Shown here piece by piece: positions 1 to 64,000 of a DNA stretch of 64,000 nt. How positions within the stretch are numbered: the first letter of the stretch is position 1; each line of letters begins with the position of its first letter. The stretch covers positions 2,062,001 to 2,126,000 of the forward strand of contig NZ_CP168900.1 in NCBI RefSeq assembly GCF_041765605.1, in the 5' to 3' direction. The notes under the pieces were generated by a model. It was not told the origin of the DNA and did not search any database. It saw only the letters and a list, made by a program, of their open reading frames with translations. A program made the translations under genes and the position numbers. The DNA comes from Listeria monocytogenes (GTDB taxonomy: Bacteria; Bacillota; Bacilli; Lactobacillales; Listeriaceae).

Positions 1-48
1 TTTCTTCATTCGTAGAAATGTCAATATGGGTGTTATGTTTTTACTCAT
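1..48 (-). CDS. possible 5' end of an unidentified gene, cut by window edge
   Basis: On the minus strand an ATG at 46-48 opens a frame that stays open to the window edge: 16 codons reading MSKNITPILTFLRMKK. It follows the 161-aa gene in the same direction, so a downstream gene is plausible. The upstream ribosome-binding sequence is weak (GAAGTG). The peptide start is somewhat like the first strand of VOC/PhnB-type proteins, but this is far too short to assign. It may also be chance. Confidence 0.3.
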   Translation of the reverse strand, partial: MSKNITPILTFLRMKK

Positions 49-64
49 AACAGCTGCACTTCTT

Positions 65-550
65 TTACTCAGTACGATTTAATGGCATTCCTGTTTCGAC
101 AGCTTGCTTTAGTCTTTGCTGCATGACGCCGATTCCTGATGCCCCGTCAAGTGGAAAACTAAATGCTTGCTTACCATCCGTAATGCTTATTAATAACCCT
201 CTGAACTTTTTGCCGCCTAACATCGGAATTGGTTCGGTAGGGTTTATTTGTAGTTTCTGCCACTGCTTCTTTAATTCCTCTAGCTGAATCGTATCTGTAC
301 CAGTCCCTTTCATTGTAAAGCGAACATCGTATGTTTTTGAAACAACATCGTCCGGTCGTAAAAAACCATATTTAGGAGATAAAATTAAATAATCAGCCGC
401 AAATTGCTCGGCATAAGCCTTACTTAAACGATGAAAAGTTCCCGTATAAACATCTCTCGCTTTCACTGGACCTATATCTGGTAACTTATCCCATATCTTC
501 GGTTTACCGGATGCAATAATAATCAGCTTTGTTTTATTGGATATTCCCAC
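65..550 (-). CDS. DUF6884-like hypothetical protein
   Basis: A 161-residue soluble protein. The N-terminal part has LIIIASGKPKIW, then a central KARDVYTGTFHRLSKAYAEQ stretch and LILSPKYGFLRPDD. This ordering (short beta strand with a conserved polar tip, a helix rich in Ala/Tyr, and the SAKYGLL-like motif) is what I know from the DUF6884 family, whose function is not established. There is no signal peptide or membrane segment. Its start overlaps the end of the upstream acetyltransferase gene by 28 bp, so the two are probably translated from one mRNA. Family call is by motif recall; function unknown. Confidence 0.65.
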   Translation of the reverse strand: MGISNKTKLIIIASGKPKIWDKLPDIGPVKARDVYTGTFHRLSKAYAEQFAADYLILSPKYGFLRPDDVVSKTYDVRFTMKGTGTDTIQLEELKKQWQKLQINPTEPIPMLGGKKFRGLLISITDGKQAFSFPLDGASGIGVMQQRLKQAVETGMPLNRTE

Positions 551-1050
551 ATCATCACTCTTCCTTGTTTTTCTTCCGTATCTTTTTCTGCAATATGTAC
601 GAAATGATTATGCTGTAAAACGTGAATAGATGGCCCATTTTGCTCGTAACATCTAGCAAATATGCGATGAATGGCGGGCTGTTCTTCTAGCCAAGCAATC
701 ATACCTATAAGCGCTTCTGACATATAACCTTTATTTTGATAATCCGGTACGATACTGTAGCCAATTTCGATTTCGCCTGTTTCGTCTGGATTTCCTTGTC
801 CGCCAATTTCGCCGATAATTTTATTTTCTTCTTTTAAAACGACTAGACGTGTCCATTTAATCATTCTATCGTCTTTTTTCACGTTTTCTAACACATATGG
901 TAAATAAAAAAAGAAATCAATTCCTGGCCAGTCAGGTGACACATGGTAACCACTTGCTTTTTCCAAAGCTTCTGTCCCATTAATCGTTGCCTGAATCATT
1001 TCTAGTGTGTAATTAATTAATATTAATCGATCTGTCTCTAAATTATCCAC
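523..1050 (-). CDS. GNAT-family N-acetyltransferase (RimJ/RimL type)
   Basis: A 175-residue acetyltransferase of the GNAT fold. It opens with LETDRLILI, typical of RimJ/RimL-like enzymes. Motif A, which binds acetyl-CoA, is the EIGYSIVPDYQNKGYMSEAL stretch at about residues 94-113. It ends with the usual IFARCYEQNGPSIHVLQHNHF segment, corresponding to ARCxxxNxxSxxVLEKxGF. The family acetylates protein N-termini, antibiotics or small amines; the substrate here cannot be read from sequence. The start is GTG at 1048-1050, and no good Shine-Dalgarno lies close to it (AGGAAAG is about 18 bp upstream). It is first in a two-gene unit with the DUF6884-like gene. Confidence 0.85.
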   Translation of the reverse strand: MDNLETDRLILINYTLEMIQATINGTEALEKASGYHVSPDWPGIDFFFYLPYVLENVKKDDRMIKWTRLVVLKEENKIIGEIGGQGNPDETGEIEIGYSIVPDYQNKGYMSEALIGMIAWLEEQPAIHRIFARCYEQNGPSIHVLQHNHFVHIAEKDTEEKQGRVMMWEYPIKQS

Positions 1051-1208
1051 AACAAAAACCCGGCTTTCCTACTAATTTATTACTTTCAATTTAGCAGAAT
1101 TAGATAGAAGAACGCAACTAATGTGTGATTTTTTATCCGAATTATTAAATAAATAATAGAAAACTATAAAAATAAAACTATTCTGACTATATACTTGACC
1201 TTTCATTT

Positions 1209-1236
1209 TTGAATGCGCTTCCATTTAAGTTATACT
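1209..1236 (+). promoter_or_regulatory. candidate distal promoter of the ilv-leu operon
   Basis: TTGAAT at 1209-1214 and TATACT at 1231-1236 are separated by 16 bp, a fair sigma-A match. Transcription from here would add about 100 nt ahead of the better promoter at 1323. It is a sequence match only and could be chance in AT-rich DNA. Confidence 0.35.
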
Positions 1237-1322
1237 TCAAATATAAGACCTGGTACTAATTCCAGCTAAAAGTGTAAGTTGCTTGAATTGTGCAAACTGA
1301 CGGAAAACTTTCAAAATAACAA

Positions 1323-1351
1323 TTGACAATCGCATGGCAACCATATATATT
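1323..1351 (+). promoter_or_regulatory. sigma-A promoter of the ilv-leu operon
   Basis: A consensus TTGACA at 1323-1328, a 17-bp spacer and TATATT at 1346-1351. It predicts a start near 1358, about 90 nt before the leader peptide. This is the best promoter in the 690-bp gap between the acetyltransferase gene and ilvD, and it points into the attenuator. Confidence 0.65.
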
Positions 1352-1445
1352 AAATACTAACATAACATTTCTTGATATTAATTTTTTTCAAAAATGTGCG
1401 ACTAATCGAAAAAATAAAACCATTTAACGAAGGGGATAATGACTT

Positions 1446-1487
1446 ATGAAAACGACCAAATCAGTCATTACAATTTTATTACTCTAG
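1446..1487 (+). CDS. ilv-leu operon leader peptide (13 aa)
   Basis: A very short open frame, ATG to TAG, encoding MKTTKSVITILLL. Six of its 13 residues are branched-chain amino acids (Val, two Ile, three consecutive Leu), and three more are Thr, the precursor of Ile. A purine-rich GAAGGGGATAA lies just upstream as ribosome-binding site. Its position between a promoter and an intrinsic terminator ahead of ilvD is the classic layout of ribosome-mediated attenuation. Stalling at scarce Ile, Val or Leu tRNAs would alter folding of the downstream RNA. From memory, this leader in L. monocytogenes corresponds to the regulatory RNA Rli60, shown to control the ilv operon by attenuation. Confidence 0.85.
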   Translation: MKTTKSVITILLL

Positions 1488-1488
1488 A

Positions 1489-1594
1489 AGGACTTTGAGC
1501 ACTGTAGAAATTTACAGTAGTTTGAGTCCTGTTTACGTTAAATGGGATTCTAGCAAAGCATCCCATTGTTTTCATCATTGGGGTGCTTTTTCTT
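1489..1594 (+). ncRNA. ilv-leu attenuator leader RNA (Rli60-like)
   Basis: Directly after the leader peptide the RNA can form a long stem-loop: AGGACT (1489-1494) with AGTCCT (1525-1530), enclosing ACTGTA (1501-1506) with TACAGT (1513-1518). Next, AATGGGAT (1541-1548) can pair perfectly with ATCCCATT (1560-1567). That pairing uses the left arm of the terminator (1555-1565), so the two structures exclude each other. A ribosome stalled on the Leu codons would cover or disrupt the first stem. The pairings are read directly from the sequence; which state wins under which condition is inference. Confidence 0.75.
1555..1594 (+). terminator. attenuator terminator ahead of ilvD
   Basis: An 11-bp stem, AAAGCATCCCA (1555-1565) with TGGGGTGCTTT (1579-1589), contains one G-U pair and runs into a T-rich tract. 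Being upstream of ilvD, it must be conditional. Confidence 0.85.
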
Positions 1595-1740
1595 TAGCTA
1601 GATTTCGAGTTTTCAAGCATCGAAAAGCCATTATCAAGCAAGCAGCTACTTAATCATATATATTAATGCCACGCTATTTAGTGAATTCTAAAAATTCAGT
1701 GTCGGCAAATAATTCTTAATTAGAAATGGGGTAAAGTCAT

Positions 1741-3435
1741 ATGCGTAGTGACAAAATAAAAAAAGGTGTTGAACAAGCTCCAGCAAGAAGTTTGCTGCAT
1801 GCTACAGGTCAAATTAAAAGTCCAGGTGATATGGATAAACCATTTATCGCTATTTGTAACTCTTACATTGATATTGTTCCCGGTCATGTTCATTTGCGAG
1901 AATTAGCGGATGTCGCTAAAGAAGCTATTAGAGAAGCTGGCGGTATCCCATTTGAATTTAATACGATTGGGGTAGATGACGGCATTGCGATGGGACATAT
2001 CGGTATGCGCTATTCCCTTCCCTCTCGTGAAGTTATCGCGGATGCAGCGGAAACAGTAATCAATGCGCACTGGTTTGACGGGGTTTTCTACATCCCAAAC
2101 TGTGACAAAATCACGCCAGGAATGCTTCTCGCTTCTGTTCGTACAAATGTACCTGCTATCTTCTGTTCTGGTGGTCCAATGAAAGCTGGATTATCTGCTC
2201 ACGGAAAAGCACTCACTCTCTCTTCTGTTTTTGAAGCGGTTGGCGCATTTAAAGATGGCAGCATGTCGCAGGAAGATTTTCTTGATATGGAAGCTAATGC
2301 GTGTCCGACTTGCGGATCTTGCGCAGGAATGTTTACAGCAAACTCGATGAATTGTTTGATGGAAATCCTAGGTATGGCTGTTCCGGGAAATGGTACAACA
2401 CTTGCTGTTTCTGATGCACGCCGCGACCTTATTAGAGAATCTGCTTTCCACTTAATGGATTTAGTTAAAAAAGATATTCGTCCTCGTGACATTATTACAA
2501 AAGATGCCATTGATGATGCTTTCGCGCTAGATATGGCGATGGGTGGTTCGACAAATACCGTTTTACATACACTTGCACTTGCAAACGAAGCTGGTATTGA
2601 AGATTACGATTTAGAACGTATCAATGATATTGCTAAACGTGTTCCCTACCTTTCCAAAATTGCACCATCCTCTTCTTATTCAATGCATGATGTTCATGAA
2701 GCTGGCGGCGTTTCTGCCATCGTTAAAGAACTGGTTGACCTTGGTGGCGCTATCCATCCAGACCGAATCACCGTTACTGGAAAAACGATTCGCGAAAACG
2801 TAGCTGATGCAAAAATTAATAATACCGATGTTATTCATCCAAAAGAAAATCCTTATAGCCCTGTTGGCGGACTTTCCATGTTGTTCGGCAATATCGCACC
2901 AAAAGGAGCTGCTATCAAAGTTGGTGGCGTAGATCCTTCCGTACAAGTTTTCAAAGGAGAAGCGATTTGCTTTAGTTCTCATGATGAGGCGGTTGAAGCA
3001 ATTGATAACCATACCGTTCGCGAGGGGCACGTCGTGGTCATTCGCTATGAAGGTCCAAAAGGTGGTCCAGGAATGCCTGAAATGCTTGCACCAACATCTA
3101 GTATTGTTGGTCGAGGTTTAGGAAAAGATGTTGCTTTGATTACAGATGGTCGCTTTTCTGGGGCTACTCGTGGTATCGCAGTTGGCCACATTTCTCCAGA
3201 AGCTGCAGCTGGTGGTCCTATCGCCCTTGTTCATGACGGCGATATCATCACGATTGATTTGCCAAACCGGACGTTAAACGTGGATGTTCCTGATGAGGTT
3301 TTAGAAGAACGAAGAAAAGAATTACCGAAATTTAAAGCTAAAGTAAAAACTGGTTATCTTGCAAGATATACTGCTCTAGTAACTAGCGCTCATACTGGCG
3401 GCATTTTGCAAATTCCAGAAGATTTAATCGACTAA
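1741..3435 (+). CDS. ilvD: dihydroxy-acid dehydratase
   Basis: IlvD dehydrates 2,3-dihydroxy-isovalerate and 2,3-dihydroxy-3-methylvalerate to the 2-oxo acids that become Val, Leu and Ile. It is a cytoplasmic iron-sulfur enzyme. The 564-residue length is normal for IlvD/Edd. Visible landmarks are [15 protein letters not shown] near the N-terminus, [10 protein letters not shown] with a cluster cysteine, [18 protein letters not shown] with further cysteines, and [19 protein letters not shown] in the C-terminal half, a known IlvD signature. The start ATG at 1741 has a GGGG-type ribosome-binding site and follows the attenuator by about 150 bp. It is the first enzyme gene of the nine-gene ilv-leu operon, ahead of ilvB by only a few bases. 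Confidence 0.97.
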
Positions 3436-3452
3436 AAAACGAGGTGATAAGC

Positions 3453-5174
3453 GTGATTGATACGACGAAGACAAATGAAAAAGCGACAAAAAAGCAAAAT
3501 AAAAGTGGCGCAGAACTTTTAATTGACTCCCTGAAAAAACAACAAGTTGATATGATTTTTGGTTACCCGGGTGGCGCTGTGTTACCTCTCTATGATGCCT
3601 TTTACGACTGTGATATCCCGCATATTCTAACTAGGCATGAGCAAGGAGCGATTCATGCTGCGGAAGGTTATGCGCGAGTTACCGGTAAGCCTGGTGTTGT
3701 TGTTGTAACGAGTGGACCAGGAGCAACTAATGTATTGACTGGTATTGCGGATGCGATGAGCGATTCGATTCCTTTAGTCATCTTTACAGGGCAAGTTCAT
3801 ACGCCTGGCATTGGAAAAGATGCTTTCCAAGAAGCCGATATGATTGGGCTTACGATTCCCATTACAAAATACAACTACCAAGTGCGCGATGTTCGAGACT
3901 TACCAAAAATCGTCAATGAAGCTTTTCATATTGCAAGTACTGGTCGTAAAGGGCCTGTTGTCGTTGATATTCCGAAAGACATGGGAATTATCCAAACAGA
4001 TACAGTCCATCCCGACACAATTGATTTGCCTGGTTATCAACCGACTTATTCACCGAATCCACTTCAACTAGAAAAATTAATGCACTCTCTATCAGCTGCA
4101 AGTAAACCACTTATCCTTGCAGGTGCTGGTGTCAACCATGCGCGAGCAACAGCTGAATTGTTAGAATTTGCTGAACGCTATCAAATTCCTATCGTGAACA
4201 CGCTACTTGGTCTCGGAAGTTTCCCGCAAAGTCATGATTTGTTCCTTGGTATGGGCGGCATGCACGGTTCATACGCGGCAAACATGGCACTGACAGACTG
4301 CGATTTGCTCATTAATTTTGGTTCCCGCTTCGATGACAGGCTTGCCAGTGCGCCAAAAGAATTTGCCACAAAAGCAACGATTGCACATATCGATATTGAT
4401 CCTGCTGAAATTGGCAAAATTATCGAAACACAAATTCCTATTGTAGCTGATATTAACGAAACACTTACACAACTACTACAAATGGAACTTCCGGTTCATC
4501 CGGATACATCTCATTGGTACAAATTAAATATGACCCGAAAAAACCGTCATCCTTTTAATTTTGATAGAACGAAAAAAGCGGAAATTAAACCACAGCGTGT
4601 GATTGAACTAATCGGCGAAATTACGCAAGGTGAAGCACTTGTTTCTACCGATGTTGGCCAGCATCAAATGTGGGCGGCACAGTTTTATCCATTCCAATTT
4701 GATCATCAAATTATTACGAGTGGCGGGCTTGGCACAATGGGCTTTGGCTTTCCAGCAGCAGTTGGTGCGCAACTTGCTTTCCCAGATAAAACGGTAGTAG
4801 CAATTGTTGGGGACGGTGGTTTCCAAATGACCAATCAAGAACTAGCGATTTTAAATGATTACCAAATCAATGTAAAAACGGTCATTATCAATAACGGTTC
4901 GCTCGGCATGGTTCGTCAGTGGCAAGAAAAATTCCACGGCGAAAGATATTCTCATTCGATTTTTTCGAGCCAACCAGATTTTGTTAAACTATCCGAAGCT
5001 TATGGTGTCAAAGGGGTTCGCTTGACGAATCCTGAAACGCTAGAAAAAGATCTAAGAAAAGCCTTCGCTCACCCTGGACCGATTGTCATTGACGTTCATG
5101 TGGCCAAAGATGAGCTAGTACTTCCAATGGTTCCAAGCGGCAAACCAAATCACCAAATGGAAGGAGTGGAATAA
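3453..5174 (+). CDS. ilvB: acetolactate synthase, large (catalytic) subunit
   Basis: The catalytic subunit of biosynthetic acetohydroxyacid synthase joins two pyruvates, or pyruvate and 2-oxobutyrate, using thiamine diphosphate. The protein (573 aa) has three domains. The N-terminal Pyr domain carries the catalytic glutamate in [15 protein letters not shown], the middle domain has the FAD-binding GSRFDDR region, and the C-terminal PP domain has the ThDP motif [15 protein letters not shown] chose GTG at 3453 because GAGGTGAT lies just before it; the GTG at 3444 would overlap that site. Its partner ilvN begins at the base after its stop codon. It differs from the catabolic AlsS at 25382-27079, which has no regulatory subunit beside it. 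Confidence 0.96.
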
Positions 5175-5666
5175 ATGCGCCGAATCATTACCGCTACAGT
5201 AAACAACTCTTCTGGCGTGTTAAATCGTATCACTGGGGTTATCTCCAGACGCCAATACAATATTGATAGCATCTCTGTCGGCTGGACCGAAATCCCAAAT
5301 GTTTCTCGGATTACCATCGTCGTCCATGTCGATTCCTTATACGAAATCGAGCAAGTAACTAAACAACTCAATAAACAAATTGATGTGCTCAAAGTAAGCG
5401 ATATTACTGACGATGCGCACATCGAACGCGAACTAGCTTTACTTAAAATCAACTCCCCCGCTGCCTTACGATCTGAGCTAAACGCAGTCATCGAACCATT
5501 TCGCGCCACTGTCATTGACGTCGGCACGAAAAATGTCGTCATTCAAGTAACTGGCACAAGTGAAAAAATCGATGCTTTCGTTGACACAGTTCGCCCGTAC
5601 GGTATTAAACAAATGGCGAGAACCGGCGTCACAGGCTTTACAAGAAGCCCTAAAAAAATGGGTTAA
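5175..5666 (+). CDS. ilvN: acetolactate synthase, small (regulatory) subunit
   Basis: A 163-residue regulatory subunit that stimulates IlvB and confers feedback inhibition, usually by valine. An ACT domain occupies about residues 2-75: RRIITATVNNSSGVLNRITG with GxLxRxxG, and SRRQYNIDSISVG. The C-terminal half is the IlvN/IlvH-specific domain (VIDVGTKNVVIQVTGTSEKI). The start codon abuts the ilvB stop, and the GGAGTGGAA ribosome-binding site lies inside the end of ilvB, indicating coupled translation. A 98-bp gap separates it from ilvC, longer than most gaps in this operon. Confidence 0.96.
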   Translation: MRRIITATVNNSSGVLNRITGVISRRQYNIDSISVGWTEIPNVSRITIVVHVDSLYEIEQVTKQLNKQIDVLKVSDITDDAHIERELALLKINSPAALRSELNAVIEPFRATVIDVGTKNVVIQVTGTSEKIDAFVDTVRPYGIKQMARTGVTGFTRSPKKMG

Positions 5667-5737
5667 AAATCATTTACTACAGAGCAATCCTTTGCTTTGC
5701 TAGCATCAGAACAGCACATCGCTATTCTGAAATATAA

Positions 5738-6760
<1,023 letters not shown>

Positions 6761-6773
6761 TACTTAATTCGGA

Positions 6774-6855
6774 TTGCTAGGTGAGAATTCTTGCCTAGCA
6801 ACCGTTTATCCTTTTTCGATATGAGTTTAAGGAAGAACCCTTTTCTTTCCTAAAC
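6774..6855 (+). other. two stem-loops between ilvC and leuA
   Basis: The 158-bp ilvC-leuA gap holds TTGCTAGG (6774-6781) paired with CCTAGCAA (6794-6801), then GTTTAAGGAA (6825-6834) paired with TTCCTAAAC (6847-6855) with one bulged base. Neither is followed at once by a strong T-tract, so full termination is unlikely. They more likely mark mRNA processing, differential stability or partial termination within the operon. Confidence 0.5.
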
Positions 6856-6918
6856 TGATACTGAAAGCAGGAAAAATCCAAGCTTCCCTATCTAATATAA
6901 AACAAGAGGTGAAATCGA

Positions 6919-8457
6919 ATGAAGAAAATCCAGTTTTTTGATACTACACTTAGAGATGGCGAACAAACCCCTGGAGTTAATTTTGACGTAAAGGAGAAAA
7001 TCCAGATTGCCTTACAACTCGAAAAACTTGGAATTGATGTAATTGAAGCCGGCTTTCCGATTTCTTCTCCTGGAGATTTTGAATGCGTCAAGGCAATTGC
7101 AAAAGCGATTAAACATTGTTCTGTAACAGGGCTAGCGCGCTGTGTTGAAGGAGATATTGATCGTGCTGAAGAAGCGCTTAAAGATGCTGTTTCTCCGCAA
7201 ATACATATCTTCCTTGCAACGAGCGATGTGCACATGGAATACAAATTAAAAATGAGTCGGGCGGAAGTTCTTGCTTCCATTAAACACCACATTAGTTATG
7301 CGAGACAAAAATTTGAAGTAGTTCAGTTTTCACCAGAAGATGCCACGCGGTCAGATCGTGCTTTTCTTATTGAAGCCGTTCAAACAGCAATCGATGCCGG
7401 AGCAACTGTCATCAACATTCCGGACACGGTCGGATATACTAACCCCACCGAATTCGGACAATTATTCCAAGATTTGCGCCGCGAAATAAAGCAATTTGAT
7501 GATATTATTTTCGCTTCTCATTGCCATGATGACCTTGGTATGGCAACGGCGAATGCACTTGCTGCAATTGAAAATGGTGCGAGACGCGTTGAAGGTACGA
7601 TTAATGGGATTGGTGAACGTGCTGGGAATACAGCGCTGGAAGAAGTTGCGGTTGCGCTTCATATTCGTAAAGATTTTTATCAAGCAGAAACAAATATTGT
7701 GTTGAATCAATTTAAAAATTCAAGTGATTTGATTAGTCGCTTGTCTGGTATGCCTGTTCCGCGTAATAAAGCCGTAATTGGTGGTAATGCTTACGCGCAT
7801 GAATCTGGTATTCACCAAGATGGTGTCCTAAAAAATCCTGATACGTATGAAATCATCACTCCTGCCCTTGTAGGCGTAGATAAAAACTCCCTTCCGCTTG
7901 GCAAACTTTCTGGAAAACATGCTTTCCAAACGCGTATGGAAGAAATGGGCTACAATTTGAGCGAGCAAGAACTTAAAGATGCTTTTAAACGGTTCAAACA
8001 GCTAGCTGACGCTAAAAAAGAAGTAACCGAAGATGATTTACATGCACTAATTCTCGGTCAATCTTCTGAGTCCGCGGATGATTTCGAACTAAAACACTTG
8101 CAAGTGCAATACGTTACTGGAGGCGTTCAAGGTGCAATAGTTCGCATTGCAGAACGTGATGGTACGCTCATTGAAGATGCAGCAACTGGTTCTGGTAGTA
8201 TTGAAGCAATTTATAACACAATTAATCGTCTTATGAAACAAAATATTGAATTAACCAATTATCATATTCAAGCGATTACAGCTGGTCAAGATGCTCAAGC
8301 AGAAGTACACGTCGTCATTAAAGATAAGAGTGGCGCTGAATTCCATGGTATCGGGATTGACTTTGACGTTTTAACTGCTAGCGCAAAAGCTTATTTACAA
8401 GCATCTGCTAAAAGTAAAACTGGTAGTAAACAAGCAGATTTCGAGGAGGTAAAGTAA
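6919..8457 (+). CDS. leuA: 2-isopropylmalate synthase
   Basis: The first committed enzyme of leucine synthesis, condensing acetyl-CoA with 2-oxoisovalerate. The 512-residue protein starts with [17 protein letters not shown], the HMGL-like TIM-barrel signature with a metal-binding Asp. It has the [18 protein letters not shown] metal-binding HxH motif and [18 protein letters not shown]. The C-terminal ~110 residues form the LeuA dimer/regulatory domain that senses leucine. The start ATG is preceded by AGAGGTGAAA. The next gene, leuB, starts one base after the stop. Length matches other Firmicute LeuA proteins. Confidence 0.96.
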
Positions 8458-8458
8458 C

Positions 8459-9511
8459 GTGACATATAAAATTACTTCCCTAGCTGGCGACGGCATTGGC
8501 CCAGAAATTATGAATGCTGGTCTCCAAGTACTCGAAGCGGTCGCAAAAAAATACAATCATACTTTTGAGATTGAGCGCCACCCTTTTGGCGGAGCAGGCA
8601 TTGATCAGGCGGGCGATCCAATTCCCTCTGCCACATTAAAAGCATGCCAAGATGCCGATGCTATTTTGCTTGGAGCAATTGGTGGTCCTAAATGGGATAA
8701 TGCACCAAAACGGCCCGAAGATGGCTTACTTGCATTACGAAAAGCACTTGGTCTTTTCGCCAATATTCGCCCAATTCAAGTCCCAAGTTCCATCACACAC
8801 CTTTCTCCTTTAAAAAAGGAAATTGTCGAAAATACTGATTTTATTGTTGTTCGTGAGTTGACTGGTGGGCTTTACTTCGGGGAACCGAAACATTGGGACG
8901 ATGGCTCAGCGCTCGACTCTCTAACGTATACACGAGCAGAAATCGAACGAATTATCGAGAAAGCTTTTGAAATTGCCGCGACAAGAAACAAAAAAGTTAC
9001 ATCGGTAGATAAAGCAAATGTACTCGCTTCTAGTAAACTATGGCGCAAAATTGCTGAAGAAGTCGCGAGTCGCCATCCAGATATCACACTAGAGCATCTA
9101 TATGTCGATGCTGCTGCGATGCTTATGATTCAACGACCAACGACTTTTGATGTTATCGTGACAGAAAATTTATTCGGCGATATTTTAAGCGATGAAGCGT
9201 CTGTTATTACTGGCTCGCTTGGAATGCTCCCTTCTGCTAGTCACGCGGAAAACGGACCATCTTTATACGAACCAATTCACGGATCTGCACCAGATATCGC
9301 TAACCAAAATATCGCGAATCCAATGTCGATGATATCTTCTGTATCCATGATGCTCCGTCAATCTTTCTCTCTTTTTGAAGAAGCAGATGCGATTGATACG
9401 GCTACAGCAAAAACGATGCAAGCTGGATTTTTAACTGCTGACCTTGGAGGCAATACTTCCACAACTGATTTTACAAATGAAGTTCTAAAACAAATTGAAG
9501 GAGGAGAATAA
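8459..9511 (+). CDS. leuB: 3-isopropylmalate dehydrogenase
   Basis: Oxidative decarboxylation of 3-isopropylmalate with NAD. The 350-residue protein shows the beta-decarboxylating dehydrogenase fold: [11 protein letters not shown] at the start, [37 protein letters not shown], and the family signature [24 protein letters not shown] with metal-binding aspartates. The start is GTG at 8459, with GGAGG located in the end of leuA. It is followed after one base by leuC, so leuA-leuB-leuC are tightly packed and likely translationally coupled. Confidence 0.96.
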
Positions 9512-9512
9512 A

Positions 9513-10901
9513 ATGGGGAAAACACTTTTTGATAAACTTTGGAACCGCCATGTCATTTATGGTAAAGAAGGTGAACCGCAATTATTATACGTTGACCTTC
9601 ATTTGATTCATGAAGTTACTTCTCCTCAAGCGTTTGAAGGACTTAGAATGGAAAATCGGCCACTGCGTAGACCAGATAAAACGTTCGCGACAATGGATCA
9701 TAACGTTCCAACTGAAGATATTTTCAACATTCAAGACCTTGTTGCTAAAAAACAAATCGAAGCACTGCAAACCAATTGCGAGGAATTTGGCGTGACGCTA
9801 GCTGATATGGGTAGTGATCGCCAAGGAATCGTGCATATGGTTGGACCTGAAACTGGGCTAACACAACCTGGAAAAGTCATTGTGTGTGGCGATTCTCATA
9901 CGGCAACTCATGGTGCTTTTGGAGCAATTGGCTTTGGGATTGGTTCTAGTGAAGTAGAGCATGTTTTTGCGACTCAAACCATTTGGCAACAAAAGCCAAA
10001 ATCAATGGGCATAGAAATTAACGGCAAACTTCCAAAAGGCGTTTATGCAAAAGATATTATTTTGCATTTGATTGCCACGTATGGCGTCGCTTTTGGAACT
10101 GGGTATGCCGTCGAGTATTACGGCGAAACGATTCGCAATATGTCGATGGAAGAACGGATGACGATTTGTAATATGGCAATTGAAGGTGGCGCAAAGATGG
10201 GCATGATGGCGCCAGATGAAACTACTTTTGAATATGTACGCGGTCGTGAGTACGCTCCCGCTGACATGGAAAAAGCCATTCGTGATTGGAAAACGCTCCA
10301 AACAGATCCAGATGCCGAATATGACCTTCATATCGAAATGGATGCGAGTATTTTGGAACCTTACGTGACCTGGGGAACGAATCCCGAAATGGGTGTCCCG
10401 TTTTCTAAAGCATTTCCGGAAATTAAAGATATGAACTATGAGCGTGCTTATGAATATATGGGGCTAAAACCTGGTCAAACTGCAGAAGAAATCGAGCTTG
10501 GCTATGTGTTTATTGGTTCTTGTACGAATGCCAGACTTTCTGACTTAGAAGAAGCTGCTCGTATCGTCAAAGGAAATAAAGTGAAAAATAATATTCGTGC
10601 ACTCGTCGTTCCTGGCTCTCGCCAAGTGCGTAATGCGGCAGAATCTATTGGACTAGATAAAATTTTTATAGAAGCTGGCTTTGAGTGGCGTGAACCTGGT
10701 TGTTCGATGTGTCTAGGAATGAACCCTGATCAAGTACCAGACGGCGTCCACTGTGCTTCTACTTCGAATCGAAATTTCGAAGGTCGTCAAGGCAAAGGCG
10801 CTCGTACTCATCTTGTTTCACCAGCAATGGCTGCAGCTGCGGCAATTAACGGGCACTTTATCGATATTCGAAAGGAGGCGATTATCAGTGGAGGAAATTA
10901 A
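9513..10901 (+). CDS. leuC: 3-isopropylmalate dehydratase, large subunit
   Basis: The aconitase-family subunit that binds the [4Fe-4S] cluster and, with LeuD, converts 2- to 3-isopropylmalate. The protein has 462 residues. Cluster ligands are in [17 protein letters not shown] and [13 protein letters not shown]. Other landmarks are [20 protein letters not shown] and the N-terminal [18 protein letters not shown] took ATG 9513 because GGAGGAG lies at the proper distance; an upstream in-frame codon at 9495 lies inside leuB. Its last 14 bp overlap the leuD start. Confidence 0.96.
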
Positions 10902-11469
10902 AGTACACATTGGGAAAACAGTGGCGCTAATGAATGACAATATTGATACCGACCAAATCATTCCAAAAAGCTTCTTAAAACGCATTGAACGTACTGGTTT
11001 TGGCGAATTTCTCTTTGATAGTTGGCGCTACCTGCCGAATCGTAAACCAAACCCAGACTTCCCACTTAATGCTCCAGATCGTCAGGAAGCAACTATTTTA
11101 ATTACAGGAGATAACTTTGGTTGCGGGTCTTCCAGAGAACATGCTGCGTGGGCACTACTCGACTACCGTTTCCGCGTAATTATTGCTGGTAGTTATAGTG
11201 ATATTTTTTATATGAATTGTACCAAAAACGGCGTGCTCCCTATCGTTCTTCCTAGAGAGGCGCGTGAAAAATTAGCGAAAATTGCAGCCGACGAGAATGT
11301 GACCATTGACTTGCCAAATCAACAAGTTATTAGTTCAGTTGGTACCTACCCGTTTGAGATTGATGCTACTTGGAAAAATAAATTTATTAATGGACTGGAT
11401 GATATCGCCATTACATTTGAACATATTGATGCGATTAAAGCCTATGAACAAAAAGTGGATTCAATATAA
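10888..11469 (+). CDS. leuD: 3-isopropylmalate dehydratase, small subunit
   Basis: The swivelling-domain partner of LeuC, 193 residues beginning [18 protein letters not shown] from a GTG start. The start is set by AAAGGAGG at 10872-10879, seven to eight bases upstream. Family motifs are [16 protein letters not shown] and [17 protein letters not shown], where a flexible loop contacts substrate. The gene overlaps the end of leuC by 14 bp. A longer open frame continues upstream in this phase but lies wholly in leuC and lacks family similarity. The next gene, ilvA, begins 15 bp downstream. Confidence 0.95.
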
Positions 11470-11484
11470 GAAAAGGTAGTGAGG

Positions 11485-12756
11485 ATGATGGAATTAATTG
11501 ACTTATTAGTAACAGAAGAAGATGTCGAAAAGGCCTATGAAGTCTTAAAATCGGTCGTCAAACATACGCCACTAGAATATGATTTTTATCTTTCGGAAAA
11601 ATATCATTGCAATGTCTATCTAAAACGCGAAGATTTGCAAAGAGTACGTTCTTTTAAATTACGTGGTGCTTTTTATGCTATTTCTAGATTATCAGCGGAA
11701 CAATTGGCAAAAGGAGTGGTGTGCGCAAGTGCTGGAAATCATGCGCAAGGAGTTGCTTATACGTGCAAACGAATGACCGTCCCAGCGACGATTTTTATGC
11801 CAACAACTACCCCGCAACAAAAAGTATCACAAGTAAAATTTTTTGGTGGTAGTAATGTCGAAGTGGTTTTAGTTGGCGATACGTTTGATGCTTCTGCAAC
11901 TGCCGCGAAAGAATTTGCTGCATCGCATGGCCAAACTTTCATCCCTCCGTTTGATGATCCTGATATTATCGCTGGCCAAGGCTCTCTTGCTGTGGAGATG
12001 GTGAAAGATTTAAATAAAGCACATGAGCAAGCAGATTATGTTTTTGCAGGAATCGGTGGTGGTGGCTTAATTAGCGGTGTTGCAACGTATCTCAAAGCAA
12101 AGAGCCCGATTACAAAAATCATCGGGGTAGAACCAGATGGCGCGCCTTCGATGACAGCAGCTTTAAAACAAAATCAAGTCGTAACACTAGATAAAATCGA
12201 TAAATTTGTCGATGGCGCTGCGGTAAAAGAAGTTGGTAGCTTAACGTTCCAACATGCGAAAGTGTTAGTTGATGAAGTGACAACCATATCTGAGGGAGCT
12301 GTTTGTTCTACGATTTTGGATATGTATACGAAGCAAGCGATTGTTGCAGAACCAGCTGGAGCACTTTCCGTTGCTGCACTTGAAACCTACCGCGAGGAAA
12401 TTAAAGACAAGACGGTTGTTTGTATTGTAAGTGGCGGAAACAACGATATTAACCGGATGCAAGAAATTGAAGAGCGTTCCCTGCTACATGAAGGTTTAAA
12501 GCATTATTTTATCGTCAACTTCTCACAACGTCCTGGTGCTTTGAAAGAATTTGTTAACGATGTGCTCGGTCCACATGACGATATCACTAAATTCGAATAT
12601 ACGAAAAAAGTGAATCGTGGTAATGGACCAGTTATTATCGGTGTTTTATTGCAAGATAAAAATGATTATGAAGGATTACTTGACCGGGTTGCTGCTTTTG
12701 ACCCGAGCTATATTCCAATTAATGATAATCAAACCCTATACACATTACTTGTTTAA
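11485..12756 (+). CDS. ilvA: threonine dehydratase (biosynthetic)
   Basis: A PLP-dependent deaminase that makes 2-oxobutyrate from threonine, the entry to isoleucine synthesis. The catalytic domain carries the PLP lysine in [27 protein letters not shown], and the phosphate-binding glycine loop [10 protein letters not shown]. The C-terminal domain (about residues 330-423) is ACT-like, as in the allosterically regulated enzyme. The 423-residue length matches the shorter Bacillus-type IlvA. Three in-frame starts lie close together (GTG 11479, ATG 11485, ATG 11488); ATG 11485 has the best spacing to AAAAGG. It is the last gene of the operon, closed by a terminator at 12755. Confidence 0.95.
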
Positions 12757-12790
12757 AAAGAGTTCTCGCATGATGCGGGAACCCTTTTTA
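12755..12790 (+). terminator. terminator of the ilv-leu operon
   Basis: AAAAAGAGTTCTCGCA pairs with TGCGGGAACCCTTTTT across a TGA loop, with the T-run at the end. It starts immediately at the ilvA stop codon. Confidence 0.9.
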
Positions 12791-12792
12791 TA

Positions 12793-12900
12793 TTACAGTT
12801 TACTCATCTGTTATAGTAACAGTTTATTTTGGAATTCGGTTTAAAATCTTTTGTTTACGGATATAAAGTAGTATAATGAACATATAGAAATTAAACTGTA
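12793..12900 (+). promoter_or_regulatory. alsD promoter with three ACAGTTT-type elements
   Basis: The -10 is TATAAT at 12872-12877, inside the block AAGTAGTATAAT, with a weak -35 TTTTGT at 12849-12854 (17-bp spacer). Around it lie TTACAGTTT (12793-12801), TAACAGTTT (12817-12825; the nearby CTGTTATAGTAACAG is a perfect 6+3+6 palindrome) and, inverted downstream of the -10, AAACTGTA (12893-12900). The alsS promoter has the same layout. The elements are read directly; a shared regulator is inference. Confidence 0.55.
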
Positions 12901-12948
12901 TTATTTAAAATCAACTTTTCATATATAACAATTCAAGGAGTGGCAAAG

Positions 12949-13668
12949 ATGGACGCAGTTAGAAAAAATCGATTATTTCAACATTCTACAATGGCAGCAC
13001 TTGTTGGTGGGCTTTTCAGCGGAACAACGAGTTTCAAAGAATTATTACAACATGGTGACCTCGGTATAGGAACACTTGACCAATTTGATGGTGAATTAAT
13101 TATTTTAGACGGAGAAGCTTTTCAAATACGATCAGACGGGCAAGCTTATAAAGTAAAACCAGAAGATACGACACCTTATGCGAGCACCACTTTTTTTGAT
13201 GCCGATACTTCTTTTTCTGTTTCCGAACCGACATCAAAACAAGCCGTGGAAGAAAAAATCGCAGAATTAGTACAAGGACCGAACGTTTTTTATGCAGTAA
13301 AAATGACCGGGAATTTCCGTTATGTGGATACACGCGTTGTACCAAAACAACAAAGACCTTATCCGCCACTCATTGAAGCGGTAAAAGAACAACCAACGTA
13401 TCATTTTGAATATATTACGGGTACGATTGTTGGTTTTTGGACACCTGCTTATATTAGTGGTATTGGCGTTTCTGGTTATCATGTGCATTTTATTGATGAT
13501 ATGCGTAAAATCGGCGGTCATGTATTTGATTATGAAATGCTGGAAGGTACCGTAGAAGTTGCGCAACAAACGGAATTTGAACTACAATTACCTCAAACGA
13601 CGGAATTCTTAAGAAGTGATTTAAGTACGCCGGATATGTTGGAACAGATTGAAGCCGCGGAAAATTAA
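12949..13668 (+). CDS. alsD: alpha-acetolactate decarboxylase
   Basis: AlsD decarboxylates 2-acetolactate to acetoin and so diverts it from Val/Leu synthesis into neutral overflow fermentation. The protein has 239 residues and no signal peptide. The zinc site is visible as the histidines of GYHVHFID and GGHVFDYE in the C-terminal third, and TGTIVGFWTPAYI is also typical. ATG 12949 is chosen from AAGGAG just upstream; an in-frame GTG at 12940 overlaps that site. It has its own promoter and converges on pdp. Its enzyme partner AlsS is encoded 14 kb away on the opposite strand. Confidence 0.95.
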   Translation: MDAVRKNRLFQHSTMAALVGGLFSGTTSFKELLQHGDLGIGTLDQFDGELIILDGEAFQIRSDGQAYKVKPEDTTPYASTTFFDADTSFSVSEPTSKQAVEEKIAELVQGPNVFYAVKMTGNFRYVDTRVVPKQQRPYPPLIEAVKEQPTYHFEYITGTIVGFWTPAYISGIGVSGYHVHFIDDMRKIGGHVFDYEMLEGTVEVAQQTEFELQLPQTTEFLRSDLSTPDMLEQIEAAEN

Positions 13669-13673
13669 AAAAG

Positions 13674-13703
13674 AAAGCTCCCAATTTAATTTGGGAGCTT
13701 TTG
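13674..13703. terminator. bidirectional terminator between alsD and pdp
   Basis: AAAGCTCCCAA (13674-13684) and TTGGGAGCTTT (13691-13701) form a perfect 11-bp stem with a 6-nt loop. A-rich and T-rich flanks let it serve both convergent genes. Confidence 0.9.
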
Positions 13704-13704
13704 T

Positions 13705-15006
13705 TTATTCTGTAATAACTTTATGAACAAGGGTTGGTGCTGTTGCGTAGTCGGAAATTTGAATGTTTTCGTAGATTTTTGCTTTTACGCTTTCGACATC
13801 TTCTTGGTCGGCGAAAATCGTTACGAGTGATTCGCCTTCCTTAACAGCATCTCCCACTTTTTTGCGTAGCATTAAACCTACTGCTAGATTGATTTCGTCT
13901 TCTTTCGTTGCGCGACCGGCGCCTAGGATCATTGCAGCGATACCAATTTCATCGGCAACGATTTGACTTACGAAGCCAGATGATTTAGCGGGTACTTCGA
14001 TTTGGTATTTTGCTTGCGGAAGTTTTTCTGGGTGATCAACAATGCTTGCATCGCCACCTTGATTGGAAAGGAAAGTTTTGAATTTCTCAAGTGCTGCACC
14101 GTTTTCGATTACTTCGATTAGTTTAGCGCGGGCTTCGTCGAGTGTTTCCGCTTGTTTAGCAAGTACGACCATTTGGCTACCAAGCACAAGAACTAATTCT
14201 GTTAAATCTTCTGGTCCTTGGCCTTTTAATGTATCGATGGCTTCTTTTACTTCTAAAGCATTTCCGATTGCTTCGCCAAGTGGTTGGGACATATCAGAAA
14301 TGACTGCCATTGTATTTCTACCAACATTATTACCGATGCGAACCATTGCATGTGCTAGGTTTTCGGCGTCCTCGTCGGTTTTCATAAATGCACCGGCACC
14401 TGTTTTTACATCAAGTACGATTGCATCTGCGCCTGCTGCAATTTTTTTACTCATAATAGAGCTTGCAATTAGTGGTATTGAGTTCACGGTTCCTGTTACA
14501 TCACGAAGCGCGTACATTTTTTTATCTGCTGGTGTAAGGTTACCTGATTGACCAATAACTGCTACTTTGTCGCGGTTTACTAGGTCAATGAAATCTTTTT
14601 TATCCAGTTCAATGTGGAAGCCTTCGATAGATTCTAGTTTATCAATTGTGCCACCTGTGTGACCTAATCCGCGTCCAGACATTTTTGCAACCGGTACGCC
14701 AACTGCTGCTACAAGTGGAGCAAGAACAAGTGTCGTCGTATCGCCAACACCGCCAGTACTATGTTTGTCGACTTTGATTCCTTCAATTGCAGATAGGTCA
14801 ATCGTGTCGCCAGAACCAACCATTGCCATTGTTAAATCTGCGCGTTCTTGGTCGTTCATATCTTGAAAAAAGATTGCCATGGCTAGAGCGCTTGCTTGAT
14901 AATCTGGAATTTCCCCATTTGTATACCCATCAATGAAAAACTGAATTTCTTCTGTTGATAAAGCTTTTCCGTCCCTTTTCTTGGAAATAATATCCACCAT
15001 TCTCAT
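13705..15006 (-). CDS. pdp: pyrimidine-nucleoside phosphorylase
   Basis: Cleaves thymidine, deoxyuridine and uridine with phosphate to base plus (deoxy)ribose-1-phosphate. The 433-residue length is that of the Pdp/DeoA family. It begins [14 protein letters not shown], with helical-domain [23 protein letters not shown], the phosphate-binding [20 protein letters not shown] and the family signature [31 protein letters not shown] precedes the ATG. It is last in the deoR-deoC-lacI-pdp run on minus, and has its own promoter within the 3' end of the lacI-type gene. Deoxyribose-1-phosphate would go via a phosphopentomutase (not in this window) to DeoC. Confidence 0.95.
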
Positions 15007-15056
15007 TTCTCTTCACCCTTTCTTTTTGTCCACTTTAGCATTTTATGTATCTTTAT

Positions 15057-15070
15057 TGAGAACGGTTACA
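15057..15070. promoter_or_regulatory. cre-like site in the pdp leader
   Basis: TGAGAACGGTTACA fits the catabolite-response consensus TGWAANCGNTNWCA at 13 of 14 positions. It lies downstream of the predicted pdp start, a position where CcpA acts as a roadblock. Confidence 0.55.
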
Positions 15071-15077
15071 CTTTTTA

Positions 15078-15093
15078 AGTAAACCGTTTTACT
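15078..15093. promoter_or_regulatory. candidate LacI-family operator upstream of pdp
   Basis: AGTAAACCGTTTTACT is palindromic at 14 of 16 positions around a central CG, the form used by LacI/GalR regulators. The adjacent gene encodes such a regulator, so this is probably its own site rather than a cre (only 10 of 14 cre positions match). Confidence 0.5.
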
Positions 15094-15099
15094 AAACAA

Positions 15100-15150
15100 G
15101 AACATGTGCTTAACATGCTCACTATATCGTACTCGCTCACTTGTTGTCAA
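15100..15150 (-). promoter_or_regulatory. pdp promoter and start-site palindrome
   Basis: On minus, TTGACA (15145-15150), an 18-bp spacer and TATAGT (15121-15126) form a good promoter whose -35 lies in the last codons of the lacI-type gene. Directly after the -10, 15100-15120 is an imperfect palindrome GANCATGT-N5-ACATGNTC, a second possible operator at the transcription start. Confidence 0.55.
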
Positions 15151-16147
15151 TATTTTTCGTACTACTACGTTTGATTAGAGAAATATCAAGCAAACGATTC
15201 TCTAATTTCTCGGTTGGATTTTGAAGATTTTTCAGTAAAAGTTCGGCAGCGATTTCGCCGATGCCATAGATAGGTTGGCGAATGGTTGTAAGTGGCGGTG
15301 TCATATATTCGGAAAGTTCAATGTCGTCAAACCCGATGACGCTAAGATCATTAGGAATGCTCAGGTTTTTCTCGAGTGCCGCTCGGTAGGTTCCCATCGC
15401 CATTAAATCATTGGTTGCAAAAATAGCACTCAGATTTTCTTGGAGTAGTTTTTGCGTTGCAACATAACCACCATTCATCGTCTGGTCCCCGCTCACAATC
15501 CAAGCTTCTTTTACTGGGAGTTTATAATCTTTCATGCACGCCAAGTAACCCTCGTAACGCTCATGTACGTTATAAAAAGAAGTATCCGAAATAATGATTC
15601 CGATGCGCGTATGGCCTAGTTCGATTAAATGCTCGGTCGCCATATAACCGCCTTTGAAATCATCAATCGCGATATTCCCTTCTTGCCTTGGATTCCGCTG
15701 ACGATCGAGTAAAATATACGGAGAACGCTTCTCTTCCATGCGTTTGATAACACCTGAAAGCAGAATATTAGGGCTGGCGATAATTAAGCCATCGACAGCC
15801 CGGTGCAATAATTCTTCTACATATAAATCTTCACGTTCTTTATCATTAGAAGAGTTACAGAGCATAATCATGTAGCCTTCTTTATTTAAGTAATCTTCGG
15901 CCCCTTTCACCATTTGCGAGAAAAAAGGATCGGTTACTTCCGGGACAATCATTCCGATGGTGTTTGTGTGACTAACAATCATATTTTTGGCGAAAAAGTT
16001 TGGTTTGTAGGACATCTCTTTTGCTGTTTTCAGGACTTTTTCACGAGTTACCTCGCTAAATCGTTCCCCTTTACCATTCAAAATTTGAGAAATCGTCGTA
16101 ATTGAAACGCCTGTCTTTTCTGCTATTTCGCGGATGGTTGCAGCCAT
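15137..16147 (-). CDS. LacI-family transcriptional regulator
   Basis: A 336-residue regulator. The N-terminal helix-turn-helix is TIREIAEKTGVSITTISQIL (about residues 3-22), followed by a hinge helix region and a periplasmic-binding-protein-like effector domain (NTIGMIVPEVTDPFFSQMV, then IAIDDFKGGYMATEHLIELG, then LSVIGFDDIELSEYMTPPLT). It lies between deoC and pdp, and the pdp promoter overlaps its 3' end. A palindrome with a central CG lies in the pdp leader, so pdp control by this protein is likely, with a nucleoside or sugar effector. The effector itself cannot be read. It has GGGGGAG as ribosome-binding site. Confidence 0.88.
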   Translation of the reverse strand: MAATIREIAEKTGVSITTISQILNGKGERFSEVTREKVLKTAKEMSYKPNFFAKNMIVSHTNTIGMIVPEVTDPFFSQMVKGAEDYLNKEGYMIMLCNSSNDKEREDLYVEELLHRAVDGLIIASPNILLSGVIKRMEEKRSPYILLDRQRNPRQEGNIAIDDFKGGYMATEHLIELGHTRIGIIISDTSFYNVHERYEGYLACMKDYKLPVKEAWIVSGDQTMNGGYVATQKLLQENLSAIFATNDLMAMGTYRAALEKNLSIPNDLSVIGFDDIELSEYMTPPLTTIRQPIYGIGEIAAELLLKNLQNPTEKLENRLLDISLIKRSSTKNIDNK

Positions 16148-16226
16148 TTAAACTCCCCCAGTCAGATTATCTATTCTCCTTATTTTGCCACATTTAAGAA
16201 TAATAATAAAGGGGTTTCATGCAAAA

Positions 16227-16898
16227 TTAGTAATTATCTGGTTTGGCTGGTTTTTCGCCGGAAACAATTGCGACACCTGCACTCGCGCCAATACGAGTTG
16301 CGCCTGCTTCGATCATTTTTTCTACGTCTTCTTTTGTACGAACTCCACCAGATGCTTTTACGCCGATGTTTGGTCCAACTGTTTTGCGCATTAAGGCGAT
16401 ATCTTCGGCAGTTGCGCCACCTGTGGAGAATCCAGTGGATGTTTTAACGAAGTCTGTTCCCGCTTTTACAGCAATTTCACATGCGCGAACTTTTTCTTCG
16501 TCTGTTAATAGGCAAGTTTCGATAATTACTTTTACTAATGCTTTTCCTTTGGCAGCATCGACTACAGCGCGAATATCACGTTCTACTAGTTCGTCGTCTT
16601 TGTCTTTTAGTGCACCAATATTAATAACCATGTCCACTTCTTTTGCACCGTTTTGGATAGCGTCTTTTACTTCAAATGCTTTTACTTCAGGGGTATTCGC
16701 TCCTAGTGGGAAACCGATAACAGTACATACTACGGATTCTGCTCCAGCAAGTTGTTCAGCGGAAAGTTTTACCCAAGTTGGATTCACGCATACGGAAGCA
16801 AAACCGTATTCTCTCGCTTCTTTTGTTAGTGCTAAAATTTGTTCTTTTGTAGTGTCTGGTTTTAATGCAGTATGGTCGATCATTTTGGCAATTGTCAT
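16227..16898 (-). CDS. deoC: deoxyribose-phosphate aldolase
   Basis: Cleaves 2-deoxyribose-5-phosphate to glyceraldehyde-3-phosphate and acetaldehyde, ending deoxynucleoside breakdown. The protein (223 aa) starts [18 protein letters not shown] chose this ATG because AAAGGAG lies before it, while the longer upstream frame lacks family sequence. The Schiff-base lysine is in [17 protein letters not shown], with an assisting lysine in [15 protein letters not shown]. This is the short bacterial DeoC class. It lies 62 bp downstream of the DeoR-type regulator gene in the same direction, as in the Bacillus deoR-dra operon, but no nupC transporter gene follows. Confidence 0.95.
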
Positions 16899-16960
16899 TT
16901 TAAAAACTCCTTTAAAATTGGATTTGGTTTCATCATATCGCACTACAGAACATTTGTAAA

Positions 16961-17908
16961 CTAATTGATGAAATTTTGTTCAAGTAGTTGTTTTGCGGTA
17001 AATTGGTCGGTAATAAAATGGTTGGCATAACCGCCTCGAAGTGCACCATGAATCGCTTTTATTTTTCGTTCACCACCTGCGACAAGAATGGCTGTTTCTT
17101 TTTGTTTTAAATCTTGTAAGTCGATGCCAATGGTTCGTTCGTCCATTTTCTCGTCAGCGATTTCGCCGTCAATTGTGAAAAATCGCGAACAAATATCGCC
17201 GACTGCTTTTTCTTTTAAGCGAGCCTTTTCTTGATTGGAAAAATAGCCTAGGCGGAAAAGCAAGGCTTCATCACGCACGGTTCCTACTGTAAAAATAGCG
17301 ATATTGGCTTTTTTACCGAGTTCGATGATATTTTTTATATGGCGGTCCGCTTCTACCATTTGTTTAGCGAGTGGGTTATCAAGGACTACAGGAAGCGGAA
17401 GTGATACTGGCGCGGTGTCATAAGCTGCACCGAATAACGCTAATGTTTCGGCCGCATACGTATTGACATCAGAATGACTCACACCACCTTTAAGTTGGAC
17501 GACTTTTATTTCTGCTTTTAGCGGGGCTAGTTTTTGGGCGATTTTGTACATCGTTGTTCCCCAACTTACGCCAAGAATATCGCCATCATGGATAATTTCT
17601 TCTAAATATTCAGCGGCACTTTGGCTGATTTGCTTGGTGATTTCGCTATAATCATTTGTTTGACTGAACGCAACGGTGACATTTTTAAGTTGGTATTTTT
17701 CTTTTAAAGCCACGGCCAGTTCTGTTAGGTTAGAAAATGGATCTTGGACTTCGATTTTGACGTATCCTTTTGTTTTCGCGTTTTGGAGCAACCTGGAAAC
17801 GGTCGGTCTGGATACACCTAGGCGCGTGGCGATTTCTTGCTGACCGAGATCCGCCTGATAATAAAGTCTCGCAACCTCTACACTGAGCTGTTCTTTTTGT
17901 TTATCCAT
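16961..17908 (-). CDS. deoR: DeoR-like regulator of the SorC sugar-binding family
   Basis: A 315-residue repressor. The N-terminal HTH reads [19 protein letters not shown] (about residues 18-36), and the remainder is the SorC-type sugar-phosphate-binding domain ([54 protein letters not shown] and [13 protein letters not shown]). B. subtilis DeoR has this architecture, binds deoxyribose-5-phosphate and controls dra-nupC-pdp. Position immediately upstream of deoC supports the same role here. GGAGGGATGAA precedes the ATG. I did not find a confident operator in the 62-bp gap to deoC. Confidence 0.88.
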
Positions 17909-17974
17909 TTCATCCCTCCATCGTTTTCTTTTTAGTATAACGTAACAGCGGGGATAGTTCGAGAGAGAAGATAA

Positions 17975-18000
17975 AAAAAGACAGCCGCGGCTGTCTTTTT
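17975..18000 (-). terminator. terminator of the mannose-family PTS operon
   Basis: AAAAAGACAGCC and GGCTGTCTTTTT form a near-perfect hairpin around GC with A/T runs on both sides. It separates the EIIA gene from the deoR gene downstream on the same strand. Confidence 0.88.
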
Positions 18001-18004
18001 CCTA

Positions 18005-18421
18005 TTAAAAATCTTCTTCTATTTCCTCAAGTGGCGCGGCATATTCATAAATCCCTAACCGCCCAGTTTCGGCAACTTGATTCGCAAGTTCTTTTAAGGA
18101 TAGCGTTTCACGGCTGATGAATGCTTCTAATAAAAGCGGAATATTCACGCCTGCGACAAGTTCTACTGCATCAAAATTCCCAAGCAAGCGAACGAGTACA
18201 TTAAACGGAGTCCCACCTTTTAAATCGGTTAGAAATAAAATCCCTTCTGTTAGATCGAGTTTAGCTACTTCACTGGCAATTTTTGCCTGTAAATTTTCCG
18301 CGGATTCATTCACTTCAAAAGGAACAAAACTTGTATTTTCTTGTTTACCGCAAATCATTTCCGCAGATTGAATGAGTTCTTTTGCGGCATTTCCATGGGT
18401 ACAAACAAAAATTGCTTTCAT
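18005..18421 (-). CDS. PTS mannose-family EIIA component
   Basis: A 138-residue cytoplasmic EIIA-Man protein. It starts MKAIFVCTHGNAAKE, where His9 is the expected phosphorylation site receiving phosphate from HPr. GILFLTDLKGGTPFNV is the family's second conserved motif, and VAGVNIPLLLEA the third. It is the last gene of the operon (GntR-GntR-EIIB-EIIC-EIID-SIS-SIS-EIIA), with EIIA separate from EIIB rather than fused as in ManX. It passes phosphate to the EIIB encoded at 22176-22643. Substrate is discussed under the two SIS genes. Confidence 0.92.
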   Translation of the reverse strand: MKAIFVCTHGNAAKELIQSAEMICGKQENTSFVPFEVNESAENLQAKIASEVAKLDLTEGILFLTDLKGGTPFNVLVRLLGNFDAVELVAGVNIPLLLEAFISRETLSLKELANQVAETGRLGIYEYAAPLEEIEEDF

Positions 18422-18437
18422 TTTTCAAACCGCCTTT

Positions 18438-19433
18438 TTAATAGTCTAACTGACGATAATATCTTCTGATTTCCATTGGATGACAGTTAATTTTTTCCAC
18501 ATGTACGTCAATGCGATTATTTACCGCGTGGATAATAAATGGTGATAACGCTCCTCTGAATTTGGCGGAAATACCCGGCATATCGTAATCTTTTGCATCA
18601 ATGACTGTATAATTGGCACAGATTTGCGGAATGAAATTAACTACTCGCTCGCTTAAAGAACGCTGGCTATCTTCTGTCACATAAATAGTAACCGGCGTAT
18701 CGCGTTCTACAATTTCAAACATGCCATGGAAAAACTCGTGAGATTCAATTGATTTTGTTTTAATCCAGTGTTGCTCTTCCCAATAACACATTGCGTAAGA
18801 ATAGGTCGCGCCCCACTGGTTCCCAGCACCAACGAAATAATGAATGTCGTCTTGATGATGTTTTAGCGCAAATTCTTGACCAAATTTATCCGCCGCTTTT
18901 TCTACTTCGACAATCCCTTTAGCAAAATGTTGATCCATTTCTTGATAGAACGCATCGTAATCTTCAAATTCGCCAGCTAAATACATAAAACGATCTGCTA
19001 CCATGAAGAATTTTAATTGTTCATTTAACGGATAGGAGATTAAATGATCTACTAAAGTCGCAAGTTCTGCTTCTGCTTTATCAATAAATCCAAATACAGT
19101 TGCGCCAATTTCATTACATTTTTTCACAGCATCTACCACTTCTTGCGTACTTCCAGTTACCGATGAAATGACTACAAGGGTATCTTTAGTAACACGTTTA
19201 TTGCCTGTCGTTAGAAACACAGCTGCATTTTCATAAAAAGTTTCTAATGCTGTTTTTTCTTTCATATGCACCACTGCTTGCATGGCAGACGCGTATGTAC
19301 CGCCAATTCCTAACCAACAAATATTACTAAAGCCGCGGCCATGTATTTGGTCAACTACTTCATTAATTTGCGGGCGTAATTTAAGCGCCCCTTCCATGTT
19401 TTCTCTCACTTTTTGTTCATCAAATTTTAGCAC
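18438..19433 (-). CDS. SIS-domain sugar-phosphate enzyme, FrlB-like deglycase candidate
   Basis: A 331-residue protein with two SIS domains, the sugar isomerase fold. Landmarks are GFSNICWLGIGGTYASAMQA at the start, VVISSVTGSTQEVVDA, and GAGNQWGATYSYAMCYWEEQ with SHEFFHGMFEIVERDTPV, where the conserved Glu/His act on the sugar phosphate. The pattern is closest, by recall, to fructoselysine-6-phosphate deglycase (FrlB) and the Salmonella GfrF protein. No sugar kinase gene is nearby, which fits a substrate phosphorylated during PTS uptake. An aminosugar isomerase role is an alternative. Confidence 0.72.
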   Translation of the reverse strand: MLKFDEQKVRENMEGALKLRPQINEVVDQIHGRGFSNICWLGIGGTYASAMQAVVHMKEKTALETFYENAAVFLTTGNKRVTKDTLVVISSVTGSTQEVVDAVKKCNEIGATVFGFIDKAEAELATLVDHLISYPLNEQLKFFMVADRFMYLAGEFEDYDAFYQEMDQHFAKGIVEVEKAADKFGQEFALKHHQDDIHYFVGAGNQWGATYSYAMCYWEEQHWIKTKSIESHEFFHGMFEIVERDTPVTIYVTEDSQRSLSERVVNFIPQICANYTVIDAKDYDMPGISAKFRGALSPFIIHAVNNRIDVHVEKINCHPMEIRRYYRQLDY

Positions 19434-19455
19434 TATTCATTCCTACTTTCTTTGG

Positions 19456-20520
19456 TTAAATTTTGGATTTCGTTATTTGGTCAAATTCTGGAAAAGCGGA
19501 TACTTCTAAATTAATTCCTTTTTTCTTGGAAATTTCAAAGGATAATAAATGAACCGGGATAGTCATAAACAGCGGCGTCAGAAGTTCTGCTGCCCGCACA
19601 CCGAGTAATAAATCATCTGTCTTTTCCCCGCCTGCATCCGCATAAAATGTTCGGATTTTCTTTACATGGCCTTGTAAAAATTGTTTTAATTTTTCTGCGC
19701 GGTCTTCTAGTAAGCCTTGAGGTTCAAGGAAGATAATATAGTCTTGCTCGGATAAACCTATATAAGGTCCGTGCATATATTCTTCTAACTCCTTACCAAA
19801 AGCTGTAATCCGGATGGTTTCTGTTACTTTTGTTTCTCCTTCACGCGCTACACCATAAGCGGCGCCGTATCCTATGAAGAAAACTCGTTCCGCTTCCATC
19901 AATTCCTGTGTATGCGCATCTACCCAAGCTGCTGATTTCTCTACTACTTTTGGCAAATGACTGGTGATTTTCTTCAACTCCGCGATTTCTGACTGATAAG
20001 CCGCTTCCGATATTTTTTCTTGTAAAAGGGCTAGCTCAAGCGCCATTAAATTCAACATGAGAATGGTTGCGCTATAGCCAAGCGTGACATATGGCATCTC
20101 TTCTATGCCCATTCCGAGATCAATTGCCCGCGTACTTTCTTTAGCAATCGGGCTTGTTAAGTCGCTCGTTAAAGTGAAAACAATGCCACCTTGACGTTCA
20201 ATTTCTTTTACGAGATGAATAGTGGAATAACTGTGCCCACCTTGTGATATAGCGATATATAAGGTGTTTTTGTTTAAGTGAAGCATGTAATTTCCTGCAG
20301 TAGACGGTTCTTCCACATATACGGGAATAGCGAGTTTATCTGACATATATAACTGCGCTGCGAATGCCGCATTAGAACTAGAACCTGTTGCAAAAATAAC
20401 GATTGCTTGATAGTCCACTTTCTCCATTTGAATGACCTTTTGTAAAAGTTCTTTTCGACTTCGGATGATATTTTCATAAACGCTTTGTTCCGACCGGATA
20501 TAATAATCCATGTTTTTCAT
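19456..20520 (-). CDS. SIS-domain sugar-phosphate enzyme, GfrE-like deglycase candidate
   Basis: A 354-residue protein with two SIS domains. The first carries VIFATGSSSNAAFAAQLYMS and YIAISQGGHSYSTIHLVKE. The second has AERVFFIGYGAAYGVAREGE, followed by the EYMHGPYIGLSEQDYIIFLE segment typical of GlmS C-terminal-type isomerase/deglycase domains. No glutaminase domain is present. In the Salmonella gfr and enterococcal clusters, a mannose-family PTS is paired with two such proteins that deglycate glucoselysine-6-P and fructoselysine-6-P. This gene with its neighbour reproduces that pairing. Start ATG has AGGTG upstream; an ATG three codons later is possible. Confidence 0.72.
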   Translation of the reverse strand: MKNMDYYIRSEQSVYENIIRSRKELLQKVIQMEKVDYQAIVIFATGSSSNAAFAAQLYMSDKLAIPVYVEEPSTAGNYMLHLNKNTLYIAISQGGHSYSTIHLVKEIERQGGIVFTLTSDLTSPIAKESTRAIDLGMGIEEMPYVTLGYSATILMLNLMALELALLQEKISEAAYQSEIAELKKITSHLPKVVEKSAAWVDAHTQELMEAERVFFIGYGAAYGVAREGETKVTETIRITAFGKELEEYMHGPYIGLSEQDYIIFLEPQGLLEDRAEKLKQFLQGHVKKIRTFYADAGGEKTDDLLLGVRAAELLTPLFMTIPVHLLSFEISKKKGINLEVSAFPEFDQITKSKI

Positions 20521-20532
20521 TTTTTCACCTAC

Positions 20533-21354
20533 TTATTTTAATAGACCTGTGAACGCTCCTAAAATCCCAATTCCTGCGATTAATAACAGAATCCAATGTG
20601 CTTTTAGTCCTTTTTTATCTAACCAGAAAATAAAGAAGGTGAAGCCAAGTGCTAGGATTCCTGGGACGATACCGTCAAAAACACTTTGAATCGTTACTGC
20701 ATCATCACCAGAGCCAAATTTCATTGGCATATTAATATTCACCATCGTGGCGACCATTGCACCAACTACAGCCAGCCCGATAACCGAAGCACCATAAGAG
20801 AGTTTATCCATTAATCCAGTTTTTTGAATTTTTTCGATAAAATTAGCTCCGATATTGTAGCCAATAAATAATCCATAATAACGAGTCAGAATAGCTGGAA
20901 TATTGAAAATAAGAAGGAACAAAATCGGCCCTAACATATTTCCTTGAAGCGCTAAGGAAGTTCCAATACCTGTAGCGATAACGCGTAAAGTTCCCCAGAA
21001 GAACGAATCTCCAATCCCACTCAGCGGTCCCATTAACGCTACTTTTATATTGTTGATGGAGTCTGTGTCAAAGTCTTTATCTTTCGCAGATTGTTCCTCC
21101 ATCGCAATCGAAATCCCGAGCGGAAAAGTGGAAAGCCACGGTGTTACGTTATAAAATTCTAAATGCCTTTGATAAGAAGAAATTCGTTTATCTTTATCAT
21201 TTTTAAAAATTTTGTTTAAGGCTGGTAGCATGGAAAATCCATAACCGAGATTGGATTGTCGTTCGTAGTTCCATGACCATTCCATCGTGAACGAGCGCCA
21301 GAAAACTTTCATTAAGTCTTTTTTTGTTAATACGTCAGAACTCTTCATCTTCAT
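20533..21354 (-). CDS. PTS mannose-family EIID membrane component
   Basis: A 273-residue EIID subunit. The cytoplasmic N-terminal half has LMKVFWRSFTMEWSWNYERQ, GYGFSMLPALNKIF, FYNVTPWLSTFPLGISIAME and MGPLSGIGDSFFWGTLRVI. The C-terminal half has several hydrophobic segments ending AHWILLLIAGIGILGAFTG. With EIIC it forms the sugar-translocating membrane unit. Its start overlaps the end of the EIIC gene by 20 bp (alternative ATG two codons in), indicating translational coupling. Confidence 0.93.
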   Translation of the reverse strand: MKMKSSDVLTKKDLMKVFWRSFTMEWSWNYERQSNLGYGFSMLPALNKIFKNDKDKRISSYQRHLEFYNVTPWLSTFPLGISIAMEEQSAKDKDFDTDSINNIKVALMGPLSGIGDSFFWGTLRVIATGIGTSLALQGNMLGPILFLLIFNIPAILTRYYGLFIGYNIGANFIEKIQKTGLMDKLSYGASVIGLAVVGAMVATMVNINMPMKFGSGDDAVTIQSVFDGIVPGILALGFTFFIFWLDKKGLKAHWILLLIAGIGILGAFTGLLK

Positions 21355-22153
21355 AATTTATACCTCCATCATTCGCAAGTGCTGGCTCTGTATTCGTATT
21401 CTTCGGACCATTGTCATTTTTAAGCGTTGCATAACCAGTTAAAATTAGCGCTAAACATGCAGCGAAAATCGCTACGCCTGTTACAGGAACTTTTAAATAA
21501 ACAGCTAATGCGAAGCCAAATACGAAAAATACGGCATTCTTTTTGTTCACCATTAATTTTAGAAGTAAAGCAAAACCATATGCTGGCAGTAAACCTGTCG
21601 CAATTCCAAGTCCTGTTATAACGAAAGCCGGGATGGCATCAAGTACGTTTTGGATGACTGGGCTTCCGACTAGATAGGACGTTGCGACAATAATACCAAT
21701 TGGTAAGTTGATCGATAAAAATCCACCGAGCAGTTGCATTCGACTGATTCCTCGCGAATTACCCTCGAGTGCGTATTTATCCGCTTTATGCACAAAGTAA
21801 GGTAATACGAAAATGAAGCATAGATTTTTAACGACAAGTACAAGGGAAGCAATCGGAATTCCAAGTGCTAATGCTACCGCTGTACTCTCGCCAGTCGAAA
21901 TCGCAAAGGCTGTTCCTAGTATACTTCCTGAAATAATTTCTGGAGGAATAGATGCTCCGATAGAAAAAGATCCTACAAAAGCTAATTCCAAAGTTGCTCC
22001 CATAATAATCCCCATTTGTACATCACCCATGATAAGTCCGGCGAGTGTACATGTTACCAGTGGTCTTGATAGCATCGATGAACCAAATAAATACTCTCCA
22101 TTTGCAAGCATTGCTGCAAGTGCAAGCAAAATCGCTGTTCCAAACTGTTCCAT
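21335..22153 (-). CDS. PTS mannose-family EIIC membrane component
   Basis: A 272-residue polytopic membrane protein with multiple hydrophobic segments, starting MEQFGTAILLALAAMLANGE. Family motifs are LVTCTLAGLIMGDVQMGIIM, GATLELAFVGSFSIGASIPP and ISGSILGTAFAISTGES, the EIIC-Man/sorbose signature with the conserved Glu. The C-terminal tail is hydrophilic and unusually rich in Asn/Asp (NDNGPKNTNTEPALANDGG). It sits between EIIB and EIID genes with overlap to EIID. Confidence 0.93.
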   Translation of the reverse strand: MEQFGTAILLALAAMLANGEYLFGSSMLSRPLVTCTLAGLIMGDVQMGIIMGATLELAFVGSFSIGASIPPEIISGSILGTAFAISTGESTAVALALGIPIASLVLVVKNLCFIFVLPYFVHKADKYALEGNSRGISRMQLLGGFLSINLPIGIIVATSYLVGSPVIQNVLDAIPAFVITGLGIATGLLPAYGFALLLKLMVNKKNAVFFVFGFALAVYLKVPVTGVAIFAACLALILTGYATLKNDNGPKNTNTEPALANDGGINYEDEEF

Positions 22154-22175
22154 AATTTATCCCTTCTTTCGTCTT

Positions 22176-22643
22176 TTATGCTTCAAAGGTTACTTTTTTC
22201 TCGTTAGGCACTTGTTGCATAAATACATCTACCTTTTCTTTTTGAAGTTCTTTTAACTTCGCTACTTCTTCAGGTGTTAAATTGATTGCTTTGGAAAAAT
22301 TGGCTGTTCCTTCTCTTTGCTTTGTTCCGCCTAGATTTAACATCGGGATTTTACCATTCGTGCCATGGATTAATTTGTAAGCGTCTTCAACCGATTCAAC
22401 AACAATAAGCATGTTGTATTTGTCGGTGACGCCGGAATTAATTGCTTCGATGCTTTCATCGATACTTTTCATGACTAGTTTTGCCGCCTCGGGTTTAGCG
22501 AGACGTATTGCCGACTTACGGAAATCGTCCGCCGCTACCCCATCATTTGCCACTAAAATTGTATTTACATCTAAAGCATTAAACCAAGATACAGCTACTT
22601 GTCCATGTAGTAAACGATGGTCTACTCTTAGAAATTGAATCAT
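22176..22643 (-). CDS. PTS mannose-family EIIB component
   Basis: A 155-residue cytoplasmic EIIB of the mannose/sorbose type. The phosphorylated histidine is expected to be His13 in MIQFLRVDHRLLHGQVAVSW. INSGVTDKYNMLIVVESVED and IPMLNLGGTKQREGT are also typical. I chose the ATG at 22643, since GGAGGAAGA lies just before it; the longer frame would start inside that site. It lies 19 bp after the second GntR gene and is the first structural gene of the operon. Confidence 0.93.
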   Translation of the reverse strand: MIQFLRVDHRLLHGQVAVSWFNALDVNTILVANDGVAADDFRKSAIRLAKPEAAKLVMKSIDESIEAINSGVTDKYNMLIVVESVEDAYKLIHGTNGKIPMLNLGGTKQREGTANFSKAINLTPEEVAKLKELQKEKVDVFMQQVPNEKKVTFEA

Positions 22644-22662
22644 TTTTTCTTCCTCCTTCGTA

Positions 22663-23364
22663 TTAGTTAAAATCAACTACATATTTGGTCGACTCAGCAT
22701 CTTCATAATGATATTGGATGGCAATTGGCATCTCGTTTTCTGCATAAAAGACACTACTCAATTTGAAAACAGGATCATTTTCGTCTACATGCATATTTTT
22801 GATTTGCTCATTCCCAGCTAAAATAAGTTGAAGTTCCTGCTCAAGCTCAAATAATTTATATTTACCTGAATTAACAAGCTCAATAATATTAATAATTTGA
22901 AAATCCTTTGCTTGTAAATCAGGGTATAAACTTAGTGGTAAAATTAAGCGATCTAGTGTGACACCATGCTCACTTTTTTGGACAAACTTGATAGAATACA
23001 CAAGTTCATTCTCTTTTATACCAAACTTCTCTGCGTAAAATTTCCCAGCTTTACGGATGTAAAAGTCTTTAATGTCTTTTTTCAGATTTTCATTGGTATC
23101 GGTTTTCATAACACCTGTCATTTCTAAAATGTTCTGAGCTGTTAGTTTTGGTTGGACGTATAGCCCAACACCGTTTTTACGAACAACTAAACCTTCTTCG
23201 ACTAATAAATCTACCGCGCGGCGAATCGTTGTCCGACTACTAGAAAAAATTTCTTGCAAGGCTGTTTCGTTCGGCATTAGCATTCCCGGCTTATATTCAT
23301 CGCGATTAATACTATCTTTTATTTCTGAAGCTATTACTTCAAAAAGTGGCTTTTTAGCTCCCAT
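22663..23364 (-). CDS. GntR-family regulator with UTRA domain (second of two)
   Basis: A 233-residue regulator. The N-terminal winged helix has PLFEVIASEIKDSINRDEYK and the recognition region NETALQEIFSSSRTTIRRAV (about residues 30-50). The remaining part is a UTRA effector domain, which in this family binds sugar phosphates or amino-sugar phosphates. I chose the ATG at 23362-23364 because GGAGG lies 8 bp upstream; an ATG three codons earlier abuts it. Only one base separates it from the preceding GntR gene. Two non-identical GntR/UTRA regulators in tandem could form a heterodimer or sense two related substrates. Confidence 0.87.
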   Translation of the reverse strand: MGAKKPLFEVIASEIKDSINRDEYKPGMLMPNETALQEIFSSSRTTIRRAVDLLVEEGLVVRKNGVGLYVQPKLTAQNILEMTGVMKTDTNENLKKDIKDFYIRKAGKFYAEKFGIKENELVYSIKFVQKSEHGVTLDRLILPLSLYPDLQAKDFQIINIIELVNSGKYKLFELEQELQLILAGNEQIKNMHVDENDPVFKLSSVFYAENEMPIAIQYHYEDAESTKYVVDFN

Positions 23365-23365
23365 T

Positions 23366-24097
23366 TCACTCATCCTCCAAGTAATCAAAGATGTTTTTCG
23401 CATTGATTTTGTATTTAATTTGATTACCAATTAGATATTGTTTACTGTACTCAAAAGGTTCATCATTTTGATCAAATGCTTTACTCACTACTTCAAAAAG
23501 TGGCGTGTGTAGTGGTACCTTTAACGCTTCTGCTAGCTTTTCATTCGCTGATACATAGCGCAATTCTTCGCGCCCGTAGGTAGGTTTAATAGCAAACTGC
23601 TTTTCTAACACATTGTATAGCGAGGAATTATTTAAATCGATTTTCTCAATACCAGCAAATCTCGCGCTATCAATAAAAGATATTTCATAAGAAAACGGCT
23701 TATTATCAACTATTCTTCGACGAACTAATTTAAACACCGGCTTATCTTCGCTTAAGTTTAAAAAGTGATTCACCTCGTCTTTGCCAGCTACTATTTCTTG
23801 TGACATTACTTCTACTTTTTGTTCTCCCGGCAATTGGCTGCTCATGGAATTCATTTGCAAAATATTGATTGTTTGCTTTTGATTGATTTCGATTCCTTTT
23901 CGGTTTCTTTTTTGGATGACCGCTTCTTTTTCAAGGGTATCAAGTGACCGTCTGAGTGTAGTTCTACTGACACCTAGTTCGTTTTCAAGCGCACGTTCTG
24001 ATGGGAAACTTGTTTCTCCGGCTGCTACTTTTTCTTGGATAAGCTGTCTTAGTTGTTCTTCACTTTGCACTGCTGGCGACAAGTCTTTATATTCCAT
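23366..24097 (-). CDS. GntR-family regulator with UTRA domain (first of two)
   Basis: A 243-residue regulator. The N-terminal winged HTH contains FPSERALENELGVSRTTLRR (about residues 36-55), followed by a UTRA ligand-binding domain with KPVFKLVRRRIVDNKPFSYE and HTPLFEVVSKAFDQNDEPFE. It opens the PTS operon, so autoregulation through the promoter at 24178-24206 is likely. The UTRA domains of both regulators end in similar motifs (Glu/Asp-Pro-Phe then a KY near the C-terminus), suggesting an old duplication with large divergence. It has AGAGGTGG as ribosome-binding site. Confidence 0.87.
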   Translation of the reverse strand: MEYKDLSPAVQSEEQLRQLIQEKVAAGETSFPSERALENELGVSRTTLRRSLDTLEKEAVIQKRNRKGIEINQKQTINILQMNSMSSQLPGEQKVEVMSQEIVAGKDEVNHFLNLSEDKPVFKLVRRRIVDNKPFSYEISFIDSARFAGIEKIDLNNSSLYNVLEKQFAIKPTYGREELRYVSANEKLAEALKVPLHTPLFEVVSKAFDQNDEPFEYSKQYLIGNQIKYKINAKNIFDYLEDE

Positions 24098-24177
24098 ATT
24101 TCCACCTCTTTTTTCAAATCATCTATCTATTTCACTTTTTAAAAAGATACAGCTTTAAACATTTTTAATACCACTTT

Positions 24178-24206
24178 ATTGTAAACGGTTGCATTTTGTT
24201 TGTCAA
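24178..24206 (-). promoter_or_regulatory. promoter of the mannose-family PTS operon
   Basis: On minus, TTGACA (24201-24206), a 17-bp spacer and TACAAT (24178-24183). The spacer and -10 are overlaid by a cre match, which implies catabolite repression at initiation. Confidence 0.75.
24180..24193. promoter_or_regulatory. cre site over the PTS operon promoter
   Basis: TGTAAACGGTTGCA matches TGWAANCGNTNWCA at 13 of 14 positions and overlaps the -10, the usual place for CcpA to block RNA polymerase. Confidence 0.75.
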
Positions 24207-24220
24207 TAGTCTTTTTACAT

Positions 24221-24262
24221 AAAAAAAAGCATGAGTCAGATTTTTCCATCCAACTCATGCTC
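24221..24262 (-). terminator. terminator of the aldo/keto reductase gene
   Basis: On minus, GCATGAGT (24253-24260) pairs with ACTCATGC (24229-24236), followed by eight T residues (24221-24228). Confidence 0.88.
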
Positions 24263-24269
24263 CATTTGA

Positions 24270-25265
24270 TTATTTAGTTGTAGGTAGCGCTCCAACTACT
24301 GGGTGCGGAATATATAATTCTTCTAGATAGTTAACCTCCGCTGCCGTTAATTGAATATTTAGCGCCTCTACCGCGCTTTCCAGATGACTTTCTTTTTGCG
24401 CACCGATGATCGGCGAAGTGATTTCATCTTTATTTAATAGCCACGCTAAAGCAATTTTATCTCGAGATACTTGGTGTGTTTCCGCAAGTTCAGCCACACG
24501 TTCAATAATACCTCTATCTGCATTCATCATGTCATCGTATTTGGATTTTTGAACTGGATCCGTTTCGGAACGATTGGTTGTTTCATTCAAATCTCGCGTT
24601 AATCGTCCTGATGCTAGCGGGCTGTATGGTGTAATCGCAATTTTTTCATCGCGACAAAACGGAATCATTTCTCGCTCTTCTTCCCGGTAAATCATATTAT
24701 AATGATTTTGCATGGAAACGAATTTTGTCCAACCATTTCTCTCTGCGACGCGTTGTGCTTTTTGGAACTGCCAAGCATACATCGCACTCGCTCCAATGTA
24801 ACGCGCTTTCCCGGACTTAACGACATCGTGTAAAGCTTCCATCGTTTCTTCAATCGGCGTATTTTCATCAAAACGGTGAATGATATATAAATCCACATAA
24901 TCTGTTTCTAAGCGTTTTAAACTATGGTCGATTTCACTCAAAATGGTTTTCCTGGATAAGCCACCACTATTCGGGCGATCCGGGCGCATTGTTTGTTGCA
25001 CCTTGGTCGCTAAAACAACATCATCGCGGTTAGCATAGTCTTTTAGTGCACGTCCAACGATTTTTTCACTCTCACCATAAGAATAAATATTCGCAGTATC
25101 AAAGAAATTTATGCCTAAATCGAGTGCTTTTTTTATGATAGGGCGACTGTTCGCTTCGTCCAAAACCCATTTATGAATCCATTTGTCTTTATCACCGAAC
25201 CCCATTGTTCCTAAACAGATTTTTGAAACATCCAAGCCAGTGTTGCCAAATTTAACATATTCCAT
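24270..25265 (-). CDS. aldo/keto reductase
   Basis: A 331-residue NADPH-type oxidoreductase of the AKR superfamily. The TIM barrel starts EYVKFGNTGLDVSKICLGTM. The catalytic tetrad is visible: Asp and Tyr in GINFFDTANIYSYGESE, Lys in DVVLATKV, and His in DLYIIHRFDENTPIEE. A cofactor-binding region near the C-terminus is SPIIGAQKESHLESA. Substrate is unknown; family members reduce aldehydes such as methylglyoxal. It stands alone, with its own terminator, behind a promoter with a 19-bp spacer of the kind MerR regulators activate, which suggests induction by a reactive electrophile. Confidence 0.9.
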   Translation of the reverse strand: MEYVKFGNTGLDVSKICLGTMGFGDKDKWIHKWVLDEANSRPIIKKALDLGINFFDTANIYSYGESEKIVGRALKDYANRDDVVLATKVQQTMRPDRPNSGGLSRKTILSEIDHSLKRLETDYVDLYIIHRFDENTPIEETMEALHDVVKSGKARYIGASAMYAWQFQKAQRVAERNGWTKFVSMQNHYNMIYREEEREMIPFCRDEKIAITPYSPLASGRLTRDLNETTNRSETDPVQKSKYDDMMNADRGIIERVAELAETHQVSRDKIALAWLLNKDEITSPIIGAQKESHLESAVEALNIQLTAAEVNYLEELYIPHPVVGALPTTK

Positions 25266-25300
25266 TCAAAACCCTCCTAGTTAATTTCTAGTACTATTAC

Positions 25301-25331
25301 AGCATAAACCTTGAAGCCCACTCCAAGTCAA
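25301..25331 (-). promoter_or_regulatory. MerR-type promoter of the aldo/keto reductase gene
   Basis: On minus, TTGACT (25326-25331) and TATGCT (25301-25306) are separated by 19 bp. The spacer contains the dyad CTTGGAGTGGGCTTCAAG (25310-25327). Over-long spacers with a CTTGNAGT/ACTNCAAG dyad are characteristic of MerR-family activated promoters. No MerR gene lies in this window. Confidence 0.65.
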
Positions 25332-25341
25332 CCTTTAACTA

Positions 25342-25375
25342 TAAAAAAATCTCCCGGGAAATCCGAGAGATTTTT
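25342..25375 (-). terminator. terminator of alsS
   Basis: On minus, AAAATCTCTCGG pairs with CCGGGAGATTTT (12 bp, one G-U) around a short loop, followed by T residues. Confidence 0.85.
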
Positions 25376-25381
25376 AACGTT

Positions 25382-27079
25382 TTAATAAAATTGGTCAGGT
25401 AGTAAAGTTTCGCCGAGTTTGATGTTATCACGGTAATCAATTGGAATATCTACAACGACGGGACCTTCTGTTTCAAGCGCTTCTTTTAATACATCAGAAA
25501 GTTCTGCTGGATTTGTTACGCGAAGACCTTTTGCTCCGAAACTTTCTGCAAATTTTACGATATCAACATTGCCAAAACGAACAGCTGCTTCTTTGCCGTA
25601 TTTCATTTTTTGTTGGAAAGCAACCATGTCATAGCTTCCGTCATTCCATACAAGGTGCACAAGTGGCGCACGCAAGCGGACAGCTGTTTCTAATTCCATT
25701 GCGGAAAATAGGAAGCCACCGTCACCAGAAATCGAAACCACTTTTTCACCCGGATGTACGAGTGTTGCAGCAATTCCCCAAGGAAGCGCGACACCGAGCG
25801 TTTGCATACCGTTGCTGAAAAGCAGACGGCGTGGTTCATAAGAGCGGAAATGACGCGCCATCCAAATATAATGTGAACCAACATCGACCGTCACAGTTAC
25901 GTTGTCATCAATTGCCGAACGTAGCGTTTGAATGACCGACAAGGGATGTACCCGGTTAGTTTCATCACTTTCTGGCGGAACATCTCGTTCTTCTAATTGG
26001 GCGTGAAGTTCTTTTAATGTTTCTAGTTCTTTATCCGCTAATTCCAAACCGCTAAATTTCGCATTTACACGGTCTAAAGTAAGCGCGATGTTTCCAACTA
26101 GCTCTGTCACCGGTTGATAATAATGATCGATATCAGCTCGAATGTCGTCTAAATGCACAATCGTTCTATCGCCAGAGGCATTCCAAGCTTTTGGATCGTA
26201 TTCAATCGGATCATAGCCAACCGTAATAACTAAATCCGCTTTATTCAATAAAATATCTCCTGGTTGGTTGCGGAATAGACCAACACGTCCAAAGAAGTTA
26301 TCTTCTAAATCGCGTGAAATGACACCAGCTGCTTGGAAAGTTTCTACTACTGGGATGCTTGTTTTTTGGAGTAAGCGACGAATCGCGCCAGTTACTTCCG
26401 GGCTAGATGCTCGCATACCTAATAGCAATACCGGTAATTTCGCTTTTTTCAAACGGGCAACGAGTTTCGCAACTTGTTCTTTGGAAGCAGGACCATTTTC
26501 TGGTTTAGCAAGTGGGCGAATCGCTTTTACTGGTACGTTTGGTTCATTCACGATATCTTGTGGCAAACTGACAAAAGCAGCGCCTTGGTTTGGTTCTGCT
26601 GCCGAGCGAAAAGCGTTAGTGATTGCTTCTGGAATACTTTCAGCGTGAACTACTTCTTCGCTATATTTTGTAATTGGACGAAAAAGTGCTGCATTATCCA
26701 TTGATTGGTGGGTTCTTTTTAGGCGGTCTTGTCTAGTTACGTTTCCAGCAATCGCAACGACTGGATCTCCTTCAGCAGTTGCTGTTACAAGTCCAGTGGC
26801 AAGGTTTGATGCGCCGGGGCCACTAGTTACAAGTACAACACCAGGTTTCCCAGTTAGACGACCGATAGCAGCAGCCATAAACGCCGCATTTTGTTCATGA
26901 CGACTGACAATTAATTCTGGTCCGCGTTCTTCCATCACATCGAAAACTTTATCAATTTTCGCTCCCGGAATCCCGAATACATGCGTAACACCTTGATTAA
27001 TTAAGCTGTCTACAACTAAATCTGCTCCTGATTTCCCTTGTGTTATTACTTTTTCTTGGTCTTTTTCTAGTTTCGCCAT
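25382..27079 (-). CDS. alsS: catabolic acetolactate synthase
   Basis: AlsS joins two pyruvates to acetolactate for acetoin formation. The 565-residue protein is ThDP-dependent: catalytic Glu in [18 protein letters not shown], then [17 protein letters not shown], and the ThDP-binding [18 protein letters not shown] with its downstream Asn (WNDGSYDM). Unlike IlvB it has [20 protein letters not shown] in the substrate region, typical of catabolic, FAD-independent enzymes, and no small subunit gene. I chose ATG 27079 because AAAGG lies 9 bp upstream; the ATG at 27088 abuts it. It is monocistronic, with a promoter sharing elements with that of alsD. Confidence 0.94.
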
Positions 27080-27122
27080 CGTTATCATCCTTTTGTTATA
27101 TAAATTATTAAAATTTCAATAG

Positions 27123-27232
27123 TACAGTTTTCAAAAATTCTTCATTTACAAGAATTATTATACTACTTAAAAGAATTATTGCAAGGTTCTTGACTCAAAA
27201 ACTGTTATATAATTATATGAAAACTGTTATAT
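27123..27232 (-). promoter_or_regulatory. alsS promoter with three ACAGTTT-type elements
   Basis: On minus, TTGCAA, a 16-bp spacer and TATAAT (27157-27162) lie in the block AAGTAGTATAAT, identical to that at alsD. Upstream are two direct copies of ATATAACAGTTT (27199-27210 and 27221-27232), 22 bp apart, and downstream an inverted AAACTGTA (27123-27130). The two-upstream plus one-inverted-downstream layout repeats that of alsD. Confidence 0.6.
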
Positions 27233-27271
27233 ATAAAAAAAGAAAAGACTTAGATAAACTAAGTCTTTTCT
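27233..27271 (-). terminator. terminator of the ABC importer operon
   Basis: On minus, AGAAAAGACTTAG (27259-27271 complement) pairs with CTAAGTCTTTTCT (27241-27253 complement) around a 5-nt loop, followed by a T-run. It ends just beyond the solute-binding protein gene. Confidence 0.88.
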
Positions 27272-27276
27272 CGCAT

Positions 27277-28734
27277 TTAATCTTGTGAAGCACGGTATTC
27301 ATCGTATTGTTTTTGCATTTCTTTCATTACTTTTTTCATACCTGCATCATTTAATTTCGCTTTGAATTTTTCTGTATATTCAACAGGATCCACTGTTCCT
27401 GTAAGAAGCGCCGGTGCAAATTCATTACACACATTGGTAATCGAAGCTATTTCAGTTCGAACTTTAGAGGAGTCAAAATAGAAACCTAAGCCCGGTGATG
27501 CAACTGATTTTTTATTGAATTCTTTAAATTGATCCCATTTATCCGCTGGCTCATCTTCATATAATTTTAGAATGAAGTGATTTCCAAGCGCATACGTTGG
27601 CATGCTGTAACGTTCCACACGTGCTGGTAGATCTTGAATTTTACCGTCATCTAACTCTTTATAATGGGTTCCTTCAATTCCTTTGTCGACTAAATTACGT
27701 AAATATTCATCCGTGTTTAGTAAATCAAGGAATTTCACTGCTTCTTCAGGGTGTTGGCTCGTAACAGAAACAGCTTGAATCGCACCAGTTACAGAGTTAT
27801 TTTTGATGATAGGAGTTTCAGCAATTGGCTGTGTGACTACTTTATATTTGCCGCCTGTATTTTTATCCCAAATATTTTCTGCATATGGTTGGTATTTTTC
27901 AATCCGCACAAACCAGTTTTCTTTATCGTATGACCATGGATCTGTGGAGGTTGCGATATCTTTTGTGACATATCCTTTTTGGTAAAAGCTATGAAGCGAT
28001 TTTAGGATATCTAATGTTTCGGGTTGCTCATAGAAGTTAACGATTTTGCCAGTGTCTTCATATTGATTTACTGCAAAAGGAAGAGGTACTGCATTATCAA
28101 TCAAATAATCATATGGGAATGCTGGCTTAAAGTCTTTGTTCCCGCCGATTGGTGTGATACTTGGTTCGTTTTCTTTAATTGTTTTTAACATTGGTTCTAA
28201 ATCGCTAAAGTTTTTTACTTTCGTTACGTCCATTTTATATTTATCGACAAGATTTTTGTTAAAAACGTATACTTGTTGCTCGCCGACTTCTTTGTTGGAA
28301 GGAACACCGTAAATGTTTCCGTCAATGGTTGCACCTTCCCAAAGTACATCATTTAACTCGGCTTTCATTTTCTTGCCTTCTTTATCTAGATATTTATTTA
28401 ATGGCAAAAATGCGCCTTTTTGTGAGTAAGAAACGAATTCTCCCGCTGCAGAGTAAGCAATATCAAAGTTTTCACCTGAGTTAATAACGGTTTGCATCCG
28501 TTTGCCGTAGTCGCCCCAGTCGATTTGAGTCATCTCTACTTTGACGCCAATTTTTTCTTCCGTATATTTATTTACTTCTTTCATAACTTCTTCCGTGTCT
28601 TTTTGTGGCGTTCCAATCATGTACCATTTCAGTGTCGGAACTTCATTTGCATCTGCCTTCTCATCGCTTCCGCATGCGCTTAAACCTAGTAGCAAGCAGA
28701 GTGATGCGATGATTACTCCCCATTTCTTCTTCAT
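27277..28734 (-). CDS. ABC transporter solute-binding lipoprotein (CUT1 type)
   Basis: A 485-residue extracellular sugar-binding lipoprotein. The signal peptide MKKKWGVIIASLCLLLGLSAC ends in the lipobox LSAC, whose Cys at about residue 21 is lipidated. The mature part has VPTLKWYMIGTPQKDTEEVM and a typical family 1 binding-protein body with TGAIQAVSVTSQHPEEAVKF near the end. Long binding proteins of this LplA/YtcQ class go with YesMN-type two-component systems and import oligosaccharides. It follows the two permease genes in the same operon. The glycosidase genes nearby suggest a mannose-containing glycan ligand; this is inference. Confidence 0.9.
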   Translation of the reverse strand: MKKKWGVIIASLCLLLGLSACGSDEKADANEVPTLKWYMIGTPQKDTEEVMKEVNKYTEEKIGVKVEMTQIDWGDYGKRMQTVINSGENFDIAYSAAGEFVSYSQKGAFLPLNKYLDKEGKKMKAELNDVLWEGATIDGNIYGVPSNKEVGEQQVYVFNKNLVDKYKMDVTKVKNFSDLEPMLKTIKENEPSITPIGGNKDFKPAFPYDYLIDNAVPLPFAVNQYEDTGKIVNFYEQPETLDILKSLHSFYQKGYVTKDIATSTDPWSYDKENWFVRIEKYQPYAENIWDKNTGGKYKVVTQPIAETPIIKNNSVTGAIQAVSVTSQHPEEAVKFLDLLNTDEYLRNLVDKGIEGTHYKELDDGKIQDLPARVERYSMPTYALGNHFILKLYEDEPADKWDQFKEFNKKSVASPGLGFYFDSSKVRTEIASITNVCNEFAPALLTGTVDPVEYTEKFKAKLNDAGMKKVMKEMQKQYDEYRASQD

Positions 28735-28753
28735 TAAATTCCCTCCATCTTTT

Positions 28754-29725
28754 TTATTCTTTTACGCCGCCAATTGTGAGTCCACTAATAAAGTATTTTT
28801 GGAAAAACGGATAGGTGATTGCGATTGGTAATGTCGAAATAACAACCATCGCCATTTTTGCACCGTCTTGTGGTATGGACTTAAACGCGCCGGCAGTATA
28901 AGCAATTTCAGAGTTTTGCCGCATGAATTCTAAGTTGTTTTCAATTTTCATAAGTAGCGATTGTAGTGGTACTAAATTCGGATTATCAATATAAAGTGAC
29001 GCTTGGAACCAGTCATTCCAGTATCCGAGTGTCGAGAAGAGTGCAATTGTGGCAAGTCCCGGTAAGGACAACGGAACGACCATTTGTAAAAAGATCCGTA
29101 GTTCCCCAGCACCTTCAATTCGGGCCGCCTCAAGTATTGGTTCTGGAATAGACCGTAAAAAGAACGTGCGCATAATCATAATGTAAAAAGCATTCATTGC
29201 TAGTGGTAAAATCATCGCCCAAATGCTATTTCGTAAGTGCAAAAATTGCGTCATCACGATATATGCAGGCACCATCCCGCCACTAAATAACATGGTAAAA
29301 AAGGCAATAAATGTAAATTGACGACGATACTTAAATTGTGGTCTTGATATCGCGTAAGAGTAAAGAGCAATCATTGCAACACTACATACCGTACCAATAA
29401 CCGTAACTAAAATGGTAATACCGTATGATTGTAATAGTTGTCCTTTCATCTTCCATAAGTACTCATACGCTTCCATGCTCCACTCTTTCGGTATTAGTTG
29501 AAAGCCGTTTGCCGCCAGAGATGATTCACTAGAAAAAGAAATAACAATAATGTACAAAAATGGAAAAATACAAATGAGCGCTAGGAAAGCGAGCATAATA
29601 TTCATCGCTACGTTCATCTTTTTCCCAAAACCAATAATGTCTTTAGCTGGTTTATCTTTTGCCGGTTTTTCCATTTCACCCCGGACTTGTTCTATTTCAC
29701 TCACTGCTTCAAGCTGTTCTGCCAA
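28754..29725 (-). CDS. ABC transporter permease, CUT1 family (YtcP-like)
   Basis: A 323-residue membrane permease with a hydrophilic, charged N-terminal extension of about 30 residues (Glu/Lys rich) before the first membrane segment. It has six predicted hydrophobic segments. The EAA loop that docks the ATPase is EAARIEGAGELRIFLQMVVP at about residue 210. The C-terminal GLTIGGVKE is typical of the YtcP/LplC group. It sits between the partner permease and the binding protein gene. No ATPase gene is present; such importers in Firmicutes commonly share an MsmX-like ATPase. Confidence 0.92.
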   Translation of the reverse strand: MAEQLEAVSEIEQVRGEMEKPAKDKPAKDIIGFGKKMNVAMNIMLAFLALICIFPFLYIIVISFSSESSLAANGFQLIPKEWSMEAYEYLWKMKGQLLQSYGITILVTVIGTVCSVAMIALYSYAISRPQFKYRRQFTFIAFFTMLFSGGMVPAYIVMTQFLHLRNSIWAMILPLAMNAFYIMIMRTFFLRSIPEPILEAARIEGAGELRIFLQMVVPLSLPGLATIALFSTLGYWNDWFQASLYIDNPNLVPLQSLLMKIENNLEFMRQNSEIAYTAGAFKSIPQDGAKMAMVVISTLPIAITYPFFQKYFISGLTIGGVKE

Positions 29726-29743
29726 AGCACCTCGCCTCCTTTT

Positions 29744-30682
29744 CTAAAATAAGCCATATTCTGGATTTATTTTTTTCACGATGTAGTTTGTGAGTAACAC
29801 TAGAATAAAGCCAACGATGGACTGATAGAAGCCAGCTGCCGCACTCATACTCATATCTCCAAGTGACGTTAAACCTCGGTATACATATGTATCAATAACA
29901 TCCGTCACTGGATAAAGCGGGCCTGAATTTCGCGGTAGTTGATAAAACAAACCAAAATCAGAGTTAAAAATCTTCCCGACATTCAAAATCGTTAAAATAA
30001 CCATCAGTGGCGTTAATGCCGGAATTGTTACATGCCTAATTTGTTGCCATTTGCCAGCACCATCAATCATAGCCGCCTCGTAGTAGGTCCGGTCAATTCC
30101 GGCAATCGCTGCAAGGTAGACAATACTTCCATAACCTAGGCCTTTCCAAACATTCATCATGATAAGGATAAACGGCCAGTATTTCGGATCGTTATACCAG
30201 GAAATCGGGTCCTGTCCGAATGCAAGTAAAATATTATTCATCAGCCCACTGTCTTCGCTCAAAAAGCTGAACAAGAAATAGCTGACAACTACCCATGATA
30301 AAAAATGGGGGAAAAGCATTCCCGTTTGATAAATTTTTGCTCCTCGCTTATTTAGTAAGCTGTTGAAAATAATAGCAAGTGCTACACCAAGAAACAGCCC
30401 AACAATAATAAATACTAAATTATAAAGAACGGTGTTTCGGGTAATAATAAAAGCGTCGTTTGTTTGGAATAGGAATTTAAAATTTTCAAGTCCCACCCAG
30501 TCGCTACTCATAATACTGGATAAAAATCCTTTCCCATCAATCTTGTAATCTTTGAATGCAATCACTGTACCAAACATTGGTAAGTATGAGAAAACCAGGA
30601 ACCAAAGGAGGCCTGGAAGTACCATTAAAAGCCAAATTCGATTAGCTCGAATTTGTGATAAAACTTTTTTCAATCCATTCAC
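29744..30682 (-). CDS. ABC transporter permease, CUT1 family (LplB-like)
   Basis: A 312-residue permease with six predicted membrane segments. It begins with a short basic stretch and RIWLLMVLPGLLWFLVFSYL, typical of the LplB/YteP group. The EAA loop is YEAAMIDGAGKWQQIRHVTI at about residue 207. It is the first gene of a three-gene importer operon (permease, permease, binding protein). A cre match lies between it and the upstream response regulator gene. AGAGGGGTG is the ribosome-binding site. Confidence 0.92.
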   Translation of the reverse strand: MNGLKKVLSQIRANRIWLLMVLPGLLWFLVFSYLPMFGTVIAFKDYKIDGKGFLSSIMSSDWVGLENFKFLFQTNDAFIITRNTVLYNLVFIIVGLFLGVALAIIFNSLLNKRGAKIYQTGMLFPHFLSWVVVSYFLFSFLSEDSGLMNNILLAFGQDPISWYNDPKYWPFILIMMNVWKGLGYGSIVYLAAIAGIDRTYYEAAMIDGAGKWQQIRHVTIPALTPLMVILTILNVGKIFNSDFGLFYQLPRNSGPLYPVTDVIDTYVYRGLTSLGDMSMSAAAGFYQSIVGFILVLLTNYIVKKINPEYGLF

Positions 30683-30692
30683 CCCTCTTTTT

Positions 30693-30706
30693 TGTAAGTG
30701 CTTTCA
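30693..30706. promoter_or_regulatory. cre site upstream of the ABC importer operon
   Basis: TGTAAGTGCTTTCA fits the cre consensus at 13 of 14 positions. It lies 11 bp before the first permease gene, in the leader region, so CcpA may act as a roadblock. I could not identify a convincing promoter in this 103-bp gap. Confidence 0.65.
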
Positions 30707-30785
30707 ACATCTTTAGTTTATCGTTTTTACGAGGGGTTAAATAGTTGCGGATGTTTAGATTTATAGACAAATATTAGAAATAATT

Positions 30786-32270
30786 TTATTGATGGATTTT
30801 TCGGTAACGATTTGGTGTTTCGCCTGTGTGCTTTTTGAACTGTCGATAAAAATAAGCCATATCGGTATAACCAGATTTCCCTGCGATGATAGTTAAGTTA
30901 TCTTTTGTTTGAAGCAATTCTTCTTTTGCATAGTTCACCCGGTAGCGATTTAGATAATCCGTAAAGTGTTCGCCCATTTCTTTCTGAAAAAGTTGACCGA
31001 GATAAACAGCATTAATATGAAAGTCGTTACCGAGCGTTTTTAAAGACATTCCTTCTGCGAAATGTTCCGTGATATAGGAAAGCACATTTTGAATAATGGG
31101 GCTTTTTGATTCATCTGTTTGTTTTTTGCGATTATAGTAACGAATAGCGTAGGCTAGCGTCGCCTCTTCCAATCCCTCAATACTCGTTTCTTCGGCAATT
31201 CTCCCCATGGATTCGCTTAACTCTTTCGGATCCGATTCCGCCATCATCACAAGCAGCTCATTCAAAATATGGAGCATTTGATGTGGGTCGCTTTCCAATT
31301 TATGGTCATTCCATTCTTTAAAAAAGTGCTGGATCCACGCTTTAATTTCTTTTTCGTTATTCATCACTAAGAGCTTCGCAAGTTGATGTTGCTTTCTTTT
31401 CGGACGCCAAGTATGTTTGGTACGTTTTTGATAGGCAATTAGGCTTCCAGGCTCTTGAACAAGTCGTTCCGGAAGCAACCTAGTAAGTTGGCGAAAGGCT
31501 TGCGGGTACATCATTTCACCTTGCACTTTTTCACTGATAAATAGGTAAAAAGCTTCATTCGAAAGGCGTTTTTTCACATCTTGGTGAATCGCTAAAATTT
31601 GTTCGGATATCGAGGTTGGTTCGGTTATTCCTATAATTATTTCATTTTCTGGCGTAAGTAGCATAAATGGAAAGTCCTTCCGATATTGTTCAGAAAGATT
31701 TTTCCATTCAGTCAGATTGATTTCTTTTGTTGGTTGAATTTGAATGAGAACAGCATTTTCCTTTGAATTTAAAATCATATCGTATAATGCCAGGCGCTCT
31801 TCCCACTCTTCTTTGTTAATTCGTAAATTTAGCCAACGCCAAATCGTATTGTCCCGTAAGATGTAATACGCTTCTTCCTTTGGTATCACACTGTCTGTCA
31901 TTTGTTTTTTCTCTATTTGTATAAACGTTTCTTTTAATTCTTGTTCATTTAAAGGTTTTAGTAAATAATTTTCGATTCCCGCTGAAAGTCCGCGTTTCAC
32001 ATAATGAAAATCTTCAAATCCGGAAAGAACAATCGTTTTAGTTGCGGGTTGTCGTTTTTTCCATTCATCAATTAATTCTAGTCCGTTCATTACAGGCATC
32101 TCTATATCGGTCAAAAGGACATCTACTTGTTGATTAGCAAATAAATCTAAGGCTACTGCGCCATTTTTGGCTGTCCCGATAATTTCAATCGATTGCTCAA
32201 ATTCTGGAATAATACTTTCTAAACCTTTGAGAATAAGGGGTTCGTCGTCTACTAGTACAATTTTTAGCAT
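30786..32270 (-). CDS. response regulator, YesN type (receiver plus AraC HTH)
   Basis: A 494-residue regulator. Residues 1-120 form a receiver domain: MLKIVLVDDEPLILKGLESI with the acidic pair, phospho-acceptor Asp in VDVLLTDIEMPVMNGLELI (about residue 55), TKTIVLSGFEDF, and Lys in NYLLKPLNEQEL. A long linker follows, and the C-terminal ~100 residues are an AraC-type double HTH ending MAYFYRQFKKHTGETPNRYR. Its ATG overlaps the kinase stop codon by one base (TAATG). With the kinase it probably senses an extracellular glycan and switches on the adjacent importer and/or glycosidase genes. Confidence 0.92.
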   Translation of the reverse strand: MLKIVLVDDEPLILKGLESIIPEFEQSIEIIGTAKNGAVALDLFANQQVDVLLTDIEMPVMNGLELIDEWKKRQPATKTIVLSGFEDFHYVKRGLSAGIENYLLKPLNEQELKETFIQIEKKQMTDSVIPKEEAYYILRDNTIWRWLNLRINKEEWEERLALYDMILNSKENAVLIQIQPTKEINLTEWKNLSEQYRKDFPFMLLTPENEIIIGITEPTSISEQILAIHQDVKKRLSNEAFYLFISEKVQGEMMYPQAFRQLTRLLPERLVQEPGSLIAYQKRTKHTWRPKRKQHQLAKLLVMNNEKEIKAWIQHFFKEWNDHKLESDPHQMLHILNELLVMMAESDPKELSESMGRIAEETSIEGLEEATLAYAIRYYNRKKQTDESKSPIIQNVLSYITEHFAEGMSLKTLGNDFHINAVYLGQLFQKEMGEHFTDYLNRYRVNYAKEELLQTKDNLTIIAGKSGYTDMAYFYRQFKKHTGETPNRYRKIHQ

Positions 32271-34003
32271 TACTTTTCTCCTCCCGTATTTTGAGGCACT
32301 TGAAACATAATAACAGTACCTTCATTTGCTTTACTTTTAATTGTTAATTGATAAGTTTCTCCATATAAAAGTTGCAATCGTTTGTTTAAATTAGCTAGAC
32401 CGATGTGGCTCGTCTCATCTTTACTTTCAATTGTTGCTTGCACTTCTTTTAATTTCTCTGCATCGATTCCCGAACCATTGTCTTCAATTCTAAATTGTAA
32501 ATTTTCATTTTCTGCAGTGACCGTAATTACGACTATTGGATTTTGATTTTCTTTATAAGCATATTTGAAAAAGTTTTCAATAAGCGGCTGCAGAGCAAAC
32601 CGTGGAATCTGTGTATGATTGAAACGTTTTTCAATATTGATTTCTAGCTTAATTGGCTGTTCGTGGCGCATTTCCATAAAGCGGACATATTGTTTCACGT
32701 AATTGATTTCTTCACCTAAAGTGGTGATTTCACGGTGATTAGCTGTGTAGCGCAGTAGTGTTGCAAGTTGATAAATCATATCACTTGTCGCTTTGGCTCC
32801 TTCTACGCGCGCATTCATCCTAATTGCTTCTAGTGAATTATAAAGAAAATGAGGCTGCATTTGACCCTGGAGTGCCTTGAGCCGCGCTTTTTGTTCTTCC
32901 ATTTCTAGGCTATAGACCTTCTTCACATAGGCATCGAGGTTTTCTGTCATATGGTTAAACCGCTCACTAATCATCGTCAATTCATCCCCGTTATTATCAA
33001 CCGGAAGCTTTGCATCAAGCGTCCCATTTTCCACCCGATTCATCCCACCAATAATGGTTAAAATCCGTTTAGAATAACGTCTACTAATAACAAAATTAAT
33101 ACTGATAGAAAAAATAACTAATAACAGTCCAATTCCAAATAAAGTAAGTTCGATAAGCGGCGCACTATCATCTGTTACTCGATATAAAAAGGTATTGTTT
33201 TTCAAGCCATTTGTTTCGTCTTCTGTTTTTTGAAAGTATACTTTTTTGTTGTCAGCTTGAAGCCATCCTTGTTTTTCAGGCGTTTGGATTTGTTTCTTTG
33301 GGTGGTTGGAATATACCTCGACTCCTTTTGTGTTTTGTATTTGAAAAGTCGAGTTTTGATAATCTTTCGTAATCCATTTGCTTAGAAACGTTGGATCAAT
33401 GTATAAAAGTAAATAACCCATTTGTTTTAATGTACCTGGATCATTAATCGGCTGTTTCACGACTATTTTATTTTCGATTGTATAAAATGTTCCTTGCTTT
33501 GATGCTTCGGTGGCGATATTTGCCTCCCCATATGTATCAACCGTTTCTTTCCATTCCCGGTAACGGCTCGGAAATGTATAAGAGTAACTACCATCATCCG
33601 AAATGAGCTGCAGCGCGATAATATCCTCATCATACGAAAAATAAGACTGTAAATACGTTTGCATATCTACAGAATAAAAATTTTTACTTTTAAAATAGTT
33701 ATCGATATTTTGCTCTGTATAACTACCGTAATCGTTTGTCATCGCGATTTGAACATCTTGCATCAAATCGCTATTACGATAAATATCTTGTGTTAAACTA
33801 ATTAACGCCTTTTGCTTCTCCGAAAGTGCGTCCAGCTGCTTACTCGCAATGGTTTCTGCTTTTTGGAGGTTGGCATCTAGTTGAATATTTGTATAGTACT
33901 TATATATGAAAAAAAGTAACAAGCTCACCGTAAAAAGACTTGTCAAAGAAAAAATTAGTAACATTCTTTTGAAAACGCGCTTACGTGGCAATTCCTGTGT
34001 CAT
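32270..34003 (-). CDS. sensor histidine kinase, YesM type
   Basis: A 577-residue membrane kinase. A first transmembrane segment lies at about residues 13-31, followed by an extracellular sensor domain of about 250 residues (Cache-like by position). A second segment is at about residues 282-302, and then a HAMP-like linker. The His_kinase domain has the phospho-acceptor in LQGQMQPHFLYNSLEAIRMN, and the ATPase domain has RFALQPLIENFFKYAYKENQ and EDNGSGIDAEKL (N and G boxes). YesM kinases of this type respond to sugars and partner with AraC-type regulators, as here. Overlap with the regulator gene implies coupled translation. Confidence 0.92.
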   Translation of the reverse strand: MTQELPRKRVFKRMLLIFSLTSLFTVSLLLFFIYKYYTNIQLDANLQKAETIASKQLDALSEKQKALISLTQDIYRNSDLMQDVQIAMTNDYGSYTEQNIDNYFKSKNFYSVDMQTYLQSYFSYDEDIIALQLISDDGSYSYTFPSRYREWKETVDTYGEANIATEASKQGTFYTIENKIVVKQPINDPGTLKQMGYLLLYIDPTFLSKWITKDYQNSTFQIQNTKGVEVYSNHPKKQIQTPEKQGWLQADNKKVYFQKTEDETNGLKNNTFLYRVTDDSAPLIELTLFGIGLLLVIFSISINFVISRRYSKRILTIIGGMNRVENGTLDAKLPVDNNGDELTMISERFNHMTENLDAYVKKVYSLEMEEQKARLKALQGQMQPHFLYNSLEAIRMNARVEGAKATSDMIYQLATLLRYTANHREITTLGEEINYVKQYVRFMEMRHEQPIKLEINIEKRFNHTQIPRFALQPLIENFFKYAYKENQNPIVVITVTAENENLQFRIEDNGSGIDAEKLKEVQATIESKDETSHIGLANLNKRLQLLYGETYQLTIKSKANEGTVIMFQVPQNTGGEK

Positions 34004-34032
34004 ATTCCTTTACTACCCCCTCTTCTTTTCTG

Positions 34033-34057
34033 ATTATTGCATACTATCTGCAATAAT
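34033..34057 (-). other. stem-loop ahead of the kinase gene
   Basis: ATTATTGCA (34033-34041) and TGCAATAAT (34049-34057) form a perfect 9-bp stem with a 7-nt loop in the 62-bp gap between the YesL-like and kinase genes. There is no T-tract on minus, so an mRNA processing or stability element is likelier than a terminator. Confidence 0.4.
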
Positions 34058-34065
34058 GTAAGGGG

Positions 34066-34677
34066 TTACTTTGGTTCCATTTGCTTGAAGCGGTGTAAGT
34101 TGATTTTCATTATCCAATAACTTGGCAAAACGCCAGAAATGAATAAAAGAAAAGCGGGCATTTTCGAGATTAACCATGCGCAAAAAACAAGTCCAACCAC
34201 AATCATAAAGGTATTTTTAAAACTAGTAATCGCGAGCAAGAATGCTTGCCCGACATAAGCACGCGCATTTTTCATTTGAAAGTGAACAAATACCGTGAAA
34301 TACTGTAAAAAGGCAATACCCACAAGAAAAAGCAAAAACATTAAGAAAAAGTATAAAATCGTCGACCAAAAACCTTGCATTAATTCAAAAACAATCCGCA
34401 AATCCGCATACAGGAAAATCCCTATCAGCGCAAAAATTGCACCCGCTAAATTAGCCGAAACAAACACCTGTTTATAAGTTTGCCAAGCAGATTTCCAAAC
34501 TGGCACATCTAAATCGCCTCGCGCCCATTTTCTCGTTATCGTAAATAAAGCAACCGTTGCCGGCATAAAGCCAAGCACAATCCCGCCGATCAACACAAGG
34601 AAAAGCCATACTAAATTTGTCCAGACGAGCCGGATAATCCAGTCGCTAATAACTGAAAATTTATCAATAAGTTTCAT
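34066..34677 (-). CDS. YesL-like membrane protein (DUF624)
   Basis: A 203-residue membrane protein with about five hydrophobic segments. It starts MKLIDKFSVISDWIIRLVWT and has the FTITRKWARGDLDVPVWKSA segment after the first two membrane spans, typical of the YesL/DUF624 family. Family members are found beside YesMN two-component systems and CUT1 sugar importers in Firmicutes, but their function is not established. Here the gene lies between the glycosidases and the kinase/regulator pair on the same strand, which points to a role in sensing or uptake of the same glycan. Confidence 0.85.
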   Translation of the reverse strand: MKLIDKFSVISDWIIRLVWTNLVWLFLVLIGGIVLGFMPATVALFTITRKWARGDLDVPVWKSAWQTYKQVFVSANLAGAIFALIGIFLYADLRIVFELMQGFWSTILYFFLMFLLFLVGIAFLQYFTVFVHFQMKNARAYVGQAFLLAITSFKNTFMIVVGLVFCAWLISKMPAFLLFISGVLPSYWIMKINLHRFKQMEPK

Positions 34678-34704
34678 TCTTTTTCTCTCCTTTGATAGTA
34701 AGAG

Positions 34705-34730
34705 AAAGCCTGAGTTTTCGCCCAGACTTT
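34705..34730 (-). terminator. possible internal terminator after the GH125 gene
   Basis: On minus, AAAGTCTGGG (34721-34730) pairs throughout with CTCAGGCTTT (34705-34714), using two G-U pairs, around CGAAAA. The following bases are only partly T-rich (CTTTCTCTTA). Partial termination would lower expression of the downstream YesL-like, kinase and regulator genes relative to the glycosidases. Confidence 0.5.
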
Positions 34731-34737
34731 TCTTTTT

Positions 34738-36042
34738 TTATTTACTTAATGGGCTGCCTTTTACGTACACACCGCACATGCTTAAAACAAATTCACTAAA
34801 CATTGCATTCGACCAAGCAAACCAGTCGCGCGTGAATTCAGCTGGATTCGAGGCGTTGACACCTTCGTGCATATAATCCGTTCCGCCATCTCCGGCAATC
34901 AGCATCTCTAAAATGGCTTGTTTTTCCGCTTCTGTTTCTGCCGTTAATCCTTCGATGCTAAGCGCAATCGGCCATACATAATGATCAGGTGTATGTGGAC
35001 TACCAATTCCTGTAAGTACACTACCTTCGACAAAATAAGGATTTTCTCGGCTTAAAATTAGTTTTCTAGTCGCTTGGTATGCAGGATCATTTTTCTTACA
35101 AAAACCTAAGTACGGTGCAGCGAGCAAGCTTGGCACGTTAGCATCATCCATAAATAATTTACGCCCCGTTCCGTCAACTTCATACGCGTAAACATCGCCG
35201 TAATAGGGATGCGCTTGTTTCGCATAGGTTTCAATCCCTGCAGCAACTTCTTTTCGTAAATCTGCGCTATCTTTCAGCAATTCTTTATCATCCGGGTAAA
35301 ACGCCGCTATTATTTCTTGGACGTAATCCATCACCACAACTAAAAACATATTACTCGGCACAAGATAGCCATACATACACGCGTCGTCACTCGGTCTAAA
35401 GCCACTCCAAGACATACCAGTATAGCTTACATCTGTTCCTTTTCCGTTATTATTTAAGGTATCTGATTGACGTACATTTTCTCGTTCGAAACGATACGGA
35501 CTTTGCTCTGTATGTTTTTGTTCGATTTTAAAAACTTCGATGATTTGATGCAATGCTTTTCTAAATTCTTCGGTAAAATGACCTGTACGGCTGGTGCTTT
35601 TCCATAATAGATACGCTAATTGAATCGGATAGCAAAGTGAATCAATTTCATATTTTCGTTCCCAAACCAGGTCGGTCATTGCTGTTTTGTCGTTTTGAAA
35701 TCCCGCACCATTCGCCGATTTATTAAAAGCATTCGCGTATGGGTCATGCAAAATACATTTAGTTTGTAACTTTACGAGGTTTTCAATAACAGTCGCCATT
35801 TCTTCGTCTTCTTCCGCCACAATTAAATATGGTCTAATTTGGCTTGTAGAATCGCGTAACCACATCGCTGGAATGTCTCCTGTAATAACAAATGGAAGCC
35901 CCTCTTCTGTTTCTTGTAAGGTAGTTGTATACGTATTCGTAAAACATTTTTCAAACATGCGGTGAAGTTTTTTGTTTTCTGGAAAAGTCGTTTTCACTTT
36001 CTCTATCCATTTGCTAAAGCTTGCTGGTACTTTGTTTGTCAT
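34738..36042 (-). CDS. glycoside hydrolase family 125, exo-alpha-1,6-mannosidase candidate
   Basis: A 434-residue protein without signal peptide, so cytoplasmic. The GH125 (formerly DUF1237) pattern is clear: LPFVITGDIPAMWLRDSTSQ with the catalytic-region acidic residue, SYTGMSWSGFRPSDDACMYG, and DYMHEGVNASNPAEFTRDWF with AWSNAMFSEFVL at the end. Characterised GH125 enzymes from Streptococcus pneumoniae and Clostridium perfringens remove alpha-1,6-linked mannose from N-glycans. It follows the GH38 gene by 3 bp, so the two are coupled. Working with GH38, it would degrade imported manno-oligosaccharides. Confidence 0.9.
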   Translation of the reverse strand: MTNKVPASFSKWIEKVKTTFPENKKLHRMFEKCFTNTYTTTLQETEEGLPFVITGDIPAMWLRDSTSQIRPYLIVAEEDEEMATVIENLVKLQTKCILHDPYANAFNKSANGAGFQNDKTAMTDLVWERKYEIDSLCYPIQLAYLLWKSTSRTGHFTEEFRKALHQIIEVFKIEQKHTEQSPYRFERENVRQSDTLNNNGKGTDVSYTGMSWSGFRPSDDACMYGYLVPSNMFLVVVMDYVQEIIAAFYPDDKELLKDSADLRKEVAAGIETYAKQAHPYYGDVYAYEVDGTGRKLFMDDANVPSLLAAPYLGFCKKNDPAYQATRKLILSRENPYFVEGSVLTGIGSPHTPDHYVWPIALSIEGLTAETEAEKQAILEMLIAGDGGTDYMHEGVNASNPAEFTRDWFAWSNAMFSEFVLSMCGVYVKGSPLSK

Positions 36043-36045
36043 GTA

Positions 36046-38703
36046 TTACACTCCTTTTAAAGTGATGATTTCGTTTGGACTAGCGGTAAATTGTTTCTTG
36101 GCATCTCCCGTCGTTTCTTCCAAAATAGTCGATTTCTGCCACGGTTGCATCGTCTGTAGCTGTTTTGGTTCACTTGCGGTTTGGAAGAATCGGATAATCG
36201 GTTGGTTGTCTTTAGCGAGTTTAAATGCTGAGAAGACAAATCCAGCCTCTGTTTTCCATTCTGCAAAATCTCTTTTTTCTGCGAGAATTTTTTCTTTCGT
36301 TGTTGATTTGTGTTGGAATGCAAAAATAGGAGTCAAGCGTGCGTTTACTTGTGCTGGGATGGAGCTATTTGCAACATCAGAATCATTTGTTAGGAAAACG
36401 TGAAACTCTGCTGTAATCTCTCGGTGGCATTCCGCTTCATATGCCGGAAAATCACCCCAATCGCCTATTTCAGATACTGCGCGAAGCAATGTTAATTCTA
36501 GTTTGTCACCATGTTCGCTTACTTCATATTCTGGTAAACCAAGACTTGCGACAACGATATTTCCACTAGCAACAAAGCCTTGTTTTCGGTTATCTTTAGC
36601 AGGATTCGTCCATTCTTTGACTTGTTTATTCGCGCGTGTTACTACTTCAAAAACACTTCCCGCTTGATGTGTTTCTGTTTGTTTTCCAGTCGGGAAAAGG
36701 ACGCGGAGTCGATGGTCATCTACGTTATTATTTAGTTTCACTCGGATAGTTAATTGTTTATCGTGTTTATTTAGCGTTAATTCTGTCGTGATTTTAAATG
36801 TAGTAAAATTTTCCGAGCGCTCCGACTGCCGGTCAGGATGCCATATTAGGCGACGTTTTTCTTCCGCAAAGGCGGAACTTGCGCTTTCTGGTATTTCAAT
36901 TTCATGGTTTATTTCGATTGTTTTGCCGAGTTTATCCTCTCGTAGTACTCGAATTGCCGGTTTGGAATGGAGTGTATTTATTCGTAAGTTATCGCCGGTT
37001 TCTTTAAACATATATTCATTACCGATGTCGCCCGCATCCTCATATGCCCCAACACCTGCAATTTCTATCGCTTTTTCTTTATCTAAAATCGTATACGTCC
37101 CATTCGCCGCAATTTCCACTTTTAAAAAGCGATTTTCTAAAGAGAAATCTTGTGTTTGGTTCGCTGATTCATTCACCAAATCGACCGGATGTGCGTAAAT
37201 TGTTTCATACCCAACCGCTGGCAAATTTTCTACGGTGAAGGTTAGTTTGTACTTTCTCGCAAAATAAGAATCGCGGAATTTCCGTTCTGGTAAATCGTAA
37301 TTAAAACGAATGCCAAGCGACTCAACAACAACCGGAATTTCTTCGCCGGTGCTTGTTTCTAATCGAAAACTTTGCTCTGGAAGTTTCGCTAATTCGTCTG
37401 GTATTAATTCAAAATGCATCTCAGAAAAGTGAATTGCATCTGTTTCAAGTTCGAGTTCTATGGTTCTCGTTGCTTCGAGACCACCTGAATGAAATACCGT
37501 AATGGGAATGCCCGCTTCATTCGTTGTGATTTGTTCCGTGATTTGACGTGCGGCATTTTGAATAATCGCCATAGTCGCTTGTTCGACTTTTTCAAAACGA
37601 GCTTCCATTTCACGGTGCACCTCATCCAAACTACATCCCGTGATACTGTCATGGATTTGATTTTCCATAAGTAATTTCCAAGCATAAGCTAAGTATTCAT
37701 GTGGATACTGGACACCTGCTTCCGTCGCCATCACAGAAATCGGTTCAGCCAAACGCTCTAATAAACGCTCTATTTTCGCATTTGCTTGTTTTAAGTAAAT
37801 ACGTGAAGATGCTGTGTTGGCGAGCGTGGACCATCCATCTGATTGTTGGCTCGTTAATTCTCCGTGAACCGTTTGTAATTTTTCGGGGGCAAGACCAGCT
37901 TTGACAGCCTCTTGATATTTTTCAAAATGGCTATGGATAAACTCCACCTCAGGATAAAGTTCCCGCGCCACTTCCAATGCTTCCGCTAAATCAGTTTGCA
38001 CTGGCTGATGATCACAGCCGTTCATAAATAGCCATTCATCCGTCGATGCGAACCGTTCCACATCCGCTAACTTCTTATCCCAGAAAACTTTCGCGGCTTC
38101 TTTTTCCACCGGAATTTCATTGCCATTGGAATACCAATTTGCGAGTAAAATTCCTAATACTTTCGAACCGTCCGGGCTTTCCCAAAACATCTCCGAATAT
38201 TTCGAGGCAAAAGCGCTATCAAAAACTTGGTTGTTAAAGCCGGTTGGATTGACCCCACGACCGAAAACGACCGTATCGAAACCGGCTTGGCGCATGAGTT
38301 GTGGCACTTGTCCATATAAACCAAACGTATCAGGAAAATAACCAATTTTCTCTACTTGACCGAATTCTTCTGCCATTTCTAGACCATACTGCAAATTACG
38401 AATATTCGCTTCTCCACTTGTCAAAAAAGCATCTTGCAACATGTACCACGGTCCGATTCGCAGTTTTCCGTCCGCAACCAGCTGCTTCATTTTTTCCCTT
38501 TTCGCGGGTTTCACAGCTAAATAATCTTCTAACATAATCATTTGTCCATCCATATGAAAATGATGAAATCCAACTTCCTTATCAAGTAATGCTTCTACTT
38601 CATCCATCAGCGTAACAAGTCTAAATCTCAAACTTTCTAGTGGTAAAAACCATTCTCTATCCCAATGAGAATGAGAAATAATATGCGCTTTCTTTCTAGT
38701 CAT
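36046..38703 (-). CDS. glycoside hydrolase family 38 alpha-mannosidase (885 aa)
   Basis: An 885-residue cytoplasmic alpha-mannosidase. The metal-binding N-terminal motif is AHIISHSHWDREWFLPLESL, and the catalytic nucleophile Asp lies in EKIGYFPDTFGLYGQVPQLM at about residue 123. The LMENQIHDSITGCSLDEVHR segment supplies further metal ligands (His-Asp). Middle and C-terminal beta domains follow. Architecture and length match the MngB-like and streptococcal GH38 enzymes (by recall), acting on alpha-1,3 or 2-O-glycosylated mannosides. It is first in the operon GH38-GH125-YesL-kinase-regulator and has a cre match at 38727-38740. Confidence 0.92.
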   Translation of the reverse strand: MTRKKAHIISHSHWDREWFLPLESLRFRLVTLMDEVEALLDKEVGFHHFHMDGQMIMLEDYLAVKPAKREKMKQLVADGKLRIGPWYMLQDAFLTSGEANIRNLQYGLEMAEEFGQVEKIGYFPDTFGLYGQVPQLMRQAGFDTVVFGRGVNPTGFNNQVFDSAFASKYSEMFWESPDGSKVLGILLANWYSNGNEIPVEKEAAKVFWDKKLADVERFASTDEWLFMNGCDHQPVQTDLAEALEVARELYPEVEFIHSHFEKYQEAVKAGLAPEKLQTVHGELTSQQSDGWSTLANTASSRIYLKQANAKIERLLERLAEPISVMATEAGVQYPHEYLAYAWKLLMENQIHDSITGCSLDEVHREMEARFEKVEQATMAIIQNAARQITEQITTNEAGIPITVFHSGGLEATRTIELELETDAIHFSEMHFELIPDELAKLPEQSFRLETSTGEEIPVVVESLGIRFNYDLPERKFRDSYFARKYKLTFTVENLPAVGYETIYAHPVDLVNESANQTQDFSLENRFLKVEIAANGTYTILDKEKAIEIAGVGAYEDAGDIGNEYMFKETGDNLRINTLHSKPAIRVLREDKLGKTIEINHEIEIPESASSAFAEEKRRLIWHPDRQSERSENFTTFKITTELTLNKHDKQLTIRVKLNNNVDDHRLRVLFPTGKQTETHQAGSVFEVVTRANKQVKEWTNPAKDNRKQGFVASGNIVVASLGLPEYEVSEHGDKLELTLLRAVSEIGDWGDFPAYEAECHREITAEFHVFLTNDSDVANSSIPAQVNARLTPIFAFQHKSTTKEKILAEKRDFAEWKTEAGFVFSAFKLAKDNQPIIRFFQTASEPKQLQTMQPWQKSTILEETTGDAKKQFTASPNEIITLKGV

Positions 38704-38726
38704 TTTGCCCCTCCAAATATCCTTTT

Positions 38727-38740
38727 TGTATTCGCTTTCA
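38727..38740. promoter_or_regulatory. cre site upstream of the GH38-GH125 operon
   Basis: TGTATTCGCTTTCA fits the cre consensus at 13 of 14 positions. It lies 24 bp before the GH38 start codon, in the 254-bp divergent region shared with the second GH38 gene. Confidence 0.65.
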
Positions 38741-38888
38741 AGCTAAGTATAGTAAGGGCTAAAGTGAATTGCAATGCTAGGCGAAAAACTACTATGAATA
38801 ATCCATTTTCCCTTGATTTGTCCATTACAAGAAAGCGTAATCCTTCCCACTCTAAGAGAATCTCAATGCAAACCTAAAAAAAGCCAAA

Positions 38889-38929
38889 TTGACATCTTTT
38901 GCCGCTATGATATATTGAAACCGTTCTAG
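38889..38929 (+). promoter_or_regulatory. promoter of the second GH38 gene, with a weak cre match
   Basis: TTGACA (38889-38894), a 16-bp spacer and TATATT (38911-38916). TGAAACCGTTCTAG at 38916-38929 matches cre at 12 of 14 positions and covers the expected transcription start. Confidence 0.6.
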
Positions 38930-38957
38930 ACAAAATAGAAAGGATATGAGTATAGCT

Positions 38958-41900
38958 ATGTTTTTCACTAAAGATAAATTACGAGGCAGGCTGGATGAAG
39001 TCGCGCTTTATCGTTACGAAAAAACTTATCCTATCCAAAAATTCCAAGCAGCCGAGGATATGGATGGAGAAATCGCTGCACGACCAGATACCGTCTTGTA
39101 TGATAACGAATTAACTATCGGGGAAAACTGGTCAGGTAGGGACCGTTATGTCTGGCTCAAAACAACCATTACTTTCCCAGACACCAAAACGGGCACGCGC
39201 TTGATTGGCTACTTTGATTTTGGAAATACCGGCGATGGTCACAATTCAGGCTTTGAATCACTATTATTTGTTAACGGGGAACCATACCAAGGGGTCGATC
39301 AAAATCACCGCGAAGTTCTTTTCCCAGATAGTTTTGCTGGAAAAAAAGTGGAACTGGTCTTCCGTTTATGGTCCGGACTGGAAGGTGGCGGAACCCCAAC
39401 CATCCAGACACACCAGTTAAAAGAAGCCTTTATTGGATATTTAAATCTCGTCATTGATGATTTGTATTTCACGAGTAAAGCAACTTTAAAAACACTCGAC
39501 CAACTCGAAGAAAAAAATCCAACCTATGCACCGCTCCTCCAAGCGATTAATCGCGCTTACCTTGCGATTGATTGGAGTACACCTGGATCCGAACAAAACC
39601 TTGCCTCAATGGCAACAGCCAACCAACTCTTACAAGCCGCACTGGAAAAAATGCCGAAAAACTTTCCTATCAAAGTGGCGGCTGTTGGGCATACGCATAT
39701 AGATGTAGCATGGCTATGGCGCTTAAAGCATACTCGCGAAAAAGCCGCGCGATCATTTTCGACTGTGCTTCATTTAATGGAAGATTATCCTGAATACTTA
39801 TTTCTCCAATCGCAACCACAACTTTACGCCTATATCAAAGAAGATTACCCAGAAATTTATGCGAAAATCAAAGCAAAAATCAGCGAAGGCGCCTGGGAAG
39901 CTGATGGAGGAATGTGGCTTGAAGCTGATTGTAATATTCCTAGCGGCGAATCGCTCGTGCGACAAATGCTCTACGGTCAGAAATTTTTACGCGAAGAATT
40001 TGGTAAACCTTCTAGTTTTCTATGGTTGCCGGATGTATTTGGCTATAGCTGGGCTTTACCGCAAATCCTTCGTAAATCAGGCATTAAAACATTTATGACA
40101 ACCAAAATCAGCTGGAACCAATATAACCGCATGCCGCACGATACGTTCCAGTGGCGTGGGATGGATGGGACGGAAATTTTGACCCATTTCATTACTGCCC
40201 CAGAAAAAAATAGCCGCATTTCAACCTATAATGGCAAAATGACAGCGCGCGAACTTGTTGGTCTTTGGGATAAGTATCAAGATAAAGAAGTGAATCAAGA
40301 ATTATTACTTGCATACGGCTACGGTGATGGTGGTGGCGGTGTGAACAGAGAAATGCTAGAGATGCGCCGTCGTTATGACGCGATGCCAGGAATTCCCGAA
40401 GTAAAGCCAAAAAGCGCCACTACATATTTCAACGATTTACACGAAACGATAAATGCGACCGATCAATATGTTCATACATGGAACGGCGAACTTTACTTCG
40501 AATATCACCGTGGAACTTATACGAGCCAAGCTTTTACGAAAAAAATGAATCGAAAAATCGAACTCGGCTTACGAAATAGCGAATGGCTTTCCGTTTTAGC
40601 AAATCTAAAACAAGGCATAACTTACCCAACTGAAAAATTAGCAGGCATTTGGCAAATTTTACTTCGAAATCAGTTTCATGATATTATTCCCGGCTCTTCC
40701 ATCAAAGAAGTTTATGACGACGCTCTAATTGAGTACACGGAAGCAGCGGAGGGAAATAACGCATTAATTTCTAATCAATTGACCAATTTAACTACAGATG
40801 CCAATCAAAAAATAACACTTTGGAATAGTTCCACTTGGTCCAGACCGCGATACATCGAAATTTCGCCCGACAATCAAGCAGACCATTTAGCCTTTTATGA
40901 TAAAAATAATACCCCTCTACCTGCGCAAAAATTAGCAAATAATGCTTGGCTTATCCAACATCCAAACTTACCTGCGCTTGGGGCTGCAACTATTTCCGTT
41001 AAAGAAACAGCTAACATTTTAGAACAACCATCTTTTCACTATAAAAATAACCAATTAGAAACACCCTTCTATCAAATCACTTGGAATGAAGCCGGACAAT
41101 TCACTTCCATTTTTGACAAAAAAAATAACCGCCAAGTATTAGCGGAAAATGCGCGAGGTAATGTATTTCAATTATTTGAAGATAAGCCGATGTGGCATGA
41201 CGCCTGGGATATTGACCTATTCTATCAAGAAAAACAAAAAGAAATCAGCGCGCTAGATTCAGTTGAAATAACCGAGAACGGCCCACTCCAATTCACTATG
41301 AAGCAAGTGCTACATTCCGAAAAATCTCAAATCACTCAGTGGATTCATTTTTATCACGAGAGCCCTGAAATCAGATTTGAAACCGAGGTCGACTGGCGAG
41401 ATCGTAACCAGTTGCTTAAAGTCGCCTTCCCTGTCGCCGTACATGCCAGTGAAGCTAGCTATGACATCCAATTCGGGAATGTTAAACGACCAACCCACTG
41501 GAATACAAGTTGGGATTATGCTCGCTTTGAAACGGTTGGACATCAATGGGCTGATCTTTCTGAGAAAAATTACGGCGTCAGTTTGTTAAATGATTCCAAA
41601 TACGGCTATGATATTAAAGATTCCACTCTCCGCCTTACGCTTCTGAAAGCAGCCGGTTATCCAGACCCGGATGCCGATTTAGGAATCCACCAATTCACTT
41701 ATTCGCTCTATCCACATCAAGGTGATTTCTTAGACGGGGAAACAGTTCAAGCTGCTTGGGAATTGAATAATCCAATTTTCTCTTCCAACGGCGAAATTCA
41801 AACTTTTTCCCTCTTCCAAGTGACAAATCCTTATGTGATGATTGATAGCATTAAACAAGCCGAGGACGGTGATGGTATCATTTTACGATTGCATGAATTT

Positions 41901-42056
41901 GCGGGAACTCACGGCGAAGTGACAATAGCAAGTGATTACACGATTACCTCAATCACAGAATGCAACTTACTTGAGGAAAACGAAACATCGCCTTCCAATC
42001 CGACATTCGCAGTAGCTCCATTTGAAATAAAAACATACCGAATTCATTTAGCATAA
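38958..42056 (+). CDS. glycoside hydrolase family 38 alpha-mannosidase (1032 aa)
   Basis: A second, only distantly similar GH38 enzyme, cytoplasmic. It has an N-terminal beta-sandwich of about 230 residues absent from the first enzyme. Next comes the metal site AAVGHTHIDVAWLWRLKHTR and the nucleophile Asp in FLWLPDVFGYSWALPQILRK, then LRNQFHDIIPGSSIKEVYDD and C-terminal beta domains. Size and layout resemble the Man2C1-like cytosolic group. The start is uncertain: AGAAAGGA lies 13 bp before ATG 38958 but only one base before the alternative ATG 38946, which would add four residues. It is divergent from the GH38-GH125 operon and monocistronic. Confidence 0.9.
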   Translation: MFFTKDKLRGRLDEVALYRYEKTYPIQKFQAAEDMDGEIAARPDTVLYDNELTIGENWSGRDRYVWLKTTITFPDTKTGTRLIGYFDFGNTGDGHNSGFESLLFVNGEPYQGVDQNHREVLFPDSFAGKKVELVFRLWSGLEGGGTPTIQTHQLKEAFIGYLNLVIDDLYFTSKATLKTLDQLEEKNPTYAPLLQAINRAYLAIDWSTPGSEQNLASMATANQLLQAALEKMPKNFPIKVAAVGHTHIDVAWLWRLKHTREKAARSFSTVLHLMEDYPEYLFLQSQPQLYAYIKEDYPEIYAKIKAKISEGAWEADGGMWLEADCNIPSGESLVRQMLYGQKFLREEFGKPSSFLWLPDVFGYSWALPQILRKSGIKTFMTTKISWNQYNRMPHDTFQWRGMDGTEILTHFITAPEKNSRISTYNGKMTARELVGLWDKYQDKEVNQELLLAYGYGDGGGGVNREMLEMRRRYDAMPGIPEVKPKSATTYFNDLHETINATDQYVHTWNGELYFEYHRGTYTSQAFTKKMNRKIELGLRNSEWLSVLANLKQGITYPTEKLAGIWQILLRNQFHDIIPGSSIKEVYDDALIEYTEAAEGNNALISNQLTNLTTDANQKITLWNSSTWSRPRYIEISPDNQADHLAFYDKNNTPLPAQKLANNAWLIQHPNLPALGAATISVKETANILEQPSFHYKNNQLETPFYQITWNEAGQFTSIFDKKNNRQVLAENARGNVFQLFEDKPMWHDAWDIDLFYQEKQKEISALDSVEITENGPLQFTMKQVLHSEKSQITQWIHFYHESPEIRFETEVDWRDRNQLLKVAFPVAVHASEASYDIQFGNVKRPTHWNTSWDYARFETVGHQWADLSEKNYGVSLLNDSKYGYDIKDSTLRLTLLKAAGYPDPDADLGIHQFTYSLYPHQGDFLDGETVQAAWELNNPIFSSNGEIQTFSLFQVTNPYVMIDSIKQAEDGDGIILRLHEFAGTHGEVTIASDYTITSITECNLLEENETSPSNPTFAVAPFEIKTYRIHLA

Positions 42057-42105
42057 AAAAACACGCAGCAAGGCTTCTCCCTAAGAAGTCCGCTGCGTGT
42101 TTTTA
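42055..42105. terminator. bidirectional terminator between GH38 and cspB
   Basis: ACACGCAGC (42061-42069) pairs with GCTGCGTGT (42092-42100). A-run on the left and T-run on the right allow use by both convergent genes. Confidence 0.9.
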
Positions 42106-42124
42106 TTAGTTTAACGTGAACAGA

Positions 42125-42325
42125 TTAAAGTTTAGTAACTTTTTCTGCTTGTGGGCCACGTTGGCCTTCAACGATTTCAAATTCAACGCTTTGACCTTCG
42201 TCTAAAGTTTTGAATCCTTCACCTTCGATAGCGCTGAAGTGTACGAATACATCATCTCCGCCTTCTACTTCGATGAAACCGAAGCCTTTTTCACTGTTAA
42301 ACCATTTAACTGTACCTGTTTGCAT
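42125..42325 (-). CDS. cspB: cold-shock protein
   Basis: A 66-residue single-stranded nucleic-acid-binding protein of the CSD fold. It starts [20 protein letters not shown], with RNP1 KGFGFI and RNP2 DVFVHF, the aromatic strips that stack on bases. It acts as RNA chaperone in the cytoplasm at low temperature and stress. GGAGG stands close upstream. The position, next to the dapF/ileS segment, matches cspB of L. monocytogenes by recall. The mRNA leader is long (about 160 nt if the promoter at 42494-42522 is right), as usual for cold-shock genes. Confidence 0.93.
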
Positions 42326-42493
42326 ATTTCACAAACCTCCAAAAATTTTCTAAATATGTTTCTTTTACTAACGAAAAAGATGTTAACAACAAGCTAATCA
42401 TTTTTTCAATTACAAAATTCACATATTAGCAAAGATACTCACTTCACATCAATATCCTTGATAATAAGCAAATTAGCTACTATCAACACTTAT

Positions 42494-42522
42494 ATATTAA
42501 CGCCAACGAACAAATAAATCAA
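42494..42522 (-). promoter_or_regulatory. candidate cspB promoter with long leader
   Basis: On minus, TTGATT (42517-42522), a 17-bp spacer and TAATAT (42494-42499). It predicts a leader of about 160 nt, typical of thermosensitive cold-shock mRNAs. The 288-bp gap between cspB and the PAP2 gene otherwise holds only the PAP2 terminator. Confidence 0.5.
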
Positions 42523-42570
42523 GTGAAAAAGCCGCACGGTTACAAAATAGATTATTCAGTTTACTATCTG

Positions 42571-42612
42571 AAAAACCCTGCTATAAGCTAATTCTTATAA
42601 CAGGGTTTTTAT
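42571..42612 (-). terminator. terminator of the dapF-PAP2 unit
   Basis: On minus, AAAAACCCTG with an extended TTATAAG arm pairs with CTTATA and CAGGGTTTTT; the T-run follows. It abuts the PAP2 stop codon. Confidence 0.88.
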
Positions 42613-42613
42613 A

Positions 42614-43309
42614 TTATTCTGTAATACTTTTATCTTTAATACGCCATTTCACAAGTAAATTATGTAATGGTTTTCGTACTAAGAAATAAACGCCTAGTGA
42701 GATAAATACCGATGCTGTACCAAGGAAAAATCCACCAAGTACATCCGTCGGGAAATGCACCCCAAGATAAACGCGTGTATACATGACAAACAGGATAAAA
42801 CCATAACCGATAATACCGATAACGATTTTTTGCCACATTTTTGGCACTGTGAAAATCAAGAACATCGCTGCAAGACCATAAAAAACAGCCGTTGCCGTTG
42901 CGTGCCCACTTGGGAAACTAAAGCCAGACTCGCTAACTAACCAGTTCACGCTAGCTGGACGCGTACGACCAACCAAACTTTTCAAGACAAGATTTAGGAC
43001 TACTCCACAAACAAGCATCGTTCCACCAAACCAAAGTCCGACAACAAATTTTCGTAAAAAGAATAAAATAAGAACGACTACAATAGTCAAAATAATTGTC
43101 GTTTCTGCGCTTCCTAGTGTTGTCATAAATTTAACGATGGATGTTTTATCTGGTTGAATGCCGCCGCGAATTTTTTCAATCCAGCTTAAGTCAAAACGTG
43201 CTACCCAGTTACTTTCTGTTGCGATAGCGGAAGCGATAGTAATAAATAAAATAAGGCAAAATCCGCCAATAACGAATAACGGTGTTGCTTTTTTACGATT
43301 TGTATTCAT
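42614..43309 (-). CDS. PAP2-family membrane phosphatase
   Basis: A 231-residue membrane protein with about six hydrophobic segments. The three PAP2 signature motifs are visible: KSLVGRTRPAS (KXXXXXXRP), FSFPSGHATATAVFYG (PSGH) and YTRVYLGVHFPTDVLGGF (SRXXXXXHXXXD-like). The catalytic histidines face outward in this family. Enzymes of this type dephosphorylate undecaprenyl pyrophosphate or phosphatidylglycerol phosphate, so a role in lipid-carrier recycling for the wall is possible but unproven. It lies 13 bp downstream of dapF on the same mRNA. Confidence 0.9.
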   Translation of the reverse strand: MNTNRKKATPLFVIGGFCLILFITIASAIATESNWVARFDLSWIEKIRGGIQPDKTSIVKFMTTLGSAETTIILTIVVVLILFFLRKFVVGLWFGGTMLVCGVVLNLVLKSLVGRTRPASVNWLVSESGFSFPSGHATATAVFYGLAAMFLIFTVPKMWQKIVIGIIGYGFILFVMYTRVYLGVHFPTDVLGGFFLGTASVFISLGVYFLVRKPLHNLLVKWRIKDKSITE

Positions 43310-43322
43310 GGTTAACTCCTTT

Positions 43323-44312
43323 TCATTCGGTTGTTTTTAGAAATTCTTTTACTTCTTTTACAAGCGCCTGATACAGAGCTTGTTCAGCTGTCGCTTCATT
43401 TGTAAGCTCTGTAACGATATCATTTTCATAACGAACGGAACCTTTGCTAACAAAAGTCGCATTGCCAATTAGTTGCAGCGAAATTTCACCAGCAGCATCT
43501 TCTTTCGCAGTTACTTGCACTCTTCCGCCGTCATTATAAACATTTAGCGGCGTTTCAAATGTATCATTATCTAACATTTTTTTAATCAAACTACAAGCCG
43601 ACATCGCTGTTCCACATGCATTCGTAAAACCGACGCCGCGTTCAAAAGTACGTACATAAATAGCATCATCGCTTAAACGTTTCACAAAGCTTACATTCAC
43701 GCCATCTGGGAAATACGGATTTTCGCTATTTAAATAACTTGCTAATTTTTCTTGTTTATCAGAATCTAGCACAGATTGGTCTACAAATGTAATCAAATGC
43801 GGGTTAGGAACAGAAACAGCAGAAAAAGCGAGTTCTGTATCAAGTTCTGGGATAACTTGATTAAATAATTTTTCCACGCCTACATGCATCGGTAATGTTT
43901 CTGCTGCAAATTTAACAGGAGAAATTTCCACTTGATAGGTTGGAATATCAAAACCAAGCGAAGTTGCTTTTTTGACATCAAGTATCGCTTTCATTGTTTC
44001 GACTTTTGCTTCTGTTAATGCGTGCTTTTCAAGTAAATAACGAGCTACCGTTCTTAAGCCATTCCCGCACATCGAAGCAATTGATCCATCTGAATTGACG
44101 ACGCGCATTTGGCCAATCGGTCCTACTTCACTACTTTTTGTGACATATAAAATCCCATCTGCCCCGCCAAGCGAATGCTTTCTATCGCAAAGTTTTATCG
44201 CAAAATCAGCACGTTGTTCGTCTGACCATTCCGTGATGAGATTTTCTTCTTCATCAACTAAGAAAAAATCGTTTTGCGAACCATGTACTTTTGTAAAGTG
44301 AATTGTTGCCAT
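43323..44312 (-). CDS. dapF: diaminopimelate epimerase
   Basis: Interconverts LL- and meso-diaminopimelate, giving lysine precursor and the wall cross-linking residue. The two catalytic cysteines are in MCGNGLRTVARYLLEKH (about residue 76) and FTNACGTAMSACSLI (about residue 228). The 329-residue length exceeds the usual ~275-290; inserts lie in the first half (about 110-140), and a Glu-rich C-terminal tail of about 35 residues follows the fold. The ATG at 44312 is preferred; the upstream TTG at 44324 abuts AAAGGAGG. Meso-DAP use agrees with the DNPR motif of MurE. The -10-like TATTAT before it lies just beyond the ileS terminator. Confidence 0.93.
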   Translation of the reverse strand: MATIHFTKVHGSQNDFFLVDEEENLITEWSDEQRADFAIKLCDRKHSLGGADGILYVTKSSEVGPIGQMRVVNSDGSIASMCGNGLRTVARYLLEKHALTEAKVETMKAILDVKKATSLGFDIPTYQVEISPVKFAAETLPMHVGVEKLFNQVIPELDTELAFSAVSVPNPHLITFVDQSVLDSDKQEKLASYLNSENPYFPDGVNVSFVKRLSDDAIYVRTFERGVGFTNACGTAMSACSLIKKMLDNDTFETPLNVYNDGGRVQVTAKEDAAGEISLQLIGNATFVSKGSVRYENDIVTELTNEATAEQALYQALVKEVKEFLKTTE

Positions 44313-44367
44313 TACGTTAAGCAACCTCCTTTATTTGGAATTACGTCTATAATACCACATCTTAAAT

Positions 44368-44420
44368 TAAAAAAGCTTGGGGAACCTCCTTTTGAAATGA
44401 CTAGGATTTTCCCCAAGCGA
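44368..44420 (-). terminator. terminator of ileS
   Basis: On minus, CTTGGGGAA pairs with TTCCCCAAG across a 27-nt loop, followed by CTTTTTT. Confidence 0.85.
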
Positions 44421-44423
44421 GCA

Positions 44424-47189
44424 TTATGCTTCGTAGTGTTTTACAACAATATCCGCACAACGGCCACATAATGTTGGATGTTTCGGATTCACACCTACAT
44501 CTTTTTTCACTACACGGCAACGTTCACAAGTTTCACCTTCCGCTACTGTAATTTGAACAGCTACTTGATTTGATTTGAATGCAGATTCTGGTGCATTTTC
44601 CAAACCTTCCACAAGTTCAAAGTCAGAAACGATAAACAGTTGTGCAAAATCGCCTTCTAAAGAATCAAATAGTGTTTTCGCTTCGCCATCAACGTATAAA
44701 GTTACTTTTGCAAGCATTGATTTACCGATTAATTTTTCGTTACGAGCGAATTCTAACGCTTTTTGAACGTTATCACGAATTTGCATGAATGCGTCCCATT
44801 TCGCTGTAATTTCTTCGCTATCCGCTAATACTTTAACCTCTGGTAAGTCTTGCAAGTGAATACTTTCTACGCCTTCACCGATTAAGCTATTCCAAACTTC
44901 TTCTGTTGTATGCGGTAAAATTGGAGCAAGTAATTTGGTTAACGTAACAACCGCTTCATAAAAGACTGTTTGCATAGCACGACGATCATGACTATCAGCC
45001 GCTTCGATGTAAACAACATCTTTGGCAAAGTCCATATAAAATTGGCTTAATTCTACTGTACAGAAATTATTGATTTGGTGGTAAATAGCAGAGAATTCGA
45101 AAGCTTCATAGCTATCCTTCACATTTTTCACTAAATCATTTAATTTAATCATCATATATTTGTCTACTTCACGTAAGTTTTCATAAGAAACGGCATTCGT
45201 AGTTGGATGAAAATCATTGATATTTCCTAGTAAGAAACGCATTGTGTTACGGATTTTACGGTATACTTCGGATACTTGTTTTAAGATTTCATCACTAACG
45301 CGAACGTCGGCTTGATAATCTACAGAAGCAACCCAAAGGCGAACAATATCCGCACCCAGTTGTTTAATTACTTTGCCCGGAAGAAGTGTGTTTCCAAGCG
45401 ATTTACTCATTTTGCGACCTTCCCCATCCAGTGCGAAACCATGGCTTAGCACGTTACGATAAGGCGCTTCACCAGTGATTGCTACAGCAGTTGTTAAGGA
45501 TGAGTTGAACCAGCCACGATATTGGTCAGAGCCTTCCATATACAAATCAGCTGGACGACTTAATTCTGGGCGAGCATTCAGCACTGCTTGATGACTAGAA
45601 CCTGAATCAAACCAAACGTCCATAATATCGGTTTCTTTTGTAAATTCTCCATTTGGACTACCTGGATGCGTAAAGCCAGCAGGTAATAAATCTTTCACAT
45701 CGCGTTCAAACCAAACATTCGAACCATGCTCACGGAACAGTTCAGAAATGTGATTGATTGTTTCGTCTGTGATAATCGCTTCCCCATTTTCCGCATAGAA
45801 AATTGGTAGTGGAACGCCCCACGCACGTTGACGAGAAATAACCCAGTCGCCGCGGTCGCGAACCATATTGAATAAACGTGTTTCACCCCATGCTGGAGTC
45901 CAATTAACACCTTTAACAGCAGCGAGTAAATCATCACGGAATGCGTCAATTGAAGCAAACCACTGCGCTGTTGCACGGAAAATAACTGGTTTTTTCGTAC
46001 GCCAATCATGTGGATAAGAGTGAGTGATGAATTCCATTTTTAGTAATGCGCCCACTTCTTCTAGTTTTTCTGTTACCATTTTATTCGCTGTATCGTAAAA
46101 TACGCCTTCAAATCCCGGTGCTTCCTCTGTAAATACACCACGATCATCTAAAGGAGCAAGTACTTCTAAATCATATTTTTTCCCGATTAAAAAGTCATCT
46201 TCCCCGTGTCCAGGAGCCGTATGAACCGCACCAGTACCAGCTTCAGCAGTGGCATGTTCCCCGTTCATTACTAAGGAATCACGGTCATAGAATGGGTGTT
46301 TAGTTACAACGCGGTCAAGTTCAGAACCACGAACCGTTTTCACAACTGTCGCATCTTCAAAGCCTAGTTTTTCGCGTAAGCTTGGTAAAAGTGCTTCTGC
46401 TACAACATATTTTTCCCCAGCGGATTCAATTACTACATAGTCCAAATCAGGGTTCACTGTGATACCCATGTTTGCTGGGATTGTCCAAGGAGTTGTTGTC
46501 CAGATGACGATATTCGTTCCTTCGTCTAGTACGCCTTTTCCGTCTGTTACTTTGAAAGCCACGAAAATCGACGCAGATGTTTTATCTTGATATTCGATTT
46601 CTGCTTCCGCAAGTGCAGATTCACTTGAAGGAGACCAATACACTGGTTTTTTCCCTTTGTAGATGTAACCTTTTTTCGCCATTTCACCGAAGACTTTGAT
46701 TTGCTCTGCTTCATATTCTGGTAAAAGCGTGATATAAGGATTTTCCCAGTCACCATTAATTCCAAGACGTTTGAATCCTGTACGTTGACCGTCAACTTGC
46801 GTCATTGCATATTCAGCACAAAGTTTGCGGAATTCAGCGATAGACATCTCTTTCCGTTTAACGCCTTTTTTGGCGATAGCTGTCTCGATTGGCAGTCCGT
46901 GTGTGTCCCAACCTGGAACATACGGGGAGCTGAAGCCAGCCATTGATTTATAACGAACGATAATATCTTTGATTGTTTTGTTTAGAGCGTGACCCATGTG
47001 AAGCTCACCGTTAGCATAAGGAGGCCCATCATGCAAAATGTACGTCGGACGTCCAGCATTTTTTTCTTGAATTTTCTCATATAGTTTTTCTTCTTCCCAT
47101 TTTGCTTGCCATTCAGGTTCTTTGTTTGGCAGGTTTCCACGCATTGGAAAATCTGTTTTTGGCATTAATAACGTATCTTTATATTCCAT
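44424..47189 (-). CDS. ileS: isoleucyl-tRNA synthetase
   Basis: Charges tRNA-Ile. The 921-residue class I synthetase shows the HIGH motif in [20 protein letters not shown], the editing domain ([18 protein letters not shown]), the KMSKS loop in [19 protein letters not shown], an anticodon-binding helical domain, and a C-terminal zinc-binding domain with CERCRVVKK and LCGRCADIV. This is the eubacterial type, unlike the eukaryote-like mupirocin-resistant form. It is preceded by a T-box leader with an Ile specifier, and followed by a terminator before dapF. Confidence 0.97.
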
Positions 47190-47229
47190 ACTCTCTTCTC
47201 CTTTAAAACTTTATTTTTAAACACAAAAA

Positions 47230-47256
47230 AATCTCTCCCAAAAAAGGGACGAGATT
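47230..47256 (-). terminator. T-box terminator ahead of ileS
   Basis: On minus, ATCTCGTCCC pairs with GGGAGAGAT across a T-rich loop and ends in a T-run. It competes with an antiterminator that includes the T-box bases at 47257-47270. Confidence 0.85.
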
Positions 47257-47460
47257 CGCGGTACCACCCTTGTTGACATGCATGTTAATTGCTTGCCCAC
47301 TTCATTAATGCCATAACGCTGGCTCGCGCTAACACTTACTCAAGCGATTGCTTTTTCGGGTTAGAACTAAAGAGTGATTTCGATTTTTTAGAGGATAGCT
47401 GGTCTCACACCTTGCACCAACTCGCTTTGTATCCTATATCTAAAAAACTTACTTGTCTCT
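47230..47460 (-). ncRNA. T-box leader of ileS, isoleucine specifier
   Basis: The conserved T-box bases AGGGTGGTACCGCG are at 47257-47270 on minus, next to the terminator. Stem I can be followed: basal AGAG (47457-47460) pairs with CTCT (47371-47374). The 5' side of the internal loop has AGTA (47450-47453), and the 3' side has GAAATCA, putting ATC, an isoleucine codon, at 47376-47378 in the specifier position. Above it TTTTTTAG/CTAAAAAA and AGGATA/TATCCT extend the stem. Uncharged tRNA-Ile would pair here and stabilise the antiterminator, raising ileS expression. Confidence 0.93.
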
Positions 47461-47471
47461 AATAATCGTTT

Positions 47472-47999
47472 TTAACGTTCTTCAGATTGAGCTGATTCAA
47501 CTTCTTTGATTGACGCAAGTTCTGTCGCATCTACATCGTAAGCCATCATTTGTTGCCAATCTTCACTTTTAATTAAATCCATTTGTGCTTCCACTAGCAT
47601 ACGTAAACGCTCACGGAATACTTTGGATTGACGTTTTAGGTCTTCAATTTCAATCGCGATTTTACGCGCTTTAGAAAGTGAGTCGCTTAAAATTCGGTCT
47701 GCATTTTTTTCAGCTTCACGGATAATAAGTTTGGCTTCTTTTTCAGCAGAAGCTTTCACTTCTTCGGCAGCTGTTTGTGCCACGATTAATGATTTGTTTA
47801 GTGTTTCTTCAATGTTTGTAAAATGACCTAAACGTTCTTCACTATTATTTAAAGTGTCCTCAATACGCTTTTTCTCTTTGATAACTTGTTCATAATCTTT
47901 AATGATTTGATCGAGGAAGTCATTTACTTCGTCTTCGTCATAACCTCTAAAACCACGGGTAAACTCTTTGTTATGTATATCCAGCGGCGATAATGGCAT
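47472..47999 (-). CDS. divIVA: cell-division initiation protein DivIVA
   Basis: A 175-residue coiled-coil scaffold that binds curved membrane at poles and septa. The N-terminal lipid-binding domain starts MPLSPLDIHNKEFTRGFRGY and contains DEDEVNDFLDQIIKDYEQ. A long coiled coil with Glu/Lys heptads follows to about residue 150, then a short variable tail. ATG 47999 is chosen from GGAGG with proper spacing; an in-frame codon five residues upstream lies in that site. In Listeria DivIVA also affects SecA2-dependent secretion and septum placement (from memory). The ileS T-box begins 11 bp after its stop. Confidence 0.94.
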   Translation of the reverse strand: MPLSPLDIHNKEFTRGFRGYDEDEVNDFLDQIIKDYEQVIKEKKRIEDTLNNSEERLGHFTNIEETLNKSLIVAQTAAEEVKASAEKEAKLIIREAEKNADRILSDSLSKARKIAIEIEDLKRQSKVFRERLRMLVEAQMDLIKSEDWQQMMAYDVDATELASIKEVESAQSEER

Positions 48000-48092
48000 A
48001 TCTAGCACCTCCATACGACTATTGTTTATAAATACCTAACATACATTCTACCATAGTTACTAGCTTTTTCCTAGAATTTATATTAAAAATGG

Positions 48093-48614
48093 TTAGATTA
48101 AAAATCCTGCTTTTTCTAAGGCCTCAATTGCTTGTTCTAATTGCTCTTTTGTATCTGCTTCAATCGTATGCAAATGCGTGCCGTCTGTTAGGCCCGACAG
48201 CATAGTGGCACCAGTCGTCTGTACTTTTTTAATGAATTTTTCGACATCAAACCGGCTCTTCAAATGCAAAGATGCAGTAATTTCTCCGTAAATCGGATGG
48301 TCAACTATCACATCCACAACAGAAACTCCGTGATCGACTAAAATATTTAATTCTTCCGCCGCTTGTTCTTTCGTGTGTTTCACGGCAATCACCCGTCGTT
48401 CCCCTGCAAAACTTGTTTCTTTCGCATAAATATAGCCTTGTGGTGTAGCCATAATTGGCTCATTTCCAGCTTTTAGTAAAGAAATATCTTGAACAATAAC
48501 TTGGCGACTAACATTTGTCTTGCTCGCAAGTTGGTTTCCAGAAATAGGCGTTTCCGCTTCTTTTAACCATTTTAAAATAAGTTGCCTGCGTGTATTTCCT
48601 AATATTTTTTTCAT
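48093..48614 (-). CDS. niaR: niacin-responsive NAD-synthesis repressor
   Basis: A 173-residue repressor of the YrxA/NiaR type. The N-terminal HTH is in TPISGNQLASKTNVSRQVIV (about residues 18-37). The C-terminal 3H domain, named for three conserved histidines, shows them in AVKHTKEQ, VDHPIYGE and GTHLHT; they bind a metal and nicotinic acid. It follows nifS by 4 bp and probably represses both nifS-niaR and the divergent nadBCA operon when niacin is available. The arrangement is the same as in B. subtilis. Confidence 0.92.
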   Translation of the reverse strand: MKKILGNTRRQLILKWLKEAETPISGNQLASKTNVSRQVIVQDISLLKAGNEPIMATPQGYIYAKETSFAGERRVIAVKHTKEQAAEELNILVDHGVSVVDVIVDHPIYGEITASLHLKSRFDVEKFIKKVQTTGATMLSGLTDGTHLHTIEADTKEQLEQAIEALEKAGFLI

Positions 48615-48618
48615 CTTC

Positions 48619-49725
48619 TCACCTTTTTCGTAGTAATTTATCTAGTTCCTTTTTAAAAATCAGACTATCGCTTAATTCATTTTCTCTCCCAAATGACAAT
48701 CGAACAAAGCGACTTGCTTCTTCTATCGTTTTCCCAGTAGCGAGTAATGTTCTGGACGGCGCTGGGTCACGTAAACTACATGCGCTCGTTGTCGAAATTT
48801 GAATGTCCGCTTCGTTAAGTGCGAGTAATGCTTCCTGCCCTTGCATGTTCGGCAAAGTGATCCCTAAAATAAACGGAGATGTATTTAATCCGCCTTCCAC
48901 CTTGACTTTCGCTGTTAACGCTTCGCAAATCGCCTTTTTCAATTCTGCAATCCGCCGCGCTTCTTTTTCTCTATTTTCCATTATATCATAGGCAGCTGTT
49001 GTAAAGGCAGCAATTGCTGGAACATTTACAGTCCCCGGTCTATAGCCGAATTCATGATGCACATTCGGCAGAGGAGCTTGCATAGGAACATCTGGTTTTA
49101 TAAAAAGTAGACCCGCTCCTTTTGGTCCATAAATTTTATGCGAGGAAATACTAAAGCTAGTCACATCATCTAATGCTAGATCTAATTTTCCAAAAGATTG
49201 AACGATATCTGTATGAAAATACACGCCCGCTTGTTTAGCAATATGCGCTAATTCTCCAATTGGCTGAATGGTACCAATTTCAGAATTCACCTGCTGAATA
49301 ATGACTAGTCCGGTATCTGGTGAAATCATATCGCCGAGCACAGCTGGATCCACTCTACCAAATGCATCGACTGGTAAAAGCCTAAGCCAACATGCTCCTG
49401 CTTCTTCAAGCGCTTCTAGTTGCTGCCAAACAGAAGCATGCTCCAATGGACTTACGAGCACTTCTTTCTTTTTGGTCGAATGTAGTAGTGTTTGGATTGC
49501 GATTTGATTGCTTTCTGTGCCACCGCTTGTAAACATAATTCCACGACTTGGCACATGTAAAATTTCCTCAAAACTTCCCCGACATTTTTCTAATAAAGCC
49601 GCAGATTTCGTTCCGGCATCGTGTAAACTTTCCGAATTAGCGAAGAATTCTCTGGATGCACTCATAAAAACTTCTAAAGCCGCCTCGCTCATTTTCGTTG
49701 TGGCAGCGTGATCAAAGTAAATCAT
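48619..49725 (-). CDS. nifS: cysteine desulfurase linked to NAD synthesis
   Basis: A 368-residue PLP enzyme of the class V aminotransferase fold that supplies sulfur from cysteine. The start is [20 protein letters not shown]. The PLP lysine is in [20 protein letters not shown], and the active-site cysteine in [21 protein letters not shown]. subtilis NifS in this setting is dedicated to building the [4Fe-4S] cluster of NadA. Its divergence from nadBCA and coupling to niaR indicate the same role here. Nothing is missing relative to the family. Confidence 0.92.
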
Positions 49726-49779
49726 TTTTTACCTCTCCCCCAAAATTTTATACTTGAATTTCATTTCGTTTTGTGTGAT

Positions 49780-49803
49780 TATAGATGACAAGACAACTGT
49801 ATA
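49780..49803. promoter_or_regulatory. candidate NiaR operator between nifS and nadB
   Basis: The 130-bp divergent gap contains TATAGATGACAAGACAACTG and flanking TATA, which on minus reads with TTGTCTTGTC. It resembles, by recall, the TGTCTTG-type NiaR sites of Bacillaceae, but symmetry is weak. A nadB promoter TTGAAT (49754-49759), 17 bp, GATTAT (49777-49782) would place it over the start site. Confidence 0.45.
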
Positions 49804-49855
49804 TTCACTAAGAAGTATACAATTAATCGAACCTACTATGCAAGAGGTGAAAAGG

Positions 49856-51310
49856 ATGATAAAAGAGCGAGTAATTATCGTCGGGAGCGGCATTTCTGGT
49901 TGCACGGCAGCCCTTCGTTTAATGCAGGACTATGATGTGACAATAATCACAAAAGGCTACAAAGAAGAAAGTAATTCGATGCTCGCGCAAGGCGGAGTGG
50001 CAGCGGCAGTGTCAAAAAACGATACCCCGAAAAAACATTTTAGCGATACTTTTCAAGCCGGTTGTTTTCATAATAAAGTTCTAGCAGTAAACCAACTCGT
50101 TACTCACGGACCAATGGTTATCCAAAAATTAATCGCAGAAGGGATGGCTTTTGACGAACAAGACGGTGAACTTGCGCTTGGTTTAGAAGGCGCCCACCAA
50201 TTGCCACGAATTTTACATACTGGCGGTGATCAAACCGGCAAATTTCTTACTACTTTTTTACAAGAAAAATTAACAAACATTCACTGGCAAGAGCAAAAAA
50301 TGGCTATCGAAATTATAAAACAGAATGATACAGCCATAGGTGTCCATTGTTTAGATAAAGAAAATCAACTACATACTTATTACGGTGAGTATATTATTTT
50401 GGCAAGCGGCGGACTTGGACAACTTTTTCCAGTTACGACGAATGCGGCGACGATTTCTGGTGATGGCTTAGCACTAGCTTACCGGGCTGGTGCGAAACTA
50501 ACCGACATGGAATTTATCCAATTTCATCCCACTCTCCTCTTTCTAAACGGGCGTTGTCATGGGCTTATTTCAGAAGCTGTTCGCGGTGAAGGAGCCAAAC
50601 TTATTCGCACAGACGGTTCGGCGGTAATGACTGATGTTCACCCGAGAGCTGATCTTGCGCCGCGTGATATTGTTGCTGCGACGCTATTTGCAGAAATTCA
50701 AGATGGGAATGACGTGTTCCTTGATGTTACTACTATTCCTAATTTTGAAGAACGTTTTCCGGGAATTACTGCTAGTTTGGATGCACATCACGTCCCATTT
50801 CGTGAAACAAAACGAATCCCGGTTCATCCCGGCGCACATTTTTTAATGGGTGGTATTCGTACTGACCTATCAGGTAAAACGAACATTCCCGGTTTGTACG
50901 CCATTGGTGAGGTTGCAAATGCAGGAGTGCACGGCGCTAATCGTCTCGCCAGCAATTCCCTCCTTGAAACGCTCGTCTTTGGTGAAAAAGTGGCTGAATA
51001 CATTCGCACGCAAAAAATAAATCCAATAGACCATCCAGAAATCCCTCTTTCGAACCAAACCCAAACGCCCCATTTACCAGATAAACAATTACTTCAAGAG
51101 AAAATATGGGAAACGCTTGGCATCACGAGAAAACCAGAAAAAATCACCGAATTTCTTCACTGGCTTACTGATTTCGATTACGCAAATCACACTCGAAAAA
51201 CAGCTGAAATTAGCCACATGCTTATCACCGCAAAACTAATCGCCGAAAGTGCGCTCAAACGAACAGAAAGTCTTGGTGCACATCGAATTTTAAAAGGAGT
51301 AATTAAATGA
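49856..51310 (+). CDS. nadB: L-aspartate oxidase
   Basis: Oxidises L-aspartate to iminoaspartate, the first step of de novo NAD synthesis. The 484-residue flavoprotein begins [20 protein letters not shown] with the FAD-binding GxGxxG. It has [18 protein letters not shown], the active-site-region [20 protein letters not shown] and REGxGA-like RGEGAKLIR, then [23 protein letters not shown] 49856 is fixed by AGAGGTGAAAAGG; the open frame extends further upstream but without homologous sequence. The C-terminal helical domain is somewhat short compared with the ~530-residue Bacillus and E. coli proteins. nadC overlaps its stop by 4 bp. Confidence 0.94.
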
Positions 51311-52152
51311 ATTCCATACTTATGAATCAAGCAATTCAAGCATTTTTACTAGAAGATATTGGTCAGTATGACTTAAGTGCAGAAACTGTTTTTCCCCGTG
51401 ACACAATGGGAGAAGGTGTTTTCCTAGCAAAAGAAACAGGTATTCTTTGTGGCATTTCCATCCCGCCGAAAGTTTACGAACTGCTCGGTGGAAATATACA
51501 ATTTGAAGCTTATAAAAAAGATGGTGACTGGGTTCAAAAAGGCGATATTATCGCGGCTGTTACGGCTCCCGTTCGCACGTTACTTTCCGGTGAGCGGGTC
51601 ATTTTAAATTTAATGCAACGGATGAGTGGTATCGCTAGCCAAACTAATTTTGCCATCAAACAACTGGATGATTCCGCTATTCGAATTTGCGACACGCGGA
51701 AAACAGCGCCCGGTCTGCGCCCCTTCGATAAATACGCCGTACAGACTGGTGGCGGCTTTAATCATCGCAATGGTCTATACGATGGCGTTATGCTAAAAGA
51801 CAACCACATCGCCTTCTCTGGAGGTATTACAAGTGCTGTATCTACTGTACGGGAAAAACTTGGCCATATGATAAAAATCGAAGTGGAAACGGAAACTGCT
51901 GAACAAGTAAAAGAAGCCGTTCAAGCCGGTGCAGATATCATAATGTTTGATAATCGCACACCAGAAGAAATCAAGCAACTCGTTAAGCTAGTTCCACCGC
52001 ACATTACTACAGAAATTTCCGGTAATGTCACTTTAGAAAATATTCATCGTTATAAGGGTTCTGGAGCAAATTACATTTCTTTAGGCTCCTTAACGCATTC
52101 CGTTCGTGCATTTGACATCAGTTTCAATAGCAAAGGAGGAATAAAGGCATGA
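51307..52152 (+). CDS. nadC: nicotinate-nucleotide pyrophosphorylase (carboxylating)
   Basis: Also known as quinolinate phosphoribosyltransferase: joins quinolinate and PRPP to nicotinate mononucleotide. The 281-residue protein has [20 protein letters not shown], the PRPP/quinolinate-binding [20 protein letters not shown] and [20 protein letters not shown], and C-terminal barrel motifs [17 protein letters not shown] and [11 protein letters not shown]. Its ATG overlaps the nadB stop (ATGA), and its own stop overlaps the nadA start in the same way, so all three are translationally coupled. Confidence 0.96.
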
Positions 52153-53249
52153 ATTTACTAGAAACCGTCGAACAAGATACAATGCCAACTCATTATAAGC
52201 AAATGACGCAGGCCGAAATGATTGCTCGTGTCACGGAAATTAAAGATCAGCTTGGCGAGAATCTCTTTATTCCCTGTCACCATTATCAAAAAGATGAGGT
52301 CGTTCCATTTGCTGATGCGATTGGCGATTCTTTACAATTAGCGCAAATTGCTGCACAAAATAAAAAAGCCAAACATATCGTTTTTTGCGGTGTTCATTTT
52401 ATGGCAGAAACAGCGGATATGCTTACGACAAGCGAGCAGGTTGTTACTTTGCCAGATATGCGCGCTGGTTGTTCGATGGCAGATATGGCGGACATTCATC
52501 AGCTAACAAATGCTTGGCCAAAACTGCAAACCCTTTTTGGCGATACGATTTTACCTGTCACTTACATTAATTCCACTGCTGCGATAAAATCCTTCGTTGG
52601 CGAACATGGTGGTACTACGGTGACATCTAGTAACGCAACAAAAATTGTCTCATGGGCGCTCGAACAAAAAGAGCGGATTTTCTTTCTTCCGGATCAACAT
52701 CTAGGTCGGAACACTGCGTTCGAACTAGGCATTCCCCTCGAACATATGGCAATTTGGAACCCGATAAAAAATGAACTGGAATATGAGGGCAATTTGGATG
52801 ATTGTAAAGTCATTCTGTGGAAGGGCTACTGTTCTGTTCACCAACATTTCACCGTCAAAAATATCGAAAACATTCGTAAAAACCATCCTAAAATGCGGAT
52901 TATTGTTCATCCCGAATGCACCCATGAAGTCGTTTCATTAGCAGATGATTCCGGTTCAACGAAAAAAATTGTAACTGAAATAAACAATGCCGCACCTGGC
53001 ACAGAATGGGCAGTTGGTACCGAAGCCAATTTAGTTGGTCGCATTATCCAAGAAAACCCAGATAAAAAAATCGTCTCGCTAAATCCGTTTATGTGCCCTT
53101 GTATGACCATGAATCGAATTGATTTACCACATTTACTCTGGACACTAGAAGCTATCCAAAACGGCGAACAACGAAACCAAATCAAAGTCGATGAACAGAC
53201 AACCAAATTTGCTTTAAAAGCCTTAGAAAGAATGCTTCAATTAAGCTAA
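52149..53249 (+). CDS. nadA: quinolinate synthase
   Basis: Condenses iminoaspartate with dihydroxyacetone phosphate to quinolinate. It needs a [4Fe-4S] cluster whose three cysteine ligands are visible in [23 protein letters not shown] and [33 protein letters not shown] near residue 37-57 and the substrate-binding [19 protein letters not shown] are also typical. The 366-residue length matches the Bacillus-type enzyme. It is last in nadB-nadC-nadA and ends at a shared terminator. The cluster probably depends on NifS. Confidence 0.96.
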
Positions 53250-53252
53250 CAA

Positions 53253-53284
53253 AAAAACGAAAGCAGCAACTGCTTTCGTTTTTA
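53253..53284. terminator. bidirectional terminator between nadA and ylmH
   Basis: AAAAACGAAAGCAG and CTGCTTTCGTTTTT form a perfect 14-bp stem across CAA. It serves nadA on plus and ylmH on minus; it is all that lies between the two convergent genes. Confidence 0.92.
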
Positions 53285-54061
53285 TTTTAAATAGCCAATT
53301 TCAATCCGAATTTTATCTTTTTTCGTTCTGCCGCCAGTTGATAGTACTTTTACCCGACCATACCCGCGAGCAGACAATACATCTTCTTCTTCACATTCAA
53401 AATCCGGATTTTCCACTGTTTTCCAGTTGACTTTTACTAGTCCAGCAGTTACCAATTGTTTCGCCTTCTGTCTAGAAATATGATGTGCATTACTAATAAT
53501 CACGTCAAGTCGCATACTAGAAACAGTTAAGCCCATTTCTTCCCAAACGACCGGGGCATAAACAGCATTAGCTAAATCCGTTTCCTCTAACATCACATTT
53601 ACTTTCCCGATTTTTTCAAGCTGTAATGTTAAATAATCCTTCATTGTACTTTCTACTAATAACTGCCATTCAGTGCCATTATTTAAAATATCTCCAAAAA
53701 TATCACGCTTCATTCCAAGCGACATCAGTGTTCCAAGGATTTTTTGATGTGTGAGGGTCGTGAATTTTACCGGGTAGCGTATATGGAATAAAGCAATCTC
53801 AAAATCTGCTTCTGTCGGCGTATAATAATCTGGATAAATCAGTGCGCGCCGTCGTTCCGCGTGCGCCACTCCACCAAAAAACTGTACATTGATCTCATCA
53901 TAACCACCGATAACTGTTTCGGTAATAAAACGCTGCCTCGGATCCAAGAAATCCGTAAGTTGTGGCGTGTATTCATTCTCAACTTGCATCGTAATCCCTA
54001 AAATCTTATCAATAAATGCGTATTCTTCCGCGCGAAAATGCTGATAAATTCCATCCATCAT
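53282..54061 (-). CDS. ylmH: YlmH-type S4-domain RNA-binding protein
   Basis: A 259-residue protein starting MMDGIYQHFRAEEYAFIDKI. The C-terminal ~70 residues form an S4 RNA-binding domain: SSMRLDVIISNAHHISRQKA followed by LVTAGLVKVNWKTVENPDFE. The central part has GVAHAERRRALIYPDYY, typical of YlmH. It lies downstream of the dcw cluster as in B. subtilis. YlmH has been linked to division and, more recently, to rescue of stalled ribosomes; I recall this only in general terms. It has its own extended -10 promoter and shares a terminator with nadA. Confidence 0.92.
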   Translation of the reverse strand: MMDGIYQHFRAEEYAFIDKILGITMQVENEYTPQLTDFLDPRQRFITETVIGGYDEINVQFFGGVAHAERRRALIYPDYYTPTEADFEIALFHIRYPVKFTTLTHQKILGTLMSLGMKRDIFGDILNNGTEWQLLVESTMKDYLTLQLEKIGKVNVMLEETDLANAVYAPVVWEEMGLTVSSMRLDVIISNAHHISRQKAKQLVTAGLVKVNWKTVENPDFECEEEDVLSARGYGRVKVLSTGGRTKKDKIRIEIGYLK

Positions 54062-54097
54062 AATTTCTCCCTTTCAATCCGTTCCGAGTCTTTAGCC

Positions 54098-54107
54098 CTA
54101 TTATACC
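54098..54107 (-). promoter_or_regulatory. extended -10 promoter of ylmH
   Basis: On minus, TGGTATAAT (TATAAT at 54100-54105 preceded by TG) is an extended -10. No good -35 is present. It sits between the ylmG terminator and ylmH. Confidence 0.55.
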
Positions 54108-54146
54108 ATGAAAACAGCTGCTACTAGGCTAATCATGCTTATTAAT

Positions 54147-54186
54147 AAAAAAAGCCACCCATTTTGAAAACGGGCGCGCTTTTTAA
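54147..54186 (-). terminator. terminator after ylmG
   Basis: On minus, AAAAAGC and GCCC pair with GGGT and GCTTTTT across TTTTCAAAAT, ending in a T-run. The ylmG stop codon lies inside its left arm. It separates the division cluster from ylmH. Confidence 0.8.
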
Positions 54187-54473
54187 AATAGCATTGGAAT
54201 GACATACACTTGAATTAGACCTGTTAAAACTCTCATCGCGTATTGGAAAATGAAATAAGCCACAAGGGACGAAATATCAAACATACCAATCGGCGGAATA
54301 ATCCTTCTAAAAGGCTCTAAAATCGGTTCAAAAATACGAGCTAAAAATTGGCCGATTTTTGATTCTCTTGCACCGGGAAACCAGCTCATCAAGAAATAAA
54401 TAAACATGAGTGTTGGCAACCATCTGATAATAAACAAAATGATTTCCACCACTTGATATAAAATACTTTGCAA
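54183..54473 (-). CDS. ylmG: YggT-family membrane protein YlmG
   Basis: A 96-residue membrane protein with two hydrophobic segments, at about residues 5-27 and 66-92. The conserved YggT loop is MSWFPGARESKIGQFLARIF followed by EPILEPFRRIIPPIG. The start is a TTG at 54471-54473, with AGAGGTG upstream. Function is not firmly known; homologues affect septum or nucleoid organisation in other lineages. It lies 22 bp after sepF in the ylmE-sepF-ylmG unit. Confidence 0.88.
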   Translation of the reverse strand: MQSILYQVVEIILFIIRWLPTLMFIYFLMSWFPGARESKIGQFLARIFEPILEPFRRIIPPIGMFDISSLVAYFIFQYAMRVLTGLIQVYVIPMLF

Positions 54474-54495
54474 TCTAGCTCACACCTCTACTTCA

Positions 54496-54954
54496 TCACA
54501 TAAAGTTTTGTTCATCGAGCATTTCGGAAATAGAGCCATCCACTTCCACATTGTCTGGAGTACATAAGAAAATATTATTGCCAACGCGTTGAATATCTCC
54601 ACCTAATGCATATACTGTTCCACTCAAGAAATCGACAATACGTGTCGCTTGATCATGGCTAATACGTTGCAAGTTTACAACAACAGATTTATATTCTTTT
54701 AAATAATCCGCAAGTTCTTGTGCCTCTGCATACACACGCGGTTCAGCAAGTACCATACGACTAGAAAACTGAGCTCCCTGCATACTAACCACCTTCGCAT
54801 CATCTTCTTCTACTGCATAAAAACGATTTTTATTTGGTTTTTCTTTCTTCGTTTTCTTTTGCATAGGTTCTGGTTCCCTCGCTACTTCCTCTTCATAATA
54901 TTCCTCTTCTTCATCTAAGAAAAAGAATGACTTAAATTTATTCGATAGTCCCAT
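54496..54954 (-). CDS. sepF: cell-division protein SepF
   Basis: A 152-residue FtsZ-binding protein that links the Z-ring to membrane in Firmicutes. The N-terminal amphipathic helix is [21 protein letters not shown] charged Glu/Lys linker follows to about residue 55, then the SepF core ([40 protein letters not shown]). It lies 3 bp after ylmE and two genes after ftsZ, the normal Bacillales order. Confidence 0.94.
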
Positions 54955-54957
54955 TTG

Positions 54958-55647
54958 TTACACCTCCATATTATCGTCACTCACCAAAGCTCTTCCTACT
55001 CGTATAAATGTTGCACCTTCCGTAATTGCAACTCCATAATCATTCGTCATCCCCATAGATAACTCTGTGCATGGAATATTGTTTAACTGAAGCGCATGAA
55101 TTTCTTGCTGCAATTGCTTTAACTCATGAAATACGTGATGCAGCTCTATGTCGCTATTTGTAATAGGTGCCATTGTCATTAAACCAACAATCTCAATAAA
55201 CGTAAAATTCGCTTCTTGTAAAAAAGATAGCGCCTCTTCTTTTGAAAAACCATGTTTGCTTTCCTCACCAGAAATATTCACTTGTAGGAAACATTTCACT
55301 GGTTTAGTAGCTCGCTTTTCGATTTCCTTTGCTAGCGATGATCGGTCAAGCGAATGCAAATAATCGATTTTTGGTAAAACATCTTTTACTTTACGTGTTT
55401 GTAAAGAACCAATGTAATGCCAACAAATGTCTTCTTTATCTGCAAGTGCTACTGTTTTTTCTTGGAAAACGTCTGCACGGTTTTCACCAAAGTGACGGAT
55501 ACCTAAATCATAAAGCTCTGTGATTCCAGCAGCATCAATTGTTTTTGTAACAGCTACTAACGTTACATCCTTCGCCTGACGATTACTCTCTTCACAGGCA
55601 CGCTCTATTTGTGCCGTTACTTTTTGTAAATTAGCTTGTTTTGTCAT
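54958..55647 (-). CDS. ylmE: YggS-type pyridoxal-phosphate homeostasis protein
   Basis: A 229-residue single-domain PLP-binding protein of the alanine-racemase barrel type. The PLP lysine is in VTLVAVTKTIDAAGITELYD (about residue 35). Then come RHFGENRADVFQEK, WHYIGSLQTRKVKDVL, LSMGMTNDYGVAI, and the C-terminal EGATFIRVGRALVSDD. Members of this family keep PLP and amino-acid pools balanced and are not racemases. The protein is of normal length. It starts the ylmE-sepF-ylmG unit, with a promoter in the gap after ftsZ. Confidence 0.92.
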   Translation of the reverse strand: MTKQANLQKVTAQIERACEESNRQAKDVTLVAVTKTIDAAGITELYDLGIRHFGENRADVFQEKTVALADKEDICWHYIGSLQTRKVKDVLPKIDYLHSLDRSSLAKEIEKRATKPVKCFLQVNISGEESKHGFSKEEALSFLQEANFTFIEIVGLMTMAPITNSDIELHHVFHELKQLQQEIHALQLNNIPCTELSMGMTNDYGVAITEGATFIRVGRALVSDDNMEV

Positions 55648-55689
55648 TTTTAATCACCTTATATAATTCCCGAAGCGCTTTGTTTAAAA

Positions 55690-55760
55690 CGTTTCTTGTT
55701 ATAATCAGATACCCGGTCACTTGGCAATATTAAAAAAAGTGGCCGGGTGAAATTGTGTTA
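55690..55760 (-). promoter_or_regulatory. hairpin after ftsZ and promoter of ylmE
   Basis: On minus, ACCCGGCCACTT pairs with AAGTGACCGGGT (one mismatch) across an AT-rich loop; no T-tract follows. Overlapping its right side, TTGCCA, 18 bp and TATAAC form a promoter for ylmE-sepF-ylmG. The hairpin could limit read-through from ftsZ. Confidence 0.5.
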
Positions 55761-55766
55761 TAAGTA

Positions 55767-56942
55767 TTATCCGCGACGGTTACGGTTACGGATAAATGCT
55801 GGTACATCAACATCTGAACTATTTTGTTGTGGTTCAGCTTGTTGTTCATGAACTGGTGCATTTGCTTGTTGTGGCGCATTTTGCGCGTAATCATTTTGTT
55901 GTTCGTCTTGTACAGCATAATTAGGACGATTTACTTGGATAGATTGATTTGGACGGCGATTTGCTTGCGCTTGTTGTTGCGCTTGCTTTTCTTCATCAAA
56001 ACCTGTTGCAATAACAGTTACAATCAACTCATCTTTTAATTCGTCGTTAATAACAGAACCGAAAATCATGTTTACATCTTCATCTGATGCACTTGATACG
56101 ATTTCTGCTGCTTCTTGTACTTCATAAAGACTTAGGTTAGATCCGCCTGTAATATTCATTAGGACACCTTTTGCTCCGTCAACGGAAGTTTCAAGAAGTG
56201 GAGAAGAAATTGCTTTTTTCGCAGCTTCTGCAGCACGGTTTTCACCAGTTGCAATACCGATTCCCATAAGGGCAGAACCACGATTAGTCATAATTGTTTT
56301 CACATCGGCAAAGTCTAAGTTAATTAAACCAGGAACGGCAATCAAATCAGAAATACCTTGTACACCTTGACGTAAAACATTATCTGCTTCACGGAAAGCT
56401 TCAAGCATTGGCGTGTTTTTATCCACAATTTGAAGTAGACGGTCGTTAGGGATAACAATTAAAGTATCTACCGCTTCTTTCATTGCTTCTGTTCCAGTTA
56501 AGGCTTGTTTCGTACGTTTTGGTCCTTCAAAACCAAATGGTCGAGTAACAACACCTACAGTTAGAGCGCCCATTTCTTTTGCGATTTGAGCGATAACAGG
56601 TGCAGCACCAGTTCCAGTTCCGCCGCCCATTCCAGCAGTTACGAATACCATATCAGAGCCTTTTAAAGCTTCTTCAATTTGTTCGCGGCTTTCTTCTGCA
56701 GCTTTTTTACCAATTTCAGGTACAGCTCCCGCGCCTAAACCACGTGTTAATTTTGTACCGATTTGTAATTTTGTTTCTGCTTTTGCTAAGTTAAGTGCTT
56801 GAGCGTCTGTATTAACGGAGATAAATTCTACCCCTTGAACACCATGCTCAATCATACGGTTTACAGCGTTGTTACCGCCACCGCCAACACCGATTACTTT
56901 AATTGTTGCCAAACTTTCTGAACTAGTGTCAAATTCTAACAT
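55767..56942 (-). CDS. ftsZ: cell-division GTPase FtsZ
   Basis: The tubulin-like ring protein. The 391-residue sequence has [14 protein letters not shown], the tubulin signature [20 protein letters not shown], the synergy-loop [20 protein letters not shown], and a Gln/Asn-rich disordered linker at about residues 317-375. The C-terminal peptide [15 protein letters not shown] binds FtsA, SepF and other partners. GGAGG precedes the ATG. It is 66 bp downstream of ftsA. The linker is unusually rich in Gln, Asn and Ala; its length is typical. Confidence 0.97.
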
Positions 56943-57008
56943 ATTATTGCCTCCTATTTGCCGATTTATACGATACGATTTTCTTGCTGGACTATCAGCT
57001 ATTCGCTT

Positions 57009-58289
57009 TTATTCAAAAAATGCGCCGAAAAAATTCTTCATTTTCGTTGATACTTTTTCGTCATCTGATTTCTTTTGTTTTGGTTTAGGTTGCTTTTGTT
57101 TTGGTGCTTCATCGTCGTAACGAGGTTCGCTTGCCGAACTGCTTACGTCACGTCCTTCTAATTCAGCCATTTGGTAAGCGTATTTAATTAAGCCTACTGC
57201 GGTTGTAAAGGAAGGTTCCCGAACACCAATATAATCAGGAATCGCTAGTCTAACGTGCGCTGCTAAGGTTTTTCCAGCCAAATCAATTGCCCCCGGAATA
57301 GCCATCGAGCCACCAGTTAGTACATAACCTCCTGGAAGATGCGTTTTACCGACACGAGTAAGTTCTTCCACTACTAATTGGAAAATTTCTTCCATGCGCG
57401 CTTCGATAATATCTGCTACTTCTACTTGTGTAAAATGTTGTTTTTGGTCACTACCGATAACATCAATAGCAAAAACTTCATCTGGAGAAGCATCATCATA
57501 AAATGCATAGCCATGATCCAATTTAACGCGATCGGCATTTGCAGTAGATGTGTTAAGTCCAAGTGATAAGTCTTTCGTAATATTATCTCCACCAACTGGA
57601 ATGACACCAGTATAAGTTAGTCGTCCTTGTTCAAACACGCTAACGGTTGTAGTTCCTGCCCCAACATTCACGAGTGCTGTTCCAAATTCTTTATCATCTT
57701 CTGATAAGGAAATGGATGCCTCTGCAAGTGGTTGTAAAGCAATATCAGAAATTTCAAGTCCTGCACGTTCCACACAACGTAACGTATTATGTAAAATTGT
57801 TTTTGAACCAGTAATTAATGTGCCTTCCATTTCTAGACGTACACCAATCATTCCACGCGGATCAGTAATTCCAGTTAATCCATCTACAACAAATTGATCT
57901 GGAATAGTGTTAATAATTTCTCTTTCAGGAGATAGAGGAACAACCTGAGCTGCATCCATTACATTCCAGACATCTTCATCTGTAATTTCACGATTTTCGC
58001 TACCTACTGCCACAATTCCTCGGCAAGCTTCTAAATGCACTTGACTCGATACTACCCCAACTATTACTTGAGAAATTTCAACGCCAACCATTCTCTCTGC
58101 TTGTTCAATTGCCTTTTTAATGGATTCTACAGTCTTGTCTATGTCGATAATAATTCCTTTTTTAATTCCGGAAGATTCGACATTCCCAACACCGATAATA
58201 TTGAGTCTATCGTCAGCCATTTCTGCGATGATTACTTTCACAGAAGCTGTTCCAATGTCTAAACTTACATAAATTTCGCTATCACCCAT
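57009..58289 (-). CDS. ftsA: cell-division actin-like protein FtsA
   Basis: A 426-residue actin-fold ATPase that tethers FtsZ to the membrane. It begins EIYVSLDIGTASVKVIIAEM (phosphate-1 loop), with the 1C domain following. LVNVGAGTTTVSVFEQGRLT is the phosphate-2 loop and YVLTGGSMAIPGAIDLA the adenosine motif. After a Lys/Gln/Asp-rich linker the C-terminal amphipathic helix KMKNFFGAFFE serves as membrane anchor. GGAGGTG precedes the ATG. A 363-bp gap lies upstream. Confidence 0.96.
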   Translation of the reverse strand: MGDSEIYVSLDIGTASVKVIIAEMADDRLNIIGVGNVESSGIKKGIIIDIDKTVESIKKAIEQAERMVGVEISQVIVGVVSSQVHLEACRGIVAVGSENREITDEDVWNVMDAAQVVPLSPEREIINTIPDQFVVDGLTGITDPRGMIGVRLEMEGTLITGSKTILHNTLRCVERAGLEISDIALQPLAEASISLSEDDKEFGTALVNVGAGTTTVSVFEQGRLTYTGVIPVGGDNITKDLSLGLNTSTANADRVKLDHGYAFYDDASPDEVFAIDVIGSDQKQHFTQVEVADIIEARMEEIFQLVVEELTRVGKTHLPGGYVLTGGSMAIPGAIDLAGKTLAAHVRLAIPDYIGVREPSFTTAVGLIKYAYQMAELEGRDVSSSASEPRYDDEAPKQKQPKPKQKKSDDEKVSTKMKNFFGAFFE

Positions 58290-58652
58290 TTATCGGCACC
58301 TCCTTTTATTCTAGTCATTTAACATGTATTTATTTCTTTTTTTATACCGAGCAAAAGCCGGTTTTTTAACTTTCTTGAAAAGCTATGAAATTTCTTTATT
58401 TTTATGGCGTCAGTGTAGAATGATTGCCCATTCTGCCTAACATACAAAATCACTTATTTACAGTCTACACTAAGAAAGAAGGTAATAAAAGCACAAAGAA
58501 CATTTTTTGGCAAATTCTTAAGATATTTTTTTCATTTTATTCAAAAAGCGAACAAGTGTTGGTATCTCTTGGCTTGAGGTCATCATTTTGTTACCTTTTT
58601 GAAACATCTGTTATCTATAAATTTGCCAAAAGTTGGCGAGAAGAAAAAAATA
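58290..58652. other. 363-bp gap between divIB and ftsA with nested inverted repeats
   Basis: No gene is supported here; short open frames on plus lack ribosome-binding sites and family resemblance. On minus, AGTGTAGA and TCTACACT (58464-58471 and 58412-58419) can enclose about 44 nt. AGAATG/CATTCT (58417-58422 and 58429-58434) forms a second hairpin that shares bases 58417-58419 with the first, so the two exclude each other. The gap presumably also holds an ftsA-ftsZ promoter, but I found no single convincing one (TATAAA near 58345 has a poor -35). Confidence 0.5.
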
Positions 58653-59465
58653 TTATTCATTTGTTTCTTTCTTCTCTTTAGCTGCTTCTTCGGCTGCCTT
58701 TTTCTCGGCATTCTGTTGGTAATAACTTTGGAAATAAGAACCTACTTCAATATCAATAACACCTTTTTGGCCCTTAGCAAGTTGAGCGACAATGGCTGGA
58801 TAATGTTGCATCTTCTCGGCAAAGGTACTAATATCTGCAGAGACCTGGTTACCATCATTCATATATAATTCAATATGATTTTGGTCACTTTTTGTTGGAC
58901 TATAAATCACTTCCGAAATGGAACTAACGACATCTTTTGGCAGCTTATTAATTTGCGCTACCATTTTTTCAAGTGTTTTGCCGTTTTTAAAATTTTGGAA
59001 GAGCAAATCATTGCCGATTGGGAATTGTCTCGGTTGATCTGTTAGCATAATTCCGCTTTCCAGCACATCGTAATATTTTCCATCTTGTTGTTGGTAACCT
59101 ATTGTTTTAAATTCGGTGATGTTGATTTGAACATCATTTAAACCTTCTTTAGAAACGGTAGCGTCTTTAATAAGGGTATTTTTTTTAAGCCTATCTTCGG
59201 TTTTTCCATTTCTTATACCGAGGACAAACTCACCAACTTCAAGTCCACTTTCTTTTCGCACTTCATTTTCAGTAAGTTGCTTATTACCACTTACAGCAAT
59301 TTTATCCAACTTACTGAGTGGTGAAAGGAAATAAAGCGTAATGGCGATCAAAATCACAAAAATTCCGATTAAAATGGCTAAGTGTCGTACTAATTTTTTT
59401 TTGCGGTATTTTTTAAGTTCTGGTATGCGATTTTCAATTGAAATTACTCGTTTATTTTCAGCCAT
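58653..59465 (-). CDS. divIB: cell-division protein DivIB (FtsQ-like)
   Basis: A 270-residue bitopic membrane protein. About 25 cytoplasmic residues rich in Lys/Arg precede one transmembrane segment (about residues 29-47, LAILIGIFVILIAITLYFLS). The POTRA domain begins SPLSKLDKIAVSGNKQLTEN, and an extracellular beta domain follows. The C-terminal tail is Lys/Glu/Ala rich. It joins DivIC and FtsL in septal wall synthesis. It is 22 bp downstream of murG; the sporulation-linked murB seen between them in B. subtilis is absent. Confidence 0.92.
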   Translation of the reverse strand: MAENKRVISIENRIPELKKYRKKKLVRHLAILIGIFVILIAITLYFLSPLSKLDKIAVSGNKQLTENEVRKESGLEVGEFVLGIRNGKTEDRLKKNTLIKDATVSKEGLNDVQINITEFKTIGYQQQDGKYYDVLESGIMLTDQPRQFPIGNDLLFQNFKNGKTLEKMVAQINKLPKDVVSSISEVIYSPTKSDQNHIELYMNDGNQVSADISTFAEKMQHYPAIVAQLAKGQKGVIDIEVGSYFQSYYQQNAEKKAAEEAAKEKKETNE

Positions 59466-59487
59466 TTTATTCGCTCCTTTCTGCGAT

Positions 59488-60579
59488 TTATTTCATAATG
59501 CTAAGAACTGCTTCTACTAATTTAGCTGCTGCATCTGGGCGACCCATTTGTTTAGCACTTAACTTCATACCATTTAATTTCGTCTCGTCGTTCAAAATCG
59601 AATCAACCGTCGCCATCAAATTGGTATTTTTTAATTCTGCTTCTGTAATTACGATTGCAGCATTGTTTTTTTCTAAAGCGCGGGCGTTGTTTTCTTGGTG
59701 GTTCGCTGTCACGTATGGACTAGGTATCAGAATACTCGGAACCCCAAGCGCTGTCAGTTCTGCGAGTGTTGTTGCTCCAGCTCTTGAAACAACTAACGTC
59801 ACAGCGTTTAAAATTTTGGGCATATCATAAATAAATGGTTGAACGCTAATATGATAACCTAAATTTAACTCCGCCAAAGAATCTTTTATTTTTTCATAGT
59901 GGACGTCCCCAGTTACATAAAGTAGCTGAAAATCACGATTATTCCACTCTGGCAAAATAGCTTCTACCGCTTCATTCACGCCACGAGCCCCTCTACTTCC
60001 TCCAAAAACAAGTACAGTTGGCTTTCCTGAAACAAGTCCGTAAGCTTCCAGTGCACCTTCTGAGTCCACACCTACAACTTCAGAAGCACGTGGATTACCA
60101 GTAAAAACAATTTTTTCCGATGCGAAAGAATCACTTACTTCTTCAAAACAGATGGCTACTTTATCTGTGTAACGACTTAAAAATTTATTCGTTAAACCAG
60201 CAACGCTATTTTGTTCATGAATTAAAGTAGGAATTTTGAGTTTTGCTGCTGCGTAAACGACCGGGCCACAAACATAGCCCCCTGTTCCAATAACGACATC
60301 CGGTTTGAAGTCGCGCAAAATTTGTTTACTTTTTTTCGCGCCGCTCAGAAAACGCATCACTGTTTTAATATTTTCTAACGATAATGAACGTTTGAAACCA
60401 GTGATTTCAATTGCTTCAAATGGAATACCTTCCCGTTTAACAATTCCAGCTTCTAAGCCTTTTTCTGTTCCGATATATAAAAATTCCGCTTCAGGATGAA
60501 CTTTTTTTAATTCTCTGATGAGAGCAAGCGCTGGATAAACGTGTCCACCAGTACCGCCACCACTTATTGCTACTTTCAT
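59488..60579 (-). CDS. murG: UDP-GlcNAc transferase for lipid II synthesis
   Basis: Transfers GlcNAc from UDP-GlcNAc to lipid I, giving lipid II, at the inner face of the membrane. The 363-residue GT-B enzyme has the glycine-rich loops [20 protein letters not shown] and [36 protein letters not shown], and the donor-binding [20 protein letters not shown] with [18 protein letters not shown]. Its ATG overlaps the murD stop by 4 bp, implying coupled translation. Confidence 0.97.
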
Positions 60580-61943
60580 TTTTCCACCTCTTCTATTAGC
60601 TCGCCGATTGCGTCCATATAGGCATTCCCGCGAACTTCAAATGTTCGGTATTGATCCCAACTCGCACATGCTGGTGAAAGTAAGATAATATCTCCTGGTG
60701 ATGATTCGCGGTACGCAACTGGAACGGCTGCCTCAACATTATCCACGTAATGTACATCAATGCCAGCGATTTTCCCAACGCGACCAATTTTATCTGCTGT
60801 TTCGCCAAAGACGATTAACGTTTTTACATTTTTGAAAAATGGTAGTAATTCATCAAACGAGTTACCACGGTCTAAACCACCTGCTAATAACACAACTGGA
60901 TTTTTAAAGCCTTTTAATGCACTTTGGGTAGCAAGAATATTCGTTGCTTTCGAATCGTTATAGAATTTACGACCTTGCCATTCTACAACAAATTGCGTCC
61001 GGTGCTCTACGCCTTTAAATGTTTCTAACACATGCATGATTTCTTCATTAGTAACGCCTAATGTTTTTGCTACTGCGACGGAAGCAAGTACGTTCTCTAA
61101 GTTGTGTTCGCCCGGAAGTAGGATATTATCACGTGCGCCAATCACTTCATCGTTGAACATAATATTGCCATTTTGCACATAACTGCCTTGACCAAGGCGC
61201 TGTGTTGTTGAAAACGGAATAACTTGTGCTTTTGTTTGTTTTGTTAGGTTTTTAAGCTCTTCTTGATCCCAATTAATGACTAGGAAATCATCTGCTGTTT
61301 GATTTTTTTGGATATGCCATTTTGCCTGAACATATTCACTACGGTCTGTATGATAATCTAAATGTGCTTCATAAATATTCGTGATGACGGAAATATGCGG
61401 TTTAAATGTTTCTACGCCCATTAATTGGAACGAAGATAACTCCATCGAAATATATTGATCACTGGTCGCATTTTCTGCAACTGCGGATGCCGGAAAACCG
61501 ATGTTTCCTGCGAGTAAAGAACTATTTTCTTTGTGCGCATTTAACATATGGTGAATGATTGTTGTTGTTGTCGTTTTACCATTTGTTCCGGTAATACCAA
61601 CAATTGGTGCTTCAGATATTTGGTAAGCTAATTCGACTTCCGTAATGACTGGAATTTTAAGTTTTAACGCTTTTTCAATCATTGGGTTGTTGTACGGAAT
61701 TCCAGGATTTTTTATAACAAGCTCAAATCCTTCATCCAAAAGTTCAATTGGGTGTGAACCGCAAATGACTTTGATGCCTTGCTCAAGTAAACCTTGTGCT
61801 TCTGGATTCTCGCTAAAAGGTTTTTGATCGTTAACTGTGACAAACGCTCCCAGTTTGTGCATAATTGTTGCCGCGCTAACACCACTTCTTGCAAGACCCA
61901 AAACAAGTACTTTTTTGTGATGGTACATTTCAATTTTTTTCAT
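60576..61943 (-). CDS. murD: UDP-MurNAc-L-alanine:D-glutamate ligase
   Basis: Adds D-glutamate to the wall precursor in the cytoplasm. The 455-residue Mur ligase has an N-terminal UDP-binding domain ([20 protein letters not shown]), the ATP-binding [20 protein letters not shown], then [17 protein letters not shown] and a C-terminal domain ending [20 protein letters not shown], a MurD signature. ATG 61943 is likely, though AAAGGA lies very close; an ATG six codons earlier and one five codons later are also in frame. In B. subtilis spoVE follows murD; here murG follows directly. Confidence 0.95.
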
Positions 61944-62083
61944 TTCCTTTGGTTCCCCCATTTATATCAAAATTGGCGGTCGAATTTATGATTTTCACAA
62001 AAACGACGGAAAGCGCCAACCAGATTCTGTAAAAAACAGCTAACTAGAGACGCTTTTGCCGCAAAAAGATTACGGCGCATTAT

Positions 62084-63058
62084 TTAAAAAATGACTACAC
62101 AGACAGAAATAATTGCTCCGATTAATCCGATTCCCCAGAACGTTAAAACAACACGCCATTCGGACCAGCCACCAAGTTCAAAGTGATGATGAATTGGTGT
62201 CATACGGAAAATCCGTTTCCCTCCAGTTGCCTTAAAATAAAATACTTGCAATATAACAGATGCTGTTTCAATAACGAAAATAATTCCGATTAAAAGTAAC
62301 AGCCATTCTTGATGAACTAAAATAGAAATTGCGGCGATACTTCCGCCGAGTGCAAGCGAACCAGTATCCCCCATGAAAATTTTCGCTGGATTTTTATTAA
62401 ATAGTAGAAATCCGAGCATACCGCCTACAATCGCAAAACAGAAAATCGCGACATCCATTTGTTCTTGATAAAATGCAATGACACCAAAAGCAGAAAATGC
62501 AATGACAGAAAGCCCAGAAACAAGGCCGTCTAAACCATCAGTTAAATTAACTGCATTGGAGAAACCAACTAACCAGAACAAAATAAAGATAACAAAGAAC
62601 CAGCCAAGGTCTACTTCTATATTCGTAAATGGAATATTAAGTGTCTCAGCAAAACTATTAAAATGATATACCAGATAGAATAAAATCGAAATCGCAACTT
62701 GCCCTAAAAACTTCTGTTTGGAAGTCAGACCTAGATTACGTTTTTGAACTACTTTGATATAATCATCCAGAAAACCTAATGCGCCAAATAATGCCAGCGC
62801 GATAAATAGTAGCCACGTTGCCGCACTAACTTCACCACTGATGAAAGAAAAGACCAAGAAGCTAATAAGCATAGCGGTAATGAAAACAACAGCACCCATT
62901 GTCGGTGTTCCAGATTTCTTTTCATGCATTTTCGGACCTTCATCTCTAATACTTTGGCCGAATTTTAATTTCACCAAAAATGGTATAAATAGTGGGACAC
63001 CTATCACCGTAATGATAAAAGCCACTGCAAATGTTGATACTAACATGTATAAAGACAC
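62084..63058 (-). CDS. mraY: phospho-N-acetylmuramoyl-pentapeptide transferase
   Basis: Makes lipid I from UDP-MurNAc-pentapeptide and undecaprenyl phosphate. The 324-residue membrane protein has about ten hydrophobic segments. Catalytic motifs are [20 protein letters not shown] (the DDY aspartates), [20 protein letters not shown] (NxxNxxDGLDGL) and [16 protein letters not shown], with the [11 protein letters not shown] loop near the C-terminus. It stands between murE (46-bp gap) and murD (140-bp gap). Confidence 0.97.
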
Positions 63059-63104
63059 AATAAATTCTCCCCAATCTGTTTGTCAAAGCACTTCACTTCA
63101 TATT

Positions 63105-64000
63105 TTATGCGAGTCCGAGTTTTTTTTCAATAGCTATTCGAGCTTCTACGCGATCATCGAAATCAATAACCTCGTCGCCAATCAATTGATAATCTTCATG
63201 ACCTTTTCCAGCAATTAGAATAACATCCCCTGCTTCTGCTTCATTTACTGCAAAACGAATCGCATCTCGGCGGTTTTCGTGAACCACATAAGAATCACTA
63301 TCTGGAACTCCTTGAATCATATCTTCAATAATCGCATGCGGGTTTTCACTACGCGGATTATCTGATGTAAAAATAGGATTTGACGAATAATCTACAGCAA
63401 TTTTCGCCATTTGCGGTCGTTTTCCTTTATCACGGTCACCACCACAACCAACAACGACAAAAACGCGTTTTTCTGCAAATTCAGCAATTGTTTCTAGCAC
63501 ATTTAGCAAACCATCTGGTGTGTGGGCATAATCGACAATTACAGGAAATGCTTGTCCTGCATTTACGAGTTCGAAACGTCCTTTAACACCTGGAATAGTC
63601 TCTAGCGTTGCAATGGCTTTTTCAATTGGAATATGCAGTGCGAAACTAGTAGCAATCGCAGCTAAAACGTTATAAACACTAAAATTACCAATCATTTTTA
63701 TTTTTACGGTAAATTCACCAACTGGTGTCGTTAAATCAAATGTGGAACCATGGCTCGTGATTTGGATATTGCTTGCTTTAAAATCAGCTTGCTGTTTAAT
63801 TCCAAAAGTAATAACATGTGCAGCGGTTGCCGTTTGCATCCGCACACTTTCTGCATCATCTGCATTTAATACAGCCATTTTTGGATTACTTGTATGATAG
63901 CTGTTACCCAGTTGCGCAAACAGCAAACTTTTCGCATTGGCATATTCATCCATTGTGTGGTGATAGTCTAGATGGTCTTGAGATAAATTCATAAACACAG
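63105..64000 (-). CDS. murE: UDP-MurNAc-tripeptide synthetase (meso-DAP type), 5' end outside window
   Basis: The C-terminal ~300 residues of MurE; the gene runs off the window edge, so the N-terminal UDP-binding domain and the ATP P-loop are not seen. Visible are MNLSQDHLDYHHTMDEYANA, PVIVDYAHTPDGLLNVLETI, VFVVVGCGGDRDKGKRPQMA and IFTSDNPRSENPHAIIEDM. The DNPR motif is the one used by enzymes that add meso-diaminopimelate rather than lysine, in line with Listeria wall chemistry and with dapF in this window. Normal MurE is about 490 residues, so roughly 60% is present. Confidence 0.95.
   Translation of the reverse strand, partial: VFMNLSQDHLDYHHTMDEYANAKSLLFAQLGNSYHTSNPKMAVLNADDAESVRMQTATAAHVITFGIKQQADFKASNIQITSHGSTFDLTTPVGEFTVKIKMIGNFSVYNVLAAIATSFALHIPIEKAIATLETIPGVKGRFELVNAGQAFPVIVDYAHTPDGLLNVLETIAEFAEKRVFVVVGCGGDRDKGKRPQMAKIAVDYSSNPIFTSDNPRSENPHAIIEDMIQGVPDSDSYVVHENRRDAIRFAVNEAEAGDVILIAGKGHEDYQLIGDEVIDFDDRVEARIAIEKKLGLA

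Follow-up and report, generated by a model that had tools for sequence, protein, structure and literature searches.

Listeria and related bacteria deal with excess pyruvate and acid in part by forming acetoin. In Bacillus subtilis, alsSD is controlled by AlsR, a LysR-type regulator, and is induced at overflow and acid. In Staphylococcus aureus, alsSD and cidABC are controlled by CidR, which is also of the LysR type. CcpA, CodY and Rex act globally in Firmicutes on pta, als or fermentation genes. Regulators of the LytTR family bind direct repeats, about 21–22 bp apart, that have an ACAGTT-like core. In the window analyzed here, a stretch of 64,000 nucleotides from Listeria monocytogenes, alsD encodes acetolactate decarboxylase (12949..13668, plus strand; TIGR01252) and alsS the catabolic acetolactate synthase (25382..27079, minus strand; NF006378 and TIGR02418); both start codons were picked by the ribosome-binding sites. 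No LysR gene was found next to alsS among the window ORFs. Results from this study confirmed that a precisely spaced control sequence is common to alsS and alsD of Listeria.

The control sequence common to alsS and alsD

A sequence-only reading of the window had described at both promoters a 12-mer covering the -10, two direct ACAGTTT copies upstream and one inverted copy downstream. Direct reading of the sequence located all of these elements where they had been placed. Upstream of alsD, half-site 1, TTACAGTTT, is at 12793..12801 (plus strand), and its ACAG begins at -77 relative to the -10 in all 15 close relatives; half-site 2, TAACAGTTT, is at 12817..12825 (plus strand), with its ACAG at -53 in 13 of the 15. 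The claim of two direct copies thus stands for this genome and not for G011 and G024, in which the second copy is lost and half-site 1 is the only upstream ACAG retained. In addition, alsD has a fourth half-site that had been overlooked, the inverted CTGTTATAG (12808..12816, minus strand). Its CTGT is at -64 in all 15 close relatives, it is retained in G011 and G024, and together with half-site 1 it makes ACAG-N9-CTGT. The alsD promoter was inferred from consensus and conservation; its -10 hexamer TATAAT (12872..12877, plus strand) is inside the 12-mer AAGTAGTATAAT (12866-12877). The downstream half-site AAACTGTATTATT (12893..12905, minus strand) includes the inverted copy of the earlier claim, AAACTGTA (12893-12900). 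Of the 23 genomes compared, 21 have its CTGT between +20 and +24, and none was found in the other two, G007 and G021.

The two upstream half-sites of alsS, both ATATAACAGTTT, are at 27221..27232 and 27199..27210 on the minus strand. Their ACAGs are at -65 and -43, respectively, in 21 of 22 genomes and at -64 and -42 in the remaining one, so that the 22-bp period is found in all 22. The copy-to-copy spacing is therefore 22 bp at alsS vs 24 bp at alsD. The -10 hexamer TATAAT (27157..27162, minus strand) is again inside the 12-mer (27157-27168), and the downstream half-site AAACTGTACTATT (27118..27130, minus strand) includes AAACTGTA at 27123-27130. The downstream CTGT is at +34/35 in 15 close genomes and at +23/24 in 7 others, two classes that are one helical turn apart. 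The downstream half-site is thus kept in 22/22 alsS and 21/23 alsD promoters.

The distances to the -10 given earlier, which are 46 bp (alsD) and 36 bp (alsS) for the nearer upstream copy and 15 and 26 bp for the downstream copy, were all correct. The argument that these differences amount to about one helical turn also held in the comparison across genomes, given the two alsS classes and the agreement in phase of the distances. Five distinct upstream-to-downstream distances (54, 66, 67, 77, and 78 bp) share one phase; with distance classes picked after inspection of the data, the phase test yielded p values of 0.004 at 11.0 bp, 0.025 at 10.5 bp and 0.007 for the period that fitted best between 10 and 12 bp. 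The 12-mer, however, is identical at both promoters of this genome only as a clade-specific feature. It is exact in 15 of 23 alsD and 4 of 22 alsS promoters and does not belong to the shared layout.

By themselves, the words are not enriched in the window: TAACAGTTT matched 18 times with at most one mismatch vs 29 expected, and the 12-mer 8 times with at most two mismatches vs 7.9 expected. The pair ACAGTTT-N13..17-ACAGTTT was found three times in the 2.98-Mb genome and never in the reversed control; the three pairs are in front of alsD, alsS and a gene for an OppA-like protein. The search across Listeria that the sequence-only reading had called for gave 54 pairs vs 10 in the reversed control over 25 genomes of the genus, of which 18 belong to alsS, 13 to alsD, 15 to OppA-type genes (by sequence likeness) and 8 to others. 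A pattern requiring the leading TACAGTTT missed most true alsS sites and was little informative. Among 15 close genomes, which are not independent of one another, the motif columns were more conserved than the rest of the promoter (0.975 vs 0.829 for alsD; 0.981 vs 0.811 for alsS), and only 2 of 111 circular shifts for alsD and 3 of 111 for alsS did as well, the true placement included.

Other genera and further candidate targets

The 22-bp direct repeats were found before alsS in 9/9 Listeria, 8/8 Exiguobacterium and 5/5 Lacticaseibacillus loci. In Enterococcus, 9 of 14 alsS promoters have an inverted pair, with a spacing of 13 bp in seven of them and 14 bp in two. For these groups, the resampled-promoter expectation was 0.01–0.06 per distance and group. 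Among 15 other alsS promoters at the order level, 6 have an inverted pair, which in 5 of them is 11–18 bp past the TATAAT start. Reading by eye also showed that alsSD of G026, which belongs to another genus of the family, guessed to be Brochothrix-like, is preceded by a 22-bp pair and, downstream of this, by CTGTATCA. Both the 22-bp direct and the 13–14-bp inverted spacing were missing from 5 of the 14 alsS promoters of Enterococcus, from 8 of the 15 at the order level and from 11 of the 12 of Paenibacillus. The placement of the sites also varied. They are just downstream of the -10 in Enterococcus-like genomes and within the predicted core promoter in Exiguobacterium, where ACAG is between the predicted -35 and -10 in 8/8 loci, and at the Listeria OppA-like gene.

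The earlier proposal of a regulon confined to acetolactate formation and decarboxylation was not supported, as pta, pdhA and the OppA-like gene also carry sites in some lineages. The promoter of the OppA-like gene, which was checked in 5 genomes, is the third strong site of this genome. A direct spacing of 21, 22 or 31 bp was found in 28 of 36 Listeriaceae pta promoters, including those of G006 and G008, which have the 22-bp spacing though they lack close alsS and alsD; it was absent from pta of two Brochothrix-like genomes. In the clade of this genome, the pta half-sites are weak (0/15 over the matrix threshold; 11/30 family-wide), and the 31- and 21-bp spacings fall in a block that is conserved as a whole. 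For pdhA, none of 30 Listeriaceae promoters had any of the three direct spacings and 2 of 30 matched, with no excess over shuffles (0.07 vs 0.09 per promoter); pdhA sites were found in some other Lactobacillales.

The pattern ACAG-N8..10-CTGTAYTA was built from the als sites and searched in 13 genomes selected for their als genes, so matches at alsS and alsD were expected. It was found at 41 places vs 27 in the reversed control. Of these, 11 were without a locus; the other 30 loci were read and included, outside the als design, three pdhA and three pta promoters, and 14 fell within unrelated genes. As for a clue to autoregulation, the only regulator gene near an intergenic site among the 30 was an Spx-like one, about 230 bp away.

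A putative regulator and its proposed mode of action

Given that the positions are fixed in 22 alsS genomes and that the half-site and its 22-bp spacing recur in other genera, the earlier claim of a single regulator is well supported with respect to a shared operator, but not with respect to an als-only regulon. The elements are rather likely to be binding sites of one sequence-specific factor at pyruvate-overflow genes of the Listeria family and some relatives. Each subunit of this factor would read one half-site of the form TAWWACAGTT. Two half-sites would combine either into a direct repeat with a period of 22 bp, which is about two turns, or into the inverted pair ACAG-N9/10-CTGT. Most likely, this factor represses transcription, because its sites are just downstream of the -10 or in the core promoter, or the downstream half-site is retained; in Listeria, the latter is about 8–24 bp past the inferred start of alsS and alsD. 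There, a short loop between the upstream pair and the downstream site, which share one helical face, would make repression stronger. Such looping across the promoter may be released once pyruvate or acid accumulates.

The one-factor model is weakened by the search for its regulator, which yielded none, by the unusual reading of direct and inverted sites by one factor, by the control count and the 14 intragenic loci of the pattern search, by the weak pta sites of the clade, the Brochothrix-like pta promoters and the pdhA counts of Listeriaceae, by the relatedness of the genomes compared, and by the many Enterococcus, order-level and Paenibacillus alsS promoters with neither spacing. In agreement with the sequence-only reading, no regulator directly adjoins alsS or alsD in the window; an RbsR-like LacI protein, a DeoR, two GntR proteins and an AraC-type response regulator are in the neighborhood. 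Inspection by eye of 20 order-level loci (L130-L149) and six Exiguobacterium/Paenibacillus loci identified no regulator consistently beside alsS/alsD and no LysR beside alsS. MarR-, DeoR-, YheO- and ArsR-like regulators are scattered near those loci, as read by eye. Excerpts of the open-access literature, including PMC3017082, PMC6843411 and PMC6856214, contained no description of the motif and no named regulator of the acetate/acetoin/acetyl-CoA switch in these bacteria; the Fur box and 39-base motif in the excerpts of PMC6843411 differ from the als motif.

A less probable alternative is an activator that binds the upstream pair and brings in polymerase when sugar is in excess or conditions are acidic, with the downstream site being secondary or tuning output. 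The alsS upstream pair, at about -76 and -54 relative to the inferred start, keeps an invariant distance from the -10 in 21/22 genomes, and no cre with at most one mismatch was found in either of the two G000 promoters. Other than at alsS and alsD of Listeria, however, the sites are often just downstream of the -10 or within the predicted core promoter, and sites at such positions usually give repression. Retention of the downstream half-site in 22/22 alsS and 21/23 alsD promoters also argues against an activator. According to excerpts of PMC3017082, alsS and alsD are under carbon catabolite activation, which fits an activator, and according to those of PMC6843411, alsD and in part alsS are acid-induced, also in favor of an activator. 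If the downstream element instead worked in an RNA leader, only the upstream copies would bind protein. The element is transcribed, precedes the ribosome-binding site and is followed by a second conserved element, TATATAACA. This reading is improbable, as no consensus pairs were predicted in the leaders analyzed (12/22 alsS, with one row misaligned, and 11/22 alsD), and the reverse complement of the element is the upstream half-site and half of the inverted pair in enterococci.

That a LytTR-family regulator, either AgrA or a small LytTR protein encoded next to a short membrane protein, reads the sites is very improbable. The half-site core and 22-bp spacing resemble the LytTR consensus, and at least one LytTR match was found in 25/25 genus genomes. 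Matches to PF04397 were found in 21 of 23 genomes and in neither Exiguobacterium antarcticum (L265) nor Lacticaseibacillus zhaodongensis (L314), whose completeness is not given. Their alsS loci nevertheless carry the 22-bp repeat, and LytTR/AgrA therefore fails as the shared regulator. It is refuted in this role unless missed in both genomes; a take-over in Listeria only is possible. In each of G004 and G010, only one LytTR match was found, presumably AgrA. Several motif genomes lack the small LytTR protein, as judged by score and length. Moreover, ACAGTTT is not common to the agr promoters inspected by eye (17 usable of 18 loci), most of which have a GACATTTCATTACATTTT-like block; the agr promoter of this genome has ATACAGTTC and GAACTGTAT, and ACAGTTC is in no other of the 17. 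Chance or inherited similarity, in which AT-rich words are kept for other reasons, is hardly credible. The word is common by itself and close relatives are not independent, but the spacing is invariant across genera with otherwise different promoters and the pair is rare in the genome.

Beyond the sites themselves, we tentatively suggest that the pyruvate branch point could be under an uncharacterized global regulator that existed before Listeria, Enterococcus, Lacticaseibacillus and Exiguobacterium diverged. It would control alsS, alsD, pta and pdh by a flexible half-site code (22-bp direct or 13–14-bp inverted), and in Listeria it would repress by means of a phased loop spanning the promoter. 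Acetoin formation bears on acid tolerance, food spoilage and flavor, and a short, exact and conserved operator makes its protein fishable and predicts a regulon in many species.

Comparison with described regulators

Different from CcpA and Rex targets, alsS and alsD of G000 have no cre (at most one mismatch, within 260 bp) and no Rex box (at most four mismatches), as judged by consensus sequences. In the five genomes scanned with these, one cre with one mismatch was found at alsS of G004, and weak Rex matches with three mismatches at alsS of G013 and G004. Matches to the CodY consensus with three mismatches overlap the upstream repeat at alsS of G000 and G013; at G000, only matches with three to four mismatches were found, all at alsS, and alsD had none with up to four. 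Similar to the als sites, AgrA/LytTR operators have an ACAGTT-like core in two copies about 21–22 bp apart; unlike the als half-sites, they are not typically used in inverted orientation.

CidR of S. aureus is of the LysR type and differs in this respect. It likewise ties acetoin formation to acetate and pyruvate overflow. AlsR of B. subtilis is also of the LysR type, different from the Listeria window with no LysR gene beside alsS, and 15 Bacillus-type alsS promoters showed neither the 22-bp nor the 13–14-bp spacing. The target genes of AlsR are nevertheless the same as those of the control sequence described here.

Operator elements at alsS and alsD within Listeria

The identities of both gene products are firm, as AlsS matches NF006378 and TIGR02418 and AlsD matches TIGR01252. 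Re-reading of the two promoters reproduced all element coordinates and distances of the sequence-only reading. That reading had also raised the possible commonness of the 9-mer; the lone word was not enriched within the window, and its paired form was rare genome-wide. ACAGTTT-N13..17-ACAGTTT was found at 3 places in the whole 2.98-Mb genome vs 0 for the reversed control, and at 54 vs 10 places over 25 genomes. A longer 22-bp pattern (≤3 mismatches) occurred at 2 places of the genome, alsS and an OppA-like gene (control, 0). Both leaders also share TATATAACA directly 5' of the ribosome-binding site (window 12922-12930, plus strand; 27094-27102, minus strand), which resembles the upstream half-site minus its G and is kept in close relatives. 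No conserved fold was found in 12 alsS and 11 alsD leaders, leaving a structured RNA leader without support.

Among the 25 genus genomes, alsD was present in 23 and a close AlsS in 22, the remaining three having only paralogs of ~30% identity. With the first -10 hexamer base as reference, the ACAG cores of alsS were at -65 and -43 in 21 of the 22 genomes and at -64 and -42 in the other, and these positions were fixed while much other promoter sequence varied between clades. A third copy was found at -87 in G005. The downstream CTGT was at +34/35 in 15 close genomes, in which the motif columns of both promoters were conserved above the other columns, and at +23/24 in the other 7. The elements are conserved in other Listeria genomes, near-invariantly in position at alsS and more loosely at alsD. 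The close clade had ACAG at -77, CTGT at -64, ACAG at -53 and CTGT at +24 of alsD, the -53 copy being missing from G011 and G024. G001, G014 and G023 possessed ACAG at -58 and CTGT at -44, G004 and G010 an inverted pair with 23-24 bp spacing, and G007 and G009 direct pairs with spacings of 21 and 22 bp. The alsD promoter of G021, which also lacks a close AlsS, contained no site. In G007 (loci L023/L024), alsD is broken into two frames, with the upstream promoter elements partly retained.

The proposal that all elements face the same side of the helix held, as five distinct upstream-to-downstream distances, in classes picked after the data were seen, had the same helical phase. The alsD promoter of G007, whose downstream CTGT is missing, was excluded. 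For the two genomes in which that copy at -53 is lost, measuring from -64 instead would give 88, which likewise fits the phase.

Sites in other genera and at other genes

Before alsSD of G026, from another genus of the same family, two TAACAG copies at 22 bp and a downstream AAACTGTATCA were seen by eye. The order-level alsS promoters had an inverted pair at 13-14 bp in 6 of 15, five of them 11-18 bp past the start of a TATAAT, and a 22-bp direct pair in 1 of 15. Of at least 552 named alsS loci, the best 80 were grouped by record title. Among these, the 22-bp direct spacing was found in Listeria (9/9), Exiguobacterium (8/8), Lacticaseibacillus (5/5) and Paenibacillus (1/12). The inverted spacing was 13 bp in 7 and 14 bp in 2 of 14 Enterococcus loci, and two of 7 other loci had it at 13 bp; 15 Bacillus-type and 10 Sporolactobacillus loci had neither spacing. 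In all 8 Exiguobacterium loci, the first ACAG was flanked by a -35 of the TTGG type and a -10 of the TATA type. Inspection by eye of two loci, L319 (Lacticaseibacillus mingshuiensis) and L146, showed two distinct pairs of ACAG direct repeats 5' of alsS, of 22 and 21 bp.

ACAG-N8..10-CTGTAYTA matched 41 places in 13 chosen genomes vs 27 for the reversed control. Of the 30 places assigned to a locus, 14 were at alsS (6), alsD (2, from a single palindromic place), pdhA (3, of which one was scored inside the gene, whose open frame extends beyond the start codon) and pta (3); 14 others were within unrelated genes, and the last two were 5' of an Spx-like gene and in a small ferredoxin-like frame. 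The als matches follow from the choice of pattern and genomes, of which the pdhA and pta matches are independent. The Spx-like case, ACAG-N9-CTGTACTA ~230 bp upstream (L160, genome G086), may be chance.

Clustered half-sites were seen in Listeriaceae pta promoters. A half-site matrix built on 73 distinct als sites placed 11 of 30 such loci above the threshold (0.93 matches per promoter vs 0.13 in resampled sequence), but 0 of the 15 from the window genome's clade. The Listeriaceae pdhA promoters were not above resampled sequence (2/30 with a match). When only spacing was considered, 21, 22 or 31 bp was found in 28 of 36 pta promoters, among them those of G006 and G008, two genomes with neither a close alsS nor a close alsD.

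The genome's third strong site is a 22-bp ACAGTTT pair (L085 4205-4233; genome 2633204-2633232, minus strand) before the gene of the OppA-like, peptide-type solute-binding lipoprotein (PF00496), overlapping by eye its predicted core promoter. The site sequence was present in 15 genomes and the gene 3' of it was verified in 5.

Candidate regulators and direction of control

The site core and spacing of LytTR proteins fit the als repeat. A LytTR protein is nevertheless an unlikely shared regulator: two of 23 genomes searched, both bearing the repeat at alsS, had no LytTR match, and the motif was not common to 17 agr promoters read by eye. The agrA frame of the window's genome (L088 1229-1873; genome 45728-46372) stops early, at 214 aa vs 248 aa in many relatives, with its LytTR match truncated at position 60 of the profile. 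Neither cre (≤1 mismatch) nor Rex (≤4 mismatches) sites were found in the alsS and alsD promoters of this genome. CodY is still a candidate, with 3-mismatch box matches at alsS only. As previously claimed, no regulator gene adjoins either gene among the window ORFs, and none was common to the neighborhoods of 20 order-level and six Exiguobacterium and Paenibacillus als loci read by eye. Given the pta sites in genomes without als, the putative regulator is suggested not to be dedicated to als genes.

Repression is the favored inference, from sites that in several lineages lie within or 3' of predicted core promoters and from the constancy of the downstream half-site in Listeria. The upstream pair and its phase favor a putative DNA loop. 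Activation is a serious rival: both genes are reported as catabolite-activated (PMC3017082), and acid is reported as an inducer of alsD (three strains) and of alsS (two strains) (PMC6843411).

The shared operator proposed by the sequence-only reading is real, and its restriction to als genes gives way to a wider gene set. In type the system is a familiar one, a transcription-factor regulon, under a putative regulator that may repress or activate.
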